Part shown: positions 1 to 64,000 of the stretch, one piece after another
Layout: each line of letters starts with the position of its first letter
Position numbering within the stretch: the stretch's first letter is position 1
From: Hwanghaeella grinnelliae
GTDB taxonomy: Bacteria > Pseudomonadota > Alphaproteobacteria > UBA8366 > Aestuariispiraceae
Direction of reading: 5' to 3'
NCBI RefSeq assembly: GCF_004005845.1
Contig: NZ_SADE01000002.1
Coordinates: 992,421-1,056,420 of the forward strand
Length of the DNA: 64,000 nt
Translations under genes and position numbers: made by a program
The notes under the pieces: model-generated
What the model was told of the DNA's origin: nothing
Database searches by the model: none
What the model saw: only the letters and a program-made list of their open reading frames with translations

Positions 1-225
1 GACCTATGTATTTGGTTGCCATTGGCGAGCGTTGTTGTAGGTCGCCGCCGCCTCGAGTAACTTCATTGGTAGTTTGTGCGTGGCGTTCGGAATTGAGCGG
101 TTTTGGGAAGTTTCTTTTCGTTTTCCTTCATCTACGTATGTTTCTACTGGCCTAAATAAGTAAATCACAGTAAATCCAAATAACGGAGAGTGAGCGAATA
201 TTTGATGAGTGAGGAGATCGGTGCG

Positions 226-945
226 ATGGACGGTTTCACGATAGGAGCGGATTCCCTGCGGAATACGGGGCGATCCACGGCTTCGTCACCGGAGGAGGAT
301 GTCAAATCCGCCCGAAAACTGTCATACGCTGTTCCTTGTTCATCACGCTTCCGAGACGCTGTTCTAGAGATGGCCGCGGACCGCGAGGTCAATGTCGGCG
401 ACCTGGCGCGGTCGATCATGCTGACCTTGTCGCCGGACGCCATTAAAGGCGCCACGGATCCGGGAGAGCCGGAAGAAAGCGACCGCGAAACCGTCGTGCT
501 GAAATCCGGGCCAAGTGCGGGCAAGCCGTGGCGTCGGAAGCCCCGTCTGCAGGTCAGATTGCCGGCAGGCCATGATGTCGTCGATATACGAAAGGCGCTG
601 GGGATTGCTTTGGACCTGCATGGCGGAGATTGCGAAGTCCGACTGGAATCGGCGGCCGCCCCGGAATGGCCTGAAATCGTCCATGAATTGGAAGAGAAAG
701 TCGCGCGCCTTCAAGTAACGATCGCGACATTGGCTTTCGAACCCTTGGCGAACGGCGTGCGAACGCAAGATGAAGCGATGCATGTCTTGGGGTTCATTCC
801 AGGCACCCGTCCAGATTCGAAAACAATCAAGGCGCGATACAGAATGATGGCGGCAATACACCATCCGGATAGCGAATTTGGCGACCACGCGCGGATGTCA
901 CAGATAAATCAGGCCATGAGTTTGCTGAAAAACGGCCTGCTTTAG
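226..945 (+). CDS. Hypothetical protein with C-terminal J-domain-like segment
   Basis: 239-residue protein not recognised as a named family. The last ~55 residues read like a DnaJ helix II/HPD/helix III segment: an ARYR basic helix, then IHHPDS containing the HPD tripeptide that J-domains use to stimulate DnaK ATPase, then a helix with INQAMSLL, ending the protein. The N-terminal ~190 residues have no motif I can name and lack membrane segments. I chose ATG 226 because GAGGAG lies 10 nt upstream; a GTG at 190 and an ATG at 205 are in frame but poorly spaced from any Shine-Dalgarno. The role as a DnaK co-chaperone is inferred from the HPD motif only. The 225 bases before it hold nothing I can assign. 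Confidence 0.6.
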   Translation: MDGFTIGADSLRNTGRSTASSPEEDVKSARKLSYAVPCSSRFRDAVLEMAADREVNVGDLARSIMLTLSPDAIKGATDPGEPEESDRETVVLKSGPSAGKPWRRKPRLQVRLPAGHDVVDIRKALGIALDLHGGDCEVRLESAAAPEWPEIVHELEEKVARLQVTIATLAFEPLANGVRTQDEAMHVLGFIPGTRPDSKTIKARYRMMAAIHHPDSEFGDHARMSQINQAMSLLKNGLL

Positions 946-975
946 CCTACGCTCTCAGGCAAGCGCCCAATACAG

Positions 976-1003
976 GGCCCTGGCAGGCATGCTGGGGCCT
1001 TTT
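976..1003 (+). terminator. Possible weak intrinsic terminator
   Basis: GGCCCT (976-981) can pair with GGGGCC (994-999), including one G-T pair, and is followed by TTTT. It lies 30 bp after the stop of the J-domain-like gene. The stem is only 6 bp and the loop is long, so the call is tentative. Confidence 0.35.
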
Positions 1004-1087
1004 GCATGTCCGAGACCATTCGGGCGCATGAGAAACGACTAAAATCCATATATGCTTCAGAATATAGCGTCATCAGAACAAAAATCG

Positions 1088-1118
1088 TTTGACTATGCGT
1101 TTTACGAATATTATTCGT
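1088..1118 (+). promoter_or_regulatory. Putative promoter with palindromic operator upstream of XRE-prephenate dehydratase
   Basis: TTTGAC at 1088-1093 and TATTAT at 1109-1114 (15-bp spacer) resemble a sigma70 promoter. The perfect inverted repeat ACGAAT-ATT-ATTCGT at 1104-1118 overlaps the -10 region. The downstream gene encodes a protein with its own XRE helix-turn-helix, so this is a plausible autoregulatory site. The repeat is seen directly; operator function is inference. Confidence 0.45.
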
Positions 1119-1155
1119 GCCGCAAATACATTGTGCGCAAAAAGGTTGCTGTGAA

Positions 1156-2295
1156 ATGCTTGAAACCATGAGTGATCGGATAAGACAAGCCCGGATTTCC
1201 GCCGGACTGACACAAACGGAGTTGGCTGGGCGACTTGGGGTTACCCAATCGACGGTGAACCGCTGGGAAGGCGGCCGACACGATCCTTCGCGGGAAATGG
1301 CAACCCGCATCGCGGAGGCCTTGGATGTCACGACACAATGGCTTGAAATGGGCGAAGGCGATCCCGGAGAGCGGCCGCCGACCGGGGCCGCAGGTGGGGT
1401 GGAACATCGCAAGCCGAAAACCGCTGACCTTTTTTCCCCCCTACTGCGTTATGTCGACAATCCGGTCATTGCCTATCAAGGGGTCCCGGGCGCCTATTCG
1501 CATCTTTCCTGCACAGAGGCTTTCCCGACCTTGAAGCCGCTGTCCTGTCCCAGTTTCGAGGACGCCTTCGCGGCGGTCGAGACCGGCCGTGCCGGACTGG
1601 CTATGATCCCGATCGAAAACAGCTTGGGCGGGCGGGTTGCCGATATCCACCATCTGCTGCCGGAATCCAGCCTATACATTGTCGGTGAACACTTTCAGCC
1701 GGTACATCACAACCTGCTCGCGCCGAAAGGGGCGACCCTGGAAGGGATCAAGGAGGCGCGCAGTCATCCCCAGGCCTTGGCACAGTGCCGTGAAACTCTG
1801 CGTGAGTTGAAGATCAAGCCGGCGAGCAGGGCCGATACGGCAGGTTCCGCCGCGGAAGTCGCTGAATTGGGCGACCCAACAATCGCCGCCGTCGCGTCAA
1901 GCCTTGCTGCGGAATCCTACGATCTGGATGTGCTTCGCAGTCGGATCGAAGACCGGATCGGCAATGTAACGCGGTTTGTCATCATGTCCCGTACGCGGAT
2001 CGAACCTGATCCGCTCGATGGCCCCTCAATGACCAGTTTTGTTTTCACCGTGCGCAGCGTGCCGGCGTCACTTTACAAATCCATGGGCGGATTTGCGACC
2101 AATGGCGTCAACATGATCAAGTTGGAAAGTTATATCTCCGTCGCGGACTATTCGATTGCGCGTTTCTATGCCGAGATCGAGGGCCACCCGGCGGAACGTC
2201 ATGTGGATCGGGCGATGGAGGAACTTCAATACTTCACAACCCGCGTGAAGATGTTGGGCACCTATAAGCAGAACCCGTTCCGTTTTCTGGACTGA
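1156..2295 (+). CDS. pheA: Prephenate dehydratase with N-terminal XRE helix-turn-helix domain
   Basis: Predicted to convert prephenate to phenylpyruvate in phenylalanine synthesis. In the 379-residue product, residues ~6-63 form an XRE/Cro-type HTH (RQARISAGLTQTELA, then VTQSTVNRWEGG). Residues ~103-279 are the dehydratase: YQGVPGAYS, PIENSLGG, SHPQALAQC and NVTRF, whose Thr is catalytic in the family. Residues ~293-370 are an ACT domain with KLESY, the usual phenylalanine-binding feedback element. Stand-alone alphaproteobacterial enzymes are about 280-300 residues, so the HTH and a ~40-residue linker account for the extra length. The reading frame is continuous across the join. ATG 1156 has AAGG 10 nt upstream; ATG 1168 and GTG 1117 are alternatives, and GTG 1117 lies inside the palindrome. 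The enzyme assignment is firm; DNA binding by the fused domain is inferred. Confidence 0.9.
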   Translation: MLETMSDRIRQARISAGLTQTELAGRLGVTQSTVNRWEGGRHDPSREMATRIAEALDVTTQWLEMGEGDPGERPPTGAAGGVEHRKPKTADLFSPLLRYVDNPVIAYQGVPGAYSHLSCTEAFPTLKPLSCPSFEDAFAAVETGRAGLAMIPIENSLGGRVADIHHLLPESSLYIVGEHFQPVHHNLLAPKGATLEGIKEARSHPQALAQCRETLRELKIKPASRADTAGSAAEVAELGDPTIAAVASSLAAESYDLDVLRSRIEDRIGNVTRFVIMSRTRIEPDPLDGPSMTSFVFTVRSVPASLYKSMGGFATNGVNMIKLESYISVADYSIARFYAEIEGHPAERHVDRAMEELQYFTTRVKMLGTYKQNPFRFLD

Positions 2296-2409
2296 TGAAT
2301 AGGGGAGAGGGCTCGCCGAATCCTGCCTTCTCCCCGCCCTGACGGGTATAAAATGCAACGCCACCCCGGCCTGGGGCGTTGGTCTCCTAGAAACGATAGG
2401 AGGCGTGAC

Positions 2410-2811
2410 ATGGCCAAACAGAAGAAATCCGCCAAAAAGGCACAGACGGCTGAACCCGCGCCCCAAGGTCTTGGGGAAGCGATGGAATCGCTGGTGATGG
2501 CTGTCTATGGCCAGAAACAGCAACAGACCGCCGCGGCCTTGTTGGACGCGTCGAGCGCGGTTGAAGCCGCTGCGGAAGACCTCAAGCTGCACGATCGTCG
2601 CGTTGCGGCAGAGCATACGGAAGCAACCGCCGACTGGCTTGAAACCGCGGCCCAAAAAGTCATCCGTATGGAACCGGGCGAGGTGACGGACGTCCTTGCC
2701 GATGCCGCCGACAAGCATCCGGCCCTATTCATCGGTACCGCGGCGCTCGGCGGGGCGGCACTGGTTCTTTGGCTGCAAAGCATCAACCGGCGTGCCGCGA
2801 CTGCCCAATGA
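2410..2811 (+). CDS. Small protein with C-terminal membrane helix (YqjD/DUF883-like)
   Basis: 133 residues with a strong AGGAGG Shine-Dalgarno upstream of ATG 2410. The N-terminus is Lys/Ala-rich, the middle is an amphipathic Ala/Glu-rich helical region, and the C-terminus has one hydrophobic segment beginning HPALFIGTAALGG. This resembles the tail-anchored layout of YqjD/ElaB (DUF883) proteins, which attach ribosomes to the inner membrane in E. coli, but the similarity is in layout rather than clear sequence identity. The stop overlaps the next start as ATGA, indicating translational coupling and one operon with the two following small genes. Confidence 0.65.
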   Translation: MAKQKKSAKKAQTAEPAPQGLGEAMESLVMAVYGQKQQQTAAALLDASSAVEAAAEDLKLHDRRVAAEHTEATADWLETAAQKVIRMEPGEVTDVLADAADKHPALFIGTAALGGAALVLWLQSINRRAATAQ

Positions 2812-3197
2812 CAGAACATGCCGATCCGACGCAAGGCGACCGGATGCAGGACGAACCGGCGCAAGAAAGTGACGTGGTCCGCACGGTCCAGCAAACGCTG
2901 ACCGAAGCGGCGGATGCGATCCTGGACGCCGTGAAATCCTATGCGTTGCCGCATTTCGCGCGGTTGGAACGGCATATCCTTTACCGTGCGGCGGGCTTTT
3001 CCCTCGCCGTCCTGGCAGCCGTTTGGGGGGCAATCGCATTGACCCTCGCGGCCGCTCAGATCCTGCCCCTTTGGGCATCGTATTTATGCGTATCAGCGTT
3101 CCTCGCCGTTGGGGCCGCCAGCGCATTCATCATCCCCTCCCTGGGTAACGGCAAGCGGATATCCGGGAGAACAACTCATCTCGAAGGAGGTAAATGA
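2808..3197 (+). CDS. Small two-helix membrane protein (YqjE/holin-X-like)
   Basis: 129 residues starting at the ATGA overlap with the preceding gene. An acidic N-terminal ~45 residues is followed by two hydrophobic helices (around residues 64-86 and 90-113) separated by a short turn, and a basic tail. This matches the layout of YqjE and 'putative actinobacterial holin-X' (phage holin superfamily III) proteins, which are chromosomal membrane proteins and not necessarily holins. It sits between two other small proteins with DUF883-like hydrophobic motifs, as YqjE sits beside YqjD. The function is unknown; the family link is an inference. Confidence 0.65.
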   Translation: MTEHADPTQGDRMQDEPAQESDVVRTVQQTLTEAADAILDAVKSYALPHFARLERHILYRAAGFSLAVLAAVWGAIALTLAAAQILPLWASYLCVSAFLAVGAASAFIIPSLGNGKRISGRTTHLEGGK

Positions 3198-3198
3198 A

Positions 3199-3648
3199 AT
3201 GGCTAAAAGTAAAACCAAAACCAAGACCGACACAAAGAAGACCAAGGCGAAAACCGCCAAGAACAATGCGAATACGGCTGAAAAAGTTGAAATGAAAGCA
3301 AGTGCGATCGGAACGACCGCGGCTGAATTCGTAAGCAAGAATGCCGTTCCGTTGGGCATGGTTGCCGCTGGCATCGGCATCCTGGCCGCACGGAACCTCA
3401 ATGGTGGTGACAACGCTGTCACCAAGGCGGCGACCCGTGGTCGTAAACGTTTGGCCGCGATGACGGAAACCGGCCGTGGCAAGGCGCGAAAGAGCGCCAC
3501 GAAGCTGCGGAAGAAAGCTGAGAAAGGTGCGGTTCGATCGAAGGAAACGGTCGCGACGCACCCTGTGGCTGCGGGTGTCGCCGCGGCAGCGGTCGGCGCC
3601 GGTTTGGCAGTCGCGGTGCCGAAATTGATGAACCGTGACCGGTCGTAA
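3199..3648 (+). CDS. Lys/Ala-rich small protein with two hydrophobic segments
   Basis: 149 residues with an excellent Shine-Dalgarno (AAGGAGG at 3184-3190), starting 1 nt after the preceding stop. The first ~30 residues are a Lys/Thr-rich tract. A hydrophobic segment follows (NAVPLGMVAAGIGILAA), then a second basic stretch rich in Arg/Lys, and a final hydrophobic segment (HPVAAGVAAAAVGAG). Both hydrophobic pieces resemble the C-terminal anchor of YqjD/DUF883 proteins, so the protein looks like a duplicated anchor with DNA- or RNA-binding basic arms. It probably forms an operon with the two upstream genes. No specific function can be assigned. Confidence 0.65.
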   Translation: MAKSKTKTKTDTKKTKAKTAKNNANTAEKVEMKASAIGTTAAEFVSKNAVPLGMVAAGIGILAARNLNGGDNAVTKAATRGRKRLAAMTETGRGKARKSATKLRKKAEKGAVRSKETVATHPVAAGVAAAAVGAGLAVAVPKLMNRDRS

Positions 3649-3685
3649 ACCGGCCCCGCCCGACGCGGCGGAAAATGAGACAAAG

Positions 3686-3723
3686 ACAGCGCCGGTGGGG
3701 AAGACCCTGCCGGCGCTGTTTCT
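3686..3723. terminator. Intrinsic terminator between convergent genes
   Basis: Perfect 10-bp inverted repeat ACAGCGCCGG (3686-3695) / CCGGCGCTGT (3710-3719) with a 14-nt loop and a following TTTCT. It lies between the stop of the Lys/Ala-rich gene and the stop of the oppositely oriented HAD gene and could serve both. Confidence 0.75.
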
Positions 3724-3749
3724 ATGTGGAAAAATGCCTATTGGCGTCT

Positions 3750-4358
3750 TCAGAACCCGTGCTGAGACAAGGCTGCCAAGACATCGTCGTGTGAACGAAC
3801 ATGGACGGTCTGCAGACCGGCCTTCCGGGCGCCGTCCAAATTGACGGGCGAATCGTCAAAGAAAAGGATTTCCTCAGGTGGAAATCCCATGGCATCGGCG
3901 ACATGCAGGAAGGATTTCAATTCCGGCTTTCTGTGTCCGATGGAAGAAGACACATAGACAGTGTCGAAATGATTCAGGGCATCTCCAAAACGTACGGACA
4001 TCGACTCGACATGGGCGGCATTGGTGTTGCTGAAGGCATAGAGGGGCACTGCGCCGGACAACCGTTGCAGAACCGCCCTGATCCCAACTATTTCCTGCAC
4101 CAATAGCGCGTTCCAACCGTCGACCATCTCGGTATGGGAAAGGTCCAGTTCCATCAATTGCCGCAGGTGATCCATATAAGCTTCTGTCGGAATCTCGCCG
4201 CGCTCGTATTGGTCATGCACCTCGTCCCGCAGATGTCTTTCGGCGATCTTGGAAACGTCGGTACCGGTCCTATCACCCCAATGGTCGAAGGACCGCTGCA
4301 TATCCACTTCGATGACGACGCCGCCCAAGTCGAATAGCAGCGCTTTCGGCCGTGTCAT
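3750..4358 (-). CDS. HAD-family hydrolase (HAD-IA, haloacid dehalogenase-like)
   Basis: 202-residue cytosolic phosphatase-like protein. Motif I is LLFDLGGVVIEVD, in which the usual DxD is replaced by DLGGV as in many HAD-IA phosphatases (YihX-like). Motif II is FSNTN, motif III the Lys in GHRKPE, and motif IV FFDDSPVN. The cap sits between motifs I and II. The closest named group I can suggest is the YihX/alpha-glucose-1-phosphatase type, where LFDLGGV is typical, but the substrate is unknown. The start ATG at 4358 is chosen because it leaves the normal N-terminus just before motif I; the in-frame upstream extension lacks conserved character. Confidence 0.85.
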   Translation of the reverse strand: MTRPKALLFDLGGVVIEVDMQRSFDHWGDRTGTDVSKIAERHLRDEVHDQYERGEIPTEAYMDHLRQLMELDLSHTEMVDGWNALLVQEIVGIRAVLQRLSGAVPLYAFSNTNAAHVESMSVRFGDALNHFDTVYVSSSIGHRKPELKSFLHVADAMGFPPEEILFFDDSPVNLDGARKAGLQTVHVRSHDDVLAALSQHGF

Positions 4359-4389
4359 GGTTGGCCCTATCCCATCTGTTTCAGCGTGA

Positions 4390-5391
4390 TCAGTACGTTT
4401 TGACCTTCGGGAAAGGCATATTGGGTTGCTGAGCCCTGACTTTTTCGGCATCGGCGCCGAGCCAGTCGTCGATCAACCGACGGGCAATGGAATCGCGCCG
4501 CGGCAGGCGGAAGGTTTGGTCTTCCGGTGAATTCAGCAATTCTTCCCGCCTGTACCAGCGTGCTTCTTCGATCTCCAATTCGTCCACTTTGATTTCGAAG
4601 GTTGTGGCCTTGGCGCTGAAGCCCAGCATGATAGAGGCGGGAAATGGCCAGGGTTGCGAGGAATTGTAATGGATGCTGGTTACCCGGACCCCGACTTCTT
4701 CGAAAATCTCTCGTGCGACGGCGTCTTCCAGGCTTTCACCCGGTTCCACAAATCCGGCCAGCACCGAATGCATGCCGGGAGGCCAGGCCGCTTGACGGCC
4801 CATGATGATCCGATCCTCACCATCATGGACCAACATGATCACGGCCGGATCGGTCCGGGGAAAATGTTGGCTGCCGCAATCGGGATTGGTGCATCTGCGG
4901 ACATGGCCGGCTTGTATGCTTTCGGTCGGTGACCCGCAGACGCCGCAAAAGCGGTGACGCTGATGCCAGAAGGTCAACCCGCGCGCATAGGCCAGGACAG
5001 AACCATCTGCATGTGGGATCAACTGCCCGAAGGCGCGTAAATCCTTGAATATGCCTTCGTCGGCCAATGGCGGCGCTTCATGATGGGACAGATCGACCGC
5101 GAAATGGGCGACATCTTCATGAATGCCCAGGAAGATCAGCGTCTCGGCCTCGGCGATGATCGGGTGGTCGCCCTGCAACAGAACGGGGCTCGGTTCCGTC
5201 GTTTCATCTTCCTGCGCCTCGACGAGATTCTGGGACTTCCAAATCGGAACGATCCGCGCGGACCCTTGGGAAATCCGCTCTATCAGTTTCTCCATATCGG
5301 CACGAACTTCGGCGGCGCGGTCTAACGGTCCGCTCTCGTAGTAGTTGGCGCGCCGGTCGATATGGGGCGGAAAATGTGGCGTATAGGGCAT
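4390..5391 (-). CDS. nudC: NADH pyrophosphatase / NAD-cap hydrolase NudC
   Basis: 333-residue Nudix hydrolase that splits NAD(H) to NMN(H) and AMP and, in characterised homologues, removes NAD caps from RNA. A zinc ribbon is present (CGVCG, then CTNPDC), followed by the Nudix box (GFVEPGESLEDAVAREIFEE) and the SQPWPFP motif that distinguishes NudC from other Nudix proteins. The N-terminal NUDIX-like domain fills the first ~160 residues. ATG 5391 is preferred over a non-ATG start 81 nt upstream. It runs in the same direction as the HAD gene, with 31 bp between them. Confidence 0.93.
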   Translation of the reverse strand: MPYTPHFPPHIDRRANYYESGPLDRAAEVRADMEKLIERISQGSARIVPIWKSQNLVEAQEDETTEPSPVLLQGDHPIIAEAETLIFLGIHEDVAHFAVDLSHHEAPPLADEGIFKDLRAFGQLIPHADGSVLAYARGLTFWHQRHRFCGVCGSPTESIQAGHVRRCTNPDCGSQHFPRTDPAVIMLVHDGEDRIIMGRQAAWPPGMHSVLAGFVEPGESLEDAVAREIFEEVGVRVTSIHYNSSQPWPFPASIMLGFSAKATTFEIKVDELEIEEARWYRREELLNSPEDQTFRLPRRDSIARRLIDDWLGADAEKVRAQQPNMPFPKVKTY

Positions 5392-5646
5392 GGCGTCTTG
5401 TCGATTTTCTTGTTGATTGAGATCCGAGGGATGGACCGGCAAGAAAGTGACACGGTTACCTGCTTCGGGCAACGCCCGCCGCGGTGTGTCCGGTAGGGCC
5501 GATCCGAACAGCTGTCCGGGTCAGCAGGTGTTCCGGCCCGGACAGCCGAGGCGGATTGGACAGGCTAATGCCGTGATTCCGGCGTATCGAACCAATGCCG
5601 GTAATCCTTCAGAGGATTTTGCGTGAATTCCGATGGAATCTTTCGC
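5392..5646. other. Intergenic region between nudC and the SRP RNA gene
   Basis: No supported gene. It contains a 10-bp perfect inverted repeat at 5511-5546 (listed separately) and must hold the divergent nudC promoter, which I could not identify with confidence. Short open frames here lack ribosome-binding sites. Confidence 0.5.
5511..5546. repeat. Inverted repeat in nudC-ffs intergenic region
   Basis: GCTGTCCGGG (5511-5520) pairs perfectly with CCCGGACAGC (5537-5546) across a 16-nt loop. No T-tract follows on either strand, so it is unlikely to be an intrinsic terminator. It lies ~120 bp upstream of nudC and ~135 bp upstream of the SRP RNA. Confidence 0.6.
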
Positions 5647-5677
5647 TTGAGACTCAGGGTATGATACCCGATATATG
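5647..5677 (+). promoter_or_regulatory. Putative promoter of the SRP RNA gene
   Basis: TTGAGA at 5647-5652 and ATATAT/TATATG at 5671-5677 are separated by 18-19 bp and would place the transcription start within a few bases of the predicted 5' end of the SRP RNA. The spacer contains the palindrome GGGTAT-G-ATACCC (5657-5669). This is a positional inference. Confidence 0.45.
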
Positions 5678-5680
5678 GGA

Positions 5681-5782
5681 CGGAAGGTCGGCTGGCGGAC
5701 GGACTCCTCGCCAACCCGGTCAGGTCCGGAAGGAAGCAGCCGTAACGAGTTTCTGTCCGGGTCGTCAGTTCGGCCTTCCGCT
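5681..5782 (+). ncRNA. ffs: Signal recognition particle RNA (4.5S, bacterial small type)
   Basis: The diagnostic domain-IV loop GGTCAGGTCCGGAAGGAAGC begins at 5718 and continues into AGCC, the universally conserved Ffh-binding hairpin. The ends pair (CGGAAGG near 5681 with CCTTCCG near 5774-5780), closing a ~100-nt hairpin typical of the bacterial small SRP RNA. The ends are approximate. It lies ~90 bp upstream of dnaX, the conserved alphaproteobacterial order ffs-dnaX-ybaB-recR. It acts with Ffh and FtsY in co-translational membrane targeting. Confidence 0.93.
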
Positions 5783-5868
5783 TATTCTACGTGTATGACA
5801 ACAGCGCCCCCGGAGTGGTTCCGCGCCCGGAGTAGTTCCGAGAAAGAGACAGAGACCGCGTATCCCTG

Positions 5869-7743
5869 ATGTCTGACGAACAGCCAGCACCGGCCTACCG
5901 CGTTCTCGCCCGGAAATACCGGCCGAAGGACTTTCAGTCCATGATCGGTCAGGAAGCGCTCGTCCGCATTCTCACAAACGCGATCAATAGCGGCCGTATC
6001 GCCCAGGCATTCATGCTCACCGGCGTCCGCGGGGTGGGAAAGACGACGACGGCGCGTATCATCGCCAAGGCGTTGAACTGCACCGGACCGGACGGCACCG
6101 GCGGACCAACGCCGGAACCCTGCGGGGTCTGCGATAATTGTAAGTCTATCGCTGAAGACAGGCATGTGGACGTCCAGGAAATGGACGCAGCCAGCCGAAC
6201 CGGCGTCGACGACATCCGCGAATTGATCGATGGCGTGCGCTACCGCCCTGTCGCGGCGCGCTACAAAGTCTATGTGCTCGACGAAGTGCACATGCTGTCC
6301 CGCAACGCCTTCAATGCTTTGTTGAAGACCCTGGAAGAGCCACCGGAACACGTAAAGTTCATCTTTGCGACGACGGAAATCCGCAAAGTTCCCGTGACGG
6401 TATTGAGCCGTTGCCAGCGCTTCGATCTGCGCCGCGTGCCGTTGGATCAACTGATCAGCTATTTCCGCTGGATTTGCGAACAGGAAGGCCGAGAGGTCGA
6501 GGACGAAGCACTGGCGATGGTCAGCCGCGCGGCCGATGGTTCGGTGCGTGACGGACTTTCTATCCTTGATCAGGCAATTGCGCTGGCCGATGGCGCCGTC
6601 ACCGGCGGACGGGTGCGCGACATGCTGGGTCTGGCCGATCGGTCCCGAGTCTACGACCTGTTTGATGCGACCATGCGGGGCGATGCGCCGGCTGCCTTGG
6701 ATCTTGTCGGCGAAATGTATGATGCGGGCGCCGATCCGATTGTCGTGCTGCAGGACATGCTGGATGTTTGCCATTGGCTGACCCGCTTGAAGCTGTCGCC
6801 GGAATTGGCGGAGAAGACCTCAACCCCCGAACTGGAACGGACGCGGGCGGCGGAAATGGCGGGCAAGCTTGGCATGCCGCATCTATCGCGTTCCTGGCAG
6901 ATGTTGCTGAAGGGACTGGCCGAGACGCGCAACGCGCCGAGCCCGATCCAGGCGGCCGAAATGGTAATCATTCGATTGATTCACGCGGCCGACCTGCCGC
7001 CGCCGGGTGATCTGGTGCAACGATTGACGCAAGGCGGAACGTCTGCGTCGCCGGGTGGCGTCCCTGGGGGCGGTTCCGCCCAGGGCAATAGCGCCAGTGG
7101 CGGCAATGGCAGTGGAGGCGGCGGTGCGAACGCGGTTTCCTCCGCGCGCGTCGATTCAGGCTCCGGTAATGGCGGACGGGCCCCGGCGATGGCGCTGGTG
7201 TCGAATGGAAGCCCTTCCTTTGAAAGCGGAGCGGAACTTGAGCGCGCACCGGAAGCGGAAACGCCCAGCCCGGCGCGGCAGCCGGAAGCCGCCCCGCTGA
7301 ACAGTTATGACGACCTATTGAAGATGTTGGAAGATCGCCGCGAAGGGCGTCTGTTGAAGCATCTCGTACACGACGTTCATCTGGTGCGGTTTGAACCCGG
7401 GCGGATCGATCTGCGACCGACAAGTGCTGCGCCGAAGGATATCACCAATCGTCTCGCAGGTTTGTTGAGCCGTTGGTTCGAGAAACGCTGGGTCGTTTCC
7501 GTCAGCAGCGAGCCGGGCCAGCCGACCGTGGCGGAAGTCCGCCAGGCGGCTGAACAGGCCCGTTTCGATGCCGCCGGGAAAGACCCGTTGGTGCAGGCGG
7601 TCATGGGGGCTTTCCCCGGTGCAAAGATCAAAAAGGTCGTGGCCCCCGAAGCGCCGGAGCCGTCGGAAGAAGAAATGCCGTCGGAAGACGGGTCCGCTGA
7701 TCCGTCCGAAGATGGGCTGGATGACGAATTGGACGCGGATTGA
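5869..7743 (+). CDS. dnaX: DNA polymerase III subunits gamma and tau
   Basis: 624-residue clamp-loader ATPase. The Walker A motif GVRGVGKTT is near residues 52-60, followed by zinc-module cysteines (ALNC, then CGVCDNC), the DEVHML Walker B box and the SRC sensor (VLSRCQRFD). After the clamp-loader domains comes a Gly/Ser-rich low-complexity linker (roughly residues 385-440), then a tau-like C-terminal domain and a very acidic tail ending DDELDAD. I see no obvious A-rich slippery heptamer for programmed frameshifting. It is followed by ybaB and recR in the same orientation, the usual replication/repair cluster. Confidence 0.95.
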   Translation: MSDEQPAPAYRVLARKYRPKDFQSMIGQEALVRILTNAINSGRIAQAFMLTGVRGVGKTTTARIIAKALNCTGPDGTGGPTPEPCGVCDNCKSIAEDRHVDVQEMDAASRTGVDDIRELIDGVRYRPVAARYKVYVLDEVHMLSRNAFNALLKTLEEPPEHVKFIFATTEIRKVPVTVLSRCQRFDLRRVPLDQLISYFRWICEQEGREVEDEALAMVSRAADGSVRDGLSILDQAIALADGAVTGGRVRDMLGLADRSRVYDLFDATMRGDAPAALDLVGEMYDAGADPIVVLQDMLDVCHWLTRLKLSPELAEKTSTPELERTRAAEMAGKLGMPHLSRSWQMLLKGLAETRNAPSPIQAAEMVIIRLIHAADLPPPGDLVQRLTQGGTSASPGGVPGGGSAQGNSASGGNGSGGGGANAVSSARVDSGSGNGGRAPAMALVSNGSPSFESGAELERAPEAETPSPARQPEAAPLNSYDDLLKMLEDRREGRLLKHLVHDVHLVRFEPGRIDLRPTSAAPKDITNRLAGLLSRWFEKRWVVSVSSEPGQPTVAEVRQAAEQARFDAAGKDPLVQAVMGAFPGAKIKKVVAPEAPEPSEEEMPSEDGSADPSEDGLDDELDAD

Positions 7744-7799
7744 TCCCGACGGACCGCAATCGTGCAACTGTTTAGGCGTTCAAGGTAAGGAGCTTGGCC

Positions 7800-8126
7800 A
7801 TGATGAAAAACCTCGGCCAAATGATGAAGCAGGCCCAGGAAGTCCAAACCAAGATGCAGGAGATGCAGGACCGCCTTGCCGAGGCGGAACTGACGGGGGC
7901 ATCGGGTGGCGGTATGGTTTCAATCACCATGACCGGCAAGGGCGAAGTACGCCGCGTCGATATCGACCCCAGTCTGGTCGTACCGGACGACAAGGAAGTC
8001 CTGGAAGATCTGATCGCCGCCGCCGTCAACGACGCCAAGCAGAAGGTCGATGCTTTTACACAGGAAGAGACTCAGAAGATCATGGGCGGATTGCAATTAC
8101 CGCCCGGCGTCAAGCTGCCGTTCTGA
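7800..8126 (+). CDS. ybaB: Nucleoid-associated protein YbaB/EbfC
   Basis: 108-residue DNA-binding protein of the YbaB/EbfC family, which forms a tweezer-like dimer on DNA. The N-terminal Met/Gln-rich helix (MMKNLGQMMKQAQEVQ), the central GGGMVSITMTGKGEV strand and DPSLV are characteristic. ATG 7800 is chosen because AAGGAG (7787-7792) sits 7 nt upstream; an in-frame TTG at 7794 is too close to it. The gene lies between dnaX and recR, its standard position, and is likely co-transcribed with them. Confidence 0.95.
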   Translation: MMKNLGQMMKQAQEVQTKMQEMQDRLAEAELTGASGGGMVSITMTGKGEVRRVDIDPSLVVPDDKEVLEDLIAAAVNDAKQKVDAFTQEETQKIMGGLQLPPGVKLPF

Positions 8127-8174
8127 TGAACTGCCCGCGGGTATAGGCCGGATCTGTCGAGGCTTCCGAGTGAC

Positions 8175-8762
8175 ATGAACGAAATCGAACGCGTTATTCA
8201 GTTGCTTTCCAGGCTGCCGGGCCTCGGCCCGCGATCGGCCCGGCGGGCGGCGCTGCATATGATCAATCGTCGGGAAAGCTTGATGCAACCTTTGGCCCAG
8301 GCGCTGAAGGATGCGGGCGAGGCGATCAAGATCTGCGGCACTTGCGGCAATCTGGATACGGCGGACCCTTGTGGGGTGTGCAGCAACCCGGCCCGCGACG
8401 GAACTATACTATGCGTGGTCGAACAGGTGGCCGATCTTTGGGCGTTGGAACGCACGGCCTCTTTCAAGGGGCGGTATCATGTCTTAGGCGGCGTGCTTTC
8501 CGCGATCGACGGGGTCGGACCGGAAGACCTTAATATCTCCGCCCTTGTCGAACGCTGTTCGGGTGAGGTGAAGGAGGTGATCCTCGCCACCAACCTGACG
8601 GTGGAAGGGCAGACAACGGCGCATTACATCATAGAACGACTCGAGCCGACCGGTGTGGCGGTAACGCGGTTGGCGCACGGCGTTCCTGTCGGCGGTGAGC
8701 TGGACTATCTGGACGACGGCACCTTGAGCGCGGCCCTGCAAGCCAGGCGAGCACTCGGCTGA
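8175..8762 (+). CDS. recR: Recombination mediator protein RecR
   Basis: 195-residue member of the RecFOR pathway, which loads RecA at single-strand gaps. The N-terminal HhH region has [16 protein letters not shown] four-cysteine zinc finger follows (CGTC, then CGVC), then the Toprim domain with [12 protein letters not shown] and [16 protein letters not shown]. The C-terminal Walker-B-like region carries [20 protein letters not shown], the RecR signature. The length is typical (about 200). It sits downstream of ybaB with a 48-bp gap. Confidence 0.95.
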
Positions 8763-8840
8763 CGGCACCCTCCGGCGTCTGCCATGCAAAAGCCACAAAC
8801 AATACCTATCTTATGGTCTGTCTTTTAATGAGGTGTGTTT

Positions 8841-9602
8841 ATGGTGGATGAAGCGTCCAACGCGTCCGCTCGGAAACCTTCGTTGCTGTTCGTTTCCATG
8901 ATTGGAGAGCCTGGGCGTTACGATCCAGCAATCTTCGCGGACATCGAAGGTGGAGATGACGAGGTCTTTTGGTTTCGCTCGATGCTGAAGAAGGCCGGTC
9001 TTCTGGATAGGATTGCGTTCACCGGCGTGCATGTCACCCGCGGTGAGGCACTACCCGATGCGGAAAGTTTTGACGCCATCATCGTTGGTGGAAGTTACCA
9101 CTCGGTGCATGACAATCGACCTTGGCAAGGGACGCTGAAGGCATGGTTGAATGGCCCGCGTGAACGCCAGACACCCGTGTTTGGTATCTGCGGGGGGCAT
9201 CAGTTGATGGCGACGATGGACGGCGCGACGGTCGATACGATCCCGGGCGGACCGATGGCAAGCACTCAAAGCGTTTCGTTGACCGAAGCGGGCCGTGCAC
9301 ATTTTCTGTTCGATGGATTGCCCGATATTCCCGCCTTTCATTTCGGCAATTATGAATGCGTCAAGAATCCGCCCGCCGGTTACACGGTTCTGGCGGCGGA
9401 TCACAGAATGCCGGCCATGGCGCTGGACCATGGCGGGAATTGGTTTTCCGTGCAATTCCACCCAGAGGCGGACGACAAGGCTTTTGCCGCGTCCTGGGGT
9501 GATGAGGAAGAGGGTGATTATTCGGACAACTATGTGCCGACGCCCGATGCGCCAAAGATTTTCTGGAATTTCCTAACCGGCACGGGGGTGCTGAAAAAAT
9601 GA
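8841..9602 (+). CDS. Class I glutamine amidotransferase-like protein
   Basis: 253-residue protein with the GATase1 fold: the nucleophile-elbow Cys is in GICGGHQL, and the His and Glu of the triad are in FHPEAD near residue 212. Stand-alone GATases of this type act on diverse substrates (gamma-glutamyl hydrolysis, or ammonia supply to a partner), and no partner synthase is adjacent, so the reaction is unknown. ATG 8841 has GAGG 7 nt upstream; GTG 8835 is an alternative. The stop overlaps the start of the DUF4139 gene (ATGA), suggesting translational coupling with that exported protein. Confidence 0.8.
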   Translation: MVDEASNASARKPSLLFVSMIGEPGRYDPAIFADIEGGDDEVFWFRSMLKKAGLLDRIAFTGVHVTRGEALPDAESFDAIIVGGSYHSVHDNRPWQGTLKAWLNGPRERQTPVFGICGGHQLMATMDGATVDTIPGGPMASTQSVSLTEAGRAHFLFDGLPDIPAFHFGNYECVKNPPAGYTVLAADHRMPAMALDHGGNWFSVQFHPEADDKAFAASWGDEEEGDYSDNYVPTPDAPKIFWNFLTGTGVLKK

Positions 9603-11050
9603 AAACGATCCGAACAACTATCCTGGCCTTTACGGCTCTTGCCGGGACAGCAATTTTGCCGACGGTCCTTCCTTCATACGCGAAGGCGCAGGATGCTGTT
9701 GAAATCGGTGCCGGGGCGCGGCATGCGCTTGGCCTGACTCTTTATTCGAATGGCTCCGCCGTCGTTTCTGAGCAGCGCGGGGCCTCATTGCCCGGCGGAG
9801 AAGCAACGTTGATCATAGGCGGCCTGCCCGAGACACTGCAGCGGGACAGTCTGTCGGTTGCGGTCGACGGGGCGTCGGTTGATGCGCAGCGATTTTCATT
9901 GGACCGGCTGGACCTGCAAACCTTGTTGCGGCGGCATGTGGGTAAGACCATCCGATGGATCACGGTCGACCCGCAAACCGGTGAACGCCGAGCCAGTGAA
10001 GCGGAGTTATTGAGCGTGGAAGGCGGCATCGCCGTCCTGCTGGATGAGATGGTGCAGATCAACCCGCCGGGCTATCCCGCTTTCGCCACAGTGCCTGACG
10101 ATTTGGCAGAAGCCGGTCGCATGACCTTGCATGTCTCCTCCGCCGAACCGGTTGACGAAAGCGCGGAACGGATGGTCGGGCTTCGGTATCTCGCCGGCGG
10201 GCTCGATTGGCAGGCCTCGTACACCGCAACGCTTTCCGGCGATGGTACGGAAATGACTTTCCAAGGATCTGCGACCATTTCCAATCGATCTGGAATGGAC
10301 TTTGGCGGCGCCTCCGTCGCCCTGGTTGCGGGGGAAGTGAACCGTGAATCGGCACCTGTTTTGCGCAAGTCTGTCCCTATGCGGGCAATGGCGATGGAAT
10401 CAGCCGATAGCGGTGCCGGCGTTGAGCAGGCGCCCCTGCATGACTACCACAAATATGAAATACAGGGTCGCGTCGATATCCCCGATAATGAAGAAATGAA
10501 GATACCGCTGACATCGGGGAAAACGGTTGCCGTTGATCGGCTGTACCGCCTGCGGCCGAACAGCATCCAACAGGTTCGCCGTGGACCCGGCGAGTCGGAT
10601 GTGCTGCGGCCTGAAATCCTGCTCAGTTTCGAAAACACGGAAGCGGATGGTCTTGGCCTGCCGCTGCCAGCCGGTATCGTGCGGGTCTATGACGATGGCA
10701 CATCAACCGCTGCCTTGCTGGGTGAAGACCGGGTCGGCCACCTTGCCGTCGGTCAGGATGTGGAGCTTAGCCTGGGTAAGACATTCGACATCACCGCTGA
10801 ACGCAAACAGACTGCCTTCCGCCGGATCGGCAACCAAGGTGAGTTCGAGGCGGCGAATGAAATTACCGTCAAGAACGCAAAATCCACCGCGGAGACAGTC
10901 GAAATCATTGAGCCGTTCTACGGCGAATGGCAAATCCTGGAAGAGAGCACCGGCCATCAACCCCGTAACTCATCCGAAGCTGTTTGGACGATCACCGTAC
11001 CTGCGAATGGGGCAGTGGTTCTTTCGTACCGTTATTCAGTCCGGCCATAA
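9599..11050 (+). CDS. Exported DUF4139 domain protein
   Basis: 483 residues with a Sec signal peptide (hydrophobic core around residues 8-26, likely cleavage after the AKA at 28-30). The mature part carries features of DUF4139 beta-rich proteins: an early YSNGSAVVSEQR strand, RYLAGGLDWQASYTATL, then a GSATISNRSGMDF stretch, and a C-terminal strand pair ending VLSYRYSV. Domain function is unknown in bacteria; eukaryotic relatives are mucoidy-like proteins. The gene starts within the stop of the GATase gene. A strong terminator follows at 11137. The DUF assignment is by eye. Confidence 0.75.
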   Translation: MKTIRTTILAFTALAGTAILPTVLPSYAKAQDAVEIGAGARHALGLTLYSNGSAVVSEQRGASLPGGEATLIIGGLPETLQRDSLSVAVDGASVDAQRFSLDRLDLQTLLRRHVGKTIRWITVDPQTGERRASEAELLSVEGGIAVLLDEMVQINPPGYPAFATVPDDLAEAGRMTLHVSSAEPVDESAERMVGLRYLAGGLDWQASYTATLSGDGTEMTFQGSATISNRSGMDFGGASVALVAGEVNRESAPVLRKSVPMRAMAMESADSGAGVEQAPLHDYHKYEIQGRVDIPDNEEMKIPLTSGKTVAVDRLYRLRPNSIQQVRRGPGESDVLRPEILLSFENTEADGLGLPLPAGIVRVYDDGTSTAALLGEDRVGHLAVGQDVELSLGKTFDITAERKQTAFRRIGNQGEFEAANEITVKNAKSTAETVEIIEPFYGEWQILEESTGHQPRNSSEAVWTITVPANGAVVLSYRYSVRP

Positions 11051-11136
11051 GCTGTACAGCGTAGAAAAATGGACTGTCGGCTACCAAGCCGGGGGCGACC
11101 GATAATAAGCGCGCCGCCCCAGATGGCGTAAAAGAA

Positions 11137-11175
11137 ATCGCCCCGCATGGAATCTCCATGCGGGGCGATGTTTTT
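11137..11175. terminator. Bidirectional intrinsic terminator
   Basis: Perfect 14-bp stem: ATCGCCCCGCATGG (11137-11150) pairs with CCATGCGGGGCGAT (11156-11169) across a 5-nt loop. TTTTT follows at 11171-11175, and the other strand also has a T-rich run. It lies between the convergent DUF4139 and histone H1-like genes. Confidence 0.9.
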
Positions 11176-11241
11176 CCGGCGCTTGATCTGCTGTGTGGCC
11201 GTTCAGCCCATGTCAGACCAATGCGCCTCTGTCTTAAGGTG

Positions 11242-11955
11242 TTACTTCTTTTTTGCGATGGCCTTCTTCTGAGCGGCGCGTTTGGCGGCGGTCTTTCGGG
11301 CGGTTGCTTTCTTGGCCATGGGCGATTTTCCGGCGGCTTTCTTTGCCGAAGCTTTTTTGGCTGTCGCCTTTTTTGCGATGGCCTTCTTCGCGGCCGCGCT
11401 CTTGGCTTTTGCCTTGCTCGCGGCTGCCTTTTTCGCGACGGCCGACTTTGCTGCGCCTTTCTTTGCCGCCGCTTTCTTTGCGGTGGGTTTTTTTGCGATG
11501 GCCTTCTTCGCGGCCGCGCTCTTGGCTTTCGCCTTGCTCGCTGCGGCCTTTTTCGCGATGGCCGATTTCGCTGTGCCTTTCTTTGCCGCCGCTTTCTTAG
11601 CGGTGGGTTTCTTGGCTATGGCTTTCTTTGCAGCCGCGCTCTTGGCTTTCGCCTTGCTCGCTGCGGCCTTTTTCGCGATGGCCGATTTCGCTGTGCCTTT
11701 CTTTGCAGCCGCGCTCTTGGCTTTCGCCTTGCTCGCTGCGGCCTTTTTCGCGATGGCCGATTTCGCTGTGCCTTTCTTTGCCGCCGCTTTCTTAGCGGTG
11801 GGTTTCTTGGCAATGGCTTTCTTCACAGCCGCGCTCTTGGCCTTTGCTTTACTGGCTGCAGCTTTCTTCGCCATAGCCGATTTGGCCGTGGCTTTTTTGG
11901 CTGCCGCCTTCTTGGGTTTTTTAGCTTTGGCCTTGCTCGCCGGTTGCTTCGCCAT
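11242..11955 (-). CDS. Histone H1-like Lys/Ala-rich repeat protein
   Basis: 237 residues, almost entirely Ala, Lys, Ser, Thr and Pro, built on a [13 protein letters not shown] pattern. This composition matches bacterial histone H1-like and AlgP-type nucleoid proteins, whose disordered lysine-rich tails bind DNA. The core is ~40-residue repeats ([20 protein letters not shown], then [20 protein letters not shown]), about four full or near-full copies plus one copy lacking 15 residues. The C-terminus ([17 protein letters not shown]) is more basic. ATG 11955 is preferred because GGGAG is 7 nt upstream; an ATG 6 nt earlier is too close. Repeat copy number could vary between strains. DNA binding is inferred from composition. 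Confidence 0.85.
11375..11850. repeat. 120-bp tandem repeat within the H1-like gene
   Basis: Sequence recurs at 120-bp spacing: the blocks around 11461-11490 and 11581-11610, and those around 11495-11560 and 11615-11680, are nearly identical. One copy (about 11621-11700) is 75 bp, lacking the 45 bp that encode the [15 protein letters not shown] part. Because units are whole codons, expansion or contraction keeps the frame. Boundaries are approximate. Confidence 0.8.
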
Positions 11956-12277
11956 GTTCATTCTCCCTAATTGAGATCGCCAACTACGTGTCTTGGGTTA
12001 TTCATGGAATGGCAATGTATCATATTCTTTTGCGAAAAGTTGGTCGAATAATGCAAGTAACGGTCGACCGTGACAGTTTTGCAATAGTATGGGGAAAGGA
12101 CCTTCCAGCGGGCCAGCGCTTGAACCCCGAATTGGAGGTTCCAAAACCGGGTCTTCAGCGTTGATAATTGTCCCAACTGGCGCGGTTTTTTGGTGTCGGG
12201 GGCGCGATGTTCCGGACGCGTTATCGGGAACTGAGAATTGCGTGGCGGCTTTAGGGCTGCTCTGCTTCTAACCTATC
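11956..12277. other. Intergenic region upstream of H1-like gene
   Basis: 322 bp without a supported gene. It must contain the promoter for the H1-like gene on the minus strand. The only clear structure is a perfect 12-bp palindrome ACGGTCGACCGT at 12060-12071, about 105 bp upstream of the H1-like start, a possible regulator site. A 60-codon open frame (12089-12271) lacks a ribosome-binding site and is not called. Confidence 0.5.
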
Positions 12278-12706
12278 TCACCCTATTCCTGTCCCCGGTT
12301 CGGGCGACATCTTCAGTTCCACTTCGTTGCCTTCCGGATCGCGCAGGTAGAGGGATTGGCCGTATCCATCGGCGCCATAACGGCGGCCGGGAGCTTTGTC
12401 GATATCAATCCCACTTTCGCGGAAATGAGTGATGATTTTGTCCCAATCACCATCCTCTATCCGCAGGCAGAAATGGGCCATGTTTCGGCGCTGCGGGTCG
12501 GGGGACAAGCCCTTGCCGATGGGTTTTTCGATGTCGACCAGATCGATCAGCGCCGTGCCGGCCCGGTATTGATAAAGCCCCTGTTCATCGAGTGCGCGTT
12601 CCAGCGTGCAGCCCAGAACCGTGCCGTAGAAATGCTGCATGACGGCAAGGTCCGCACAACGGATGACGAGATGGTCCAGGTTCAGGAACTGCACCGGCAG
12701 GGTCAT
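12278..12706 (-). CDS. VOC/glyoxalase superfamily protein
   Basis: 142-residue single-domain vicinal-oxygen-chelate protein. Two beta-alpha-beta-beta-beta modules are visible: LDHLVIRCADLAVMQHFY at the start and a C-terminal SLYLRDPEGNEVEL, the typical metal-Glu end. Likely metal ligands are His12 (LDHLV), a central Glu/His (MAHFCLRIED) and the final Glu. Similar proteins include lactoylglutathione lyase, fosfomycin-resistance and extradiol dioxygenase relatives; the substrate is unknown. The start overlaps the rmuC stop as ATGA, so it is translationally coupled downstream of rmuC. Confidence 0.85.
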   Translation of the reverse strand: MTLPVQFLNLDHLVIRCADLAVMQHFYGTVLGCTLERALDEQGLYQYRAGTALIDLVDIEKPIGKGLSPDPQRRNMAHFCLRIEDGDWDKIITHFRESGIDIDKAPGRRYGADGYGQSLYLRDPEGNEVELKMSPEPGTGIG

Positions 12707-13944
12707 GCGTTGTAGCCTCCACCCCCGCCACTGCCCTCCACCAGGCCGAGCGCCGGTTGCGGGCGTTCGTCGCCATCGCCGGAAGATGCGCCGGTGGCCT
12801 TCGGGGCTTCAAGCGCATCTACCTCGGTCAGTTCAACAGCTTCGATTTTATCGGCGCGCTTTGTGATCTTCTCGGTCGAGATCTGGACCTGTCGGATATC
12901 TTCGTTCGCCTGGTCGAAATGCTTTCGCAATTTGACGACCCGGTCATCAAGGCGCGCGACATCCTGGTTCAGGTTATGGACTTCCTTCTGGATCAGGCCG
13001 GCCTGTTCGCGCATTTGCGTATCCTTCAAGACGGCGCGGATTGTGTTGAGCAAGGCCATCAAGGTGGTCGGCGAGGTGATATACACCCGTGCTTGATGCG
13101 CCTTCTCGACCACGTCCGGAAGTTCCGCGTGCAGTTCCGCATAGACCGCTTCGGAGGGCAGGAAGAGAAGGGCGCAATCCGCCGTCTCACCGGGGATGAT
13201 ATATTTCTCGGCGATCGCTTTCACATGGACCATCACATCCCGGCCGAAGGCTTTGCGCGCACGGGTGCGCTCGTCGCCGTCCGGTGTGCTGCGGATGGCG
13301 TTGAACCCTTCCAGTGGAAATTTGGAATCGACCACGATCGGCCCGGGCGGGTTTGGCAATTTCAACAAGCAGTCCGCCCGCGTCTGGTTTGATAGAACCG
13401 CCTGGAATTGATAGGCGGACGGCGGCAAGGCGCTTTTTACCTGATCGGCCAGTTGAACCTCTCCAAAGCCGCCACGCGCCTGTTTGTTGCTCAACACATC
13501 CTGCAGGCTCACGACCTGTTCGCTCAGCTTGGTAATCCGTTCCTGTGCTGCGTTGATGGTGCCCAGGCGTTCCTTCAATTCGCCGATGGTCGTTTGCGTC
13601 TGGGTCGATTGCTTTTGCATGTTTTCGCCCATCCGCCGATTAAGGTCGGCGAGACGTTCCTCAAGCGTTTTGCTGATGGCGCGTTCCTGTGCCTGCAGTT
13701 TTTCGGAGACGGAGCCCTGCAGGTTGAGTTGCCCGTTGGCGCTTTGCTCGGCCAGTTGCGCGACCCGGCCGGCCAATTGAGACTGGCTTTCCACAAGGTG
13801 GCGCACAGCTGTCGCCTGCGCCTCAGCCGCGCGGCGCCCTTGTTGCCCCATATACCAGATGGCCAACCAGATGACCGACAGCACGATCACAAGGATGCCG
13901 CCGCCGATAGCAAGGAAGAGGGGATCGGAAAGGTCTAACGTCAT
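12703..13944 (-). CDS. rmuC: DNA recombination protein RmuC
   Basis: 413 residues. An N-terminal membrane helix (FLAIGGGILVIVLSVIWLA) is followed by a long coiled coil (~residues 35-150, rich in Gln/Glu/Arg) and the RmuC nuclease-like domain with GGFGEVQL, VVDSKFPLEGF and FLPSEAVYAEL. RmuC limits inversions at short repeats in E. coli and is thought to have nuclease activity. The C-terminal ~40 residues are a Gly-rich tail ending GGGGGYN. The gene is coupled to the downstream VOC gene by an ATGA overlap. Confidence 0.92.
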   Translation of the reverse strand: MTLDLSDPLFLAIGGGILVIVLSVIWLAIWYMGQQGRRAAEAQATAVRHLVESQSQLAGRVAQLAEQSANGQLNLQGSVSEKLQAQERAISKTLEERLADLNRRMGENMQKQSTQTQTTIGELKERLGTINAAQERITKLSEQVVSLQDVLSNKQARGGFGEVQLADQVKSALPPSAYQFQAVLSNQTRADCLLKLPNPPGPIVVDSKFPLEGFNAIRSTPDGDERTRARKAFGRDVMVHVKAIAEKYIIPGETADCALLFLPSEAVYAELHAELPDVVEKAHQARVYITSPTTLMALLNTIRAVLKDTQMREQAGLIQKEVHNLNQDVARLDDRVVKLRKHFDQANEDIRQVQISTEKITKRADKIEAVELTEVDALEAPKATGASSGDGDERPQPALGLVEGSGGGGGYNA

Positions 13945-14157
13945 GGGTTAAAATCCGTTGGGACAGAATGTTTTTCAATGAATGAAGCCTAACAGTATGG
14001 CCGATTCGCAAGCCGCCGCGAATGGTCCAGACCCAGGCCGTCCGCCGATTTCCGCCCTTTCGGGGAAGGCTGCAATCTTGACGCCCGCGTTTCGGACCCC
14101 TACCTAACGGCTATACGCGTTGAGTGTTTGAACGATTTCTAAAAAAGCAGGATACCC

Positions 14158-14673
14158 ATGGCCGTTCTTCCCATCCTTGTGGCGCCGCATCCGGTTCTGA
14201 AGGCGAAATGCAAGCCGGTGGACAAGGTGACGCCTGCCCTTGCAAAGCTGATGGACGATATGTTGGACACGATGTACGACGCGCCGGGCATCGGTCTGGC
14301 CGCGCCGCAGATCGGCGTGCCCAAGCGTATCCTCGTGATGGACGTCGCCCGGCAGGACGAAGATCCACAGCCGCTGAAGATGGCCAATCCGGAAGTCATC
14401 TGGGCGAGCGATGAATTGGGTGTCTACGAAGAAGGCTGCCTGTCTTTTCCGGAACAATATGCAGAAGTCCAAAGGCCGGCCAAAGTGAAGGTCCGGTATC
14501 TGGACGAAAACAACGAGCAGCGGGAAATCGATGCCGACGGCCTGCTTGCGACTTGCGTCCAGCATGAAATCGATCACTTGGAAGGGGTGGTCTTCGTCGA
14601 TCATATTTCGACGCTGAAACGCGGCATGATCATGCGCAAGCTGAAGAAGCTGCAAAAACAGAAAGCCGCTTGA
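14158..14673 (+). CDS. def: Peptide deformylase
   Basis: 171-residue metalloenzyme that removes the formyl group from N-terminal fMet. All three motifs are present: GIGLAAPQIG (motif 1), EGCLSFP (motif 2, metal Cys) and QHEIDHLEG (motif 3, HExxH-type metal ligands). The Lys/Gln-rich C-terminus is common in class I enzymes. It is 33 bp upstream of fmt, the standard def-fmt pair for formylation and deformylation of initiator Met. Confidence 0.96.
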   Translation: MAVLPILVAPHPVLKAKCKPVDKVTPALAKLMDDMLDTMYDAPGIGLAAPQIGVPKRILVMDVARQDEDPQPLKMANPEVIWASDELGVYEEGCLSFPEQYAEVQRPAKVKVRYLDENNEQREIDADGLLATCVQHEIDHLEGVVFVDHISTLKRGMIMRKLKKLQKQKAA

Positions 14674-14706
14674 CCGGCCGGGGCTAGGGCGGATACGCCC
14701 CTCTCC

Positions 14707-15642
14707 ATGGAACAGACATCTTCTCCCCTTCGGGTCGCCTTCATGGGTTCACCCGATTTCGCCGTGCCGACGCTGCAGGCCTTGCTGGACCGCGGGCATA
14801 CGGTCGTCTGCGTCTATTCGCAGCCGCCGAAACCGGCCGGGCGCGGTGGGAAACTGCGCAAGACGCCGGTGCATCAGGCGGCGGAAGCGGCGGGGATAGA
14901 GGTGCGTACACCGACCAGCCTCAAGACCCCCGAAGCGCTCGCCGATTTCCAGGCGCTGAACCTGGATGCGGCCGTCGTCGCGGCCTATGGATTGATCCTG
15001 CCGCAATCGATTTTGGATGCGCCACGCTTCGGTTGCCTGAATGTCCATGCGTCCCTGCTGCCGCGTTGGCGCGGAGCAGCGCCGATCCACCGCGCGGTGC
15101 TGGCAGGCGATGCGAAAAGCGGGGTGACGATCATGCAGATGGTGGCGGCATTGGATGCCGGACCGATGCTGCTGACCGAGGAAGTGACGATCACACCGCG
15201 CATGACCTCCGCCGATTTGCACGACCGCTTGGCGGAATTGGGCGGGCCGGCCCTTATCCATGCCTTGGAAGGGGTGGTGGCGGGCACCGTGACGCCGGTT
15301 GAGCAGGACGACGCGCAGGTCACTTATGCTGCGAAGCTCAGCAAGGAGGAAGCGCCGCTCGACTGGACGAAAACCGCACAGGGTTTGGACCGGCAAATAC
15401 GTGCCTTCACGCCTTGGCCCGGCGCGACGCTGACCGTGAATGATGAAGTGGTGAAGGTATTGGATGCAGCACCGGAACCGGGCAGCGGGCAGCCCGGTGA
15501 GGTTTTGGACGATGGCTTGCTCGTCGCGTGCGGGAACGGTGCGTTACGCCTCAAAAAGCTTCAGCGGCCCGGAAAGAAAGCCATGGCCGCTGAAGATATG
15601 TTGCGTGGTTGGCCGGTACCTAAAGGCACCATCCTGACCTAG
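14707..15642 (+). CDS. fmt: Methionyl-tRNA formyltransferase
   Basis: 311 residues. The N-terminal formyltransferase domain has [14 protein letters not shown], the [19 protein letters not shown] active-site loop (catalytic Asn and His) and [17 protein letters not shown]. The C-terminal OB-fold domain carries [10 protein letters not shown] and ends in the usual short tail. It uses 10-formyl-THF to formylate Met-tRNAi, complementing def immediately upstream and folD elsewhere in this window. Confidence 0.96.
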
Positions 15643-15655
15643 CGAACAAACCGGT

Positions 15656-17620
15656 TTAACCGGCTGAGCTGCGCCGCCGTGCCCGGTAGATGCCGAGGCC
15701 AATGGCAAAGATCGCCACCAGGATCGGCACCAGGGCGATATTCATGAAACGCAGCTTAGTTTGCAGCGTTTCGATATCTTTGCGCAGTTCCAGATTCACC
15801 TGACGCAGGTTCCGGCGGATTTCCAGCAATTGGTCGGTGAAGCCGTCCACGGCCGCTTGCTGTTCCTCGGTCACGGCGCCGCTGGCGTCGCCTTGGCCTT
15901 GCTGAAGCTCAGCCAGTTTTGCCTCGGTCTCCTGCATTTTCTGCTGCAGGGCCTGTTCCTCGCTGCGGAACTGTTCCTCCGCCGCCAGACGCAGGTTGTC
16001 GATCAGCTGAAACGGCCGCTTGCCGTTGCGGCGGGCGCGCAGGCTCAACAATTCGTTCGACCCTTCCAGGTTCTCCAGCCCGCTCAGGATGAAGTTGCCG
16101 TTATCCATGAAAGGAACGGCGACACGTTGCCCGAAGAAGTTCCTGACATTCACCCAATACGGATCCTGCGCCATATCCGCATCAGCGATCAGGATCACGT
16201 TGAGCGGTGCCGTGGACTCGCTCAGATGCGGTCCGAAATCAGGACCCTTTGGTTCTTCCGCGGCGGGTTCTGTTTCGACGGCTTCCGATGCGGCGTCATT
16301 TGATGCGTCACCGCCGGCGGCGTCTTCGGCCTTCGGCTTTTCCTTTACCGGCGGTCCGTCGGGAAAGGCCGTCTTCACCATACCGGTGATGCGGGCCGCA
16401 AGGGTGTAAACCTTCCCGGTCGGCTCGTAATCGTCCAACAGTTCAAGCGGATTGGGCCTTTTGGTGTTGTCGTTCGGTACGATGGTGGCGTCAGTCGTCG
16501 TGGTGATCAGTGGCGTGACGGTAACCGTTGCGCCGTCCTTGACCTCAATGGAGCCAGGGGTGGGCAGAACCAGGTCCTTGACCGACGCCATGACGGCATC
16601 GTCCATATTCCGGTTCGCTTCCTTGGGTTCGATCCAGGAGATATAGGGCGCGGCTTTCACCTGACCCTCACCCCCGGCGTTCACCATGCTGGCCAGACTG
16701 CGGTCACCGATGGTTTGGCCTTGGGGAATTTCGATGCCCCACGCGTCGAAGATTTTCGGCATGTTCGAGGTTTCCGGAACCATGGAAGGCTGTCCCGGCG
16801 CCAGACGCAAACTGGCAGCGGCTTCGTTCATCGGATCGGCCATGATGATCGCCCGGCCGCCGCGCAACATGAACTGATCGATCCCATAGATCAGATCATC
16901 ATCCAGCCCGGCGGGGTGAATGATCAGCAGCATGTCGGGATCGTTCTCGATCAAGGCTTCTGCACTGGAAATCCGGCGGGTATCGAAGAAATCCTGCATC
17001 TGAATCATCAGATACCACGGGTCCTGATTCCGACCCAACGGATTGCCGAACACTTCCTTGCTCGAGATCACGCCAACCACGGCGGGGTCGGGGTTCGCGG
17101 CACGCCAGATCATCTTCATCAAGTCGTATTCCAGGAAGGTATCCCGGTCGGCCTGGAAGAAGGGAATGCCCCGGCTCTCTTCCGGGTCGTCGGCGACGGC
17201 ATTGACGCCGAAATAGACCTTGTCCCCGGAATCGTCGACGGGCACACCCTGAAGACCGAGTTCGACGGCTTTGTCCTCGGCCTCGGAAAACGGCTCGGGA
17301 TTGACCTTCTCGACGGTCAGATTGCCCTCGGCCACGGCCTCCATTTCCTGCAGCATGTCGTCGATGCGGTCGGCAAAGCTGGCATATTGGGGGATACGGC
17401 GGCCGAGTTCTTCGGAATTATAGAAGGTCACCGTCACATGTTTCGGCAGGTTCTTCAGGACGGATCTTGTGCCGTCCGACAGCGTGTACAGCCGATCCTG
17501 CGTCAGGTCCAACCGGACACCGACGACACGGTCGATGGTGACATTGACCACGACGAAGACAAGAATTGCGGCGAGAACACCGACAATCCAGCCTCGGCGG
17601 CGAAGGAAAATGTTGCTCAT
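15656..17620 (-). CDS. Gld-type ABC transporter auxiliary protein (GldG family)
   Basis: 654 residues. An N-terminal membrane helix (IVGVLAAILVFVVVNVTI) is followed by VRLDLTQDRLYTLSDGT, the signature of GldG/ABC-type auxiliary proteins, a large extracytoplasmic domain with LLIIHPAGLDDD-type text, an acidic Ala/Glu-rich insert around residues 415-450, a coiled coil (~555-620) and a C-terminal membrane helix. It is the third gene of an operon with an ABC ATPase and permease, like gldA-gldF-gldG of gliding Bacteroidetes, but such operons are widespread and the substrate is unknown. ATG 17620 follows GAGGAGGGAG; the in-frame TTG at 17638 is less likely. Confidence 0.85.
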   Translation of the reverse strand: MSNIFLRRRGWIVGVLAAILVFVVVNVTIDRVVGVRLDLTQDRLYTLSDGTRSVLKNLPKHVTVTFYNSEELGRRIPQYASFADRIDDMLQEMEAVAEGNLTVEKVNPEPFSEAEDKAVELGLQGVPVDDSGDKVYFGVNAVADDPEESRGIPFFQADRDTFLEYDLMKMIWRAANPDPAVVGVISSKEVFGNPLGRNQDPWYLMIQMQDFFDTRRISSAEALIENDPDMLLIIHPAGLDDDLIYGIDQFMLRGGRAIIMADPMNEAAASLRLAPGQPSMVPETSNMPKIFDAWGIEIPQGQTIGDRSLASMVNAGGEGQVKAAPYISWIEPKEANRNMDDAVMASVKDLVLPTPGSIEVKDGATVTVTPLITTTTDATIVPNDNTKRPNPLELLDDYEPTGKVYTLAARITGMVKTAFPDGPPVKEKPKAEDAAGGDASNDAASEAVETEPAAEEPKGPDFGPHLSESTAPLNVILIADADMAQDPYWVNVRNFFGQRVAVPFMDNGNFILSGLENLEGSNELLSLRARRNGKRPFQLIDNLRLAAEEQFRSEEQALQQKMQETEAKLAELQQGQGDASGAVTEEQQAAVDGFTDQLLEIRRNLRQVNLELRKDIETLQTKLRFMNIALVPILVAIFAIGLGIYRARRRSSAG

Positions 17621-17634
17621 GCTCGTCTCCCTCC

Positions 17635-18369
17635 TCAAGCGCCTTTGAACCGATTGACCGCAACCACGTTGCAGAACAGGAACAATGTGATCAGGGACAG
17701 GAAGTAGACGACGTCACGCAAGTCGACGACCCCTTTGATGATGTTTTGGAAATGATCGAGGAAGCTGAGCGACCGGACAAAGGCCAGAACCTCTTCACCC
17801 GCCCAGGCGGCGAAGAAGTTCAGCACCAGGGGCGCGCCGGCCGCGGTCAATACGAAGCAGACCGCCGCCGCCAATACGAAGGCGATGACCTGGCTGCGCG
17901 TGACAGCGGATAGGAAGCTGCCGACGGCAAGGTAGCCGCCCGCCATGAAGAAGCTGCCGATATAGCCGGCCAGCGCGGCGCCGTTATCCGGTTCGCCCAA
18001 ATAGTTGATGGTGATCCAGATCGGGAAGGTCAGCGCCAGTGCAACACCCGTGAAGGCCCAGGCAGCGAGGAACTTGCCGATCACCGCCTGCGTCGTTGTA
18101 ATCGGCAGGGTCATCAGAAGTTCGATCGTGCCGGCATTGATCTCTTCCGCCCATAGACGCATCGAGATCGCCGGGATCAGCACCACGTAGAGCCAGGGGT
18201 GAAACTGCAGGAACGCATTCAGGTCCGCCTGATCGCGTTCGAAGAAGCCGCCCAGATAGAAGGTGAAGGCGCCGGCCATCAGCAGAAAGATAACGATGAA
18301 AATATAAGCCAGCGGCGTCACGAAATAGGATGCCATTTCGCGTTTCAGAATAATCGCGATGTTACGCAT
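17635..18369 (-). CDS. ABC transporter permease (ABC-2 type, GldF-like)
   Basis: 244-residue integral membrane protein with six predicted helices. The N-terminus reads KREMASYFVTPLAYIF, as in GldF/NosY-type ABC-2 permeases, followed by MRLWAEEINAGTIELLMTLPI, the conserved cytoplasmic loop that contacts the ATPase. ATG 18369 has AGGAGG upstream and overlaps the end of the ATPase gene by 8 bp. It pairs with the adjacent ATPase and GldG-like protein. Whether it exports a lipid, polysaccharide or peptide cannot be told from sequence. Confidence 0.88.
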   Translation of the reverse strand: MRNIAIILKREMASYFVTPLAYIFIVIFLLMAGAFTFYLGGFFERDQADLNAFLQFHPWLYVVLIPAISMRLWAEEINAGTIELLMTLPITTTQAVIGKFLAAWAFTGVALALTFPIWITINYLGEPDNGAALAGYIGSFFMAGGYLAVGSFLSAVTRSQVIAFVLAAAVCFVLTAAGAPLVLNFFAAWAGEEVLAFVRSLSFLDHFQNIIKGVVDLRDVVYFLSLITLFLFCNVVAVNRFKGA

Positions 18370-19309
18370 TGGCGCCTCCTGCACGGGGGGCGGTTCGTCC
18401 TTGCGTGATCGCGCGGAAGACATCGTCCAACCGTCCGCGCTCCAACTGCAGGGATGTAATGTTCAGGCTGTTGTCCCGCAAACATTGGGAAACGGCATTG
18501 GCGATCGGACCGCGGTTGCGCGACACGCAAAACAATCTGTCGCCGTCGATTTCCACCCGCGCGATTTCGGCAAGACTGTCCAGCAGGGCTTGCGCGGTCG
18601 CCAAGTCACCGTCAACGCCGACCCAGACACCGTTGTGGCGCTCGGATCGTGCTTCCAGTTCGGCGGGCGTTTCGTCGGCGACGACGCGGCCGCCCGCAAT
18701 GACGACGGCACGGCTGCAAACGGCCTCGACCTCTTCCAGAATATGGGTGGAGACGATGATTGCCTTCTCGCCCCGCATCGCGTCGATCAGTTTGCGGACC
18801 TCATGCTTCTGATTGGGGTCAAGCCCGTCGGTGGGTTCGTCCATGATCAGGACGGCAGGGTCGTGCAACAGGGCCTGGGCCAGACCGACGCGCCGCTTGT
18901 ATCCTTTGGACAATGTGCCGATCGGCTGCGCCATCACACCGAACAGGTTCGCCTTCTCGGCCGCGGCGCTGACCCGGTTCGTTGCGTCCTTGCCAGAAAA
19001 TCCGCGGATGTTGGCCGCGAAATGCAGGAAGGTATCCGGCGTCATGTCGGGCCAGGCAGGGGCGCCTTCCGGCAGATAGCCAAGCGAAGACTTCACCCGC
19101 ACCGGATTGGTCCTGACGTCGTGGCCACAGACGCGGGCGGTGCCGGCGCTGGGGGCCAGGAAGCCCGTGATCATCCGCATCGTCGTTGTCTTGCCCGCGC
19201 CGTTCGGCCCCAGGAAACCCAGGACCTCTCCCTTCGACACGGTGAACGTAACGTCGTTGACGGCCGTCTTCGGCCCAAACGTTTTCGTTAGATGGTCGAG
19301 TTCGATCAT
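18362..19309 (-). CDS. ABC transporter ATP-binding protein (GldA-like)
   Basis: 315-residue ATPase subunit. Walker A is GPNGAGKTT near residue 37, the signature is LSKGYKRRVGLAQ (LSxGY variant common in ABC-2 exporters), Walker B is LIMDEPTDGLD, and the H-loop is STHILEE. The C-terminal ~90 residues form the extra domain seen in GldA/CcmA-type proteins and end LDDVFRAITQG. It is the first gene of the three-gene minus-strand operon, driving the permease at 17635-18369. Confidence 0.9.
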   Translation of the reverse strand: MIELDHLTKTFGPKTAVNDVTFTVSKGEVLGFLGPNGAGKTTTMRMITGFLAPSAGTARVCGHDVRTNPVRVKSSLGYLPEGAPAWPDMTPDTFLHFAANIRGFSGKDATNRVSAAAEKANLFGVMAQPIGTLSKGYKRRVGLAQALLHDPAVLIMDEPTDGLDPNQKHEVRKLIDAMRGEKAIIVSTHILEEVEAVCSRAVVIAGGRVVADETPAELEARSERHNGVWVGVDGDLATAQALLDSLAEIARVEIDGDRLFCVSRNRGPIANAVSQCLRDNSLNITSLQLERGRLDDVFRAITQGRTAPRAGGANA

Positions 19310-19462
19310 CTTGCTGTCGTGACCTCATGAGGTTCGATTGTTAGTGCAGCGGCCCTGTGGATGCCATCTCAGGCGTGGGGCCGACGATGGCCCAGACTTT
19401 GGGGGGTGAATATGGCATTTTCAAGACGCAAATCAATTTTGGCCGGAAAGGGCGAACGTCGT

Positions 19463-20971
19463 TCAACCCAACAACGCCGCAACACTCTGCGCCAGACGGG
19501 CAATCACGCTGTTGGAGGATTCGCGGGGGCTGGGCCGGAAAAGACGGGCGGAGGGGTGCCAGGGGGTGGTTTCCTCATCCAGACCGAAACACCAATGCGG
19601 TGTATGCGGCAGAACGATCCAGACCGGCCGGTCCAAAGCGCCGGCCAGATGGGCGACCGGTGTTTGCGTGCTGACCGTCAAGGGCAATTGATGGATGACT
19701 GCGGCACTGTCGACAAAGGCGCCGGGCCCTTCATCCAGTTCAGCGCCGAGATCCAGAATGTCGAAACCGCAATCGCGGATCTCTCGCCTGGCCTCACCTT
19801 TCTGCAGGGAGACGAGCTGTATTCCTGGGATATCAGCCAGGGGCTTGAACGCGGCAAGCGGTATATCGCCTTCCCCGCCGGACCAGCAGACACCCACGGG
19901 CAGCCCGGATTTGGGCAGGCGTGCCCGCCATTGGGCAAGGGCCGAGGGGTCGGGCCGTAGATAGGGCGCGTCACCGGGGATGTCCTGGATATCCATGCCT
20001 GTCAGTTGCGGGATCATCGCCAATGGGCACCCGATATCGGCCATGGCTGGCGGCGGTTCGCCAAGCGATGACACACCGTCCAGCCAGCGGCAGCCATGCA
20101 GCAATTCCATCAGGGCGGGCCGGCAGCGCACGTAGACCCGTCCCTCGCCGCATGGCCCGCCGGGCTTGAGCAGCCGGATCAACAACAGCGTTTCGGAAAA
20201 GCCGCCGTCGCAATCGACCAGCAGGGTCCGCCCGTTCAATGCCGCGCCTTCCCACAGTGGGATTTCGGGGTGGGTTTCCTCCCACGGGGTGCTGCGCCAG
20301 CGCCATTCCATTTCCCGAAACCCGCCGGGATAGTCGCCTGCCAGCAGCAACAGTTCGGCGATCCGCAAATGCGCGGTTCGATTATCCGGATCCAGTTTCA
20401 CCGCACGGCGCAGATGCTCAGCGGCTTCGTCCAGATTGCCGACCAGGGCCTGGACGTCGCTCAAGGCAAGCAGTCCCGTGGTGGAATTCGGGTCGGCCGA
20501 GGTTTCCGCCCGGAATGCGCGGATGGCATCTTCCGGGCGGTTGCGCTGCAGATAAAGGATTCCCAATGCGTGATGCGCGCCGGGGAGGCGCGGCGCGAGG
20601 GAGGATGCCCGGATGAAGTCCTTCTCGGCCTCATCCAACCGACCCCATTGCAGCCGGGTTTGACCGAGGCTGACCAGCAATTCCGGATTCAGCGGCTCGC
20701 GTTCCAGGCCGGCGCGCAGGACCGCCTCGGATTCGGCGATCCTGCCCTCATGGCGCAATGCAATACCCAGATTGTTCATCGCGGCGACGGAGTCGGGGTT
20801 TTGCAGCAGAATGGCGCGCCAGGCACGGATGGCACCGTCGAAATCGCCCGCAGTCTGGCGTTCGAGCCCAATGTCGAAGGCACGTTTAAGGCTGCTTTCC
20901 GGCGGTTCCCCGCCGGCGCCATCTTCCGTTTCCGATATGTGCCTGTCCTCGTCCACCCGGTCCTCGTTCAT
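19463..20971 (-). CDS. TPR protein with C-terminal glycosyltransferase-like domain
   Basis: 502 residues. Residues ~27-215 contain about five to six tetratricopeptide repeats (AMNNLGIALRHEGR, HHALGILYLQRN and similar). The C-terminal ~250 residues resemble the GT9/GT41-type domain often fused to bacterial TPRs: VGVCWSGGEGD, then LPLTVSTQTPVAHLAGALDRPVW and a final WHPSARLFRP. Proteins of this layout are common in Rhodospirillales; catalytic activity is unproven. It stands alone, transcribed away from the dehydrogenase gene, with 153 bp before the ABC operon. Confidence 0.85.
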   Translation of the reverse strand: MNEDRVDEDRHISETEDGAGGEPPESSLKRAFDIGLERQTAGDFDGAIRAWRAILLQNPDSVAAMNNLGIALRHEGRIAESEAVLRAGLEREPLNPELLVSLGQTRLQWGRLDEAEKDFIRASSLAPRLPGAHHALGILYLQRNRPEDAIRAFRAETSADPNSTTGLLALSDVQALVGNLDEAAEHLRRAVKLDPDNRTAHLRIAELLLLAGDYPGGFREMEWRWRSTPWEETHPEIPLWEGAALNGRTLLVDCDGGFSETLLLIRLLKPGGPCGEGRVYVRCRPALMELLHGCRWLDGVSSLGEPPPAMADIGCPLAMIPQLTGMDIQDIPGDAPYLRPDPSALAQWRARLPKSGLPVGVCWSGGEGDIPLAAFKPLADIPGIQLVSLQKGEARREIRDCGFDILDLGAELDEGPGAFVDSAAVIHQLPLTVSTQTPVAHLAGALDRPVWIVLPHTPHWCFGLDEETTPWHPSARLFRPSPRESSNSVIARLAQSVAALLG

Positions 20972-21175
20972 CAGGGATCAATCCCTTTTGGTGTTGCCGG
21001 ACAACAGCCCTCTGCCCAGCATTGCCGGTACCAAGGGGAATTTATGCAGGATTCCCGGCAACCCTGCCAGCGCCCCGCTCGACAAGCTTTGGCCCGATCC
21101 TTATTGTGCGCCGCGACAAACAAGGAACGCGCGCGGTTTATGATCGGCGTGTCGTAGCGAGAGGGATATCGACCA

Positions 21176-22273
21176 ATGGAATTCAGCAAAGTCGGGATTA
21201 TCGGTGCGGGAACGATGGGGTCGGGGATTGCGACCTCGCTGGCTCAACAGGGGGTGTCTGTGTGCCTGGTCGATACCACGGCGGACGCCGTGGCGCGGGG
21301 CAAGGCGGCGGCCAAGAAGTTCTATGACCGCGCCGCGGAAAAAGGGAAAATGTCGGCAGATGATGCCGCCGCCTGCGACGGCCGTATTTCCACCAGCACG
21401 GACCTCGCAGCGCTTTCCGATTGCGGTTTGATCATTGAGGCGATCTTCGAGGAACAATCGGTCAAGGAAGAGCTGTTCGGCCGCCTGAATGCGCATCTGA
21501 AGCCTGAGACGGTCGTGGCGACGAACACCTCGGCACTGCAGGTCTCCGACCTCGCCGAAGCGGTTGACGACCCGACCCGGTTCCTGGGGCTGCACTACTT
21601 CAACCCGGCTGCGATCAACCCGATCGTCGAAGTGGTGAAGGGTGCGAAGACCAACCAGGCGATCTACGACAAATGCCTGGAGTTCTGCCGCCAGACGGCG
21701 AAGAAGCCGATTGCCTGCAAAGACTCCTTCGGTTTCGCGATCAACCGCTTTTTCGTGCCCTACAGCAACGAGGCGGTCCGCCTGTTGGACGAAGGCGTCG
21801 GCACAACCGCGCAGATCGACCGTGTGGCCCGTGAAAGCATGGGGATCGCCGCAGGCCCCTTCCTGGTCGCCAATCTCGTGAAACCGAAGATCATGTTTCA
21901 TGCGCAGCGGAACCTGGGCCCGCATGGTGCGTTCTACACGCTTGCCAAGACCCTCGCGGAAAAGGGCGACACCGATTACGAATTCGAAATCGGCGACGAC
22001 GCGTCCGCCGATGCGGCCGCTGACAAGGTCATTGCGGATCGCTTGATGGCGGCGACCTTCTTCCCGGTTCTGCAGGAACTGGACGAAGATGTCGCGACCG
22101 CCGCCGATATCGATATGGGCGCCGGGCTGGCCCTGCGTTTCGGCAAGGCCCCTTGCGAGTTGATGGACGAATTGGGCAAGGAAGAGGTTGCGCGCATTGT
22201 TTCCTACGTAACGGAAACCTACGGCCACCCAATGCCGGCTAGCATCGACAAGGTCGGGTCGCTTCGCAGCTGA
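21176..22273 (+). CDS. 3-hydroxyacyl-CoA dehydrogenase
   Basis: 365-residue NAD-dependent dehydrogenase. The N-terminal Rossmann fold has VGIIGAGTMGSGIA, an acidic strand end (LVDTT) that prefers NAD, and the substrate loop NTSALQVSDLAE. The catalytic His is in LHYFNPA and the partner Glu follows. Two C-terminal helical domains cover residues ~190-360, so it is longer than the ~285-residue 3-hydroxybutyryl-CoA dehydrogenases. It would oxidise 3-hydroxyacyl-CoA in beta-oxidation or a related CoA-ester pathway. No hydratase is fused or adjacent. A terminator follows. Confidence 0.88.
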   Translation: MEFSKVGIIGAGTMGSGIATSLAQQGVSVCLVDTTADAVARGKAAAKKFYDRAAEKGKMSADDAAACDGRISTSTDLAALSDCGLIIEAIFEEQSVKEELFGRLNAHLKPETVVATNTSALQVSDLAEAVDDPTRFLGLHYFNPAAINPIVEVVKGAKTNQAIYDKCLEFCRQTAKKPIACKDSFGFAINRFFVPYSNEAVRLLDEGVGTTAQIDRVARESMGIAAGPFLVANLVKPKIMFHAQRNLGPHGAFYTLAKTLAEKGDTDYEFEIGDDASADAAADKVIADRLMAATFFPVLQELDEDVATAADIDMGAGLALRFGKAPCELMDELGKEEVARIVSYVTETYGHPMPASIDKVGSLRS

Positions 22274-22301
22274 CGCCCCAACCGGTAGCATGTGCGATTG
22301 C

Positions 22302-22330
22302 CGGGCCGGTCCGAAAGGGCCGGCCCGTTT
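22302..22330 (+). terminator. Intrinsic terminator after 3-hydroxyacyl-CoA dehydrogenase
   Basis: CGGGCCGG (22302-22309) pairs with CCGGCCCG (22320-22327) across a 10-nt loop and is followed by TTT. It lies between convergent genes. Confidence 0.7.
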
Positions 22331-22360
22331 CGCATCCGGCCCCTGCCCAAGTAGAACGGT

Positions 22361-24583
22361 CTAAGTAGAACGGCGATCCTGCGGGACAGGTTTCGCCACT
22401 TGCCGGCGGTCCACTTCCGGGGCCGCGGTTCGGATGACCTTTACCAACTCGCCTTTCAGTTTAGTGATGCTGTCGGAGAGGCTTGTCGAATGTTCCGCGA
22501 CAGAGCCGGAAATCTCGTCGACCTTGCTGGCTTCCTGCGAAACATCGGCGATGCGTTCGGACACTTCCCTTGCGCCGGCCGCTGCCTGGGAGACGTTCTC
22601 GGCAATCTCGCGGGTTGACGCACTTTGCTCTTCGACCGCCGCCGCAATGCCGGCGCTGACATTGTTCACTTCTTCGATCGTCGCGACGATCTCGCTGATG
22701 GCTTTCACCGCCTGTGATGTGATCGACTGCATTTGTCCGACTTGGGTGGTGATTTCCGCCGCGGACTTCTGCGTCTGACTGGCCAACCCTTTCACTTCGT
22801 TCGCGACAACCGCAAAGCCTTTACCGGCATCTCCCGCACGGGCCGCTTCGATCGTTGCGTTCAAGGCGAGCAGGTTGGTTTGCTCGGCGACCTCGCTGAT
22901 CAATTGGATGACGCTGCCGACATCCTCCGCCGCTTTGGAAAGCGAGGTAACGATGTCCCGCGTTTTTTCGGCCGATTGTGCCGCTGACGACGCAATGGAG
23001 GTCGAATGTGCGACACGTTCGGCGATCTCCGTAATGGCGGAACTCAGTTGATCGGCCGCACTCGCGACCGAGTCCGCGTTGACCAAGGATTCCTCCGCGG
23101 CGGCGGCGACGGTCTGCGCGCTGCTCATGACGTTCGCGCTGGCGTCGGTCATCTCCGAAGCGTTTGCCGACATCTTCGTTGTCAGGCCGCTGACAAACCC
23201 AACGGCGTCTTCAACCTGAACTTCGACCTTCTCTGCCATCACCCTCAGGGATTCGGCCTTCTGTGCGGCGGATTCCTGTTCAAGCCGTTGCTGTTCCCCA
23301 GCCAGGCGCGCATTTTCGAGGGCGTTTGTCTTGAACACCTCGACGGCGCGGCCCATTTCGCCCAATTCATCACGCCTGTCTGCCGCTGGTACTTCCACAT
23401 TGGTGTTGCCGGCGGCCAACTTGCGCATCACGTCAGTCAGGTTGACGATCGGTCCGGACATTCGGCGGGCGACGAAAATTCCAGCGATGCCAATGAGGAT
23501 CATGATGGCCAGGACGACACCGATCTTGGTGACAATAACGCTGTTCACTTCGCTGAAGACTTCCGCGTCGTCGATCACGACTGCCAAGGCATACCGGACA
23601 CCCATGAAGTCGAGCGGCTGATACTCGCTCAACGAAGCCGTGCCGTCGACGGGTCCTTCGATCGACCCCACGTCGCCATTCAACGCGCTGTCCACCGCTG
23701 GGATATCAAGTTTACGGTTCAGGATTTCGTTTTCGGTCGCGAAGCGGCTGTTGTTCCGAAGAAGTTTGTCTTGGCCGACAAGGAACACACGGCCCGTCTC
23801 TCCCAACCCGGTCTCGGCGGAAAGGATCTGATTGATTCGGTCAATCGGCATCTGGAAAACCAGAACGCCGACCGGCTGGCCGTCTTCGATGATCGGCGTG
23901 CTGATAAAGCTGGCCGGGGCGCCGGCGCTTGGCGCATAGGGCTTGAAGTCGAAGAAAGCCTGGAAACCTTCCGACGGATTGTCGCGGGCGGCACGGAATG
24001 CGTTGCCGAGGTCGGTATCCTTGTATTTGCCGTTTACGACATTGGTCGCGTAGTCGAGTTCCTTGTAAACCGTATAGACGACATTACCGTCGAGATCGAA
24101 AAGGAAGATGTCGTAATAACCCTGCTCGCGAAGGAAGGCGCGGAACCAGGGGTGATATTTGGCATGGGCGACGGAATAAGGCGATCCGTCCGACGCTGCG
24201 TCCAGGTTTTCCTTCTGTCCGGCGGGGTTCGGGTTCCCGGTTATATAGAGTTCCTGAAGAATTTCGGTCTGATCGGTCTTGAACGCTTCCCAACCGGCGG
24301 TGAAGGCCGTCAACGCATCATGCGTGAAAGGCAGTGACGACGTGTTGCGCAGATCGCTTCTAATCGTTTCCAGATAAGCGAGCAGGCTTTCCTTCCGGTC
24401 CTGCCCTAGAACTTCGAACTTCTCGGCCGCCGCGTCGTGGATTTGGTCCACCGACGTGGAAACGCTGTACCCACCCATCGCAAGGGCGGTGACAACAACA
24501 GGCACCAGCATCATCGCCAAAATCTGTTTCGACAGAGTCCAGAAGCCTTTCTCGTGCGAGGAGGTTGGTTCGTTTTCGTTCAT
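22361..24583 (-). CDS. Methyl-accepting chemotaxis protein with periplasmic Cache sensor
   Basis: 740-residue transmembrane chemoreceptor. TM1 is residues ~18-42 and TM2 ~348-370. Between them lies a dCache-type periplasmic domain with [17 protein letters not shown] and a distal [19 protein letters not shown] strand. A HAMP domain follows TM2, then the signalling region whose hairpin tip reads [18 protein letters not shown]. The C-terminus ends QDRRST, and no CheR-type pentapeptide is visible. It is monocistronic, divergent from the FAH gene, with no che genes nearby. The ligand is unknown; dCache domains often bind amino acids or carboxylates. Confidence 0.93.
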
Positions 24584-24843
24584 AATTCGCTCCGGATCAG
24601 ATGTGTCGGTGTCCCAAAACTTGCTGCTCGCGAAGACTCTACGGCCGTTTGAAACCTCCGCGAGAAGACGCCAGGCCCGTAGATTAGGGAAAAAGTATCA
24701 AGAAAGTACTAAATTATATGAATTTTGGCTGACGGGTTTTTTACGGCGCGGTTGCGTCGAGAAACCGGTGATGCGGGCATTCTTTTACCAAAGTGGGCGG
24801 ATGTTGGCTTGATTCCGGCTCGGCTTCTCTTCATCAATACCGT

Positions 24844-26037
24844 ATGAAGATGTCAGACAACATACTACCTGTGGACTCGGCTGAGGCTTCGCTGGTCGGA
24901 CGGGTGTGGGTGCCGGAAGCGAAATCCGCGTCGGGCGAGGTATTACCGGGTGGCGGACCCTGTGTGGTCGTGCTGCGAGACGGCTTGGTCCTGGACCTGA
25001 CGCCGCATACGCCGACCATGGCGCATCTGCTGAATCATCCGGAGCCGTTGAAACTTCTGAAGTCGGCGGATCTGTCCCCGCTCGGCGATGTCGCGGACAT
25101 TGTCGCCAACAGTCCGGTGGACGGGCGCGATCCGGCGAAGCCGTATCTCCTGTCGCCATTTGATCTGCAGGCTTTGAAGGCCTGTGGCGTTACCTTTGTG
25201 AGCAGCATGCTGGAACGCGTGATCGAGGAACAGGCGAAGGGCGCGCCGGAACGGGCCGCCGCCTTGCGGGGGGAATTGAGCGAGGCGATCGGGGCTGAGA
25301 TCCGGAATATCCAGCCCGGCTCTCCGGAGGCCGCGAAGGTCAAGGAAACCCTGTCCGCGAAGGGGTTATGGTCGCAATATCTGGAAGTCGGCCTGGGCCC
25401 GGATGCGGAGGTTTTCACCAAATCACAGCCAATGGCCTCGGTCGGGGTCGGGGCCGATGTCGGCCTTCATCCGTCCTCGACCTGGAACAACCCGGAACCG
25501 GAAGTCGTCATGGTTGCCAGGGCCGACGGCGTCATCGTCGGCGCGACGCTCGGCAATGACGTCAATTTGCGTGATGTGGAAGGGCGCAGCGCCCTGCTTC
25601 TGGGCCGCGCCAAGGATAATAACGGGTCCTGCGCCTTGGGTCCGTTCATCCGCCTGTTCGATGACGGTTTCGGGTTGAACGATGCTCGGTCGGCCGTCGT
25701 TTCCCTGACTGTGGAAGGTGAGGACGGCTTCATTCTGGAAGGCGAAAGCAATGTCGCGGAGATCAGCCGCGATATGGCGGATCTGGTTTCCCAGGCTTTC
25801 GACTGCCATCATTATCCCGACGGGTTGGCACTTTTTACCGGTACGATGTTCGCACCGATCCAGGATCGTGACGCGCCGGGTCAGGGCTTCACCCATAAGA
25901 TGGGGGATATCGTCACCATTTCCTCGCCCCGCTTCGGGGCGCTGGTCAACCGCGTGGGCAATGCGGGCGAGATCGCGCCGTGGACGTTCGGCACATCCGC
26001 CCTCATGGAAAACCTCGTCAAACGCGGTCTTCTGTAA
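24844..26037 (+). CDS. Long-form fumarylacetoacetate hydrolase family protein (probable 2-keto-3-deoxy sugar-acid dehydratase)
   Basis: 397 residues with a C-terminal FAH domain: DVGLHPSSTWNNPEPEVV carries the metal-binding Glu pair, and GATLGNDVNLRDVEG and FTGTMFAPIQDRD are family blocks. The long N-terminal domain (LVGRVWVPEA, then VVVLRDGLVLDLTP) matches the ~390-residue group that includes XylX-type 2-keto-3-deoxy-xylonate/arabinonate dehydratases. It is followed 64 bp later by an alpha-ketoglutaric semialdehyde dehydrogenase, the enzyme that consumes that product, which supports the assignment. The pathway upstream (sugar dehydrogenase, sugar-acid dehydratase) is not in this window. ATG 24844 or 24850 could be the start; neither has a strong Shine-Dalgarno. 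Confidence 0.8.
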   Translation: MKMSDNILPVDSAEASLVGRVWVPEAKSASGEVLPGGGPCVVVLRDGLVLDLTPHTPTMAHLLNHPEPLKLLKSADLSPLGDVADIVANSPVDGRDPAKPYLLSPFDLQALKACGVTFVSSMLERVIEEQAKGAPERAAALRGELSEAIGAEIRNIQPGSPEAAKVKETLSAKGLWSQYLEVGLGPDAEVFTKSQPMASVGVGADVGLHPSSTWNNPEPEVVMVARADGVIVGATLGNDVNLRDVEGRSALLLGRAKDNNGSCALGPFIRLFDDGFGLNDARSAVVSLTVEGEDGFILEGESNVAEISRDMADLVSQAFDCHHYPDGLALFTGTMFAPIQDRDAPGQGFTHKMGDIVTISSPRFGALVNRVGNAGEIAPWTFGTSALMENLVKRGLL

Positions 26038-26101
26038 CAACACCGATACGCGCGGACCTTATGCCGCGTGTCAGAACATATGCTGGAGGGAGTTCAAGAG
26101 T

Positions 26102-27541
26102 ATGACCTTACATCGCAATCTAATCGCAGGCGCCTGGACCGAAGGTGCCGACGAGACACAGAATATCAATCCGTCGAACCTATCGGACACTGTCGGCGTC
26201 TATACCCGCGCGGACGAGGCACAGACCGAGCAGGCCATCCAGGCGGCGCAAGAAGCCTTCAAGACCTGGCAATTCTCGACCATCCAGCAGCGGCACGATG
26301 CATTGGACTTCATCGGCAATGAAATCATCGCCCGGAAAGAGGAACTCGGTAAACTGCTTTCCCGCGAAGAAGGAAAAACCTTGCCGGAGGGCATGGGCGA
26401 AGCCGTCCGCGCCGGGCAGATTTTCAAGTTCTTCGCCGGCGAGTGTTTGCGGATTGAAGGTGAGAAGCTCGATTCCGTGCGGCCGGGCGTCGGTGTGGAA
26501 ATCACCCGCGAACCGGTCGGCGTTGTCGGTATCATTACGCCGTGGAATTTCCCGATCGCCATTCCGGCCTGGAAGATCGCCCCGGCGCTGGCTTACGGAA
26601 ACTGCGTGGTCATGAAACCGGCGGATCTGGTGCCGGGATGTGCTTGGGCCCTGGCTGAAATCATTTCCCGCTCCGGCATTCCGGACGGTGTGTTCAACCT
26701 GGTCATGGGCCGCGGCAGCAAGGTGGGGCAGACGATCCTGAGCAACCGCGGCGTTGTCGCCGTCAGTTTCACCGGCTCGGTTCAGACCGGTGCAACGGTG
26801 GCGCAGGCTTGTGCGGCCCGGGGTGCCAAGTTCCAGCTGGAAATGGGCGGAAAGAACCCGATGATCGTTTTGGATGATGCGAATCTCGACAATGCCGTCG
26901 ATTGTGCTGTGCAGGGGGCCTTTTTCTCCACCGGTCAGCGCTGCACGGCCTCGTCCCGTTTGATCGTCACCGAAGGGATCCACGACAAATTCGTCGCGGC
27001 GGTTCAGGCACGGCTGGAAAAGACCGTGACTGACGACGCGCTGAAGGAAGGGGTGCAGATCGGCCCAGTCGTGGATAAGTCCCAGTTGGACCAGGATCTC
27101 AGCTATATCGAAATCGGTAAGAAGGAAGGCGCGAACCTTGTCACGGGCGGCGAATTGCTGAACCGCGATACGGAAGGCTTCTATCTGTCGCCCGCGCTGT
27201 TCACCGAAGTGACGAGCCAGATGCGGATCGCACGGGAAGAAATATTCGGTCCCGTCGCCTCGGTCATCAAGGTGGAGGACTATGACGAGGCGCTTGCCGT
27301 GGCCAACGATACGGAGTTCGGTCTGTCGGCCGGGATCTGCACCACATCCCTGAAATACGCGTCCGATTTCAAACGGAAAAGCGAGGCGGGCATGGTCATG
27401 GTCAACCTGCCGACGGCGGGTGTCGATTACCATGTTCCCTTCGGCGGACGGAAGGGATCCAGCTTCGGTTCGCGGGAGCAGGGCCGGTACGCGGATGAGT
27501 TTTACACCACCGTCAAAACGGCATACACCTTGCCTCTATAG
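26102..27541 (+). CDS. NAD(P)-dependent aldehyde dehydrogenase, probable alpha-ketoglutaric semialdehyde dehydrogenase
   Basis: 479 residues. Catalytic Cys is in GQRCTASSR, the general-base Glu in QLEMGGKNP, the cofactor motif in TPWNFPIAIPAWK and FTGSVQTG, and EEIFGPV near the C-terminus. The text resembles KGSADH enzymes that oxidise 2,5-dioxopentanoate to 2-oxoglutarate at the end of non-phosphorylating pentose, sugar-acid or hydroxyproline routes. The directly upstream FAH-family dehydratase would make that semialdehyde. A leader with GGAGGG precedes ATG 26102. A perfect terminator closes the two-gene unit. Confidence 0.88.
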   Translation: MTLHRNLIAGAWTEGADETQNINPSNLSDTVGVYTRADEAQTEQAIQAAQEAFKTWQFSTIQQRHDALDFIGNEIIARKEELGKLLSREEGKTLPEGMGEAVRAGQIFKFFAGECLRIEGEKLDSVRPGVGVEITREPVGVVGIITPWNFPIAIPAWKIAPALAYGNCVVMKPADLVPGCAWALAEIISRSGIPDGVFNLVMGRGSKVGQTILSNRGVVAVSFTGSVQTGATVAQACAARGAKFQLEMGGKNPMIVLDDANLDNAVDCAVQGAFFSTGQRCTASSRLIVTEGIHDKFVAAVQARLEKTVTDDALKEGVQIGPVVDKSQLDQDLSYIEIGKKEGANLVTGGELLNRDTEGFYLSPALFTEVTSQMRIAREEIFGPVASVIKVEDYDEALAVANDTEFGLSAGICTTSLKYASDFKRKSEAGMVMVNLPTAGVDYHVPFGGRKGSSFGSREQGRYADEFYTTVKTAYTLPL

Positions 27542-27560
27542 GCGGCTTGCACTGAAACAA

Positions 27561-27589
27561 AGGGGGACCCGCTTGGGTCCCCCTTTTTT
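27561..27589 (+). terminator. Intrinsic terminator after aldehyde dehydrogenase
   Basis: Perfect 10-bp stem AGGGGGACCC (27561-27570) / GGGTCCCCCT (27575-27584), 4-nt loop, then TTTTT. Confidence 0.93.
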
Positions 27590-27630
27590 CGATCAGAGCC
27601 GCGAGGATAGACTGAAAAATGGAGAGTTAG

Positions 27631-28836
<1,206 letters not shown>

Positions 28837-28859
28837 CCGGGCGCGGGATTGATTGACGG

Positions 28860-28898
28860 ACGGGCCGGGGCTTTGCCAGTTCCGGCCCGTTCTATTTT
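28860..28898 (+). terminator. Intrinsic terminator after thiolase
   Basis: ACGGGCCGG (28860-28868) pairs with CCGGCCCGT (28882-28890), followed by TCTATTTT. It overlaps the end of the convergent minus-strand gene and may serve both directions. Confidence 0.75.
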
Positions 28899-30360
28899 AC
28901 GCTTGGTTTTGCAGATAGGTTTCCGGCAGGAAGATGACCTTGGCCCGTTCGATCAGGTTTTCGATCCGGCCCGGATCGACCCGGCTGACGAGAACATAGA
29001 TGCCGCGCGCGCTGCAGAAATCATAGACCTGTTTGAACGAATCCAACTCGGCGTCGGACAACTTTGAAACCTTGTGCATATCGACCCGCAGGAAGGAAAG
29101 CGCTTCGGCACTGATCAACTGGGCCAGCACGGCGGGGCAATGGGCCAGGTCCGCTATATCGACCATGACATATTGGGTCGACAGCAGAGTGGCCGCGTCT
29201 TGCTGCAACTCTTCATCCAATTCCCGAAGGCCGACGGGCATGACCATCAGGTCGAACCCGTCCCACTCAGCCTTTTCCAGGAACATCAGGGATGCCGCGT
29301 GGATTGGGACGCAAACGGGAATGCCGTCGGGCTTCACCCGTGCGACGGCTTCCAGATGGGAACGCAGGATGTCCTGCAACATCGCCCCGCCTTGTTTACC
29401 CCCGCCGTTCCAACGGCGCAGTAACTCGGGGATATCGGCCAGGCCCACTCGTGTGTCCGTCGCGCCCCATTGGGCTGCGAAACTGATCGCCGGTACAGCG
29501 CCGGCGATGGCGGCGGTGACCTGCCCTCGGGCCTGTTCATAGCCGTCGCTGAGCTTTTGGGTGCCGGACCCCAGTTTGATGCCGGGCTGCACCGCCGCGG
29601 CGAGCACGCCGGACGCCATTTCCATCCGGCTCGCCGCATCGATTGTATCGTCGGATAATTCCAGACTATAGGTCGATAGGCCCCCGTGCCCTTCCATTTC
29701 GCCGGCGATCGCGCCGCCGATCGTGTCCGCGCTGGTGGTTTCGTCATGCAGCAGGACCGCACTGCTGTCGCTGATGCGGCAGACCTCTCCGGCTGTCTTT
29801 TCCGTCAGCAAGGCTTGCAGGCGATCCCCGGCCTGCGAGGTTGCGACGGCGTCGGCGCCTTCGACAGAAAAGATCGACATCACGGCGGCCTGGTTGGAGT
29901 CGATTGCGGCCTGCAGCTTGTGTTCGAAACTCTCCATGACCTCGTTGAAGGCTTCCGCACCCGAAACGGTGTCGATCGCCAGGGGATCTTTTCGTTTGGC
30001 GGCTAGGCGCGTGAACTTGTACCGGCCGCCATCAAAGACGGGGGCGGCGAATATAGTGGTTTGGCTTTCCTTGCCGGTGCCGGACACGATCGTAACGTCA
30101 AACCGCAAGGGCGCTTGTCCCGGTTCCACGTCGAACAGAATGTCGCTTACGACTTGGCGGTCCCGATCGGCGACGAAGTCCAGGAATTCCCGATCCAAGA
30201 CCTGCCGGTTGTCCGTTTCCAGCAGCGACCAGGCATCCCCTTCCAATTGGATGACCTGTCCATCGACGGAGACATTGGCGACAAAATCAAAAATCACGTC
30301 GGCCGCTTCCTCAAATAAGAGCTTGATATAAGCGTGTGCCTGGACCGGTATCCAGGGCAT
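28897..30360 (-). CDS. Hypothetical protein, possibly PAS plus degenerate GGDEF/EAL-like domains
   Basis: 487 residues, cytosolic, no membrane helix. Residues ~20-125 read as a PAS domain (VDGQVIQLEGDAWSLLE, then REFLDFVADRDRQ). Residues ~135-235 have the spacing of a GGDEF domain (AAVMSIFSVEGAD, VCRISDSSAVLL) but no GGDEF motif. The C-terminal ~240 residues have EAL-like text (LSFLRVDMHKVSKLSD, then ARGIYVLVSRV) but no EAL and no metal ligands. It is probably an enzymatically dead relative of c-di-GMP signalling proteins. Domain calls are by eye and tentative. It is monocistronic; its promoter lies in 30361-30480. Confidence 0.6.
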   Translation of the reverse strand: MPWIPVQAHAYIKLLFEEAADVIFDFVANVSVDGQVIQLEGDAWSLLETDNRQVLDREFLDFVADRDRQVVSDILFDVEPGQAPLRFDVTIVSGTGKESQTTIFAAPVFDGGRYKFTRLAAKRKDPLAIDTVSGAEAFNEVMESFEHKLQAAIDSNQAAVMSIFSVEGADAVATSQAGDRLQALLTEKTAGEVCRISDSSAVLLHDETTSADTIGGAIAGEMEGHGGLSTYSLELSDDTIDAASRMEMASGVLAAAVQPGIKLGSGTQKLSDGYEQARGQVTAAIAGAVPAISFAAQWGATDTRVGLADIPELLRRWNGGGKQGGAMLQDILRSHLEAVARVKPDGIPVCVPIHAASLMFLEKAEWDGFDLMVMPVGLRELDEELQQDAATLLSTQYVMVDIADLAHCPAVLAQLISAEALSFLRVDMHKVSKLSDAELDSFKQVYDFCSARGIYVLVSRVDPGRIENLIERAKVIFLPETYLQNQA

Positions 30361-30484
30361 TTCCGCCGCAATCCAGGGCGTGCGGCAGCGTTGCGGTTTG
30401 GGTGGTCAGGTACCGCATAAGGCTAGGTGTTTTTCGTTTAGAAACGGTTAACGGCGGGGAATTGTCGAATCTCTTCGTCTAACG

Positions 30485-30517
30485 AAAAACGCGCGGCCCA
30501 AGAGGAGCCGCGCGTTT
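30485..30517 (-). terminator. Intrinsic terminator for the PEP-CTERM-like gene (minus strand)
   Basis: AAACGCGCGGC (30487-30497) pairs with GCCGCGCGTTT (30507-30517). Read on the minus strand the stem is followed by a run of T (AAAAA at 30485-30489 on plus), placing it 40 bp downstream of the 30560-31495 gene. Confidence 0.8.
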
Positions 30518-30559
30518 GTCACGAGGGGGGCGTTTCCGCCCCTTCGAAGGATCGTTTTA

Positions 30560-31495
30560 TCAGGCTTTCCGACGACGTGCGGCCAAGCCGCCGATCGCCG
30601 CGATACCCGTCAACAGCAGGTAAGCGGCCGCGGGAACGGGGACGACCGTCGTGGGCGGAATGTCACCGTCATAGAGCGGCGGGCGGACTTCCGCGTCCTG
30701 TTGCAGATTGAGAGAGACCAATGTGCCATTCAGGCCGCCGCCACGCAGCTCTACATCGGCGAAGGGCGCCAGGACAGAATAATTGAAAGCCGTGTTGATG
30801 GTCAGCGAGGTCGCTTCATAGAAGTTGAAGATGACCGAACTCTGCGTCTGGTTCGCGTTCACGCCGATCGTGATATCGGTGCCCGCGACATTGATGATCG
30901 TCGTCACGCCCGGATCGGCGTTCACGCCGTTGAAAGTACCGGTTTTCAGGGCCGATCCATTAATGTTGAAAACCGCGACATTTGCCGAATTCGCGACCGA
31001 CTGGAAGTTGATGTTGTTCTGGTCAGACGTGTTGGCCGTGCCGCCCGTGGAGGCCATGCCCGCCAATTCCGCCGAGAAGGACTGGAAAGCATTCTTGACC
31101 GCGGCGACCGGAATGCCGGAAACGTTTTCGCTCTTCGTGCTGCCGTTGTTCAGACCGAGACCACCGAAATCCTTACCGCCGATGACTGCGTGACCGCCGT
31201 TCAGGTTCACCGCGTTCGCATTGATGTCGCCGCCGACGACCAGGCTGCCGACGATGCCGCCGCCCAGATCCACATTCGGAAGCCCTTTCGGGTTCACCGT
31301 CGATCCGTTGCCGTTATAGTCCCCGCCAACATACAGAGTGCCTTCGGTTTCGACATTCGTCGTCAGATCGCCGAGGACGATGTTGTTAAAACTTTTCAGC
31401 AAGTCCCGCGCATCGACACCGGCCGCCTGGACCGGACCGGCCGCTGCGGCGACGCCGAAAAGAACCAAACCCATAACTGTATTGCGAACGGACAT
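30560..31495 (-). CDS. Choice-of-anchor A family protein with PEP-CTERM/VPLPA-like sorting signal
   Basis: 311 residues, secreted. The signal peptide is residues 1-24 (ending VQA). The choice-of-anchor A domain opens FNNIVLGDLTTNVETEGTLY and VGGDYNG, followed by Asn/Gly/Ser/Thr-rich repeats. The C-terminus has the tripartite sorting layout VPVPAAAYLLLTG, a hydrophobic helix, then RRRKA. That resembles VPEP/VPLPA-CTERM tails cut by exosortases. No exosortase is in this window. The start is supported by AGGTGAT before ATG 31495. An inverted repeat lies in the leader, and a terminator follows the gene. Likely a surface or matrix protein. Confidence 0.85.
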   Translation of the reverse strand: MSVRNTVMGLVLFGVAAAAGPVQAAGVDARDLLKSFNNIVLGDLTTNVETEGTLYVGGDYNGNGSTVNPKGLPNVDLGGGIVGSLVVGGDINANAVNLNGGHAVIGGKDFGGLGLNNGSTKSENVSGIPVAAVKNAFQSFSAELAGMASTGGTANTSDQNNINFQSVANSANVAVFNINGSALKTGTFNGVNADPGVTTIINVAGTDITIGVNANQTQSSVIFNFYEATSLTINTAFNYSVLAPFADVELRGGGLNGTLVSLNLQQDAEVRPPLYDGDIPPTTVVPVPAAAYLLLTGIAAIGGLAARRRKA

Positions 31496-31523
31496 ATGAT
31501 CACCTTGAAAAACGCGTTAATGC

Positions 31524-31550
31524 AAATAAGACAACCATGCTGTCTTATTT
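31524..31550 (-). promoter_or_regulatory. Inverted repeat in the leader of the PEP-CTERM-like gene
   Basis: AAATAAGACA (31524-31533) pairs perfectly with TGTCTTATTT (31541-31550) across a 7-nt loop, 28-55 nt upstream of the start. The flanking TGCAA and TTGCA extend the symmetry with a 3-nt offset. It could be an operator or a 5' leader hairpin. Confidence 0.6.
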
Positions 31551-31705
31551 ATTGCAGTGATTGGTATCACTTAATTGCCCGGACCGCAGTACAGAATGTG
31601 TGAAATTTTAGGGGTGAATGTCGACTGCTGTTTGCAATGGTAAAGCAGCGTTAACGGGGTACGCAGAAAAAGCGATATCTGTCTACATTCGGTTGTACCA
31701 AGTTC

Positions 31706-32680
31706 TTACTTAAACCATTTCAAATATTTGAATGTGATCAACTGCAAAGCGGCCATGACGACAAGAGCCAGGCACAATGCGCCGAAACCCCACGGGGCAT
31801 CCGCGAGCGGGATGCCGGCGACGTTTACGCCGAGCAATCCTGTGACGAAAGAAAGCGGCAGGAAGAAGACGCTCAACATCGCCAGCACGAACATGTTGCG
31901 GTTCAGCTTGTCCGACAATCTGGTCAGCAATTCGTCCTGAATAATCCCCGCCTTGTCACGGAAAGCATCCAGGTCCTCCACATATCGCAGGACAGCGTCG
32001 TGGGTTTCGCGCGCGAATTCGCGGACAATTGGAAGATTGCGCTCCTGCAGTGTTTCCAGCCACCGCTGCAAGGCATCCCGCTGCGGGGCTAGGTAGCGGC
32101 GCAGCACGATGGATTGTCGCCGCGCTTCAGCCAGCCGGGACCGTAGATTGTCGTCGGTCCCTTCAAGTGCAAGTTCCTCTATCTGGTCCAACTCCTCATT
32201 CAAGTTGATCAGGCTTTGCCCGATATCGCGGGTGAGGAAGGATGCCATGCGGCTGACCAACTCCTCGATGGAACCCGGGACATGACCCGCCTGCATTTCC
32301 AGGATCATGTCGTTGATGGCTTCAATCCGCACACGGCGCAGGGTGATCAACCGGTTTTTTTCGATCCAGATGCGGAAGGAGATCATTTCATCCTGCTGCA
32401 TGCCGGGCTTCGGGTTGATGCCGCGCAGGTTCAGAAAGATGCCCCCGCCGAAGACGTTGAAGCGCGGGCGTGTTTCCGGTGCCAGAAGGGCTTTGATCAC
32501 ATGCGGGTCGAATTGCGGATCACTTTCCAGAAATTCCCGCACTTCGGGCCGGGACCAATCGAAATGCAGCCATTCGAACCCGCCGCTGAAATCGGCGGCG
32601 TCCCTAAGGTTCAGTTCTTCCAATGCATTTGCCCGGACCGCAAACCGGCGGACGGGGTCGGGAACGGAGGTTTGGGCCAT
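31706..32680 (-). CDS. CorA-like Mg/Zn transporter (ZntB type)
   Basis: 324-residue inner-membrane transporter. A long cytosolic N-terminal domain with coiled helices is followed by two C-terminal TM helices (~residues 263-285 and 297-318). The inter-helix motif is GLLGVNVAGIP, i.e. GVN at the place of the GMN pore motif of CorA, as seen in ZntB-like proteins. IVLRRYLAPQRDAL is the typical stalk-helix text. ATG 32680 has GGAG 6 nt upstream, favoured over ATG/TTG 12-15 nt earlier. The ion cannot be settled from sequence. It stands alone. Confidence 0.88.
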   Translation of the reverse strand: MAQTSVPDPVRRFAVRANALEELNLRDAADFSGGFEWLHFDWSRPEVREFLESDPQFDPHVIKALLAPETRPRFNVFGGGIFLNLRGINPKPGMQQDEMISFRIWIEKNRLITLRRVRIEAINDMILEMQAGHVPGSIEELVSRMASFLTRDIGQSLINLNEELDQIEELALEGTDDNLRSRLAEARRQSIVLRRYLAPQRDALQRWLETLQERNLPIVREFARETHDAVLRYVEDLDAFRDKAGIIQDELLTRLSDKLNRNMFVLAMLSVFFLPLSFVTGLLGVNVAGIPLADAPWGFGALCLALVVMAALQLITFKYLKWFK

Positions 32681-32896
32681 GGCGCGCTCCATCAACCTGA
32701 TTTTTCAATAAGTTCTGATGCTAGTCCGATTCCGGCAATTGTTAAGAACGTTAGAAGCAGGAAGGGAGCGCGACTAAAGAACTAATATTAGGGGGTGGTT
32801 AATAAATTTGCCGTAGGGTGTCGCAAAGGTGGAGACCGAGGCCTCCGCGTCAAACGATAAGTCCGGGCCATTGAGGCCCGCGAGGAAAACAACGGT

Positions 32897-35194
32897 TTGA
32901 GCCTACGCACCCGTTACATCACCTTTGCATGCTCGATTGCCGTCATCGCGGCATTGCTGCTCGGCGGGTATAACTTCTATTGGGTCAATCGGCTGACCCA
33001 GGAACAAGCTTTTGACCGCTTGTCGGACGATGCACGCGCGGTCGCCACGCAAGTCGAGTCCCGGTACAACCGGTTGCGCAACGATGCGACCGCCATTTCC
33101 CAGACACCACCGTTCCTTGGGATGATTCGCAGCATGGAAAACGCTGGGGTCGACCCCTTGGACGGGTCGACAACCGCGTTATGGCGCGAACGTCTGCAGA
33201 CGATCTTCAAAGCGATCATGCGCCGCCGCCCCGAATATGTGCAGATGCGCTATATCGAAGTCGCGGATAAGGGCATGGAACTGGTCCGGGTCGACAACCG
33301 GGATGGCGTCATCCTTTCAATCCCGGGCAAGGATTTGCAGCAGAAGCAAAACGCGCCCTACGTCGTATCGGGCATCCTGCTCAGTCCATACGGGGTCCAC
33401 TTCTCGAACATAGACCAGAATGTGGAACACGGCGTCCCGGACCCCAACCTGTATGTCCTGCGGGTCGTTACGCAGGTGCGCGACCCGCAAGGGGCGCTGT
33501 TCGGTCTGATGGTCATCAGCACGGATTTCGAGGCGGAAATCGACAGTGTATTGCGCGCGGTGGACTCACCCTACGCGATCTATGTTGTGGATGATTCCGG
33601 AAACTATATCGAAAGGTATCCGGATGGGACCATTACCCGCATCGTCGCCCCGTATGACAGCGAATACGCGCTGCCGGCCCGATTCAGTGGTTCCGATACG
33701 AATACGGGCGAATTCAACCATCCCAGTCTTGGGCAAGTCCTGTATTCGCGTGCGGATGTCGGTTTCGATGTCAGCAGCCCACATCGGCGGATAAGTATTT
33801 TTATCGCCGCGCCGAAGGCGGAAGGTCTCGCCGGTGCGCAAGAAATTCAAAAGGTCGCTTTAGGACTTTCGCTGGTGCTCGTTCTGGTTACGGCCGGCGG
33901 GGCTTTTGCGGTTGCTCGGCGCATGACTATGCCGATGAAAGTTGCCGTTGAGCGTATCGAGGATTACGCGACCGGCGTCACGTCCCTGGACTTGCCGACG
34001 CATCGGAAGGACGAGATCGGCGATCTTTCCCGAGCATTCACCAGTCTGGTCGACTCGCTGGAGGAAGCCAGAAGTGAAGAACGCGCCATACTGGCGCGGC
34101 TTGAGGCCATTGCGGACAACACGGTTGAGGGGCTGATCACGACGGACGAGTTAGGCACGATCCTAAGCTTCAACCGGGGGGCGGAAACGATGTTCGGCTA
34201 TACGCAATCCGAGGCTGTCGGAAAGCCCGTCGATATTTTGATGAGCACGGAATATGCGGAACGCCATGACGAGTCTTTGGCGCGGTACAAGTTGACCGGC
34301 GAGTCGGAAGTGCTCGGCAAGGCGCTTGAGCGCGAAGGCATGCGGAAAGACGGAACCGAGTTTCCGATTGAATTGACGATCAGCGAAGTGCGTGTGAACG
34401 GAATGCGAATTTTCAGTGGCATCGCGCGGGACATCAGCGAGCGAAAATTAGTTGAGCAGCAATTGATCGCGACCTCCGAAGCTTTGCAAAAAAGTAATAA
34501 CGATCTTGAGGAATTCGCCTATATCGCCTCCCATGATTTGAAGGAACCGATCCGGGCCATCAGCAACCACGCCCAGTTCCTGGGGGAAGATCATGGCGAC
34601 GCGCTGGGTGATGACGGGATGAAGCGGCTCGATCGGATACGGGACCTCTGCGCAAAATCCGAACGCTTGGTTTCCGATCTATTGTACTTCTCGCGTATCG
34701 GGCGCGGCGATGACGACGCTCAGTCGATCGACCCGTCAAAGACGATCGACGCCATCAAGAGCGCCTTGGTCGATTATCTTGCCGAGCGGAAAGCGACGAT
34801 CGATGTCGTGACGGATTTACCCTTACTCGCCGGTGACCCGTCGCGGATCAAAAGCGTCTTCCAGAACCTGATCGTCAACGGGGTGAAGTACAACGACCGG
34901 GACGAAAAGCGTATTGAGATCGGGTACGAAGAACCGGTCGGCGACGAACCGGGCAAGTTCTATGTGAAGGATAACGGGATCGGCATTCCTGACGAGTTCC
35001 AGGAACGCGTTTTCACCATTTTTAAACGCCTGCACAACGACCGCGCTTACGGCCCCGGCTCTGGAGCGGGGCTTAGCTTCGTGCGGAAGATCGTCGAACG
35101 GCATGGCGGCAAGATCACCGTCGAGTCGCGTGAAGGCGAAGGTTCGAAATTCATTTTCAGCCTCACCGAAGCAATGCGGTCGCCAGAAAGCTGA
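32897..35194 (+). CDS. Membrane sensor histidine kinase with Cache-like, HAMP and PAS domains
   Basis: 765 residues. TM1 is residues ~9-30, a periplasmic Cache-type domain spans ~31-315, TM2 ~318-342, HAMP ~343-395, PAS ~405-520 (AIADNTVEGLITTDE, FGYTQSEAVGKP), HisKA with phospho-His in ASHDLKEP (~residue 546) and HATPase_c (~630-755) with NDRAYGPGSGAGLSF. The kinase core is of the Cph1/bacteriophytochrome type, whose usual partner is a small Rcp1-like receiver such as that at 37798. A TTG start is used, with GAGG upstream. The last ~100 residues are nearly identical at DNA level to the second kinase. Confidence 0.9.
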   Translation: MSLRTRYITFACSIAVIAALLLGGYNFYWVNRLTQEQAFDRLSDDARAVATQVESRYNRLRNDATAISQTPPFLGMIRSMENAGVDPLDGSTTALWRERLQTIFKAIMRRRPEYVQMRYIEVADKGMELVRVDNRDGVILSIPGKDLQQKQNAPYVVSGILLSPYGVHFSNIDQNVEHGVPDPNLYVLRVVTQVRDPQGALFGLMVISTDFEAEIDSVLRAVDSPYAIYVVDDSGNYIERYPDGTITRIVAPYDSEYALPARFSGSDTNTGEFNHPSLGQVLYSRADVGFDVSSPHRRISIFIAAPKAEGLAGAQEIQKVALGLSLVLVLVTAGGAFAVARRMTMPMKVAVERIEDYATGVTSLDLPTHRKDEIGDLSRAFTSLVDSLEEARSEERAILARLEAIADNTVEGLITTDELGTILSFNRGAETMFGYTQSEAVGKPVDILMSTEYAERHDESLARYKLTGESEVLGKALEREGMRKDGTEFPIELTISEVRVNGMRIFSGIARDISERKLVEQQLIATSEALQKSNNDLEEFAYIASHDLKEPIRAISNHAQFLGEDHGDALGDDGMKRLDRIRDLCAKSERLVSDLLYFSRIGRGDDDAQSIDPSKTIDAIKSALVDYLAERKATIDVVTDLPLLAGDPSRIKSVFQNLIVNGVKYNDRDEKRIEIGYEEPVGDEPGKFYVKDNGIGIPDEFQERVFTIFKRLHNDRAYGPGSGAGLSFVRKIVERHGGKITVESREGEGSKFIFSLTEAMRSPES
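34851..35159 (+). repeat. Near-identical 309-bp segment, copy 1 (HATPase of PAS kinase)
   Basis: This stretch matches 37473-37781 with about 10 mismatches by my count (~97%); the first ~120 bp are identical. It covers the ATP-binding domain from the N-box to the last strand. The sequence on both sides is clearly diverged between the two kinases. Confidence 0.9.
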
Positions 35195-35323
35195 CACGAA
35201 TGCCGCCGGGAGAATGAATGTTAGGAAGGTCTTAATAAACCTTTCGCTTATAATTGGTGGGAAAACACAAAGTTTTTCTTTCGGGCTTGTATTGAGACAG
35301 GGCCGCAGAAATGGAGGAATTGA

Positions 35324-36346
35324 GTGTCAAAAAATTCAGTTGAGAAGCCCTATCATGTGGCAAACGCTGGACGTTCCCTCTCTTTGCGGTTCCTCTTACT
35401 TTTCCCGGTATTTGCCTTTTGCGTTCTGTATTCAATCGGGGTCGCAAACGCGGCCGAAAAACTTGTCGTAGCGACCTCAAAAAGCGGTTGGCTGATTTGG
35501 ATCGCCCAGGAGCGCGGCTTGTTCGAAGACTATGGGGCGGATGTGGCCGTCGAACTCGTTGAATCCGGTGTTGAGGCAGGAAAAGGGCTGATTGATGGGC
35601 GGTATGATATCGCCACGATGTCCGAATTCGCCTTTGTTTCACGAAGTTTCTCAAATGTGGATCTGCGCATTTTCGGGACCGCGGCGGCTATCTACAATGT
35701 TCGACTTGTTGGACGATTGGGCAGTGGTCTTGCAAGTTTCTCGGATCTGCCCGGCAAAAAAATCGGGCTCAGAACGGGCGCGATTGGCGAGTTCTTTCTG
35801 GGCAAGACTCTTGACCTACACGGAACCAGTCTAGAAGCGGTTCAAATTGAGGATATTCCGGCGACTGACCTGCCGAACGCTGTCGCAGACGGTAAGGTCG
35901 ATGCGATAGTGTCCTGGGAACCCTATGCCACGGAAGCGCAGGGACTTCTGGGGGACGATGCAATGTTTGCCGACTTGCAATCGGAACAGCCCTATTACTT
36001 CACGTTATCCGCGTCGCAAAAAACGCTCATAGAAAACCAAGAGACGATCGAAAGGTTCCTGCAGGCGCTTATTGATGCTGCCGAATGGGCGCAGCGGAAT
36101 GAAACAGAGGCAATGAAACTGCTGGGACGGGTTTTGAATCTAAATTTGGATGACCTCGAGCGCTTCTGGAGTGGCCATGTCATGGAAGTTGCGATCACCC
36201 AGGACCTCCTTTTTCTAATGGAACAGGAAGCGCGTTGGCGCGTCGAGCGTGGTCTAAGTGCCGGCGGAATTCCAAATTACCTTGAGCGGCTGGAAACGGG
36301 CCCGCTCGAACGAGTTGCACCCCATCATGTTGGTGTCATTCAATAG
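35324..36346 (+). CDS. Periplasmic substrate-binding protein (NMT1/SsuA-like), probable sensor partner of the downstream kinase
   Basis: 340 residues. A hydrophobic signal segment (FLLLFPVFAFCVLYSIG) ends ANA before AEKLVVATSK, followed by an SBP type II fold: IWIAQERGLFEDYGADV, DIATMSEFAFV, LPGKKIGLRTGAIGEFFL and DAIVSWEPYA, all typical of NMT1/THI5/SsuA-like proteins. No permease or ATPase is nearby. The gene ends 9 bp before a membrane histidine kinase with an extracytoplasmic domain, so it probably delivers a ligand signal rather than feeding a transporter (compare LuxP-LuxQ, TorT-TorS). The GTG start has GGAGG 6 nt upstream. Codon use is more A/T-rich than in most neighbours. Confidence 0.85.
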   Translation: MSKNSVEKPYHVANAGRSLSLRFLLLFPVFAFCVLYSIGVANAAEKLVVATSKSGWLIWIAQERGLFEDYGADVAVELVESGVEAGKGLIDGRYDIATMSEFAFVSRSFSNVDLRIFGTAAAIYNVRLVGRLGSGLASFSDLPGKKIGLRTGAIGEFFLGKTLDLHGTSLEAVQIEDIPATDLPNAVADGKVDAIVSWEPYATEAQGLLGDDAMFADLQSEQPYYFTLSASQKTLIENQETIERFLQALIDAAEWAQRNETEAMKLLGRVLNLNLDDLERFWSGHVMEVAITQDLLFLMEQEARWRVERGLSAGGIPNYLERLETGPLERVAPHHVGVIQ

Positions 36347-36355
36347 GCATGCACG

Positions 36356-37801
36356 ATGCAAATTAGATCGGGAACCCAGATCTTAACCGGTGCGATCGCA
36401 GCAGGGATTATATGCCTTGTCGCAATCAATATTTACGGTGTTCGGCTGATCGACGAGCTTCAGCAATTCGATGAGTTGTCCCGGGACATTCGGGATAATG
36501 TCTTTGACCTCAATATACTTGCGAATGAATTGGGGGTGCGAAGGTCCGCGCGCGTTGAGCGACAGTTTGAATCGCGTTTATCCGGTTTGCACAACTTGTT
36601 CGACAGTCTTGAAACGCATCCAAAAGTGCAGCCTTCGGTCTTGCGCCGGATGAAACGTAGCGCAGCCGGCCTGCAAATATTCTTCGAACGTCTAGAGAGT
36701 CTTGAATCCGGCCCGGCTATGTCGGGAACCGATGCACGCGGCAGAAGAGCAGTTATACAGTCGTTCCTGGGTGCTTCGCAGACCCTCTCCGATTTGGCTC
36801 GAAGGTTATCTAGAGGAAGCGCTGACTCGATTCTGAAGATTGAAGCCGACATAAAACTCCTAAGTACGATAGCGCTTGTCGTAACGATCCTTCTGCTCTC
36901 AGGAGTCTATGGCTTTATTGTTTTTACAGTTCTTAGACCTATTGTTGCGTTGCACGAAAAGGTTGTTGGTATGGGGCCGTTGAATGTTGCCGCCCTTCCC
37001 GAAAAGCCGGTTGGGAACGAACTGAAAATGATCTCGGCAGAATTGGATTCACGCCTTGAAGCAATCCGGATGGCTGAAACGCGGCTACAGAACAAGGCGC
37101 GTGAGTTACAACGAAGTAATAGCGATCTGGAAGAATTCGCCTATATCGCGTCTCATGATTTGAAGGAACCAATTCGTGCTATTAGCAATCACGCCCAGTT
37201 CCTGTTTGACGACCACAACGAGGTCATAGGTGAAGACGGATCAAAACGGATAGGACGGATCCGAGAGCTATGCAAAAAGTCCGAGGGGCTAATCTCCGCC
37301 TTGCTGGAGTTTTCCCGTATTGGTCGAAGTGAAGAAGCGGTGCAGAGGATCGACCTGGCTGAGACGATTGATATTATCACGGTTTCACTGGCCGATTACC
37401 TGACCGAATGCAACGCAACCGTCGATATCGTAACAGCCTTGCCACCAGTTTTTGGTGACCCGTCTCGAATCCAAAGCGTCTTCCAGAACCTGATCGTCAA
37501 CGGGGTGAAGTACAACGACCGGGACGAAAAGCGTATTGAGATCGGGTACGAAGAACCGGTCGGCGACGAACCGGGCAAGTTCTATGTGAAGGATAATGGG
37601 ATCGGCATTCCCGAAGAGTTCCAGGAGCGGGTATTCACCATTTTTAAACGCCTGCACAACGACCGCGCTTACGGGCCCGGCTCTGGAACGGGGCTTAGCT
37701 TCGTGCGCAAGATCGTCGAACGTCATGGCGGCAAGATCACCGTCGAGTCGCGTGAAGGCGAAGGTTCGAAATTCATTTTCAATTTGAGGGAGGCAGGATG
37801 A
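36356..37801 (+). CDS. Membrane sensor histidine kinase paired with the binding protein
   Basis: 481 residues. TM1 is ~8-28, a ~140-residue mostly helical extracytoplasmic domain follows (~29-167), TM2 is ~169-191, then a short HAMP-like linker and coiled coil, HisKA with ASHDLKEP (His near 267) and HATPase_c (~360-478). There is no PAS. The four-helix-like sensor domain could dock a periplasmic binding protein. The 5' two thirds are A/T-richer than the neighbours, while the last 309 bp are ~97% identical to the upstream PAS kinase. The stop overlaps the receiver start (ATGA), indicating tight coupling to that protein. Confidence 0.9.
   Translation: MQIRSGTQILTGAIAAGIICLVAINIYGVRLIDELQQFDELSRDIRDNVFDLNILANELGVRRSARVERQFESRLSGLHNLFDSLETHPKVQPSVLRRMKRSAAGLQIFFERLESLESGPAMSGTDARGRRAVIQSFLGASQTLSDLARRLSRGSADSILKIEADIKLLSTIALVVTILLLSGVYGFIVFTVLRPIVALHEKVVGMGPLNVAALPEKPVGNELKMISAELDSRLEAIRMAETRLQNKARELQRSNSDLEEFAYIASHDLKEPIRAISNHAQFLFDDHNEVIGEDGSKRIGRIRELCKKSEGLISALLEFSRIGRSEEAVQRIDLAETIDIITVSLADYLTECNATVDIVTALPPVFGDPSRIQSVFQNLIVNGVKYNDRDEKRIEIGYEEPVGDEPGKFYVKDNGIGIPEEFQERVFTIFKRLHNDRAYGPGSGTGLSFVRKIVERHGGKITVESREGEGSKFIFNLREAG
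37473..37781 (+). repeat. Near-identical 309-bp segment, copy 2 (HATPase of second kinase)
   Basis: Partner of 34851-35159. Just upstream, in the HisKA region, the two kinases differ at many third positions, so high identity begins abruptly near 37473 and ends near 37781. Confidence 0.9.
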
Positions 37802-38256
37802 TGGCGGGGGTGAATCTGCAACCGATCATCATCGTTGAGGACAGCGATGACGATTTCGAGGCGACGGAGCGCGCCTTGAAACGCGATGGCCCCATCGCGA
37901 ATCCGCTGGTTCGGTTCGACAACGGGCAAGACGCACTGGACTACATGTTCAATCGGCCGCCATACGAGGATCGTGCGGCGAACCCGATCCCCGCGATCGT
38001 TTTGCTCGACCTTAACCTGCCAGGCGTCGACGGCAGGCAAGTCCTGACCGAATTGAAAAATAGCGAGGCAACGCAGAAAATTCCCGTTGTCATCATGACG
38101 ACGTCGGACGACCCGCGTGACGTCAACAGCAGTTACGCAAAGGGGGCCAATAGCTACCTTCGCAAGCCGGTTGCCTTGGAAGACCTGTTCCGAACCATAC
38201 AGCTGTTCAAGGAGTATTGGCTGAGCGTGGCGATTCTTCCCAAGGTGGGAGAGTGA
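37798..38256 (+). CDS. Single-domain response regulator (Rcp1-like)
   Basis: 152-residue receiver without an output domain. The acidic pocket is EDSDDD (residues 14-19), the phospho-acceptor is Asp71 in LLDLNLPG, the Thr switch is in MTTSDD, and the invariant Lys is in YLRKPV. The insert FNRPPYEDRA and the overall layout match Rcp1-type regulators that partner with phytochrome-like kinases, the same kinase class as the two encoded upstream. The start overlaps the second kinase's stop. It probably relays phosphate or acts by protein contact. Confidence 0.93.
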   Translation: MMAGVNLQPIIIVEDSDDDFEATERALKRDGPIANPLVRFDNGQDALDYMFNRPPYEDRAANPIPAIVLLDLNLPGVDGRQVLTELKNSEATQKIPVVIMTTSDDPRDVNSSYAKGANSYLRKPVALEDLFRTIQLFKEYWLSVAILPKVGE

Positions 38257-38260
38257 AGGC

Positions 38261-39163
38261 GTGGCAAAGTTCCTTATCATAGACGACAGCCCGGACGATC
38301 GCGAATTGATCGCGCGAACCCTGAAGAAAACGGTATCTTTCAGGAACGCGGAAGTGCGAGAGGCTGAACATGTGGAACACGGTCGCCGGGAATTGGAAGG
38401 CGGTGAGATAGATTGCCTGCTGCTGGACTTTTCTATGCCGGGCGAGAGCGGGCTGGACTTTCTGGTCGACATCCAACTCCGCTTTCCGGAACTGCCCGTT
38501 GTCATGATCACCGGTGAGGGCAATGAAAGAACAGCGGTCGACGCCCTGAAAAGCGGCGCGCTGGACTATATCGTGAAAGCCGACATTTCGCCCGACTCGC
38601 TGGAACAGGCGATCGGGAAGGCGATCGAGAAAAAGCATCAGGAAGTCGAGATCATCCGGCATGCCCACTATGATGAACTTACCGGACTTCCCAATCGGCG
38701 AGCCTTGTTCAACCGGCTACAATATCTGGAAGGTCGCGCGCCTCGCGGTGTACCGCCCTACGCCATCGTGTTCATGGATTTGGACGGTCTGAAGCAAGTC
38801 AATGACGCAATGGGTCATGAGATCGGCGACCGGCTGATCAAAGAAGTCGCCGAGCAGCTGCGTGTTTGCGTGCGGGAAGGCGATTTGGTGGCGCGCATCG
38901 GCGGGGATGAATTCGTCGCGATATTGGAAAACCTGACCGGTGACGGCATCAAGGACAGCGACATCGCCACCGCGCGCTTCCGGGAGTCGATCGACAGGCA
39001 CCTATTTGACTTCGATGGAAAGGTCGTCAATGCCGGCATGAGCGTCGGCTATGCGATTTATCCGACCTCGTCGAAGAGTCGATCAGATTTGCTGGCGATT
39101 GCCGACAAGGCCATGTATGCGGATAAACAGGCCCGAAAGGAATTGGCGAAAAAAGCCAATTGA
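38261..39163 (+). CDS. Response regulator with GGDEF output (diguanylate cyclase)
   Basis: 300 residues. Residues 1-120 are a receiver ([10 protein letters not shown], phospho-acceptor Asp56 in LLLDFSMPG, Lys in IVKAD). Residues ~130-298 are a GGDEF domain with [11 protein letters not shown] and an intact RIGGDEF active site. The inhibitory I-site RxxD is present as REGD five residues before GGDEF. It is predicted to make c-di-GMP when phosphorylated. The GTG start lies 4 bp after the receiver gene. It is the likely terminal output of the kinase-binding protein cluster. Confidence 0.93.
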
Positions 39164-39274
39164 TTGAACGCCATAACAGGTGTTCAGTGGTGCTCTGTAC
39201 GCACAATATTGCCGAAATTTTTCCGCAGGAGGGACTTTTCAGGGAGTATGGTGACCCCCAGAACGGTGGTCTCG

Positions 39275-39296
39275 ACCAAACCTGCCTAAGGAGGTT

Positions 39297-39300
<4 letters not shown>
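39275..39300. repeat. Inverted repeat spanning the tRNA 3' end
   Basis: ACCAAACCT (39275-39283) and AGGTTTGGT (39292-39300) are perfectly complementary across 8 nt. The right arm includes the CCA end and discriminator base of tRNA-Ala (minus strand). No T-run follows directly. Confidence 0.7.
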
Positions 39301-39372
<72 letters not shown>

Positions 39373-39706
39373 ATCTCGGAAAACCCGGAAGCCGGATCTT
39401 CGTCGGTGGCGTTCCATTGCAAGGAACGGCACTCGGGAAAGGCTTCTGGAGTCGTCCCCGAATTCGGGCCGGAATATGTTGAGGGCGGGGAGGCTTGTCA
39501 AGCCGAATAGAGCGACCTTTCCAACCAATATCGTCCATGCCCGGCAGCGCCGACAGGGAACTTTCCGGCGTTTCCTGCAATTAACCCGCCCTCGCGTGCT
39601 TGCGGCGGGCAGGGGGCGCCTTTATCTATGGAAACACAGGAGTTTCACCGCCCAGCAGGCGATGTACTCATAAATTGCCGGAACATCAGTCGAGGACCGA
39701 CCGGAT
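39373..39706. other. Divergent intergenic region between tRNA-Ala and yggT
   Basis: 334 bp without a coding gene. It holds the strong minus-strand promoter for the tRNA (39473-39501) and a GAGG ribosome-binding site near 39692 for yggT. A short palindromic stretch near 39457-39470 lies in the tRNA leader. Open frames across the tRNA are spurious. Confidence 0.6.
39473..39501 (-). promoter_or_regulatory. Promoter of tRNA-Ala
   Basis: On the minus strand TTGACA (39501-39496) and CATATT (39478-39473) are separated by exactly 17 bp, with a GC-rich discriminator (CCGGCCCG) following, as at stringently controlled stable-RNA promoters. It lies ~100 bp upstream of the tRNA 5' end. Confidence 0.8.
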
Positions 39707-40003
39707 ATGGATGTAATACTGTTTTCCCTGATCCGCATTATCAATGTGGCACTGAATCTATATCTGTGGTGCATCATCATTTCCGCGGTGTTGAGCTGGC
39801 TTGTCGCCTTCAACGTGGTGAACACGTCGAACAAATTCGTCTATATGGTGGGCGACTTCCTGTACCGGATCACCGAGCCCGCTTTGCGGCCAATCCGACA
39901 GTTCATGCCGAACTTGGGCGGAATCGATATTTCGCCGGTTCTTCTGATCCTGATCATCTATTTCATTCAAAGCCTGCTTGTCGGCTTCGCGGCCCGCCTT
40001 TAA
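39707..40003 (+). CDS. YggT family membrane protein
   Basis: 98-residue integral membrane protein with two main hydrophobic regions. The family text is clear: IIISAVLSWLVAFNVVNT, then ITEPALRPIRQFMPNLGGIDISP, followed by LILIIYFIQSLL. YggT proteins are associated with cell-division or osmotic-stress phenotypes in some bacteria, and the mechanism is unknown. GAGG precedes the ATG. It is followed by the DUF167 gene, the conserved yggT-yggU order. Confidence 0.93.
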   Translation: MDVILFSLIRIINVALNLYLWCIIISAVLSWLVAFNVVNTSNKFVYMVGDFLYRITEPALRPIRQFMPNLGGIDISPVLLILIIYFIQSLLVGFAARL

Positions 40004-40056
40004 ACGGCCCACTATAAGCGAAAGACAGACGGCGATCTGCACGCGACGGGTTCCGC

Positions 40057-40389
40057 ATGGGCGCCACAGTTTCACCGATCACGCCCAAACCCGATGGGGT
40101 GACTGTATCCGTCCGGTTGACGCCAAAGGCCTCCGCGAACCGTATCCAGGGCTTGGCGGAGGATGCCGCCGGCGGGGTGGTGCTGAAAGCCGCTGTCACG
40201 GCCCCGCCGGAAAAGGGCAAGGCCAACGCGGCGTTGATCAAACTGCTGGCCAAGGCGTGGTCGCTGCCGAAAACGTCGCTCACGGTCATCTCCGGCGCGA
40301 CGGACCGCAATAAAGTCCTGCATATCGAGGGCGACCCGGACATCCTGGTGAAACAGCTCGGGATCGCCATGAAGCACCTTTATGATTAA
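40057..40389 (+). CDS. DUF167 (YggU) family protein
   Basis: 110-residue cytosolic protein. VSVRLTPKASANRIQGL and VTAPPEKGKANAALIKLLAKAW are the conserved blocks of DUF167/YggU, and SGATDRNKVLHI ends the domain. Function is unknown. It sits 54 bp after yggT and 43 bp before folD and is probably co-transcribed with them. Confidence 0.92.
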   Translation: MGATVSPITPKPDGVTVSVRLTPKASANRIQGLAEDAAGGVVLKAAVTAPPEKGKANAALIKLLAKAWSLPKTSLTVISGATDRNKVLHIEGDPDILVKQLGIAMKHLYD

Positions 40390-40431
40390 CCACGCATTTT
40401 GGACAGCCGGCACGGCCGATTGGGGGAAAAG

Positions 40432-41325
40432 ATGACTGAAGCAAAGATCATCGATGGAAAGGCTTTTGCCGCGGATGTTCGCGGGCGCGTGAAATCGGCC
40501 GTGGACGTATTGAAAGCGGACCATGGCATAACGCCGGGGTTGGCCGTGGTGCTGGTGGGCGAGGACCCGGCCAGTCAGGTCTATGTCCGGAACAAGGGGA
40601 AGCAGACCCTGGAAGCCGGCATGAACAGCTATGAATTCAAGATGCCCGACACGGTCAGCCAGGAAGAGCTGTTGGCCAAGGTGGCTGAATTGAACGAGGA
40701 CCCGGCAGTGAACGGAATTCTGGTTCAGCTTCCCCTGCCCGATCATATGGACGATCAGGCGGTTATCACCGCGATCGACCCGGACAAGGATGTGGATGGG
40801 TTCCATCTGGTCAATGTCGGCCGCCTTTCTGTCGGTGCGACGGATGGTTTGATTCCCTGTACGCCGCTGGGCTGCCTGTTGATGCTGAAGGACCATTTCG
40901 GCGGCAGCCTCAGCGGCAAGCGCGCCATTGTCGTTGGTCGGTCCAATATCGTAGGGAAGCCGATGTTCAATCTGCTGCTGCAGGAAAGCTGTACGGTAAC
41001 CGTTGCGCATTCCCGCACCGACGATCTGCCGGGTGAATGCCGCCGGGCGGATATCGTGGTCGCCGCGGTGGGCCGCCCTGAAATGGTGAAGGGCGATTGG
41101 ATCAAGCCGGGCGCTGTCGTGATCGATGTCGGCATCAACCGCATCGAAAAGCCTGACGGCGGCACCCGCCTTGTGGGTGATGTGGAATTCGAAAGCGCCA
41201 AATCGGTCGCCGGGGCGATCACCCCGGTGCCGGGCGGTGTCGGACCGATGACCATTGCCTGCTTGCTGCGGAATACGGTGACCGCCTGCTGCCAGCAGAA
41301 CGATATTCCAGAACCACCCATGTAA
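40432..41325 (+). CDS. folD: Bifunctional methylenetetrahydrofolate dehydrogenase/cyclohydrolase
   Basis: 297 residues. The catalytic Lys/Tyr region is [14 protein letters not shown], substrate text is [10 protein letters not shown] and [13 protein letters not shown], and the NADP-binding loop is [27 protein letters not shown] is the C-terminal signature. It supplies 10-formyl-THF, which fmt elsewhere in this window uses. ATG 40432 follows GGGGGAAAAG and gives the normal N-terminus; an in-frame TTG at 40399 is unlikely. Confidence 0.95.
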
Positions 41326-41363
41326 CAGGATGCGCAGAGCGGGGGAGTATCCCGATGGCGGCA

Positions 41364-42656
41364 CTATTCCTTCAGGAAAAAGTCCAACTGCCAGTCCATG
41401 TCTTCCTCGGACATGGGCCAAAGATCGGGGTCGTCCGCGACGACGATCTTTGAGGGCGGCAAGCCCATCAACTGAACCTGCAAGGGGCCGATCACGTCGG
41501 TCGACATGCCGGCTTTCCAGGCAAGCGCCACCAGGGCCTTGCCGCTTCGCTGTGCCACAATACGGGCGGCAGCCTCACGCGCGACATTCGCCAAACTGGC
41601 GAGCGCCGCTTCCACGAAGCGTTTCCGGCCCGCCTCCAAGGATTCGACAATTGCCGCCTCGGTCAATTTTCCGGCCTTTTTAAGGGCTTCGATTTCTTCC
41701 TCGGTAACATCGTCCTGGGCCCATTCCGGGTCGGCAAGGTCCTGTTTGCCGTTGGCTTCGCCCAGGCGTTCGGCGACGACTTCGGCCACCGCCTCCAGGG
41801 TTGCCGCTTCCAGGTCCTCACGCGCCTGAAGCTTGGCAAGCAGGTGATCCGCGACAAAGCCAGCCAGCATACGGGCCGACCGCATCGACAATGAAGGACG
41901 CGCGACCAAGGGGGCGTGCCAGGAAACGATCTTTTCCGACTTTGCGGTCAAGGCATCCAGTGTTTCCTCACGAATCTGCGCGGTACCGTTTGCCAACAGG
42001 ACGGCCACCGTTTCATCGTCTCCCTTGCCGACAATCGCATCGGCGACGTCGCCGGAGACGTTGCGGCGTTCGGAAATAGCGGCCAACTTCCCTTGTGCCG
42101 CCCCGGCATTGATGATCGACAGAAGGTCCTTGTCCGTCAGGACGGGGGAGAATCGCAGCACCGGCCTTGAAACCACCAATTCTGCGTCGGAGGCCAGTTG
42201 CTGGATAACCGAATGCGGTGCGTCGGCAACGTCCTGCAAGGCTTCGGCCATGATCTGACGGACCCGGACAATCTGGTCCTGCGCCAATTTTTCCAGGACC
42301 TGCATTGTGTATTCATACAATGCACCACGATCCTTGTCGGGAAGGGCCGGGGTCAGTCTGGCGATTTTTGTGGCCAGGGCCGTGCGGATCTCGTCATCCC
42401 CGTCATCGGCCAGAAGCAGGTCCGCCTGTCGGGGTGTCCGCTCATTGTTGGCGATTTCCAGCCGGACGTCGTTGCTGCTGTCTTCGGCCAGAAAATACAG
42501 GACTTCAGGCCGCGTCGCCGGATGGCGCGCAAGGGCGCGGCGAACAGCGGGATCGGAGTCGCGAAGCAATTTCTTGGACTGCTCGTAGCTCAAGTCTTCG
42601 GGCAGCAAAGAAAGGTCGCCATCGACGGGAGGATTCGATTGACCTTCATCCTTCAT
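41364..42656 (-). CDS. DUF2336 domain protein (HEAT-like helical repeats)
   Basis: 430 residues, soluble, almost all helical. The N-terminal half has HEAT-like repeats (DPAVRRALARHPAT, SNDVRLEIANNERTP) typical of DUF2336, a family largely confined to alphaproteobacteria and often encoded near signalling genes. A long central and C-terminal helical region ends with an acidic DMDWQLDFFLKE tail. Function is unknown. The start is ambiguous: ATG 42656 is used, GTG 42671 is possible. It is downstream of, and in the same direction as, the GGDEF gene at 42726, with a 69-bp gap. Confidence 0.85.
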   Translation of the reverse strand: MKDEGQSNPPVDGDLSLLPEDLSYEQSKKLLRDSDPAVRRALARHPATRPEVLYFLAEDSSNDVRLEIANNERTPRQADLLLADDGDDEIRTALATKIARLTPALPDKDRGALYEYTMQVLEKLAQDQIVRVRQIMAEALQDVADAPHSVIQQLASDAELVVSRPVLRFSPVLTDKDLLSIINAGAAQGKLAAISERRNVSGDVADAIVGKGDDETVAVLLANGTAQIREETLDALTAKSEKIVSWHAPLVARPSLSMRSARMLAGFVADHLLAKLQAREDLEAATLEAVAEVVAERLGEANGKQDLADPEWAQDDVTEEEIEALKKAGKLTEAAIVESLEAGRKRFVEAALASLANVAREAAARIVAQRSGKALVALAWKAGMSTDVIGPLQVQLMGLPPSKIVVADDPDLWPMSEEDMDWQLDFFLKE

Positions 42657-42725
42657 ACCGGAAAATCCCACGCTCCGTTTCGTTCGTCCATGCTTATATC
42701 AAGGCGCTTGTGCACATTCCGCACT

Positions 42726-44426
42726 TTACGCTTCCCTGGGCGCTTGCGCCTCATCCACCGGCGGTTCCACAGCAAACTGGTTCTTGCCGGACCGTTTGGC
42801 GGCATACATCGCCGTATCGGCGCGCGACATCAGATCCGCAAGATCACCTTCGGCGGTCGCGACAAAGGGTGCGATGCCGACGGAAATACCGAACGGCTTG
42901 TCCGGGCTGGCGCCGAAAGTCGAAAGCGGACTACAGGCCTCGATCAGCTCCACCGCCCGGCGCTGGGCTGTATCCATATCCGTTTCATCCAGCCACAAGG
43001 CGAATTCATCGCCCCCAAGACGGACTGCGAGATCATAGCCACGGCTATAGGTTTGCAGCAGACCCGCCACGGCGACGAGAACGGTGTCGCCTTCTTCATG
43101 CCCGAACGTGTCGTTGATCGGCTTGAAATTGTCCAGATCGACATACAGCAGACAACCGTTGCGTCTGTATCGACGGGCGCGATCCAGGGCGAGGTCCATT
43201 TCTTCCAGAAAGGCGCGGCGGTTCAGCAGATGGGTCAAGCCGTCGGTGCGCGCCAGACGTTCCAGGACCTGCTGATCCGTGATCTGGCGCAGGGCGACGC
43301 CTAAAGGGCCTTCGATAGCCTCCAGCAACGCCTTTGTATCGTCCGACCATTCATGCCTTTTCCCGGGCGATGCGGGATCGCCCTCCCAAACCAGGATCGC
43401 GCCGTTGGGCACCCCGCGGAACAATGTCACCGCGCCCAACTGTCCATATTCGCCGACCGTCGCGGTCCCGTCCAATGGCAATGCTTCGGCCGCAGATAGA
43501 GAGACGGTGTCATCGGGTGTGCGTCCGAATTGCGCGGCCATGTCCCACCCCCCTTCATCCTTGATCAGGATACTGCAGCCGTCGGCCCCGGCCGCGCGCG
43601 TCAGGGTCTTGGCGGCAGTCTCCATCATTGCCGCGGGCGTTTCTTCATCGCGTGTCAGATTGACGATATAACGAACGAGATCTTCCCGGTGCTTCGATTG
43701 GGCCAATTCGGTTTGGGCGATCCGCTCGGTCGTAACATCCAGTCCCAGGCCGCGGGCGCCGACCCGTTTGCCTTCCCCATCCACCAACGGCAAGGCCGAT
43801 ACCATGATACATCGGGGTTCACCCGCAGCATTCCGAAGCCAGATATCCACATGCCGAACCGGCGTTTCGGGTGAGAACGGCAACCGACCGGTCACGCTCA
43901 TCGGATGGGCCAAAAAGGCCTCTGGCTTTTCACCAACCAGTTGGGAAGGCCGGAATCCGATCGCTCCTTTGGGGGAGACGAAGCTGAACCGTCCGTGCTG
44001 GTCGGTCTCCCAGGCGAAATCGCTCGCCAATTCCGTCAGGTCTTTGTAAAGGCCGCGGGACTGGGTCAGCGCATCCCGGATCATCTCGTCATGGCTTCGG
44101 TCGCGCCCGACTAACAGGATTGATCCATCAGGACTGGGAATCGCCAGGAATTCGATTTTGCGACGATAATTGTCCGAGGGTGCATCGCATTCATGAATCA
44201 CGAAAACGATCTCGGCGATCCTGGCCTTGCCGGCGTCATAAGCATCGCGGGCGTGTTGCCGCAGGGCCTCGCGTCCCTCATCCGTCAGGTGAAGGGCCTT
44301 CGCGGGCTGGTTCAAGGCAGCAATATCTACCGCCTTGTCCGATGGATCCCCAGCGACCCTGTAGACCGGTGCCGAATAGTCGGTGAACACCGAATGCTCC
44401 TGTTTATTTTCACTATCGCGCGGCAC
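42726..44426 (-). CDS. Diguanylate cyclase with PAS and GAF-like sensor domains
   Basis: 566 residues, cytosolic. A ~120-residue N-terminal PAS-like region is followed by a clearer PAS at ~125-240 (FAWETDQHGRFSFVSPKG) and a GAF-like domain at ~250-390 (GCSILIKDEGGWDMAA). The GGDEF domain covers ~395-555: LTHLLNRRAFL, RLGGDEF active site, and an I-site RxxD as RGYD five residues before it. It is predicted to make c-di-GMP in response to a small-molecule or redox signal. A GTG start is used; the Shine-Dalgarno is weak. It is likely in one unit with the downstream DUF2336 gene. Confidence 0.9.
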   Translation of the reverse strand: MPRDSENKQEHSVFTDYSAPVYRVAGDPSDKAVDIAALNQPAKALHLTDEGREALRQHARDAYDAGKARIAEIVFVIHECDAPSDNYRRKIEFLAIPSPDGSILLVGRDRSHDEMIRDALTQSRGLYKDLTELASDFAWETDQHGRFSFVSPKGAIGFRPSQLVGEKPEAFLAHPMSVTGRLPFSPETPVRHVDIWLRNAAGEPRCIMVSALPLVDGEGKRVGARGLGLDVTTERIAQTELAQSKHREDLVRYIVNLTRDEETPAAMMETAAKTLTRAAGADGCSILIKDEGGWDMAAQFGRTPDDTVSLSAAEALPLDGTATVGEYGQLGAVTLFRGVPNGAILVWEGDPASPGKRHEWSDDTKALLEAIEGPLGVALRQITDQQVLERLARTDGLTHLLNRRAFLEEMDLALDRARRYRRNGCLLYVDLDNFKPINDTFGHEEGDTVLVAVAGLLQTYSRGYDLAVRLGGDEFALWLDETDMDTAQRRAVELIEACSPLSTFGASPDKPFGISVGIAPFVATAEGDLADLMSRADTAMYAAKRSGKNQFAVEPPVDEAQAPREA

Positions 44427-44654
44427 TTTCAGGGATGACGATCAGGTTGAAAAGCATTCCTCAACATCCGTCGGCACCTTTCAATTTGGTAGAGCTAATA
44501 AAGGTGATGTTTGATTGGTACCAATACCAAATGGAATGTGAACGGATTTTGTAGACAGTTTGATGCATTTTCGCGGTACCGAATTATATAAAGCGCTGAT
44601 TTGTCCCGACTTCAGGGGCTTGCCGGGCCTTCGTGCCTGCGCCACATTCCTGCC

Positions 44655-45350
44655 ATGCGAAACGGATCTGATTATCACGAAAAACTGGACGACGCGGAAA
44701 CCTGGATCTTCGATCTGGACAACACGCTCTATCCGGCGACCTGCAATCTGTTCGATCAGGTGGACAAGAAAATGGGTGCCTTCATCAGCGCCTATCTCGA
44801 CGTCGACCTTGTGGAGGCGCGCGTCATTCAAAAGCGATACTTCCGGGAGCACGGGACGACGCTTAACGGAATGATGACCCATCACGGAATGGACCCGGCG
44901 GAATTCCTCGCTTTCGTGCACGACATCGACTACAGCCCGGTGCAACGGAACGAAGACTTGGTCCACGCGATTCAGCGATTGCCGGGGCGTAAGGTGATCT
45001 TCACGAACGGAACCGTGGCCCATGCAAAATCCGTCCTGGATCGGTTGGGCATTCACGACGAATTCGAGGTCTTTTTCGATATCGTCGCGTCCGACTACGT
45101 GCCGAAGCCGAACCCGGCGCCCTATGACAAGCTGTTGGCGGCGCATGACATCGATCCGAAGCGGGCGGTCATGCTGGAGGATATCGCGCGGAACCTGGAA
45201 CATCCGGCGGCGCTGGGCATGACGACGGTTTGGGTTCGGACCGATCATGATTGGTCGCATGATGGCACAGGCGAAGGCGACCACATTCACCATGTCACCG
45301 ACGACCTTGCGGAATGGCTGTCGGGCTATGTCCGGTCCCGCCACGGGTGA
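44655..45350 (+). CDS. Pyrimidine 5'-nucleotidase (HAD superfamily)
   Basis: 231 residues. Motif I is IFDLDNTLYPA, motif II VIFTNGT, motif III the Lys of VPKPNPAPYD, and motif IV VMLEDIARNLEHP. The wording FDLDNTLYP with a four-helix cap matches the SDT1/pyrimidine 5'-nucleotidase group, which dephosphorylates UMP/CMP-type nucleotides. ATG 44655 gives a 30-residue lead to motif I; the frame opens earlier but without a plausible start. It lies 156 bp upstream of dapD in the same direction and is probably separate from it. Confidence 0.88.
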   Translation: MRNGSDYHEKLDDAETWIFDLDNTLYPATCNLFDQVDKKMGAFISAYLDVDLVEARVIQKRYFREHGTTLNGMMTHHGMDPAEFLAFVHDIDYSPVQRNEDLVHAIQRLPGRKVIFTNGTVAHAKSVLDRLGIHDEFEVFFDIVASDYVPKPNPAPYDKLLAAHDIDPKRAVMLEDIARNLEHPAALGMTTVWVRTDHDWSHDGTGEGDHIHHVTDDLAEWLSGYVRSRHG

Positions 45351-45505
45351 TCCGCGAATATGGCGCTGCAAAGCTGAATAATGCCTTTGCACGGCTGGTC
45401 GGTTGATGTCCCTATCGCCATAGTGCAAAAGACCGCGTCAACGCGCGCTGCCGTAGGATCGAGAAGCGCGCAACAGAACCGCAAGAATAGAACGAGTGAG
45501 AGCCA

Positions 45506-46351
45506 ATGAGCATTGCCGACCTTGAAAAGACGATCGACGACGCCTTCGAGGCGCGCGACGGTATCAACACCTCCACCACCGGCGCGGTGCGCGACGCGGT
45601 TGAGGAAGCTTTGAACCTGCTCGATTCCGGGAAGGCCCGCGTCGCGGAGAAATCCGCTGACGGCTGGGTGGTCAATCAATGGCTGAAGAAAGCGGTGCTG
45701 CTCAGCTTCCGCCTGAACGACATGGCCCCAGTCCCGGGCGGTCCCGGAACCAACACCAACTGGTGGGACAAGGTGCCGAGCAAATTCGAAGGCTGGGGCG
45801 AGAACGCATTCCGCGCCGCGGGCTTCCGCGCGGTCCCGAACTGCATCGTACGCAGGTCCGCCTATATCGCGCCGGGCGTCGTGCTGATGCCCAGCTTCGT
45901 TAACCTGGGCGCCTATGTCGATAGCGGCACCATGGTCGATACCTGGGCCACCGTCGGGTCCTGTGCGCAAATCGGCAAGAACGTCCACCTGTCGGGCGGC
46001 GCCGGGATCGGCGGGGTTCTTGAACCCCTGCAGGCCGGCCCGGTGATCATCGAGGACAATTGCTTCATCGGTGCGCGCTCCGAAGTGGTGGAAGGCGTCG
46101 TCGTCGAAGAAGGGTCCGTGCTTTCCATGGGTGTTTTCATCGGCGCCAGCACCAAGATCGTCGACCGCAATACGGGCGATGTGCATATCGGCCGTGTTCC
46201 GGCCTATTCGGTGGTGGTGCCGGGTAGTCTGCCGGGTAAGCCTCTGCCGGACGGTTCGCCGGGGCCCAGCCTGTATTGCGCGGTGATCATCAAGCGCGTG
46301 GACGAGCGGACCCGGTCCAAGACTTCCATCAACGACCTGCTGCGTGATTGA
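45506..46351 (+). CDS. dapD: 2,3,4,5-tetrahydropyridine-2,6-dicarboxylate N-succinyltransferase
   Basis: 281 residues, cytosolic trimer in the succinylase branch of lysine/diaminopimelate synthesis. The N-terminal helical domain has [16 protein letters not shown], and the left-handed beta-helix of hexapeptide repeats includes [21 protein letters not shown] and [21 protein letters not shown] precedes the C-terminus. Length and motifs are standard. It is followed by dapE after 9 bp, the next step but one in the pathway, so they form an operon. Confidence 0.96.
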
Positions 46352-46360
46352 GCGGAATAG

Positions 46361-47524
46361 TTGACCGATATGGATCCCGTCGCTTTTGCCGCTGATCTTA
46401 TCCGTTGCCCCAGCGTCACGCCGGCCGAAGGCGGCGCGCTGGACCTGTTGCAGGAACGGCTGACGTCATTGGGGTTCCAGTGTCGTCGCATGCCGTTCCA
46501 CGCGCCGGGTACGGACCCTGTCGACAACCTCTATGCCCGTCTGGGCACCGGACAGCCGAACTTCGTTTTCGCGGGCCATACCGATGTGGTGCCGGTAGGA
46601 GACAATGGCGCCTGGACCCGGGACCCGTTCGCGGGCGAGGTTGCCGATGGCGTTCTGCACGGCCGTGGCGCTTCCGATATGAAGGGCGCCATCGCGGCCT
46701 TTACCGCCGCGGTGGCCCGTTTCCTCGATTCCCATGGTGCACCCAACGGGTCTATCAGCCTGTTGATCACCGGGGATGAGGAAGGTCCGGCGGTCAACGG
46801 AACCCGTAAAATGCTGGAAGCGCTGGCCGCCGATGGGGAGGTGTTCGACGCCTGCATCACCGGTGAACCGACGAACCCCGATGAACTGGGCGATATGGTA
46901 AAGATCGGCCGCCGGGGCAGCTTGAACGGTTACCTGACAGCCTTCGGGACCCAGGGCCATACCGGGTATCCGCATCTGGCCGATAACGCGGCCCATCGCA
47001 TGGTCGACCTGCTCAAGGCCTTGATCGATTTGGAACTGGACGCGGGTAGCGATCATTTCCAGGCCTCCACCCTTGCGATCTCGACCATCGATATCGCCAA
47101 TCCCGCAACCAATGTTATTCCCGCGGAAGCGAAAGCGGTCTTCAACATTCGGTTCAATGACTTGCACAGTAGCGCCTCGCTGGAGGAGAAGCTGCGTGCG
47201 GTTCTGGACGAAGCGGCTGGCGGGACGGCGCATTACGCGTTGGAAATCGTTTGCTCCGGCGAATCTTTCCTGACGCCGCCGGGTGATCTGTCGGAGATGC
47301 TGACCGAAGCCTGTCTGGAGGTCGTCGGACGGCGGCCTGAACTCAGCACGACCGGCGGGACGTCGGACTCCCGGTTCATCAAAGACTATTGCCCGGTTGT
47401 CGATTTCGGCCTTGTGGGCAAGACCATGCATAAAGTCGACGAACAGGTTCCTGTCGCCGATGTCGAGGGGTTAAGTCGGATCTACGGGAAAGTCCTGGAC
47501 CGGTATTTCGGCGTCGCGGACTGA
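46361..47524 (+). CDS. dapE: Succinyl-diaminopimelate desuccinylase
   Basis: 387-residue M20-family zinc hydrolase that releases succinate from N-succinyl-LL-DAP. Metal and catalytic motifs: [38 protein letters not shown], and [12 protein letters not shown]. The lid/dimerisation domain is in the middle. The start is uncertain: TTG 46361 has GAGCGGAA spaced 5 nt, and ATG 46370 removes only three residues. It belongs to the dapD-dapE unit with a small membrane-protein gene following after 14 bp. Confidence 0.95.
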
Positions 47525-47538
47525 TCGGAATCCACTGG

Positions 47539-48126
47539 ATGCAATCGCCTCCCTCCCTTGTGGAAGTTCAGGTCAATCTCATTGGCGCCTGGCGCTTGTT
47601 CCGCCGCGATCCCAGCGGGATAAACCTTTTCGGTCAAGACGAAGCGGCATTCTGGAAAAGCTTCTGGTGCGCGGTGATCATCGCGCCGGCCTATATCGCC
47701 CTTCTGGTGCTGATTCCTGACCAGTTGAGGACCCAGGTCTCCCTCGTACGGGTCGTCCCGGTGGAGATTATTTCCTACGCGATCGGATGGGTGGCATGGC
47801 CTTTGATCGCCTACACCCTGCTCGGCGTCATGGGGGTTCGGGACAGATATATCCCCTATATCGTCGCCTATAACTGGTCCAGCGGGCCGCAGGTCCTCAT
47901 GTTGTTGGGCATCGCACTCGTCTCGGCGGCATTTAACCTGCCGATGGACGCTTTCCTAATGATGAACCTGTTCGCGATGATCTGGTTGTTGGCCTATCAC
48001 GGCTACATCATCCGGGTGGCCACCGGGCTCGATATAGGGGTCGTCTTCCTCATGGTCCTGGGGGAAGCGGTGTTGAGCTACATGGTCAATTTCGCCCGGG
48101 ACGTCGTGACATTGGGCTTGTTCTGA
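47539..48126 (+). CDS. Conserved membrane protein of unknown function (YIP1-like layout)
   Basis: 195 residues with about five hydrophobic segments. A soluble N-terminus (GAWRLFRRDPSGINLFG) is followed by TM-rich text with YNWSSGPQVLML and a final helix. The NLFGQDEAAFWKSF segment before TM1 and the bundle layout resemble small YIP1-like or transporter-like proteins, but I cannot name a family. It lies 14 bp after dapE and is probably co-transcribed; a link to lysine synthesis is not implied. Confidence 0.7.
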   Translation: MQSPPSLVEVQVNLIGAWRLFRRDPSGINLFGQDEAAFWKSFWCAVIIAPAYIALLVLIPDQLRTQVSLVRVVPVEIISYAIGWVAWPLIAYTLLGVMGVRDRYIPYIVAYNWSSGPQVLMLLGIALVSAAFNLPMDAFLMMNLFAMIWLLAYHGYIIRVATGLDIGVVFLMVLGEAVLSYMVNFARDVVTLGLF

Positions 48127-48159
48127 CGACGGGTCCGGTCGGTCAGGCCCGGTGCGGCG

Positions 48160-48912
48160 TTATTCTTCCTCGTCCGGATATTTCACCGAAACCAGATACA
48201 GGCCTCCCGGCGGGGCCGTGGGACCTGCCGCGCTTCGGGACTTCGCGTCCAAAGCCTTTTTCACCATATGCGGCGTCCATTTACCGCGGCCGACCAATTC
48301 CAAGGTTCCGACGATAATCCGGACCTGATTGTGCAGGAACGATCGCGCGGCGACGTCGACGTGAATTTCCTCACCGGCCCGGCGGACGCGAACCCTGTCC
48401 ATCGTTTTAACCGGGCTGTCGGCTTGGCATTCGGTGCTGCGGAAACTGGTGAAATCGTGATTGCCGATCAGGGCCTGGGCGGCTTCGTGCATGGCCTCGG
48501 CATCGAGCGGGCGCTGATTATGCCAGACCTTGCCCGAATCGAGGGCGGGCGGCGGCCGGCGGTTCAGAATACGATACAGATAAACGCGGCCGATGGCGGA
48601 AAACCGGGCGTGAAAATCATCCGGCACGGGCTCTGCTTCCAGGATTGAGATCGGGTCCGGGCGCAGGTGGAAATTGAGCGCATCACGGACCTGGCTGGCG
48701 CGCAGGTCCTTGGCAATGTCGACATGAGCGACCTGGGCCAATGCATGGACGCCGGAATCCGTTCGGCCGGCCCCTTGAACAAGGGTCTCGCAGCCGCAAA
48801 GCTTCTCAGCCGCTTCCTCCAGCCGTTGCTGTACGGTTTGGCCGTTATCCTGACGTTGCCAACCCACATAGGGGCCGCCGTCATATTCCAGGGTAAGTTT
48901 CCAACGTTGCAT
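48160..48912 (-). CDS. truA: tRNA pseudouridine synthase A
   Basis: 250 residues. It makes pseudouridine 38-40 in the tRNA anticodon arm. The catalytic Asp is in GAGRTDSGVHALAQV; other blocks are LEYDGGPYVGWQRQ, RFSAIGRVYLYRI and SFLHNQVRIIVG. ATG 48912 gives the standard N-terminus; an in-frame GTG 15 nt earlier is less likely. It is convergent with the dapE unit. Confidence 0.96.
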   Translation of the reverse strand: MQRWKLTLEYDGGPYVGWQRQDNGQTVQQRLEEAAEKLCGCETLVQGAGRTDSGVHALAQVAHVDIAKDLRASQVRDALNFHLRPDPISILEAEPVPDDFHARFSAIGRVYLYRILNRRPPPALDSGKVWHNQRPLDAEAMHEAAQALIGNHDFTSFRSTECQADSPVKTMDRVRVRRAGEEIHVDVAARSFLHNQVRIIVGTLELVGRGKWTPHMVKKALDAKSRSAAGPTAPPGGLYLVSVKYPDEEE

Positions 48913-48987
48913 GGGCGCAAACTGCACGGCGCGGCGGCTGCGTCAAGATAGACCCGCCACGCCGTGCATTTGCTTGTCTTAGGCAGA

Positions 48988-49515
48988 CTATTCCGTCGTG
49001 GTTTTGCCGTGCTGCATATGGCCGTGGCCGTCGCCACCAGGGCCTTTCGCGGCGACCCCCATGACCGTGACCGGTACCGTGACCTCACCTGTCTTCGAGA
49101 AGTTGAGCTTCACTTGGAAATGCTCACCTTCCTTCAGCGGACCATGCAGGCTCATCAACATTACATGCAGGCCACCCGGTTTCATCATCACCATGCCGCC
49201 GGCGGGTACGGTGACGTCCCCGGCGGGCATCATCTTCATGACGCCGTTTTCGTGCTTGTGGGTGTGGACCTCGGTCTTGCCGCCGACACCGCTATCGGCG
49301 CCGATCAGGACGTCGTCGCTATCGCCCTTGTTGTGAATGACGAAGAAGGCCGCCCCGGCCTTGGCATGATCGGTGGCGCTGGCGCGCGCCCAACCCGGCT
49401 CGATCGTCAGATCGCCTGACGTGACCGGCTCCATGGCTTGGGCGGCGATCGGCGCCGCGGCGATGGACATAATGGTGAATAGAGCGGCGGCGGCCGCTTT
49501 AAGAATGGTATTCAT
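48988..49515 (-). CDS. Periplasmic copper chaperone PCu(A)C
   Basis: 175 residues with a signal peptide (LKAAAAALFTIMSIAAAPIAAQA). The copper site follows the family pattern: VHTHKHENGVMKMM, then GGLHVMLMSL, giving the His/Met ligands H..M..H.M. The C-terminus is His/Gly-rich (GDGHGHMQHG) and may add metal binding. It delivers Cu(I) for cytochrome oxidase assembly in characterised homologues. It is 38 bp downstream of a DUF2946-like gene, a usual partner, and follows metA in the same orientation. Confidence 0.92.
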   Translation of the reverse strand: MNTILKAAAAALFTIMSIAAAPIAAQAMEPVTSGDLTIEPGWARASATDHAKAGAAFFVIHNKGDSDDVLIGADSGVGGKTEVHTHKHENGVMKMMPAGDVTVPAGGMVMMKPGGLHVMLMSLHGPLKEGEHFQVKLNFSKTGEVTVPVTVMGVAAKGPGGDGHGHMQHGKTTTE

Positions 49516-49553
49516 GGTCGTAACTCCGACGAAATAAAGTTGATGCTTGGTTT

Positions 49554-49991
49554 TTAGGCGTTGGCCCGCGTAGGGCCCGCCGCCGGCGGGCCACGCGCAT
49601 CAAATCCCGCCCTGGGGGCGGTTCCCGGATTGTGGTCGGATGACAGAATAGGAAGGCGCTCGCCCAGGGCTGCGGGCTGAACGGTTTCTTCGAAGCCGCG
49701 GGCGGGCAGGAAGAGGTGTGCGGCATGGAGGACGCAATGATTGCAGGCCTCCACATAGCTTCCGCGCCCATCCTCACCATTTGCCGTATCGCTGAATGGC
49801 TGGGAAGCGGCGGCGGGCAAGGGGACGCGGACGATACCGTCGGCGGCGCAAATCTCCAGAACACGATTGGGCGCGCCTGGTTCCGCGGCAACAGACAGGG
49901 GAATCGGAAGCAACAGTTGGAAAAACAGCCCGAAAAGGGCCAATCCAACCGCCAGCGAGCGACGTGCGCTATGACCCGCGCGTGCCGTCAT
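49554..49991 (-). CDS. DUF2946-like exported protein
   Basis: 145 residues. An N-terminal hydrophobic segment (LAVGLALFGLFFQLLLPIPL) serves as signal or anchor, followed by a CADG and an EACNHCVLHAAH block. CxxC in that position is typical of DUF2946 proteins, which occur beside copper genes. The C-terminus is Gly/Ala/Pro-rich. The start overlaps the metA stop (ATGA), and PCu(A)C follows 38 bp later, so the three may be one transcript. The assignment is moderate. Confidence 0.7.
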   Translation of the reverse strand: MTARAGHSARRSLAVGLALFGLFFQLLLPIPLSVAAEPGAPNRVLEICAADGIVRVPLPAAASQPFSDTANGEDGRGSYVEACNHCVLHAAHLFLPARGFEETVQPAALGERLPILSSDHNPGTAPRAGFDARGPPAAGPTRANA

Positions 49992-50917
49992 TCGGCGGCC
50001 ATCTTACCGATGTCCTCAATCTCGAAAGGCACCGATTGGTAGACATCGTTGATCCAGTTGCTGAACAGCAGATGGGCATGGGCCCGCCAGCGGTTCGGCG
50101 GTTCCTGCGCCGGGTCGTCGTCGGGGAAGTAGTTCTTCGGCACGTCGATCGGCAGACCCTGGCTGGCATCGCGGTTGTATTCGTCGGCCAGCGTGCGGGC
50201 ATCATATTCCAGATGATTGAATATGTAGATCTGGCGGTAACGCTGGTCCTGCACCAAGCACAGGCCGGATTCCGGCGATTCCGCCAGGACCTGCAGCATC
50301 GGGTCTTCCGGCAGGTCTTCTTTCCGCGTTTCGGTATGCCTGGAAACCGGAATCTGGAACGTATCATTGAAACCGCGCAGCAGCGTATTCCCCGGCGCGG
50401 TTACAGTGTGTTCGAACACGCCGAACATTTTCCCGGGCAGTTCGTGCTTGGGAATGTCGCGGAAATGTTTCAACGCGGCCTGGGCGCCCCAACAGATGTT
50501 GAACGTGCTGTGCACATTGCTTTGGGTCCAGTCGAAAATACGGTTCATTTCCGCCCAATAGTGTACGTCCTCGAAGGGCAGGGTCTCGATCGGCGCGCCG
50601 GTGACGATAAGCCCGTCGAACTTCTGATCCTTCACGTCTTCCCAGGTGTGGTAGAACGCGCTGAGATGTTTCTGGGACACATTCGTCGGCACGTAGGATC
50701 CCGTCGTCAGCAGGGTCAGTTCAACCTGCAACGGCGTGGCGCCGATCAGCCGGGTCAGCTGTGTCTCGGTGCTTTCTTTTTTTGGCATCAAATTCAGGAC
50801 AGCGATTCGCATCGGCCGTACGTCCTGACGGACCGCATCGCGTTCATCCATCACAACGACGCCCTCATCTTCGAGATGACGGCGGGCGGGGAGCTCGTCC
50901 GGAATCTTGATCGGCAT
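49988..50917 (-). CDS. metA: Homoserine O-acyltransferase MetA, predicted acetyl-CoA specific
   Basis: 309 residues. It acylates homoserine in methionine synthesis. The nucleophile is Cys142 (NICWGAQAALK) and the active His is in SRHTE, with a Glu in HLEYDA. Residue 111 is Glu in GAPIETLPFEDV. In characterised family members Glu here directs acetyl-CoA use, whereas Gly (GAPLG in E. coli) directs succinyl-CoA, so this should be an O-acetyltransferase despite the MetA fold. The start at ATG 50917 is standard. It overlaps the DUF2946-like gene downstream. No SAM riboswitch was recognised upstream. Confidence 0.93.
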   Translation of the reverse strand: MPIKIPDELPARRHLEDEGVVVMDERDAVRQDVRPMRIAVLNLMPKKESTETQLTRLIGATPLQVELTLLTTGSYVPTNVSQKHLSAFYHTWEDVKDQKFDGLIVTGAPIETLPFEDVHYWAEMNRIFDWTQSNVHSTFNICWGAQAALKHFRDIPKHELPGKMFGVFEHTVTAPGNTLLRGFNDTFQIPVSRHTETRKEDLPEDPMLQVLAESPESGLCLVQDQRYRQIYIFNHLEYDARTLADEYNRDASQGLPIDVPKNYFPDDDPAQEPPNRWRAHAHLLFSNWINDVYQSVPFEIEDIGKMAAE

Positions 50918-51357
50918 CTGCTCTGGTCCTCAACTCAACGCGCCCTAAGGGGGCGGTCCCACAAAACACCTTTTGCCCCATATCAACGCTTTTGGCGGAT
51001 CTGCGGCGATCGGCTCGGGACCGGGATTTCCTCCAGGGCGCTCTGCTATAGGGCTCTGTTTTTCATTTTTCCCAGGATACATAACAAACAGGCGGCTGGC
51101 TGCAACAGTTAACGCCGCATGGCCGGTATGCCCCACGAACCCTTGATATCTGGTGAGCGGTCCGCGACCCGCAAGTCCGGACTGCCCACCCGTCGGGCAA
51201 AATGCCTTTTCTGGAAAGAATGCGTCCACGTCAAAGGGCACACTGACCAATTGCCAACAAGCCAGTCAGACTGTAGGAGTGTGCCCCCGGCAAAGCACGG
51301 TTTCTCCCGGTTTTGCTGGATAACGATGGCCTCAACGACGCTGGACCTGCCTGCATC
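50918..51357. other. Divergent intergenic region between metA and chorismate mutase
   Basis: 440 bp. It must hold promoters for both genes. A short stem CGCCC/GGGCG lies in the metA leader near 50939-50955. I saw no recognisable SAM-II or T-box element. An 80-codon open frame (51119-51361) ends in an ATGA overlap with the mutase start but has no coding signature I recognise. Confidence 0.45.
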
Positions 51358-52221
51358 ATGACGAACCGCTCCCTGGATGATCTTCGGCGGGAAATCGACG
51401 AGATCGATGACGCTATCCATGACTTGATCATGAAACGCGCCGACGTGGTGCAACATGTGGGGGCCGCGAAGAAAAGTCAGACGGTTCTGCCGATCCGTCC
51501 GTCCCGCGAAGCTTTCATGCTGCGCCGGTTGAGCGGCCGTCATAATGGCCCGTTCCAGCTGTCGGCCCTGGCGCGGATGTGGCACGAGATGATCGCCGCC
51601 TTCACCATGATCCAGGCCAGCTACAAAATTGCCGTTTTTTCGGACACGTCGCATCACACGCTTTGGGACCTGGCGCGGGACCAATTCGGCTCGCAAGTGC
51701 CCATGACCGCCTTTGAAACCCGGCGGGAAGTGCTGCAGCAGGTTATGAACGGACAGGCGGATGTAGGCGTCCTTCCCCCGCCGGAAGAAGATGACGACCA
51801 TCCCTGGTGGACCCAACTGGCCGTCCCCGGCGCGCCAGTCATCGTCCAGCGCATGCCCTTTGCCGGCGTCGGCAATGTACGCGGCGTTCCGGCGGAAGCT
51901 GTAGCGATCGCCCGGCTCGAACCTGAACCGACCGGTGATGACGTCAGTTTCATCGTTTTCGCGACAGCCGATCCCGTCAGTCGAAGCACCTTGGTCTCCA
52001 AAATGAAGGAAGCGAGCCTGCCTGGCGTGCTGCTTGCCTCGCTGGAGCAGAACGGCGAGTGGATACATCTTGCACAGGTGGAAGACTTCGTTGCCTCGGA
52101 AGACCAGCGCGTGACCAAATTCGTGAAGGCGGGCCCGGCAATAGCGGCGCGGGTGATTGGTGCTTATGCAATGCCGATTGCAGGGGCGTCAAAGCCCGGC
52201 GGTGCCGAGGCCGGCGAATAA
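51358..52221 (+). CDS. Chorismate mutase (AroQ) with a C-terminal PDT-like domain
   Basis: 287 residues. Residues ~1-85 are an AroQ helical mutase: LDDLRREIDEIDDAI carries the first active-site Arg (residue 10/11), KRADVV the second and AAKKSQ the Lys, converting chorismate to prephenate. The remaining ~200 residues have the layout of a prephenate dehydratase (YKIAVFSDTSHHTLWDLA, then EVLQQVMNGQADVGVLPPPEE), but they lack the PIENS and TRF catalytic motifs, so that half is probably a non-catalytic relic or regulatory domain. It lies 66 bp upstream of hisC, a common alphaproteobacterial pair. The start is chosen from the family N-terminus. Confidence 0.85.
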   Translation: MTNRSLDDLRREIDEIDDAIHDLIMKRADVVQHVGAAKKSQTVLPIRPSREAFMLRRLSGRHNGPFQLSALARMWHEMIAAFTMIQASYKIAVFSDTSHHTLWDLARDQFGSQVPMTAFETRREVLQQVMNGQADVGVLPPPEEDDDHPWWTQLAVPGAPVIVQRMPFAGVGNVRGVPAEAVAIARLEPEPTGDDVSFIVFATADPVSRSTLVSKMKEASLPGVLLASLEQNGEWIHLAQVEDFVASEDQRVTKFVKAGPAIAARVIGAYAMPIAGASKPGGAEAGE

Positions 52222-52229
52222 GGTACTGG

Positions 52230-52274
52230 TGATTAAGTTTCTTGTAGCTAAGTTTCTGGCGGTTAAGTTTTTGG
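52230..52274. repeat. Three tandem 15-bp repeats between chorismate mutase and hisC
   Basis: Units at 52230-52244, 52245-52259 and 52260-52274 share the core TTAAGTTTCTTG / CTAAGTTTCTGG / TTAAGTTTTTGG. They fill most of the 66-bp gap and end just before the hisC ribosome-binding site. Each unit contains a TAA or TAG. Confidence 0.85.
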
Positions 52275-52287
52275 GGAGCAAGGACAG

Positions 52288-53376
52288 ATGATGCGGCCGA
52301 CTCCGAAGCCGGGCGTGATGGATGCCCCGCTATACGTTCCGGGCGATCACAAACTGGAAGGGATCGACGAACCGGCGATCCTGTCCGCCAACGAAAATCC
52401 GTTGGGACCGAGTGCCGAAGCCGTCGGCGCGTTTCGCGACGGTGCGGAAAAGCTACATCGCTATCCCGACGGGGGCGCCAATGAATTGCGCCGCGCGATC
52501 GGGGAGGTGAACGGGCTGGACCCGAATCGGATCATCTGTGGTGCTGGGTCGGACGAATTGATCACGCTGTTGATCCGGGCTTATGCCGGCGTCGGGGATG
52601 AGGTCGTCTATTCCAAACACGGTTTCGCCATGTACCGGATCACCGCGATCACCACGGGCGCGACACCGGTGGCTGCGCCCGAGAAGAACCTGACGACCGA
52701 TGTCGACGCGATTCTGGCCGCGGTCGGCCCTCAGACGAAGCTGGTCTTCATCGCAAATCCGAATAATCCGACCGGCACCTATCTAGACGATAGCGAGGTT
52801 CGCCGCCTGATCGAAGGTCTGCCGTCGCATGTTCTTTGCGTGCTGGACGCGGCTTATGCGGAATACGTCTCCCGCAACGATTATTCAGCCGGTGCGGGCT
52901 TCGTCGACGATTACGACAATGTCGTCATGCTGCGGACGTTCTCCAAGATCTACGGATTGGCTGCGCTCCGTCTCGGCTGGGGCTATGCCCGTGCCGAGGT
53001 CATCGATGCCATGAACCGGCTTCGCAGCCCCTTCAATGTCAGTTCCGCCGCACAGGCAGCCGGTATCGCCGCGATCCGCGATACGGCGCATGTGGCGGAA
53101 AGCGTCCGGCACAATGACGAATGGCTGGTCTGGCTGACGGAAACGATCCGGGGGCTGGGTCTTGAAGTGAACCCATCGGTCGGGAACTTCATCCTTGTCG
53201 GGTTTGGCGACGCAGACCGCTGCAAGCGAGCGAATGCTTTCCTGGAATCGCAGGGCGTTATTGCGCGCGGTGTCGGAGGGTACGATCTGCCGGAATATCT
53301 CCGCCTGACCGTCGGGACGGAAAAGGAATGCCATATGTCGGTCGATGCCCTGAAAGGGTTCCTGGCGACCGAATAG
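52288..53376 (+). CDS. hisC: Histidinol-phosphate/aromatic aminotransferase
   Basis: 362-residue PLP enzyme of aminotransferase class I. The PLP Lys is ~220 in RTFSKIYGLAALRLGWG; NPNNPTGT and DAAYAEYV are the other cofactor blocks; ENPLGPS is at the N-terminus. HisC enzymes transaminate imidazole-acetol phosphate, and the copy beside chorismate mutase commonly acts on prephenate or phenylpyruvate/4-hydroxyphenylpyruvate. No his genes are nearby, so the aromatic role is the better guess. The usual third gene, tyrA/tyrC, is absent here. GGGGAGCAAGGA precedes the ATG. Confidence 0.92.
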   Translation: MMRPTPKPGVMDAPLYVPGDHKLEGIDEPAILSANENPLGPSAEAVGAFRDGAEKLHRYPDGGANELRRAIGEVNGLDPNRIICGAGSDELITLLIRAYAGVGDEVVYSKHGFAMYRITAITTGATPVAAPEKNLTTDVDAILAAVGPQTKLVFIANPNNPTGTYLDDSEVRRLIEGLPSHVLCVLDAAYAEYVSRNDYSAGAGFVDDYDNVVMLRTFSKIYGLAALRLGWGYARAEVIDAMNRLRSPFNVSSAAQAAGIAAIRDTAHVAESVRHNDEWLVWLTETIRGLGLEVNPSVGNFILVGFGDADRCKRANAFLESQGVIARGVGGYDLPEYLRLTVGTEKECHMSVDALKGFLATE

Positions 53377-53394
53377 AATGCTTTGAAGGCGGTA

Positions 53395-54510
53395 TCAGTC
53401 CGTGCTTCCGGGCGCGGGCAGGCTTTCCGCCGTCACCGGCGCGGGCGGCGGCGCGACAGCCGCCTTTTCCGGGGGCAGCACCGGCGGGACCCGGCCCATC
53501 TTGATCGGCCCCAGATATACCTGACCGTCCAGCGCGCTCAACGGAACGGCCAATTCCGGTTCACCGCCGCCGGGCGGTGTCCGCGCGAACAGCATCAATC
53601 CGACGCCGGCCAACCGCGCTGCATCCGGCTTGATCAGATTTGCCGCGACAAGGGCGTCCAGCGTGCCGCTCAAACCGGCGACTTTCGCTTCAAAAGCCGC
53701 AGAGGGACGAAGCAGGTCGTCGAGCGCCATAGTCCCTTCCGCGCGCAGTTTGGTCGGTCCCCATTCCATGCTCAACCATGGGACGTCCAGTGTGCCGCCG
53801 GCATCACGCCAGATTTCAAGCGCGCCGCGCATATCCGTGCGCGGGAAGGGCCCCAACAGGCGTGCCCGCAACGAAGTATGCGTCACATCACGCCCCAAGG
53901 GACCGGAAAGGGCGGCGGGAAGACGCAGCCCTTGGACCAATAGGTCGATCGCAGCTTCCTCGTCTTGATGCTCGCGGGCGGGTCGGGCGGGCTGTGTCAG
54001 CGTCATGGTGGCGCGATCGATCTTCAAATCCGCGTTCAACGCCGGTGCGGTTCCGTCCACATTCTCCAGCGTGATATCCGCTTGCCGCAACCGGCCATCC
54101 AAATCGAATTCAGCTGTACCTTCGGCCTTTCCGGCTGTTGCCTGCATCGGCACCAAACGGCCCGCGATGGGCATGACGGCTTCATGGTTGCCTTCGGCGG
54201 ATAGTTTGTAGGTTGTGGGCGCCCAGGGTTCAGCGGAAAGGTCGAGGTTTCCGCCACTCCAGGACCATGCACCCGCAGGGTCGGCCAAAGCAGGTTGGAC
54301 TAGCCGGATGCGGACGGTCCAGGGGAAGCCGCCGACCGTTTTTTCCGAGTAATCGATCCGGTAGCCCGCCCGGCGCCAATCGTTGATCCAACCGGATACG
54401 GTTTCATCCATTTTACCGGCCCCCCACCACCAATAGGCGGAATAGGCGGCGGCTGACGCGGCAAGCACGGCCACGGCCATCAGGGAAATGCGGCGGGCGG
54501 AAATCATCAT
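53395..54510 (-). CDS. DUF2125 domain protein
   Basis: 371 residues with an N-terminal membrane helix or uncleaved signal (ISLMAVAVLAASAAAYSAYW). The mature part opens WINDWRRAGYRIDY and VGGFPWTVRI, the characteristic DUF2125 start, and continues as beta-rich repeats without cysteines; the tail is Pro/Ala-rich. It is predicted to be periplasmic and membrane-anchored, of unknown function, possibly related to AsmA-like or YdgA-like barrels. It is convergent with hisC, in the place where tyrA often follows. Confidence 0.85.
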   Translation of the reverse strand: MMISARRISLMAVAVLAASAAAYSAYWWWGAGKMDETVSGWINDWRRAGYRIDYSEKTVGGFPWTVRIRLVQPALADPAGAWSWSGGNLDLSAEPWAPTTYKLSAEGNHEAVMPIAGRLVPMQATAGKAEGTAEFDLDGRLRQADITLENVDGTAPALNADLKIDRATMTLTQPARPAREHQDEEAAIDLLVQGLRLPAALSGPLGRDVTHTSLRARLLGPFPRTDMRGALEIWRDAGGTLDVPWLSMEWGPTKLRAEGTMALDDLLRPSAAFEAKVAGLSGTLDALVAANLIKPDAARLAGVGLMLFARTPPGGGEPELAVPLSALDGQVYLGPIKMGRVPPVLPPEKAAVAPPPAPVTAESLPAPGSTD

Positions 54511-54672
54511 ACCCCCTATATGGCAGTGGCGGCGCCATCAAACCAGAACCCACGACAAAGGAAGTGACCTGTTCCGGCAAGATTCACCGGAATGCCGACT
54601 GGCCGGTTGATCAGCGCGCGCTAATCGCTAGATTCAGACATATCATTAAAATTCGCATCCAGAGCAGGCAGT

Positions 54673-55332
54673 GTGAGCTACGATTTTTTCAAACGGGCAC
54701 GGGATGAGCGGATCGCGGAAGGTCTGCCCGTCTTGTCCCAGGAAGAAAGCGAGCGGCGGAAACAGGCCTTCCTGTCGTCCTTGCCGCCGAAGGAAGACGT
54801 CTGGTTTTTCGGCTACGGCTCGCTGATGTGGGACCCGGGCTTCCATCACTTGGAAGCCGCCATGGTGCGGCTGCAGGGCTGGCACCGATCCTTTTGCGTT
54901 CTGTCCCACGGCTACCGCGGGACGGTTGAGTGCCCTGGGCTGGTTCTGGGTCTGGACGAAGGCGGCGAATGTGCCGGCATGGCCTATCGTGTCTGCGGGC
55001 GGACCCAGTTGGAAGAGGCGGTCGAATACCTCTGGGTTCGGGAAATGGTCACCGGCATCTACAACCCGACCCAATTGCCCGCCTATATCGACGATGGACG
55101 GACCGTGCGGTGCTGGGCCTTTGTCGTGGACCGGGCGCATCGGCAATATATGGGGCATCTGTCGCAGGAGACGCGCGCCTCGATGATCGCGGAAGCATGC
55201 GGAACGCGCGGCCCGAACCGGATTTACCTGGAGAATACGGTCGCGCGGCTACAGCAACTGGGCGTCGATGACGAAAGCCTTACCGCCATGCTGGAAAAAG
55301 TCTGCGCCGCGTCCGGTGTGTCGGAAGGCTGA
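54673..55332 (+). CDS. Gamma-glutamylcyclotransferase, ChaC type
   Basis: 219 residues. The substrate-binding loop is FFGYGSLMWDPGF and the catalytic Glu is in EEAVEYLWVREM. RVCGRTQLEEA and NRIYLENT are family text. ChaC proteins degrade glutathione to 5-oxoproline and Cys-Gly. The GTG start at 54673 is used, with weak AGG upstream. It is followed closely by a convergent zinc-ribbon gene. Confidence 0.9.
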   Translation: MSYDFFKRARDERIAEGLPVLSQEESERRKQAFLSSLPPKEDVWFFGYGSLMWDPGFHHLEAAMVRLQGWHRSFCVLSHGYRGTVECPGLVLGLDEGGECAGMAYRVCGRTQLEEAVEYLWVREMVTGIYNPTQLPAYIDDGRTVRCWAFVVDRAHRQYMGHLSQETRASMIAEACGTRGPNRIYLENTVARLQQLGVDDESLTAMLEKVCAASGVSEG

Positions 55333-55337
55333 CGCTT

Positions 55338-55562
55338 TCAGGCGCCGCCGAACAGGCTGGCCAGCCGGCCCCCGAAATATTCGACGATACGGTTGAAGTC
55401 GGACGCGAAATAGATGATCAGCGCGGCGATCACCGCCCCCGCAAGATAATAGGATGCCGGGACGGGTACCGGCTTGTGGGTCCCGCAACCGGGGCACTCG
55501 TCGGCATATCCCCTGATGGGGCGGCCGCATTGGCGGCAGGGCTGTGTTTTCGATCCGAACAT
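55338..55562 (-). CDS. Small zinc-ribbon membrane protein
   Basis: 74 residues. Two CxxC pairs at the N-terminus (CRQCG, CPGCG) form a treble-clef or ribbon zinc site, followed by one hydrophobic helix (YYLAGAVIAALIIYFA) and a short amphipathic tail. Such proteins are annotated as zinc-ribbon domain-containing and have no known function. ATG 55562 is used; a GTG 33 nt earlier is an alternative. It is 46 bp downstream of nrdJ in the same direction. Confidence 0.75.
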   Translation of the reverse strand: MFGSKTQPCRQCGRPIRGYADECPGCGTHKPVPVPASYYLAGAVIAALIIYFASDFNRIVEYFGGRLASLFGGA

Positions 55563-55608
55563 GGGGTGACGGTAACCGCGGCGGCGCCCGATCACAATCC
55601 AATGAACA

Positions 55609-57909
55609 TTAACCGCAGCGTGACCAACCGCATGAGGAGCACGTATCGCAGCCTTCCTGCTTGATCAGGGCGGCGGTGCCGCATCGCGGGCATTGTCCGC
55701 CGACCTTTTTCGCTGTGCCCTCCTTTTTCGCGTCGGGTACGATGCTGTCGCCACGTTCCAGGAAGCCGGTCTGCACCATGTGATTTTCGATCACCTCACC
55801 GATCGCGGCCAGCAGCGAGGGCACATAGCGCCCGCCCATCCAATAGCCGCCGCGCGGGTCGAATACGGCCTTCAATTCTTCCACCACGAAGGAGACGTCG
55901 CCGCCCCGCCGGAAAACCGCGCTGATCATCCGCGTCAAGGCGACCGTCCAGGCATAATGCTCCATGTTTTTCGAATTGATGAAGACTTCGAAGGGCCGTT
56001 TGCGACCGTCCTGATCGATATCGTTCATCGTGATGTAGATTGCGTGGTCGCTTTCGGGCCATTTGATCTTGTAGGTCGACCCGGTCAGCGTCGCGGGCCT
56101 GTCCAAAGGTTCGGCCATATAGACGACCGCCCCCGCATCTGCTTGAACGGGTGCCGATTCCACGGGCACCGGCCGGGCGGGGTCGGCCGCCTTCGGGGCG
56201 GCTTCCAGGACGGACCCACGCACCGGGCTCGGCCGGTAGGTCGTGCAGCCCTTGCATCCTAGGTCATAGGCTTCCCGGTAGACTTCCTTGAAGGCCTCGT
56301 AAGGGATGTCCGGCGGCAGGTTCACGGTCTTGGAGATCGAACTGTCGATGAATTTCTGTGCCGCGGCCTGAATCGCCAGATGATCAGCGGGGCTCAACGC
56401 GTCGACATCGACAAAGGCCTCGGGCAATGGCGCGTCGGGGCCATGTGCCTCGCGGAACAGGCGGTAAGCGTTGTTCTGCAGACGCTCGGTCCGGTGGGTG
56501 CCGTCCGGCAGCAGCACTTTTCGAATTTGCTCGACCGCGAAAATCGGTTCGATCCCGCTGGAAATGTTATTCGCCAGCATTGAAATCGTGCCGGTCGGTG
56601 CAATGGAGGTCAGAAGTGCGTTGCGGATGCCATATTTCTCGATATCCGCGCGTAGATCCGCATCGAGGTCCTGTACGGTCGGGCTTTTCAGATATTCCAC
56701 CGCGTCGAATAGCGGGAAAGCGCCTTTCTCCCGCGCCAAATCGACGGAGGCGCGATAGGCGGCGTCGCGGATCGTCTTCAGCCACGTTTCCGTCAGGGTA
56801 ACGGATTGCGGCGATCCATAGCGGACGTTGCACATCGCCAAGGCATCCGCCAGGCCGGTCACCCCCAAGCCGATCCGCCGCTTCGCTTCCGCTTCCGCTG
56901 CCTGATCGGGCAGGGGGAAACGCGATGCATCGGTGACGTTGTCCATCATTCTGACGGCTGTGCTAACCAGATCTTCCAACCCCGCGATGTCGATATCGGC
57001 TTGCTCGGTGAACGGATTTCGCATCAGGGCGGCCAGATTGATCGAGCCCAGCAGACAGGCGCCATAGGGCGGAAGCGGTTGCTCGCCGCATGGATTGGTG
57101 GCGCTTATCGTTTCGCAATAAGCTAGGTTGTTCCGCGCGTTGATCCGGTCGATGAAGATGACGCCGGGTTCCGCGAAGTCATAGGTGGTCCGCATGATCC
57201 GGTCCCACAAATCGCGTGCCTTCACTGTCTTGAAAACGGTCCCGCCAAAGCACAAGTCCCAGTCGGCGTCGAGCTTGACCGCCGTCATGAAGGCGTCGGT
57301 CACCAATACCGACAGGTTGAAATTGGTCAGCCTGCCTTCCGTCTGCTTTGCGGTAATGAATTCCTCAATATCGGGATGGTCGCAACGCAACGTCGCCATC
57401 ATGGCGCCCCGACGCGACCCCGCCGACATGATGGTGCGGCACATGGCGTCCCAGACATCCATGAAGGAAACCGGTCCCGACGCGTCCGCGCCGACACCGT
57501 GCACCGGTGCCCCGCGCGGCCGCAAGGTCGAGAAGTCATAGCCGATGCCGCCGCCCTGTTGCATCGTCAGCGCCGCTTCGCGCAGATGCGTGAAGATGCT
57601 CGACATGTCGTCGGGAATTGTACCCATGACGAAGCAGTTGAAGAGCGTTACGGATCGGCCCGTTCCGGCGCCGGCCAAAATCCGCCCGGCGGGCAGGAAT
57701 TTGAAATCGGCCATGGCGTCGTAGAATTTCGCTTCCCAATCGACTTGATCGGACGTTTCCCCAGCCTTGTTTTCCGCCGCGGCCAGGGCTTTGGCCACCC
57801 GTCGCCAGCTATCCTCGATCGATTTGTCCACAGGATGGCCGTCCGTGCCCCGAAAACGGTACTTCTGGTCCCAGATTCGCTCGGATGTCGCTGTTAAGAG
57901 GTTTGCCAA
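55609..57909 (-). CDS. nrdJ: Adenosylcobalamin-dependent (class II) ribonucleotide reductase
   Basis: 766 residues. The catalytic barrel includes LFNCFVMG (first redox Cys), AGSRRGAMM, and NPCGEQPLPPYGACLLGSINL with the thiyl-radical Cys and Glu. PTGTISMLANNISSGIEP follows. The C-terminus is a zinc ribbon (CPRCGTAALIK, then CDTCSSCGWSRCG) that supplies reductant to the active site. It makes dNDPs and needs vitamin B12. No class I nrdA/nrdB is present in this window. A TTG start is used, with AGGA 6 nt upstream. A perfect DnaA box lies ~213 bp upstream. Confidence 0.95.
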   Translation of the reverse strand: MANLLTATSERIWDQKYRFRGTDGHPVDKSIEDSWRRVAKALAAAENKAGETSDQVDWEAKFYDAMADFKFLPAGRILAGAGTGRSVTLFNCFVMGTIPDDMSSIFTHLREAALTMQQGGGIGYDFSTLRPRGAPVHGVGADASGPVSFMDVWDAMCRTIMSAGSRRGAMMATLRCDHPDIEEFITAKQTEGRLTNFNLSVLVTDAFMTAVKLDADWDLCFGGTVFKTVKARDLWDRIMRTTYDFAEPGVIFIDRINARNNLAYCETISATNPCGEQPLPPYGACLLGSINLAALMRNPFTEQADIDIAGLEDLVSTAVRMMDNVTDASRFPLPDQAAEAEAKRRIGLGVTGLADALAMCNVRYGSPQSVTLTETWLKTIRDAAYRASVDLAREKGAFPLFDAVEYLKSPTVQDLDADLRADIEKYGIRNALLTSIAPTGTISMLANNISSGIEPIFAVEQIRKVLLPDGTHRTERLQNNAYRLFREAHGPDAPLPEAFVDVDALSPADHLAIQAAAQKFIDSSISKTVNLPPDIPYEAFKEVYREAYDLGCKGCTTYRPSPVRGSVLEAAPKAADPARPVPVESAPVQADAGAVVYMAEPLDRPATLTGSTYKIKWPESDHAIYITMNDIDQDGRKRPFEVFINSKNMEHYAWTVALTRMISAVFRRGGDVSFVVEELKAVFDPRGGYWMGGRYVPSLLAAIGEVIENHMVQTGFLERGDSIVPDAKKEGTAKKVGGQCPRCGTAALIKQEGCDTCSSCGWSRCG

Positions 57910-58121
57910 GGTAAATCCTGTTGAAAGCTAATGGTCTTGCCGTGAAAAAGCCTAACCAATTGATATATAAAATAAACTGTGTGTGTCTGGCCTATCTGAG
58001 ACTGTATAGCACAGATTACCGGATGATTCTGCCGATTTCGCTGCTCATCGAAACAATGCACGGCGCAACACGTCATTGCCGAAGATCAGTTTTCTATTCG
58101 GCGGGTAGAGTATTCACATAC

Positions 58122-58130
58122 TTATCCACA
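58122..58130 (+). promoter_or_regulatory. DnaA box upstream of nrdJ
   Basis: TTATCCACA matches the consensus DnaA box exactly. It lies in the 233-bp gap between nrdJ (start 57909) and plsC (stop 58143), i.e. ~213 bp upstream of nrdJ. No cluster of boxes is seen, so it is not a replication origin. A chance match is possible. Confidence 0.5.
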
Positions 58131-58142
58131 GGAAAACACGGT

Positions 58143-58850
58143 TCAACGGTTTTCCATTAGGTCCCGGGTGGCGCTTTCGATCGTTTCTTCCAACGTGGCC
58201 ATCAATTCCCGTCGACCTAAATTGGCGGGCAGGGGCGGCAGGAAGCGAAGAACGATCTCACCGGGTCGGCACGACCAAATGGACTTCGGCCAGAACAGGC
58301 CGGAGTTGAGAGCCGCGGGCACCAGCGGATAGCCGGTATCCCTGTAGAGCGCGACGACGCCGGGGTGATAGCGCGTGGTAGCATGGGGCGGGGTGCGCGT
58401 TCCTTCCGGAAAAATGATGATCTTGCGGCCGGTTCGCAGAACGCGGCGGGTTTCCTCGATCATCCCGCGCAAAGCGCTTGCACCGGCGGTGCGGTTGACC
58501 GAGATGTGACCCGCCTTGCCGAGGTACCAGCCGAAAAACGGTATTTCCGTCAGTTCTTTTTTCAGGACGAAGGCAGGTGACCCGAAATAGACGTAGATCG
58601 ACAGGGTTTCCCAAGTCGATTGGTGTTTGCAAGCCAGGATAAACGGTTCGTTCGGCAGGTTTTCCGTGCCCTCGAAACGCCATTTGACGCCGGCGATGAC
58701 CCGCAGGCCCAGAAGGGCCGCCCGGCACCAAAAGGCGGCGAAATGCTGGAACAAGGCTTCGCTCATCAGAAGCAACGGCAGATAGGCGATTACGACGAAA
58801 CTTGTCAGCCCGTAGAAATACAGCCCGAAAAAGAAGCCACGAACGGTCAT
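58143..58850 (-). CDS. plsC: 1-acyl-sn-glycerol-3-phosphate acyltransferase
   Basis: 235 residues. Membrane-associated: an N-terminal hydrophobic stretch (GFFFGLYFYGLTSFVV), then ACKHQSTWETL, a HX4E variant of the usual HX4D catalytic motif seen in several alphaproteobacterial members, and FPEGTRTPP for phosphate binding. It acylates lysophosphatidic acid to phosphatidic acid. ATG 58850 overlaps the stop of the YdcF gene (ATGA), showing coupling; longer in-frame starts are not supported. Confidence 0.9.
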   Translation of the reverse strand: MTVRGFFFGLYFYGLTSFVVIAYLPLLLMSEALFQHFAAFWCRAALLGLRVIAGVKWRFEGTENLPNEPFILACKHQSTWETLSIYVYFGSPAFVLKKELTEIPFFGWYLGKAGHISVNRTAGASALRGMIEETRRVLRTGRKIIIFPEGTRTPPHATTRYHPGVVALYRDTGYPLVPAALNSGLFWPKSIWSCRPGEIVLRFLPPLPANLGRRELMATLEETIESATRDLMENR

Positions 58851-59488
58851 TTGGGGGTATCTCCGTCGGCGAAAAAGGCGGTGAGCCCGCGGCGAACCCA
58901 AACGCGGGCCGCCGCGACGAGGGTTTTGGTATATTCGCCGGCAATCAGCAATGCGGTCCCTGGGTATTTATACCATTCCCTGGTTTTGACATGGGTTGGA
59001 TGAACGGCGTGGGGCACGACGTCAACGTCGGGCGCCAGCATCCTGAATTCGACCAGGCTGCGCGGCATATGATAATCCGCCGTGACGAGGCGGATCGATT
59101 TGTATCCCTCGCTCTTGACCCAATCGGCCGATTCCCGGGCGTTGCCGGCCGTATCGTCGGCCTCGTATCCAAGAACGATGCAGCAATCGACGGTATTTGG
59201 CGCCTGTTTCCAAACCCGCTTCAATTCTTCGACATCGACCCCCCGGTGCACGCCGGAAATGAACAATTTCCGGGCCTTGCCGGCCGATAATAATCGCAAG
59301 CCGGCCTCCAATCGCAGGCTTCCCCCGGTGAAGACGACGATGGCATCCGTGGTGATCGATTCGTCGGGCGGGCCTTGCGGCAGAGTCGACGCGAAGGAAA
59401 CAAAACCCAAGGTCCAAGCAACCGCCAGCGCGGCCAGCACGATCAGGATCGCCTTGCGGCGCCAGGGTTTTCGCCGGGACTGCCTCAT
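58847..59488 (-). CDS. YdcF/SanA-type DUF218 protein
   Basis: 213 residues with one N-terminal TM helix (ILIVLAALAVAWTLGFVSF) and a cytosolic or periplasmic DUF218 domain: TDAIVVFTGGSLRLEAGLRLL, the ARESADWVKSEG helix, and LVTADYHMPRSLVEF. Family members include ElyC/SanA, linked to envelope integrity in E. coli. It starts 1 bp after the ftsX stop and is coupled to plsC downstream, so ftsE-ftsX-ydcF-plsC form one unit. Confidence 0.9.
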   Translation of the reverse strand: MRQSRRKPWRRKAILIVLAALAVAWTLGFVSFASTLPQGPPDESITTDAIVVFTGGSLRLEAGLRLLSAGKARKLFISGVHRGVDVEELKRVWKQAPNTVDCCIVLGYEADDTAGNARESADWVKSEGYKSIRLVTADYHMPRSLVEFRMLAPDVDVVPHAVHPTHVKTREWYKYPGTALLIAGEYTKTLVAAARVWVRRGLTAFFADGDTPK

Positions 59489-59489
59489 C

Positions 59490-60377
59490 TCAGGTCATCC
59501 GCCTAAGGGCCTTCAATACGGTGCGTCTGGCCGTGAACAAGGCAACGATGGTGGAAATGGGGGGCAATGCCAAGGTTGCGACGACCGGCAAATAGGCTGT
59601 TTCAGCGCCGAGCCCCGCACCCGTTTCTAATCCGGATGCAGATTGGCTGATCAGGAAAGCGGTCGCCATGGCGGCCAAGGCGCCGAGAACCGACCCTATC
59701 ATGGCGAGGCGCATGGCGTGGCGTTGGAATTGCCGCGCGATATAATCGTCCCGCGCGCCGATAAGGTGCAGCAATTCGATAGTTTCGCGATGGGCGGCCA
59801 AACTGCCCCGGGTCGCAAAGGCCACCATGATGACCGCGGCGGCGACGACCACCGCGACGATGGCGATGGCGGCCCATTCCAGCGATCCCAGGAACCTCTC
59901 CATTCTATCCCGCCAGATGGCGTGGTCGTCGGCGCGGGCACCGGTCGAGCCCGCCAGCTTTTCGTTCAGGGCGACGACATCGACATCTTCGTCACCCGAA
60001 AGCCGGACGTCGATCAACCGCGGCAACGGCAGCGCGCCGATGTCGAGCGCTTTGCCCAACCAGGGTTCCAGGAATTCGCGAATTTTCGCGCGGGAGAGAA
60101 CCTCGACGCTTTCGACGCCGGGATAGCCGCGCAGCAGTGCCACCGTGGTTTGGACCCTGCCATTGATCGAGGCATCCTCCTCGCCTTCCAAGGCGGTGAT
60201 TTCCACGGTGATGGCGTTGCTCAGGCCGTCGTTCCAGTCGACGGATAATTGCGCCAAGGCAAGATAGCCCGCCACCGACAGTGCCGCGATATAGGTCAGG
60301 AAGGCGACGATCCAAGGCAGAAACCGGGCCGAGGGGTCGCGCGATAGAGGAATGTCGGACTGTCGGCCGGCTGCCAT
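59490..60377 (-). CDS. ftsX: Cell division protein FtsX
   Basis: 295 residues, the permease-like partner of FtsE. Four TM helices are visible: ~19-44, ~168-192, ~215-240 and ~255-280, with a ~110-residue extracytoplasmic loop after TM1 holding YPGVESVEVLSRAKI. The IELLHLIGARDDYIARQF loop is the FtsX coupling region. With FtsE it regulates septal peptidoglycan hydrolases. It starts 9 bp after ftsE. Confidence 0.94.
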   Translation of the reverse strand: MAAGRQSDIPLSRDPSARFLPWIVAFLTYIAALSVAGYLALAQLSVDWNDGLSNAITVEITALEGEEDASINGRVQTTVALLRGYPGVESVEVLSRAKIREFLEPWLGKALDIGALPLPRLIDVRLSGDEDVDVVALNEKLAGSTGARADDHAIWRDRMERFLGSLEWAAIAIVAVVVAAAVIMVAFATRGSLAAHRETIELLHLIGARDDYIARQFQRHAMRLAMIGSVLGALAAMATAFLISQSASGLETGAGLGAETAYLPVVATLALPPISTIVALFTARRTVLKALRRMT

Positions 60378-60386
60378 CGAAACCCT

Positions 60387-61139
60387 CTACAATTCGCGCG
60401 GTGGTACGGTGGGCGCATCACCTTTGGTTCCGAAGGAAGCTTCGGCGTCGCGGCGCAGGCCCGCGCCCCAATCCGCTTCATCCTCTTCCGTGCGGACCTG
60501 CCCATCGCCCAGGCGCATGACCGGGTGTTTGAACCGGTCGACCAGCGACTTGTTGTGGGTTGCGATTACGACGGTTGTGCCCATGCGGTTCAATTCTTCG
60601 AACAGATACAGCAGCCGCACGGCGATGGTGTCATCGACGTTTCCGGTTGGCTCGTCCGCCAGCAACAGGCTGGGGCGGCTTATCACCGCACGGGCGATCG
60701 CGACCCTTTGCTTCTGCCCGCCGGAGAGCGTTGGCGGCAATGCATTGATATGGTCCGCCAAGCCGACCCAACCAAGTAACTCACCGACATGTTTCTGCAC
60801 CACGTCTTCGCGCGCGCCGTTCACCCGCAAGGGCAGCGCGACATTGTCGAAAGCGGATAGGTGATTGAGAAGCCGGAAGTCCTGATAGACGACCCCAATA
60901 CGTTGGCGGATGTCCGGCAATTCTTCCCGTGGAATGGATGCAAGGTTCCGATCGAAGATATTGATAAGGCCACGCGTCGGACGATGCGCCAGATACATCA
61001 ACTTCAGCAAAGTCGATTTGCCGGCGCCGCTGGCCCCGACCAGGAAATGAAACGCACCCGCCTTCAATTCGAACGTGACATCGCGCAGGACCTCAGGACC
61101 CGTTCCGTACCGCATGCCGACATTTTCGAACCGAATCAC
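60387..61139 (-). CDS. ftsE: Cell division ATP-binding protein FtsE
   Basis: 250 residues. Walker A GASGAGKST, Q-loop VVYQDFRLL, signature LSGGQKQRVAIARA, Walker B LLLADEPTGNVD and H-loop ATHN. The domain opens VIRFENVGMRYG. GTG 61139 is chosen because GGAG is 7 nt upstream and the protein then begins at the normal FtsE N-terminus; an upstream extension adds nine unconserved residues. The C-terminal ~30 residues are a longer tail than in E. coli. It forms an operon with ftsX. Confidence 0.95.
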   Translation of the reverse strand: MIRFENVGMRYGTGPEVLRDVTFELKAGAFHFLVGASGAGKSTLLKLMYLAHRPTRGLINIFDRNLASIPREELPDIRQRIGVVYQDFRLLNHLSAFDNVALPLRVNGAREDVVQKHVGELLGWVGLADHINALPPTLSGGQKQRVAIARAVISRPSLLLADEPTGNVDDTIAVRLLYLFEELNRMGTTVVIATHNKSLVDRFKHPVMRLGDGQVRTEEDEADWGAGLRRDAEASFGTKGDAPTVPPREL

Positions 61140-61379
61140 AAAATCTCTCCGTCCACCGCCTGCCACCGGTTACAGGCGGACGGTACTGGCGAGGTCCGGC
61201 GGTAGCAAGGCGCAATCCTGGCATACGAAATGCCGGGCTTGGCATGGCTTTTGAAGGACATGTTTTCACGACGGCGATCCTTGCGAACCATCGGGTCTCC
61301 TTGCGCGGCTATGGTGGCCATCCTATAAGAATCAGGCAAATATCGCCCCTTATCACCCATATCAGGTTTCGACCGCTCT

Positions 61380-62417
61380 ATGATTCTCGTTTGCCCCAAC
61401 TGCTCCTCGCGCTTCAAAGTTAAGCCGGAGGCCCTCGGCGATGCCGGCCGCACGGTCCGCTGCGCGAAGTGCGGCAACAAATGGCATGCAGGTCAGGAAG
61501 ATCTGATCGATCCCGAAGACGTGAAGTCTCTCTCCGCCGCCGCGAAAGCCGGAAAGCAGCCCGCCGCGAAGAAGGCGGTGGCCAAAAAAGCAGCGGCCCA
61601 GAAACCGGACGGGCCGAAAGCAGCGGTACCGGAACCGGATGAGCCGGCGCCGCCACCGCCTGACCAGCCTCAGGACGATTTCGCCGATCAAGGGTCGGAC
61701 GATGCGGGTGCCGAGGACGATGACGATCTCGCCGCACCGCCTCCGCCGCCGATGATGGACGGACCGGAACCGCCGCCGATTCCCTCGGAAGCGGATTTCG
61801 CGCCACGCTCCACCGTGCCGATGCGGCGGAAATCGCCCTTGGTTGCCTGGATTGTCCTTTTTCTGATCGTACTGCTCTCGGGCGCCGCGGCCTACAGCTT
61901 CCAAAAGCAGATCGTCAGCCTCTATCCGCCTGCCGCGAAGATCTATCATACCTTTGGAATCCAGGTCGATTTGTTGGGCCATGGCCTGGAACTGCCCGAA
62001 CCGGAAGCCGAAGCGGTTATCGATGGCGACAAAAGGCGGTTGCTGATCAAAGGCTCGATGACAAATACGACGGGTGAAACCATCGTCATACCGAAGCTCG
62101 GCGGTGTGCTGAAGGATGCGACCGGCAGCATTCTGCATGAATGGGTGTTCGAAGCCGAAAAACCGGAAGCCTTTCCCGGCGAGACAATCGCCTATGAAAG
62201 TGTGGTTGAGGATCCGCCGCGTGGGGCGACCTCGCTGGAAGTCACGTTCAAGACCGATGAAGAGGCCATGGAGGCGATGAAATCCATGGAAGGCGGTCAC
62301 GACATGAAGGCTGACGATAGCCACGATATGAAAGCAGAAGATGGCCACGGTCAGGATTCCAAATCCGACGATGGTCACGGCAGCGCCGAAGGCGGTTCGG
62401 ATTCCGGCCATCAATAG
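61380..62417 (+). CDS. MJ0042-type zinc-ribbon protein with membrane helix
   Basis: 345 residues. The N-terminal zinc ribbon reads MILVCPNCSSRFKV, then VRCAKCGNKWH, the MJ0042/zf-ribbon-5 family. A low-complexity Ala/Lys then Pro/Asp-rich linker covers residues ~48-150, a TM helix (LVAWIVLFLIVLLSGAAAY) is at ~158-176, and a beta-rich extracytoplasmic DUF3426-like domain follows. The C-terminal ~45 residues are Asp/His/Met-rich with repeats of the GHDMKADD type. It is divergent from ftsE, a conserved alphaproteobacterial arrangement. Function is unknown. Confidence 0.88.
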   Translation: MILVCPNCSSRFKVKPEALGDAGRTVRCAKCGNKWHAGQEDLIDPEDVKSLSAAAKAGKQPAAKKAVAKKAAAQKPDGPKAAVPEPDEPAPPPPDQPQDDFADQGSDDAGAEDDDDLAAPPPPPMMDGPEPPPIPSEADFAPRSTVPMRRKSPLVAWIVLFLIVLLSGAAAYSFQKQIVSLYPPAAKIYHTFGIQVDLLGHGLELPEPEAEAVIDGDKRRLLIKGSMTNTTGETIVIPKLGGVLKDATGSILHEWVFEAEKPEAFPGETIAYESVVEDPPRGATSLEVTFKTDEEAMEAMKSMEGGHDMKADDSHDMKAEDGHGQDSKSDDGHGSAEGGSDSGHQ

Positions 62418-62572
62418 CGCCGGCTGACGCATCCACCGCAGAAGGACGACTCGTTTGCTTAATCCTTGCAGGGATTCTGGTTTATTCGGCGGGCGGGTTC
62501 GACCAAACGATCCCGTCGGCGAGTTCCGATAGCCGACCTCGCAGCCCAGTCAAGCTGACCAGCCCCATGGGA

Positions 62573-64000
62573 CTATTCGAATTGCCGCAGTAGCCGGTCG
62601 ATGTAGTCGAGTTCGACCTCTGGCCGTGAGCGGTCGCCGGACCGACGCCGCAACTCGTCGCGGATTTCCCGGGCGCGTTTCAGGTCGCCGGTGTCGGGAA
62701 TGACGACATCGCCCTCAGCCTGTCCAGGGGTTGCGTCGTTGGGCGCGCGGCCGAAGGGGTCCTGATCGCCTGTATTGGGTCCCTGGCCGGTCGCCTGCTG
62801 TCCTTGGCCCATCTGGTTGCCAAAGCGTTCCATGAATTGCTGCTGGGCTTGCCGGGCAGCTTCCTGCAATTGGTCCAGGGCCTGACCCTGGGGGCCCACG
62901 GCGTCGCCGGGTTTACCTTGCTGCAGCGCTTCGGTAGAGCCGCGCATTTCCTGCTCCGCCCGTCCGAAGGGCGCCGGAATATCGCCCATCATCTCGCCAT
63001 ATCGCTGCATCAGGTCGCCCAATTGCCGCCGGAGGGCTTCCTGGAGCGCCGCGTCCGCGGCCATTGAGCCGCGCTGTCCCTGCTGCTGGCTATTGCCTTG
63101 ATTTTGACGGTTGCCCTGCTGCATATCCGGATTGCCGGATTCCTGTTGGCGGGTGTTGTTGTGCGTTCGGTCCAACAGTTCACGCTGACCGTTCATCAAT
63201 TCCTGCAGCCCTTCCAGCATCTCCATGGCTTCCATGCCTTGCGGGGAAGGGCGCTGCTGAATGCCGACCTGCAGATTTTCCATCATCCGCTGTAACTGTT
63301 CCAGCATGCGCCGCGCCGCGTCCTTCATGCCGTTCTGAAGCATTTCCCGGACGCGTTCCATGATCTGGTCGATATCCTGCTTCGCCAGCATCCGGTCGTT
63401 TTCGTCCATCGGGATGTCTTCGATACCGCCTTGGTCCATCTGTTCCTGGGCGTTCTGCATCAATGCCTGCAGGTATTCGTCCATCGCCTGCTTCAATTCC
63501 TGCATCAGGCGGTCGATTTCCGCGGCATCCGCATCCCGCGCGATGGCATCCATCAGGGCCTGTTCGGCCCGGCGCAGGCGCTGTTCGGCGACCGACAGAT
63601 TGCCGTCTTCAAGTCGCAATGCAAGCTGCCATAGCAGGTCGATCATCCCGTCCATGACGTTCTCGTCCGGGTCGACGGCAAGCCGCCGTGCCGCCATGTT
63701 CAGCCCCAGGAATACAACGACGTCTCCGTCATAGGCTTCCTTGTCCCACGCCAGTTGGCGCAAAACGCTGGCGACCAGTGGGGCAACGGGCAGGCCTTGC
63801 AGTCCAAGTCGTTTGCGTTGCGCAATAATTTTCTGGGCGACGGGATGACGGAATTCCCGTTCCGGTAAGGTTATGCCGATGGGCTCGCTTTTGCCGATCT
63901 GATCTATCGCGTCGGTCGCGGAAAGTTCCGCCCAAACTTCTTCGCCGGCCCAGATATGATCCATCTGGTTCAGGAAGTGACTACCCTCGATTTGAACCGA
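62573..64000 (-). CDS. TIGR02302 family protein, C-terminal part (runs off the window)
   Basis: At least 475 residues; the frame stays open through base 64000, so the 5' part lies outside. Family members are ~850 residues with N-terminal membrane helices, so roughly the C-terminal half is present. It is dominated by a long Gln/Met/Glu-rich coiled coil (MQELKQAMDEYLQALMQNAQ) and a Gln/Gly/Asn-rich low-complexity stretch, followed by a short conserved end (LDYIDRLLRQFE). Periplasmic location and unknown function are typical of the family. An internal ATG at 63964 should not be taken as the start. Confidence 0.88.
   Translation of the reverse strand, partial: SVQIEGSHFLNQMDHIWAGEEVWAELSATDAIDQIGKSEPIGITLPEREFRHPVAQKIIAQRKRLGLQGLPVAPLVASVLRQLAWDKEAYDGDVVVFLGLNMAARRLAVDPDENVMDGMIDLLWQLALRLEDGNLSVAEQRLRRAEQALMDAIARDADAAEIDRLMQELKQAMDEYLQALMQNAQEQMDQGGIEDIPMDENDRMLAKQDIDQIMERVREMLQNGMKDAARRMLEQLQRMMENLQVGIQQRPSPQGMEAMEMLEGLQELMNGQRELLDRTHNNTRQQESGNPDMQQGNRQNQGNSQQQGQRGSMAADAALQEALRRQLGDLMQRYGEMMGDIPAPFGRAEQEMRGSTEALQQGKPGDAVGPQGQALDQLQEAARQAQQQFMERFGNQMGQGQQATGQGPNTGDQDPFGRAPNDATPGQAEGDVVIPDTGDLKRAREIRDELRRRSGDRSRPEVELDYIDRLLRQFE

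Follow-up and report, generated by a model that had tools for sequence, protein, structure and literature searches.

We found that the prephenate dehydratase (PDT) of Hwanghaeella grinnelliae carries an N-terminal XRE-type helix-turn-helix (HTH) domain and a C-terminal ACT regulatory region in one uninterrupted chain, a trigger-enzyme architecture that is previously undescribed for prephenate dehydratase in the open-access literature. With a probability of roughly 0.6, the fusion is an autoregulated trigger enzyme in which phenylalanine bound to the ACT region tunes DNA binding. The gene lies in a 64,000-nucleotide stretch of the genome (hereafter the window), with the following features:

190..945, + strand: upstream neighbour with a weak DnaJ-like C-terminus (DnaJ 22.8 bits, below the cut-off of 27.8)
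1089..1117, + strand: predicted sigma-70-like promoter TTGACT-N17-TATTCG, from a consensus scan, 38 nt before ATG 1156
1094..1110, no strand assigned: imperfect 6-5-6 repeat TATGCG-TTTTA-CGAATA within the spacer of the promoter, an alternative candidate operator, read by eye from the sequence
1104..1118, no strand assigned: candidate operator ACGAATATTATTCGT (ACGAATA-T-TATTCGT), a perfect 15-bp palindrome over the predicted -10, from an inverted-repeat scan
1140..1145, + strand: possible Shine-Dalgarno (SD) sequence AAAAGG for ATG 1156 (duplex energy -3.9 kcal/mol)
1156..2295, + strand: HTH-PDT-ACT fusion gene, the genome's sole prephenate dehydratase gene (open reading frame and profile matches)
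1180..1344, + strand: XRE/HTH_3 DNA-binding domain (Pfam; residues 9-63 from ATG 1156)
1345..1467, + strand: variable, mostly disordered linker (residues 64-104; low pLDDT, low identity)
1399..1401, + strand: GTG, the sole candidate internal start in the linker near the PDT (SD energy -5.2, p=0.22 versus background)
1468..1995, + strand: prephenate dehydratase catalytic domain with PIENS and NVTRF (Pfam PDT; residues 105-280)
1996..2292, + strand: ACT regulatory region with KLESY, limits approximate (alignment to Phe-bound 6VH5)

The open reading frame runs from ATG 1156 to the stop at 2295 in a single frame (379 aa), and a second in-frame ATG at 1168 would give a form of 375 aa. An earlier note, made from the letters alone, had described an XRE HTH, a linker and a dehydratase in one frame, and the profile matches bear this out: Pfam HTH_3 covers residues 9-63 (E=5.9e-17), Pfam PDT residues 105-280 (E=2.7e-54; 184.2 bits versus a cut-off of 25.2), and the NCBIfam prephenate dehydratase model PRK11899 residues 103-376 (408.9 bits versus a cut-off of 359). 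The best solved relative of the HTH is the 434 repressor, and AlphaFold models residues 1-60 as a five-helix XRE fold (pLDDT about 85-92) and, with only 13 sequences, the PDT part less well than the HTH head; the doubt that the HTH might not align to XRE profiles is thereby removed. The catalytic motifs pointed out earlier, PIENS and NVTRF, are present together with KLESY, and the first two are invariant across the family of the window genome (f1). The ACT domain held up in part. The region is covered by PRK11899, aligns to the solved PDT-ACT structures 6VH5 and 2QMX, and conserves KLESY, but no separate ACT match was found in the window protein in Pfam at E<=0.001. In the 375-aa form, the alignment to 6VH5, a Phe-bound Brucella PDT and the closest solved structure, reaches residue 372. 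GqqA (7AM0/7ALZ), the next closest solved PDT, has been described as a quorum-quenching acylase, so a member of the PDT family with another role has already been reported.

At the domain level, a DNA-binding domain and an enzyme are thus joined in one chain, as in trigger enzymes, and the N-terminus is HTH_3 rather than the chorismate mutase that would make the protein a P-protein (PheA). Because the fusion is the only PDT in the window genome (97.85% complete), no separate copy serves metabolism, which suggests that the fused protein has dehydratase activity; the idea of a second PDT freeing the fusion for regulation was rejected on the same ground. A weak second PDT match (23.7 bits) was seen in one relative, G002.

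The fusion is present in all 14 genomes of f1, a family of marine alphaproteobacteria, which span seven genera, as frames of 378-415 aa with the HTH. PDTs of families f2-f4 of the same order are unfused. Two genomes of another order (G225 and G106), the sole members of family f68 in a 385-genome class sample, also carry it. No further full-length fusion was found among the matches listed in a 398-genome phylum sample, and none is listed for the about 750 further Pseudomonadota genomes taken together; the class and phylum searches list only their top matches and could overlook an HTH whose linker is very different. In the PDT tree, a single clade (99/92) holds 14 of the 15 fused rows, with L116 nearby. 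The tree requires two changes, and a strict single origin was set aside for this reason, though a single clade for all fused rows is not rejected (AU p=0.217). The fusion would accordingly have been gained either once, with losses, or twice. Beside unfused PDTs, no HTH match was detected outside the fused genes except in other frames in L094 and L112, and we discarded an adjoining XRE gene as the ancestor of the fusion on account of this absence.

In almost every f1 genome the gene before the fusion is the DnaJ-like one instead of kdsB; in f68, kdsB precedes the fusion, as in several unfused relatives. Many unfused pdt genes (L085, L087, L089, L090, L099, L100, L101, L106, L108-L110 and L121-L123) are preceded, at 56-71 nt, by a near-consensus TTGACA-N17-GATACT that lies within the 3' end of kdsB and may be a promoter in coding sequence or just conserved VDT..GVDT codons. 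Separately, the PDTs of a Gammaproteobacteria MAG (L013) and of Campylobacterota (L004, L010, L020, L027 and L032) fall near alphaproteobacterial/oceanospirillal PDTs, a placement that suggests gene transfer or misbinned contigs.

Ten f1 genomes analysed outside G003 are of a leaderless type (L082, L084, L092-L094, L096-L098, L102 and L104). In eight of them the top predicted promoter, of the form TTGACx-N17 (TTGTTA in L082), has its -10 just 6-8 nt ahead of the HTH ATG, and in L092 and L097 the same placement was read by eye as a lower-scoring site; from this distance a leaderless mRNA is predicted. An in-frame ATG is found 7-17 codons ahead of the PDT domain in these ten genomes, in G003 and in L116 of f68. 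SD energies there range from -5.4 to -10.3 kcal/mol, whereas other in-frame ATGs average -3.1; the difference has p=0.0004 when each genus counts once and p=0.00015 by simulation, with modest p-values genome by genome. Because unfused PDTs begin at about the same place, the internal ATG is probably the old pdt start. The window gene (L001), L083 and L103 have leaders of more than 20 nt, the last with a clear SD sequence (AGGAGA), and lack the internal ATG. Judging by the presence or absence of an internal ATG with an SD sequence, two products, the fusion and a plain PDT, are probable in most relatives, and the fusion alone in the window organism. The earlier note had seen a threat to its reading in translation that begins after the HTH; such a start is predicted as an additional one in most relatives, and the window has no convincing internal start.

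These patterns bring the chance to about even that the gene yields two products: the complete HTH-enzyme, translated for the most part from a leaderless mRNA, and an enzyme lacking the HTH that begins at the internal SD start. Regulation would then fall to mixed oligomers or to a small share of full-length protein. The lineage of the window would have lost the internal start by decay, leaving the fusion obligate. Strong internal SD sequences throughout the leaderless-type f1 genomes and in L116, leaderless-type promoters that are the top match in eight of these genomes, and the long leaders of the three genes that lack the ATG all agree with this; L117, which is leaderless-type yet has no internal start, the modest per-genome p-values and the poor GTG 1399 of the window speak against it. 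Two products would extend rather than exclude an autoregulated trigger enzyme. More tentatively, the gene may be a nested one, whose repressor-enzyme and plain enzyme would share one Phe-sensing oligomer, the product ratio and bound phenylalanine would together set operator occupancy, and the window would represent a later stage of obligate fusion.

Operator-like repeats were found at the fusion's own promoter, most clearly in other genera. TGTGCA-N5-TGCACA stands before the fusion gene in three genera (g2, g3 and g4), whose recognition helices are alike (SHSTxNRWE). The exact sequence has one copy per genome in G001 and G003, before the fusion gene. With 12 fixed bases, a chance match is expected about 0.3 times per genome, so this uniqueness is weak by itself, and it is the repeated position and spacing that carry the weight. 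In both G001 and G002 there is a pair of sites at a distance of exactly 38 bp (121864/121902 and 306639/306677), the inner one lying 4 bp before TTGACA (-35) in each, and other one-mismatch matches in G001-G003 are few and scattered, many within reading frames. In L117, also fused, a perfect palindrome, TATACG-CATTA-CGTATA, makes up the entire 17-bp spacer between TTGATT and TTATAT. Upstream inverted repeats beyond those of shuffles (p<0.05) occur in 6/16 fused versus 1/34 unfused genes (Fisher p=0.003, congeners not being independent). Outside G001-G003, the f1 lineages have repeats that vary or are rich in A and T, and these may instead be UP or promoter elements. In L094 and L098 (genus g7), the stop codon of the DnaJ-like gene ahead of the fusion lies within a long AT-rich inverted repeat, ATATGAGAA...TTCTCATAT, which may be an operator, a terminator or both.

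The window promoter is weak alone (p=0.31 against shuffles), and a congener, L083, has TTGACT-N17-TATAGG at the equivalent place; such scans are mostly non-significant per genome, and only the shared spacing is informative. The window palindrome is likewise marginal (p=0.11 against shuffles) and absent from L083, so the case for autoregulation is stronger in the relatives than in the window. The imperfect repeat TATGCG-TTTTA-CGAATA in the window spacer is comparable to the one that fills the spacer of L117.

The HTH itself is under purifying selection, with dN/dS of about 0.03-0.6 in pairs without dS saturation. Mean pairwise identity in the family is 52% for the HTH, 22% for the linker, 80% for the PDT and 77% for the ACT region; constraint on the HTH is therefore below that of the enzyme and far above that of the very variable linker, whose conservation in relatives the earlier note had wanted checked. 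Eleven HTH residues are invariant (R9, Q16, L19, A20, S28, T29, W33, E34, G36, P40 and R42, counted from ATG 1168). Low dN/dS, invariant residues and a constraint well above that of the linker support a working HTH. A translated but non-regulatory HTH, serving as a structural or stabilising head or persisting as the decaying remnant of a merged neighbour, seems unlikely to us. It would fit the HTH's faster evolution relative to the enzyme and the very variable linker, but not the purifying selection and invariant XRE scaffold, nor recognition-helix types that track operator types and paired sites at a fixed spacing in two genera.

We consider still less probable a wider aromatic amino-acid regulator with a TyrR-like regulon beyond its own gene. 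TyrR does use an ACT plus DNA-binding architecture in this way, but exact or paired operators were seen only at the fusion's own gene in G001-G003, and the window palindrome has no other copy in its genome at 0-1 mismatch. A wide regulon was not seen by these pattern searches, which a degenerate motif would escape, and control looks local, as autoregulation, rather than that of a general Phe regulon. A sequencing, assembly or annotation artefact, including the sequencing error absent from close relatives that was feared earlier, is practically negligible, as the same one-frame architecture recurs in 16 independent genomes, which rules out a frameshift or misassembly.

An autoregulated trigger enzyme is thus best supported, given the sole PDT, the conserved HTH under selection, and the operator-like repeats at fixed promoter positions in several genera. 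These features are seen in the sequence itself; DNA binding, the sign of regulation and phenylalanine as effector are inferred. In such an enzyme, the C-terminal part would be the cell's only prephenate dehydratase, converting prephenate to phenylpyruvate, the ACT region would be expected to bind phenylalanine, and the N-terminal XRE domain would sit on a palindromic operator at its own promoter. The PDT-ACT core is oligomeric in known structures, and its dimers or tetramers could place HTH pairs on half-sites or on a pair of operators spaced by about 38 bp. In this way the enzyme would limit, or set, how much of it is made. Phenylalanine held by the ACT region would probably adjust DNA binding, so that feedback would act on transcription as well as on the enzyme. 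Repression is the more likely sign, as an operator within the spacer (L117 and the window) favours it; the site 4 bp upstream of the -35 in G001 and G002 makes activation also possible. Against autoregulation stand an HTH that evolves faster than the enzyme and an internal start that could give HTH-free enzyme in most relatives. Of the earlier proposal of an enzyme that could sense phenylalanine and adjust transcription directly, the direct control of transcription is plausible on the strength of the repeats, the sole PDT and the selected HTH, and looks confined to the gene's own promoter; an effect of phenylalanine on DNA binding is putative.

If true, a core step of phenylalanine biosynthesis would be under direct transcriptional control by its own enzyme, with the ACT region as sensor. 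The predicted operators make autoregulation directly testable, and fused genes with and without an internal start make the steps from enzyme to trigger enzyme comparable across living genera. No paper on an HTH- or XRE-PDT fusion was found in the open-access literature, subscription journals being outside the scope, in agreement with the earlier note, which knew of no described case. Its statement that the known fusion partners of PDT are chorismate mutase or none was too narrow, as archaeal TyrA-PheA fusions exist.

Among related proteins, free-standing PDTs (PRK11899; Brucella 6VH5; GqqA 7AM0) share about 50% identity, the same catalytic motifs and the ACT region with the fusion, and differ in being without the HTH. 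The P-protein PheA (chorismate mutase-PDT-ACT) also bears an extra N-terminal domain on PDT-ACT, but that domain is an enzyme; pheA in enterics is controlled by attenuation. TyrR, which senses aromatic amino acids, likewise unites an ACT region and a DNA-binding domain in one protein. Unlike the fusion, it is not a pathway enzyme, has a Fis-type HTH and an AAA domain, and runs a regulon. The DNA-binding domain of PutA is a ribbon-helix-helix and that of BirA a winged HTH, and NadR consists of an XRE HTH, an NMN adenylyltransferase and a ribosylnicotinamide kinase. All three are established trigger enzymes; NadR is classed as multi-target, and PutA in E. coli acts only at its own put region (PMC8249747). 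PutA and BirA resemble the fusion as enzymes with a fused DNA-binding domain, the single-target, self-adjacent logic of PutA being alike as well, and differ from it as catabolic or cofactor enzymes rather than a PDT. NadR serves another pathway and several targets, whereas the candidate operators of the fusion were seen only at its own gene; like the fusion, it carries an N-terminal XRE-type HTH on a biosynthetic enzyme, with enzyme and regulator in one chain.
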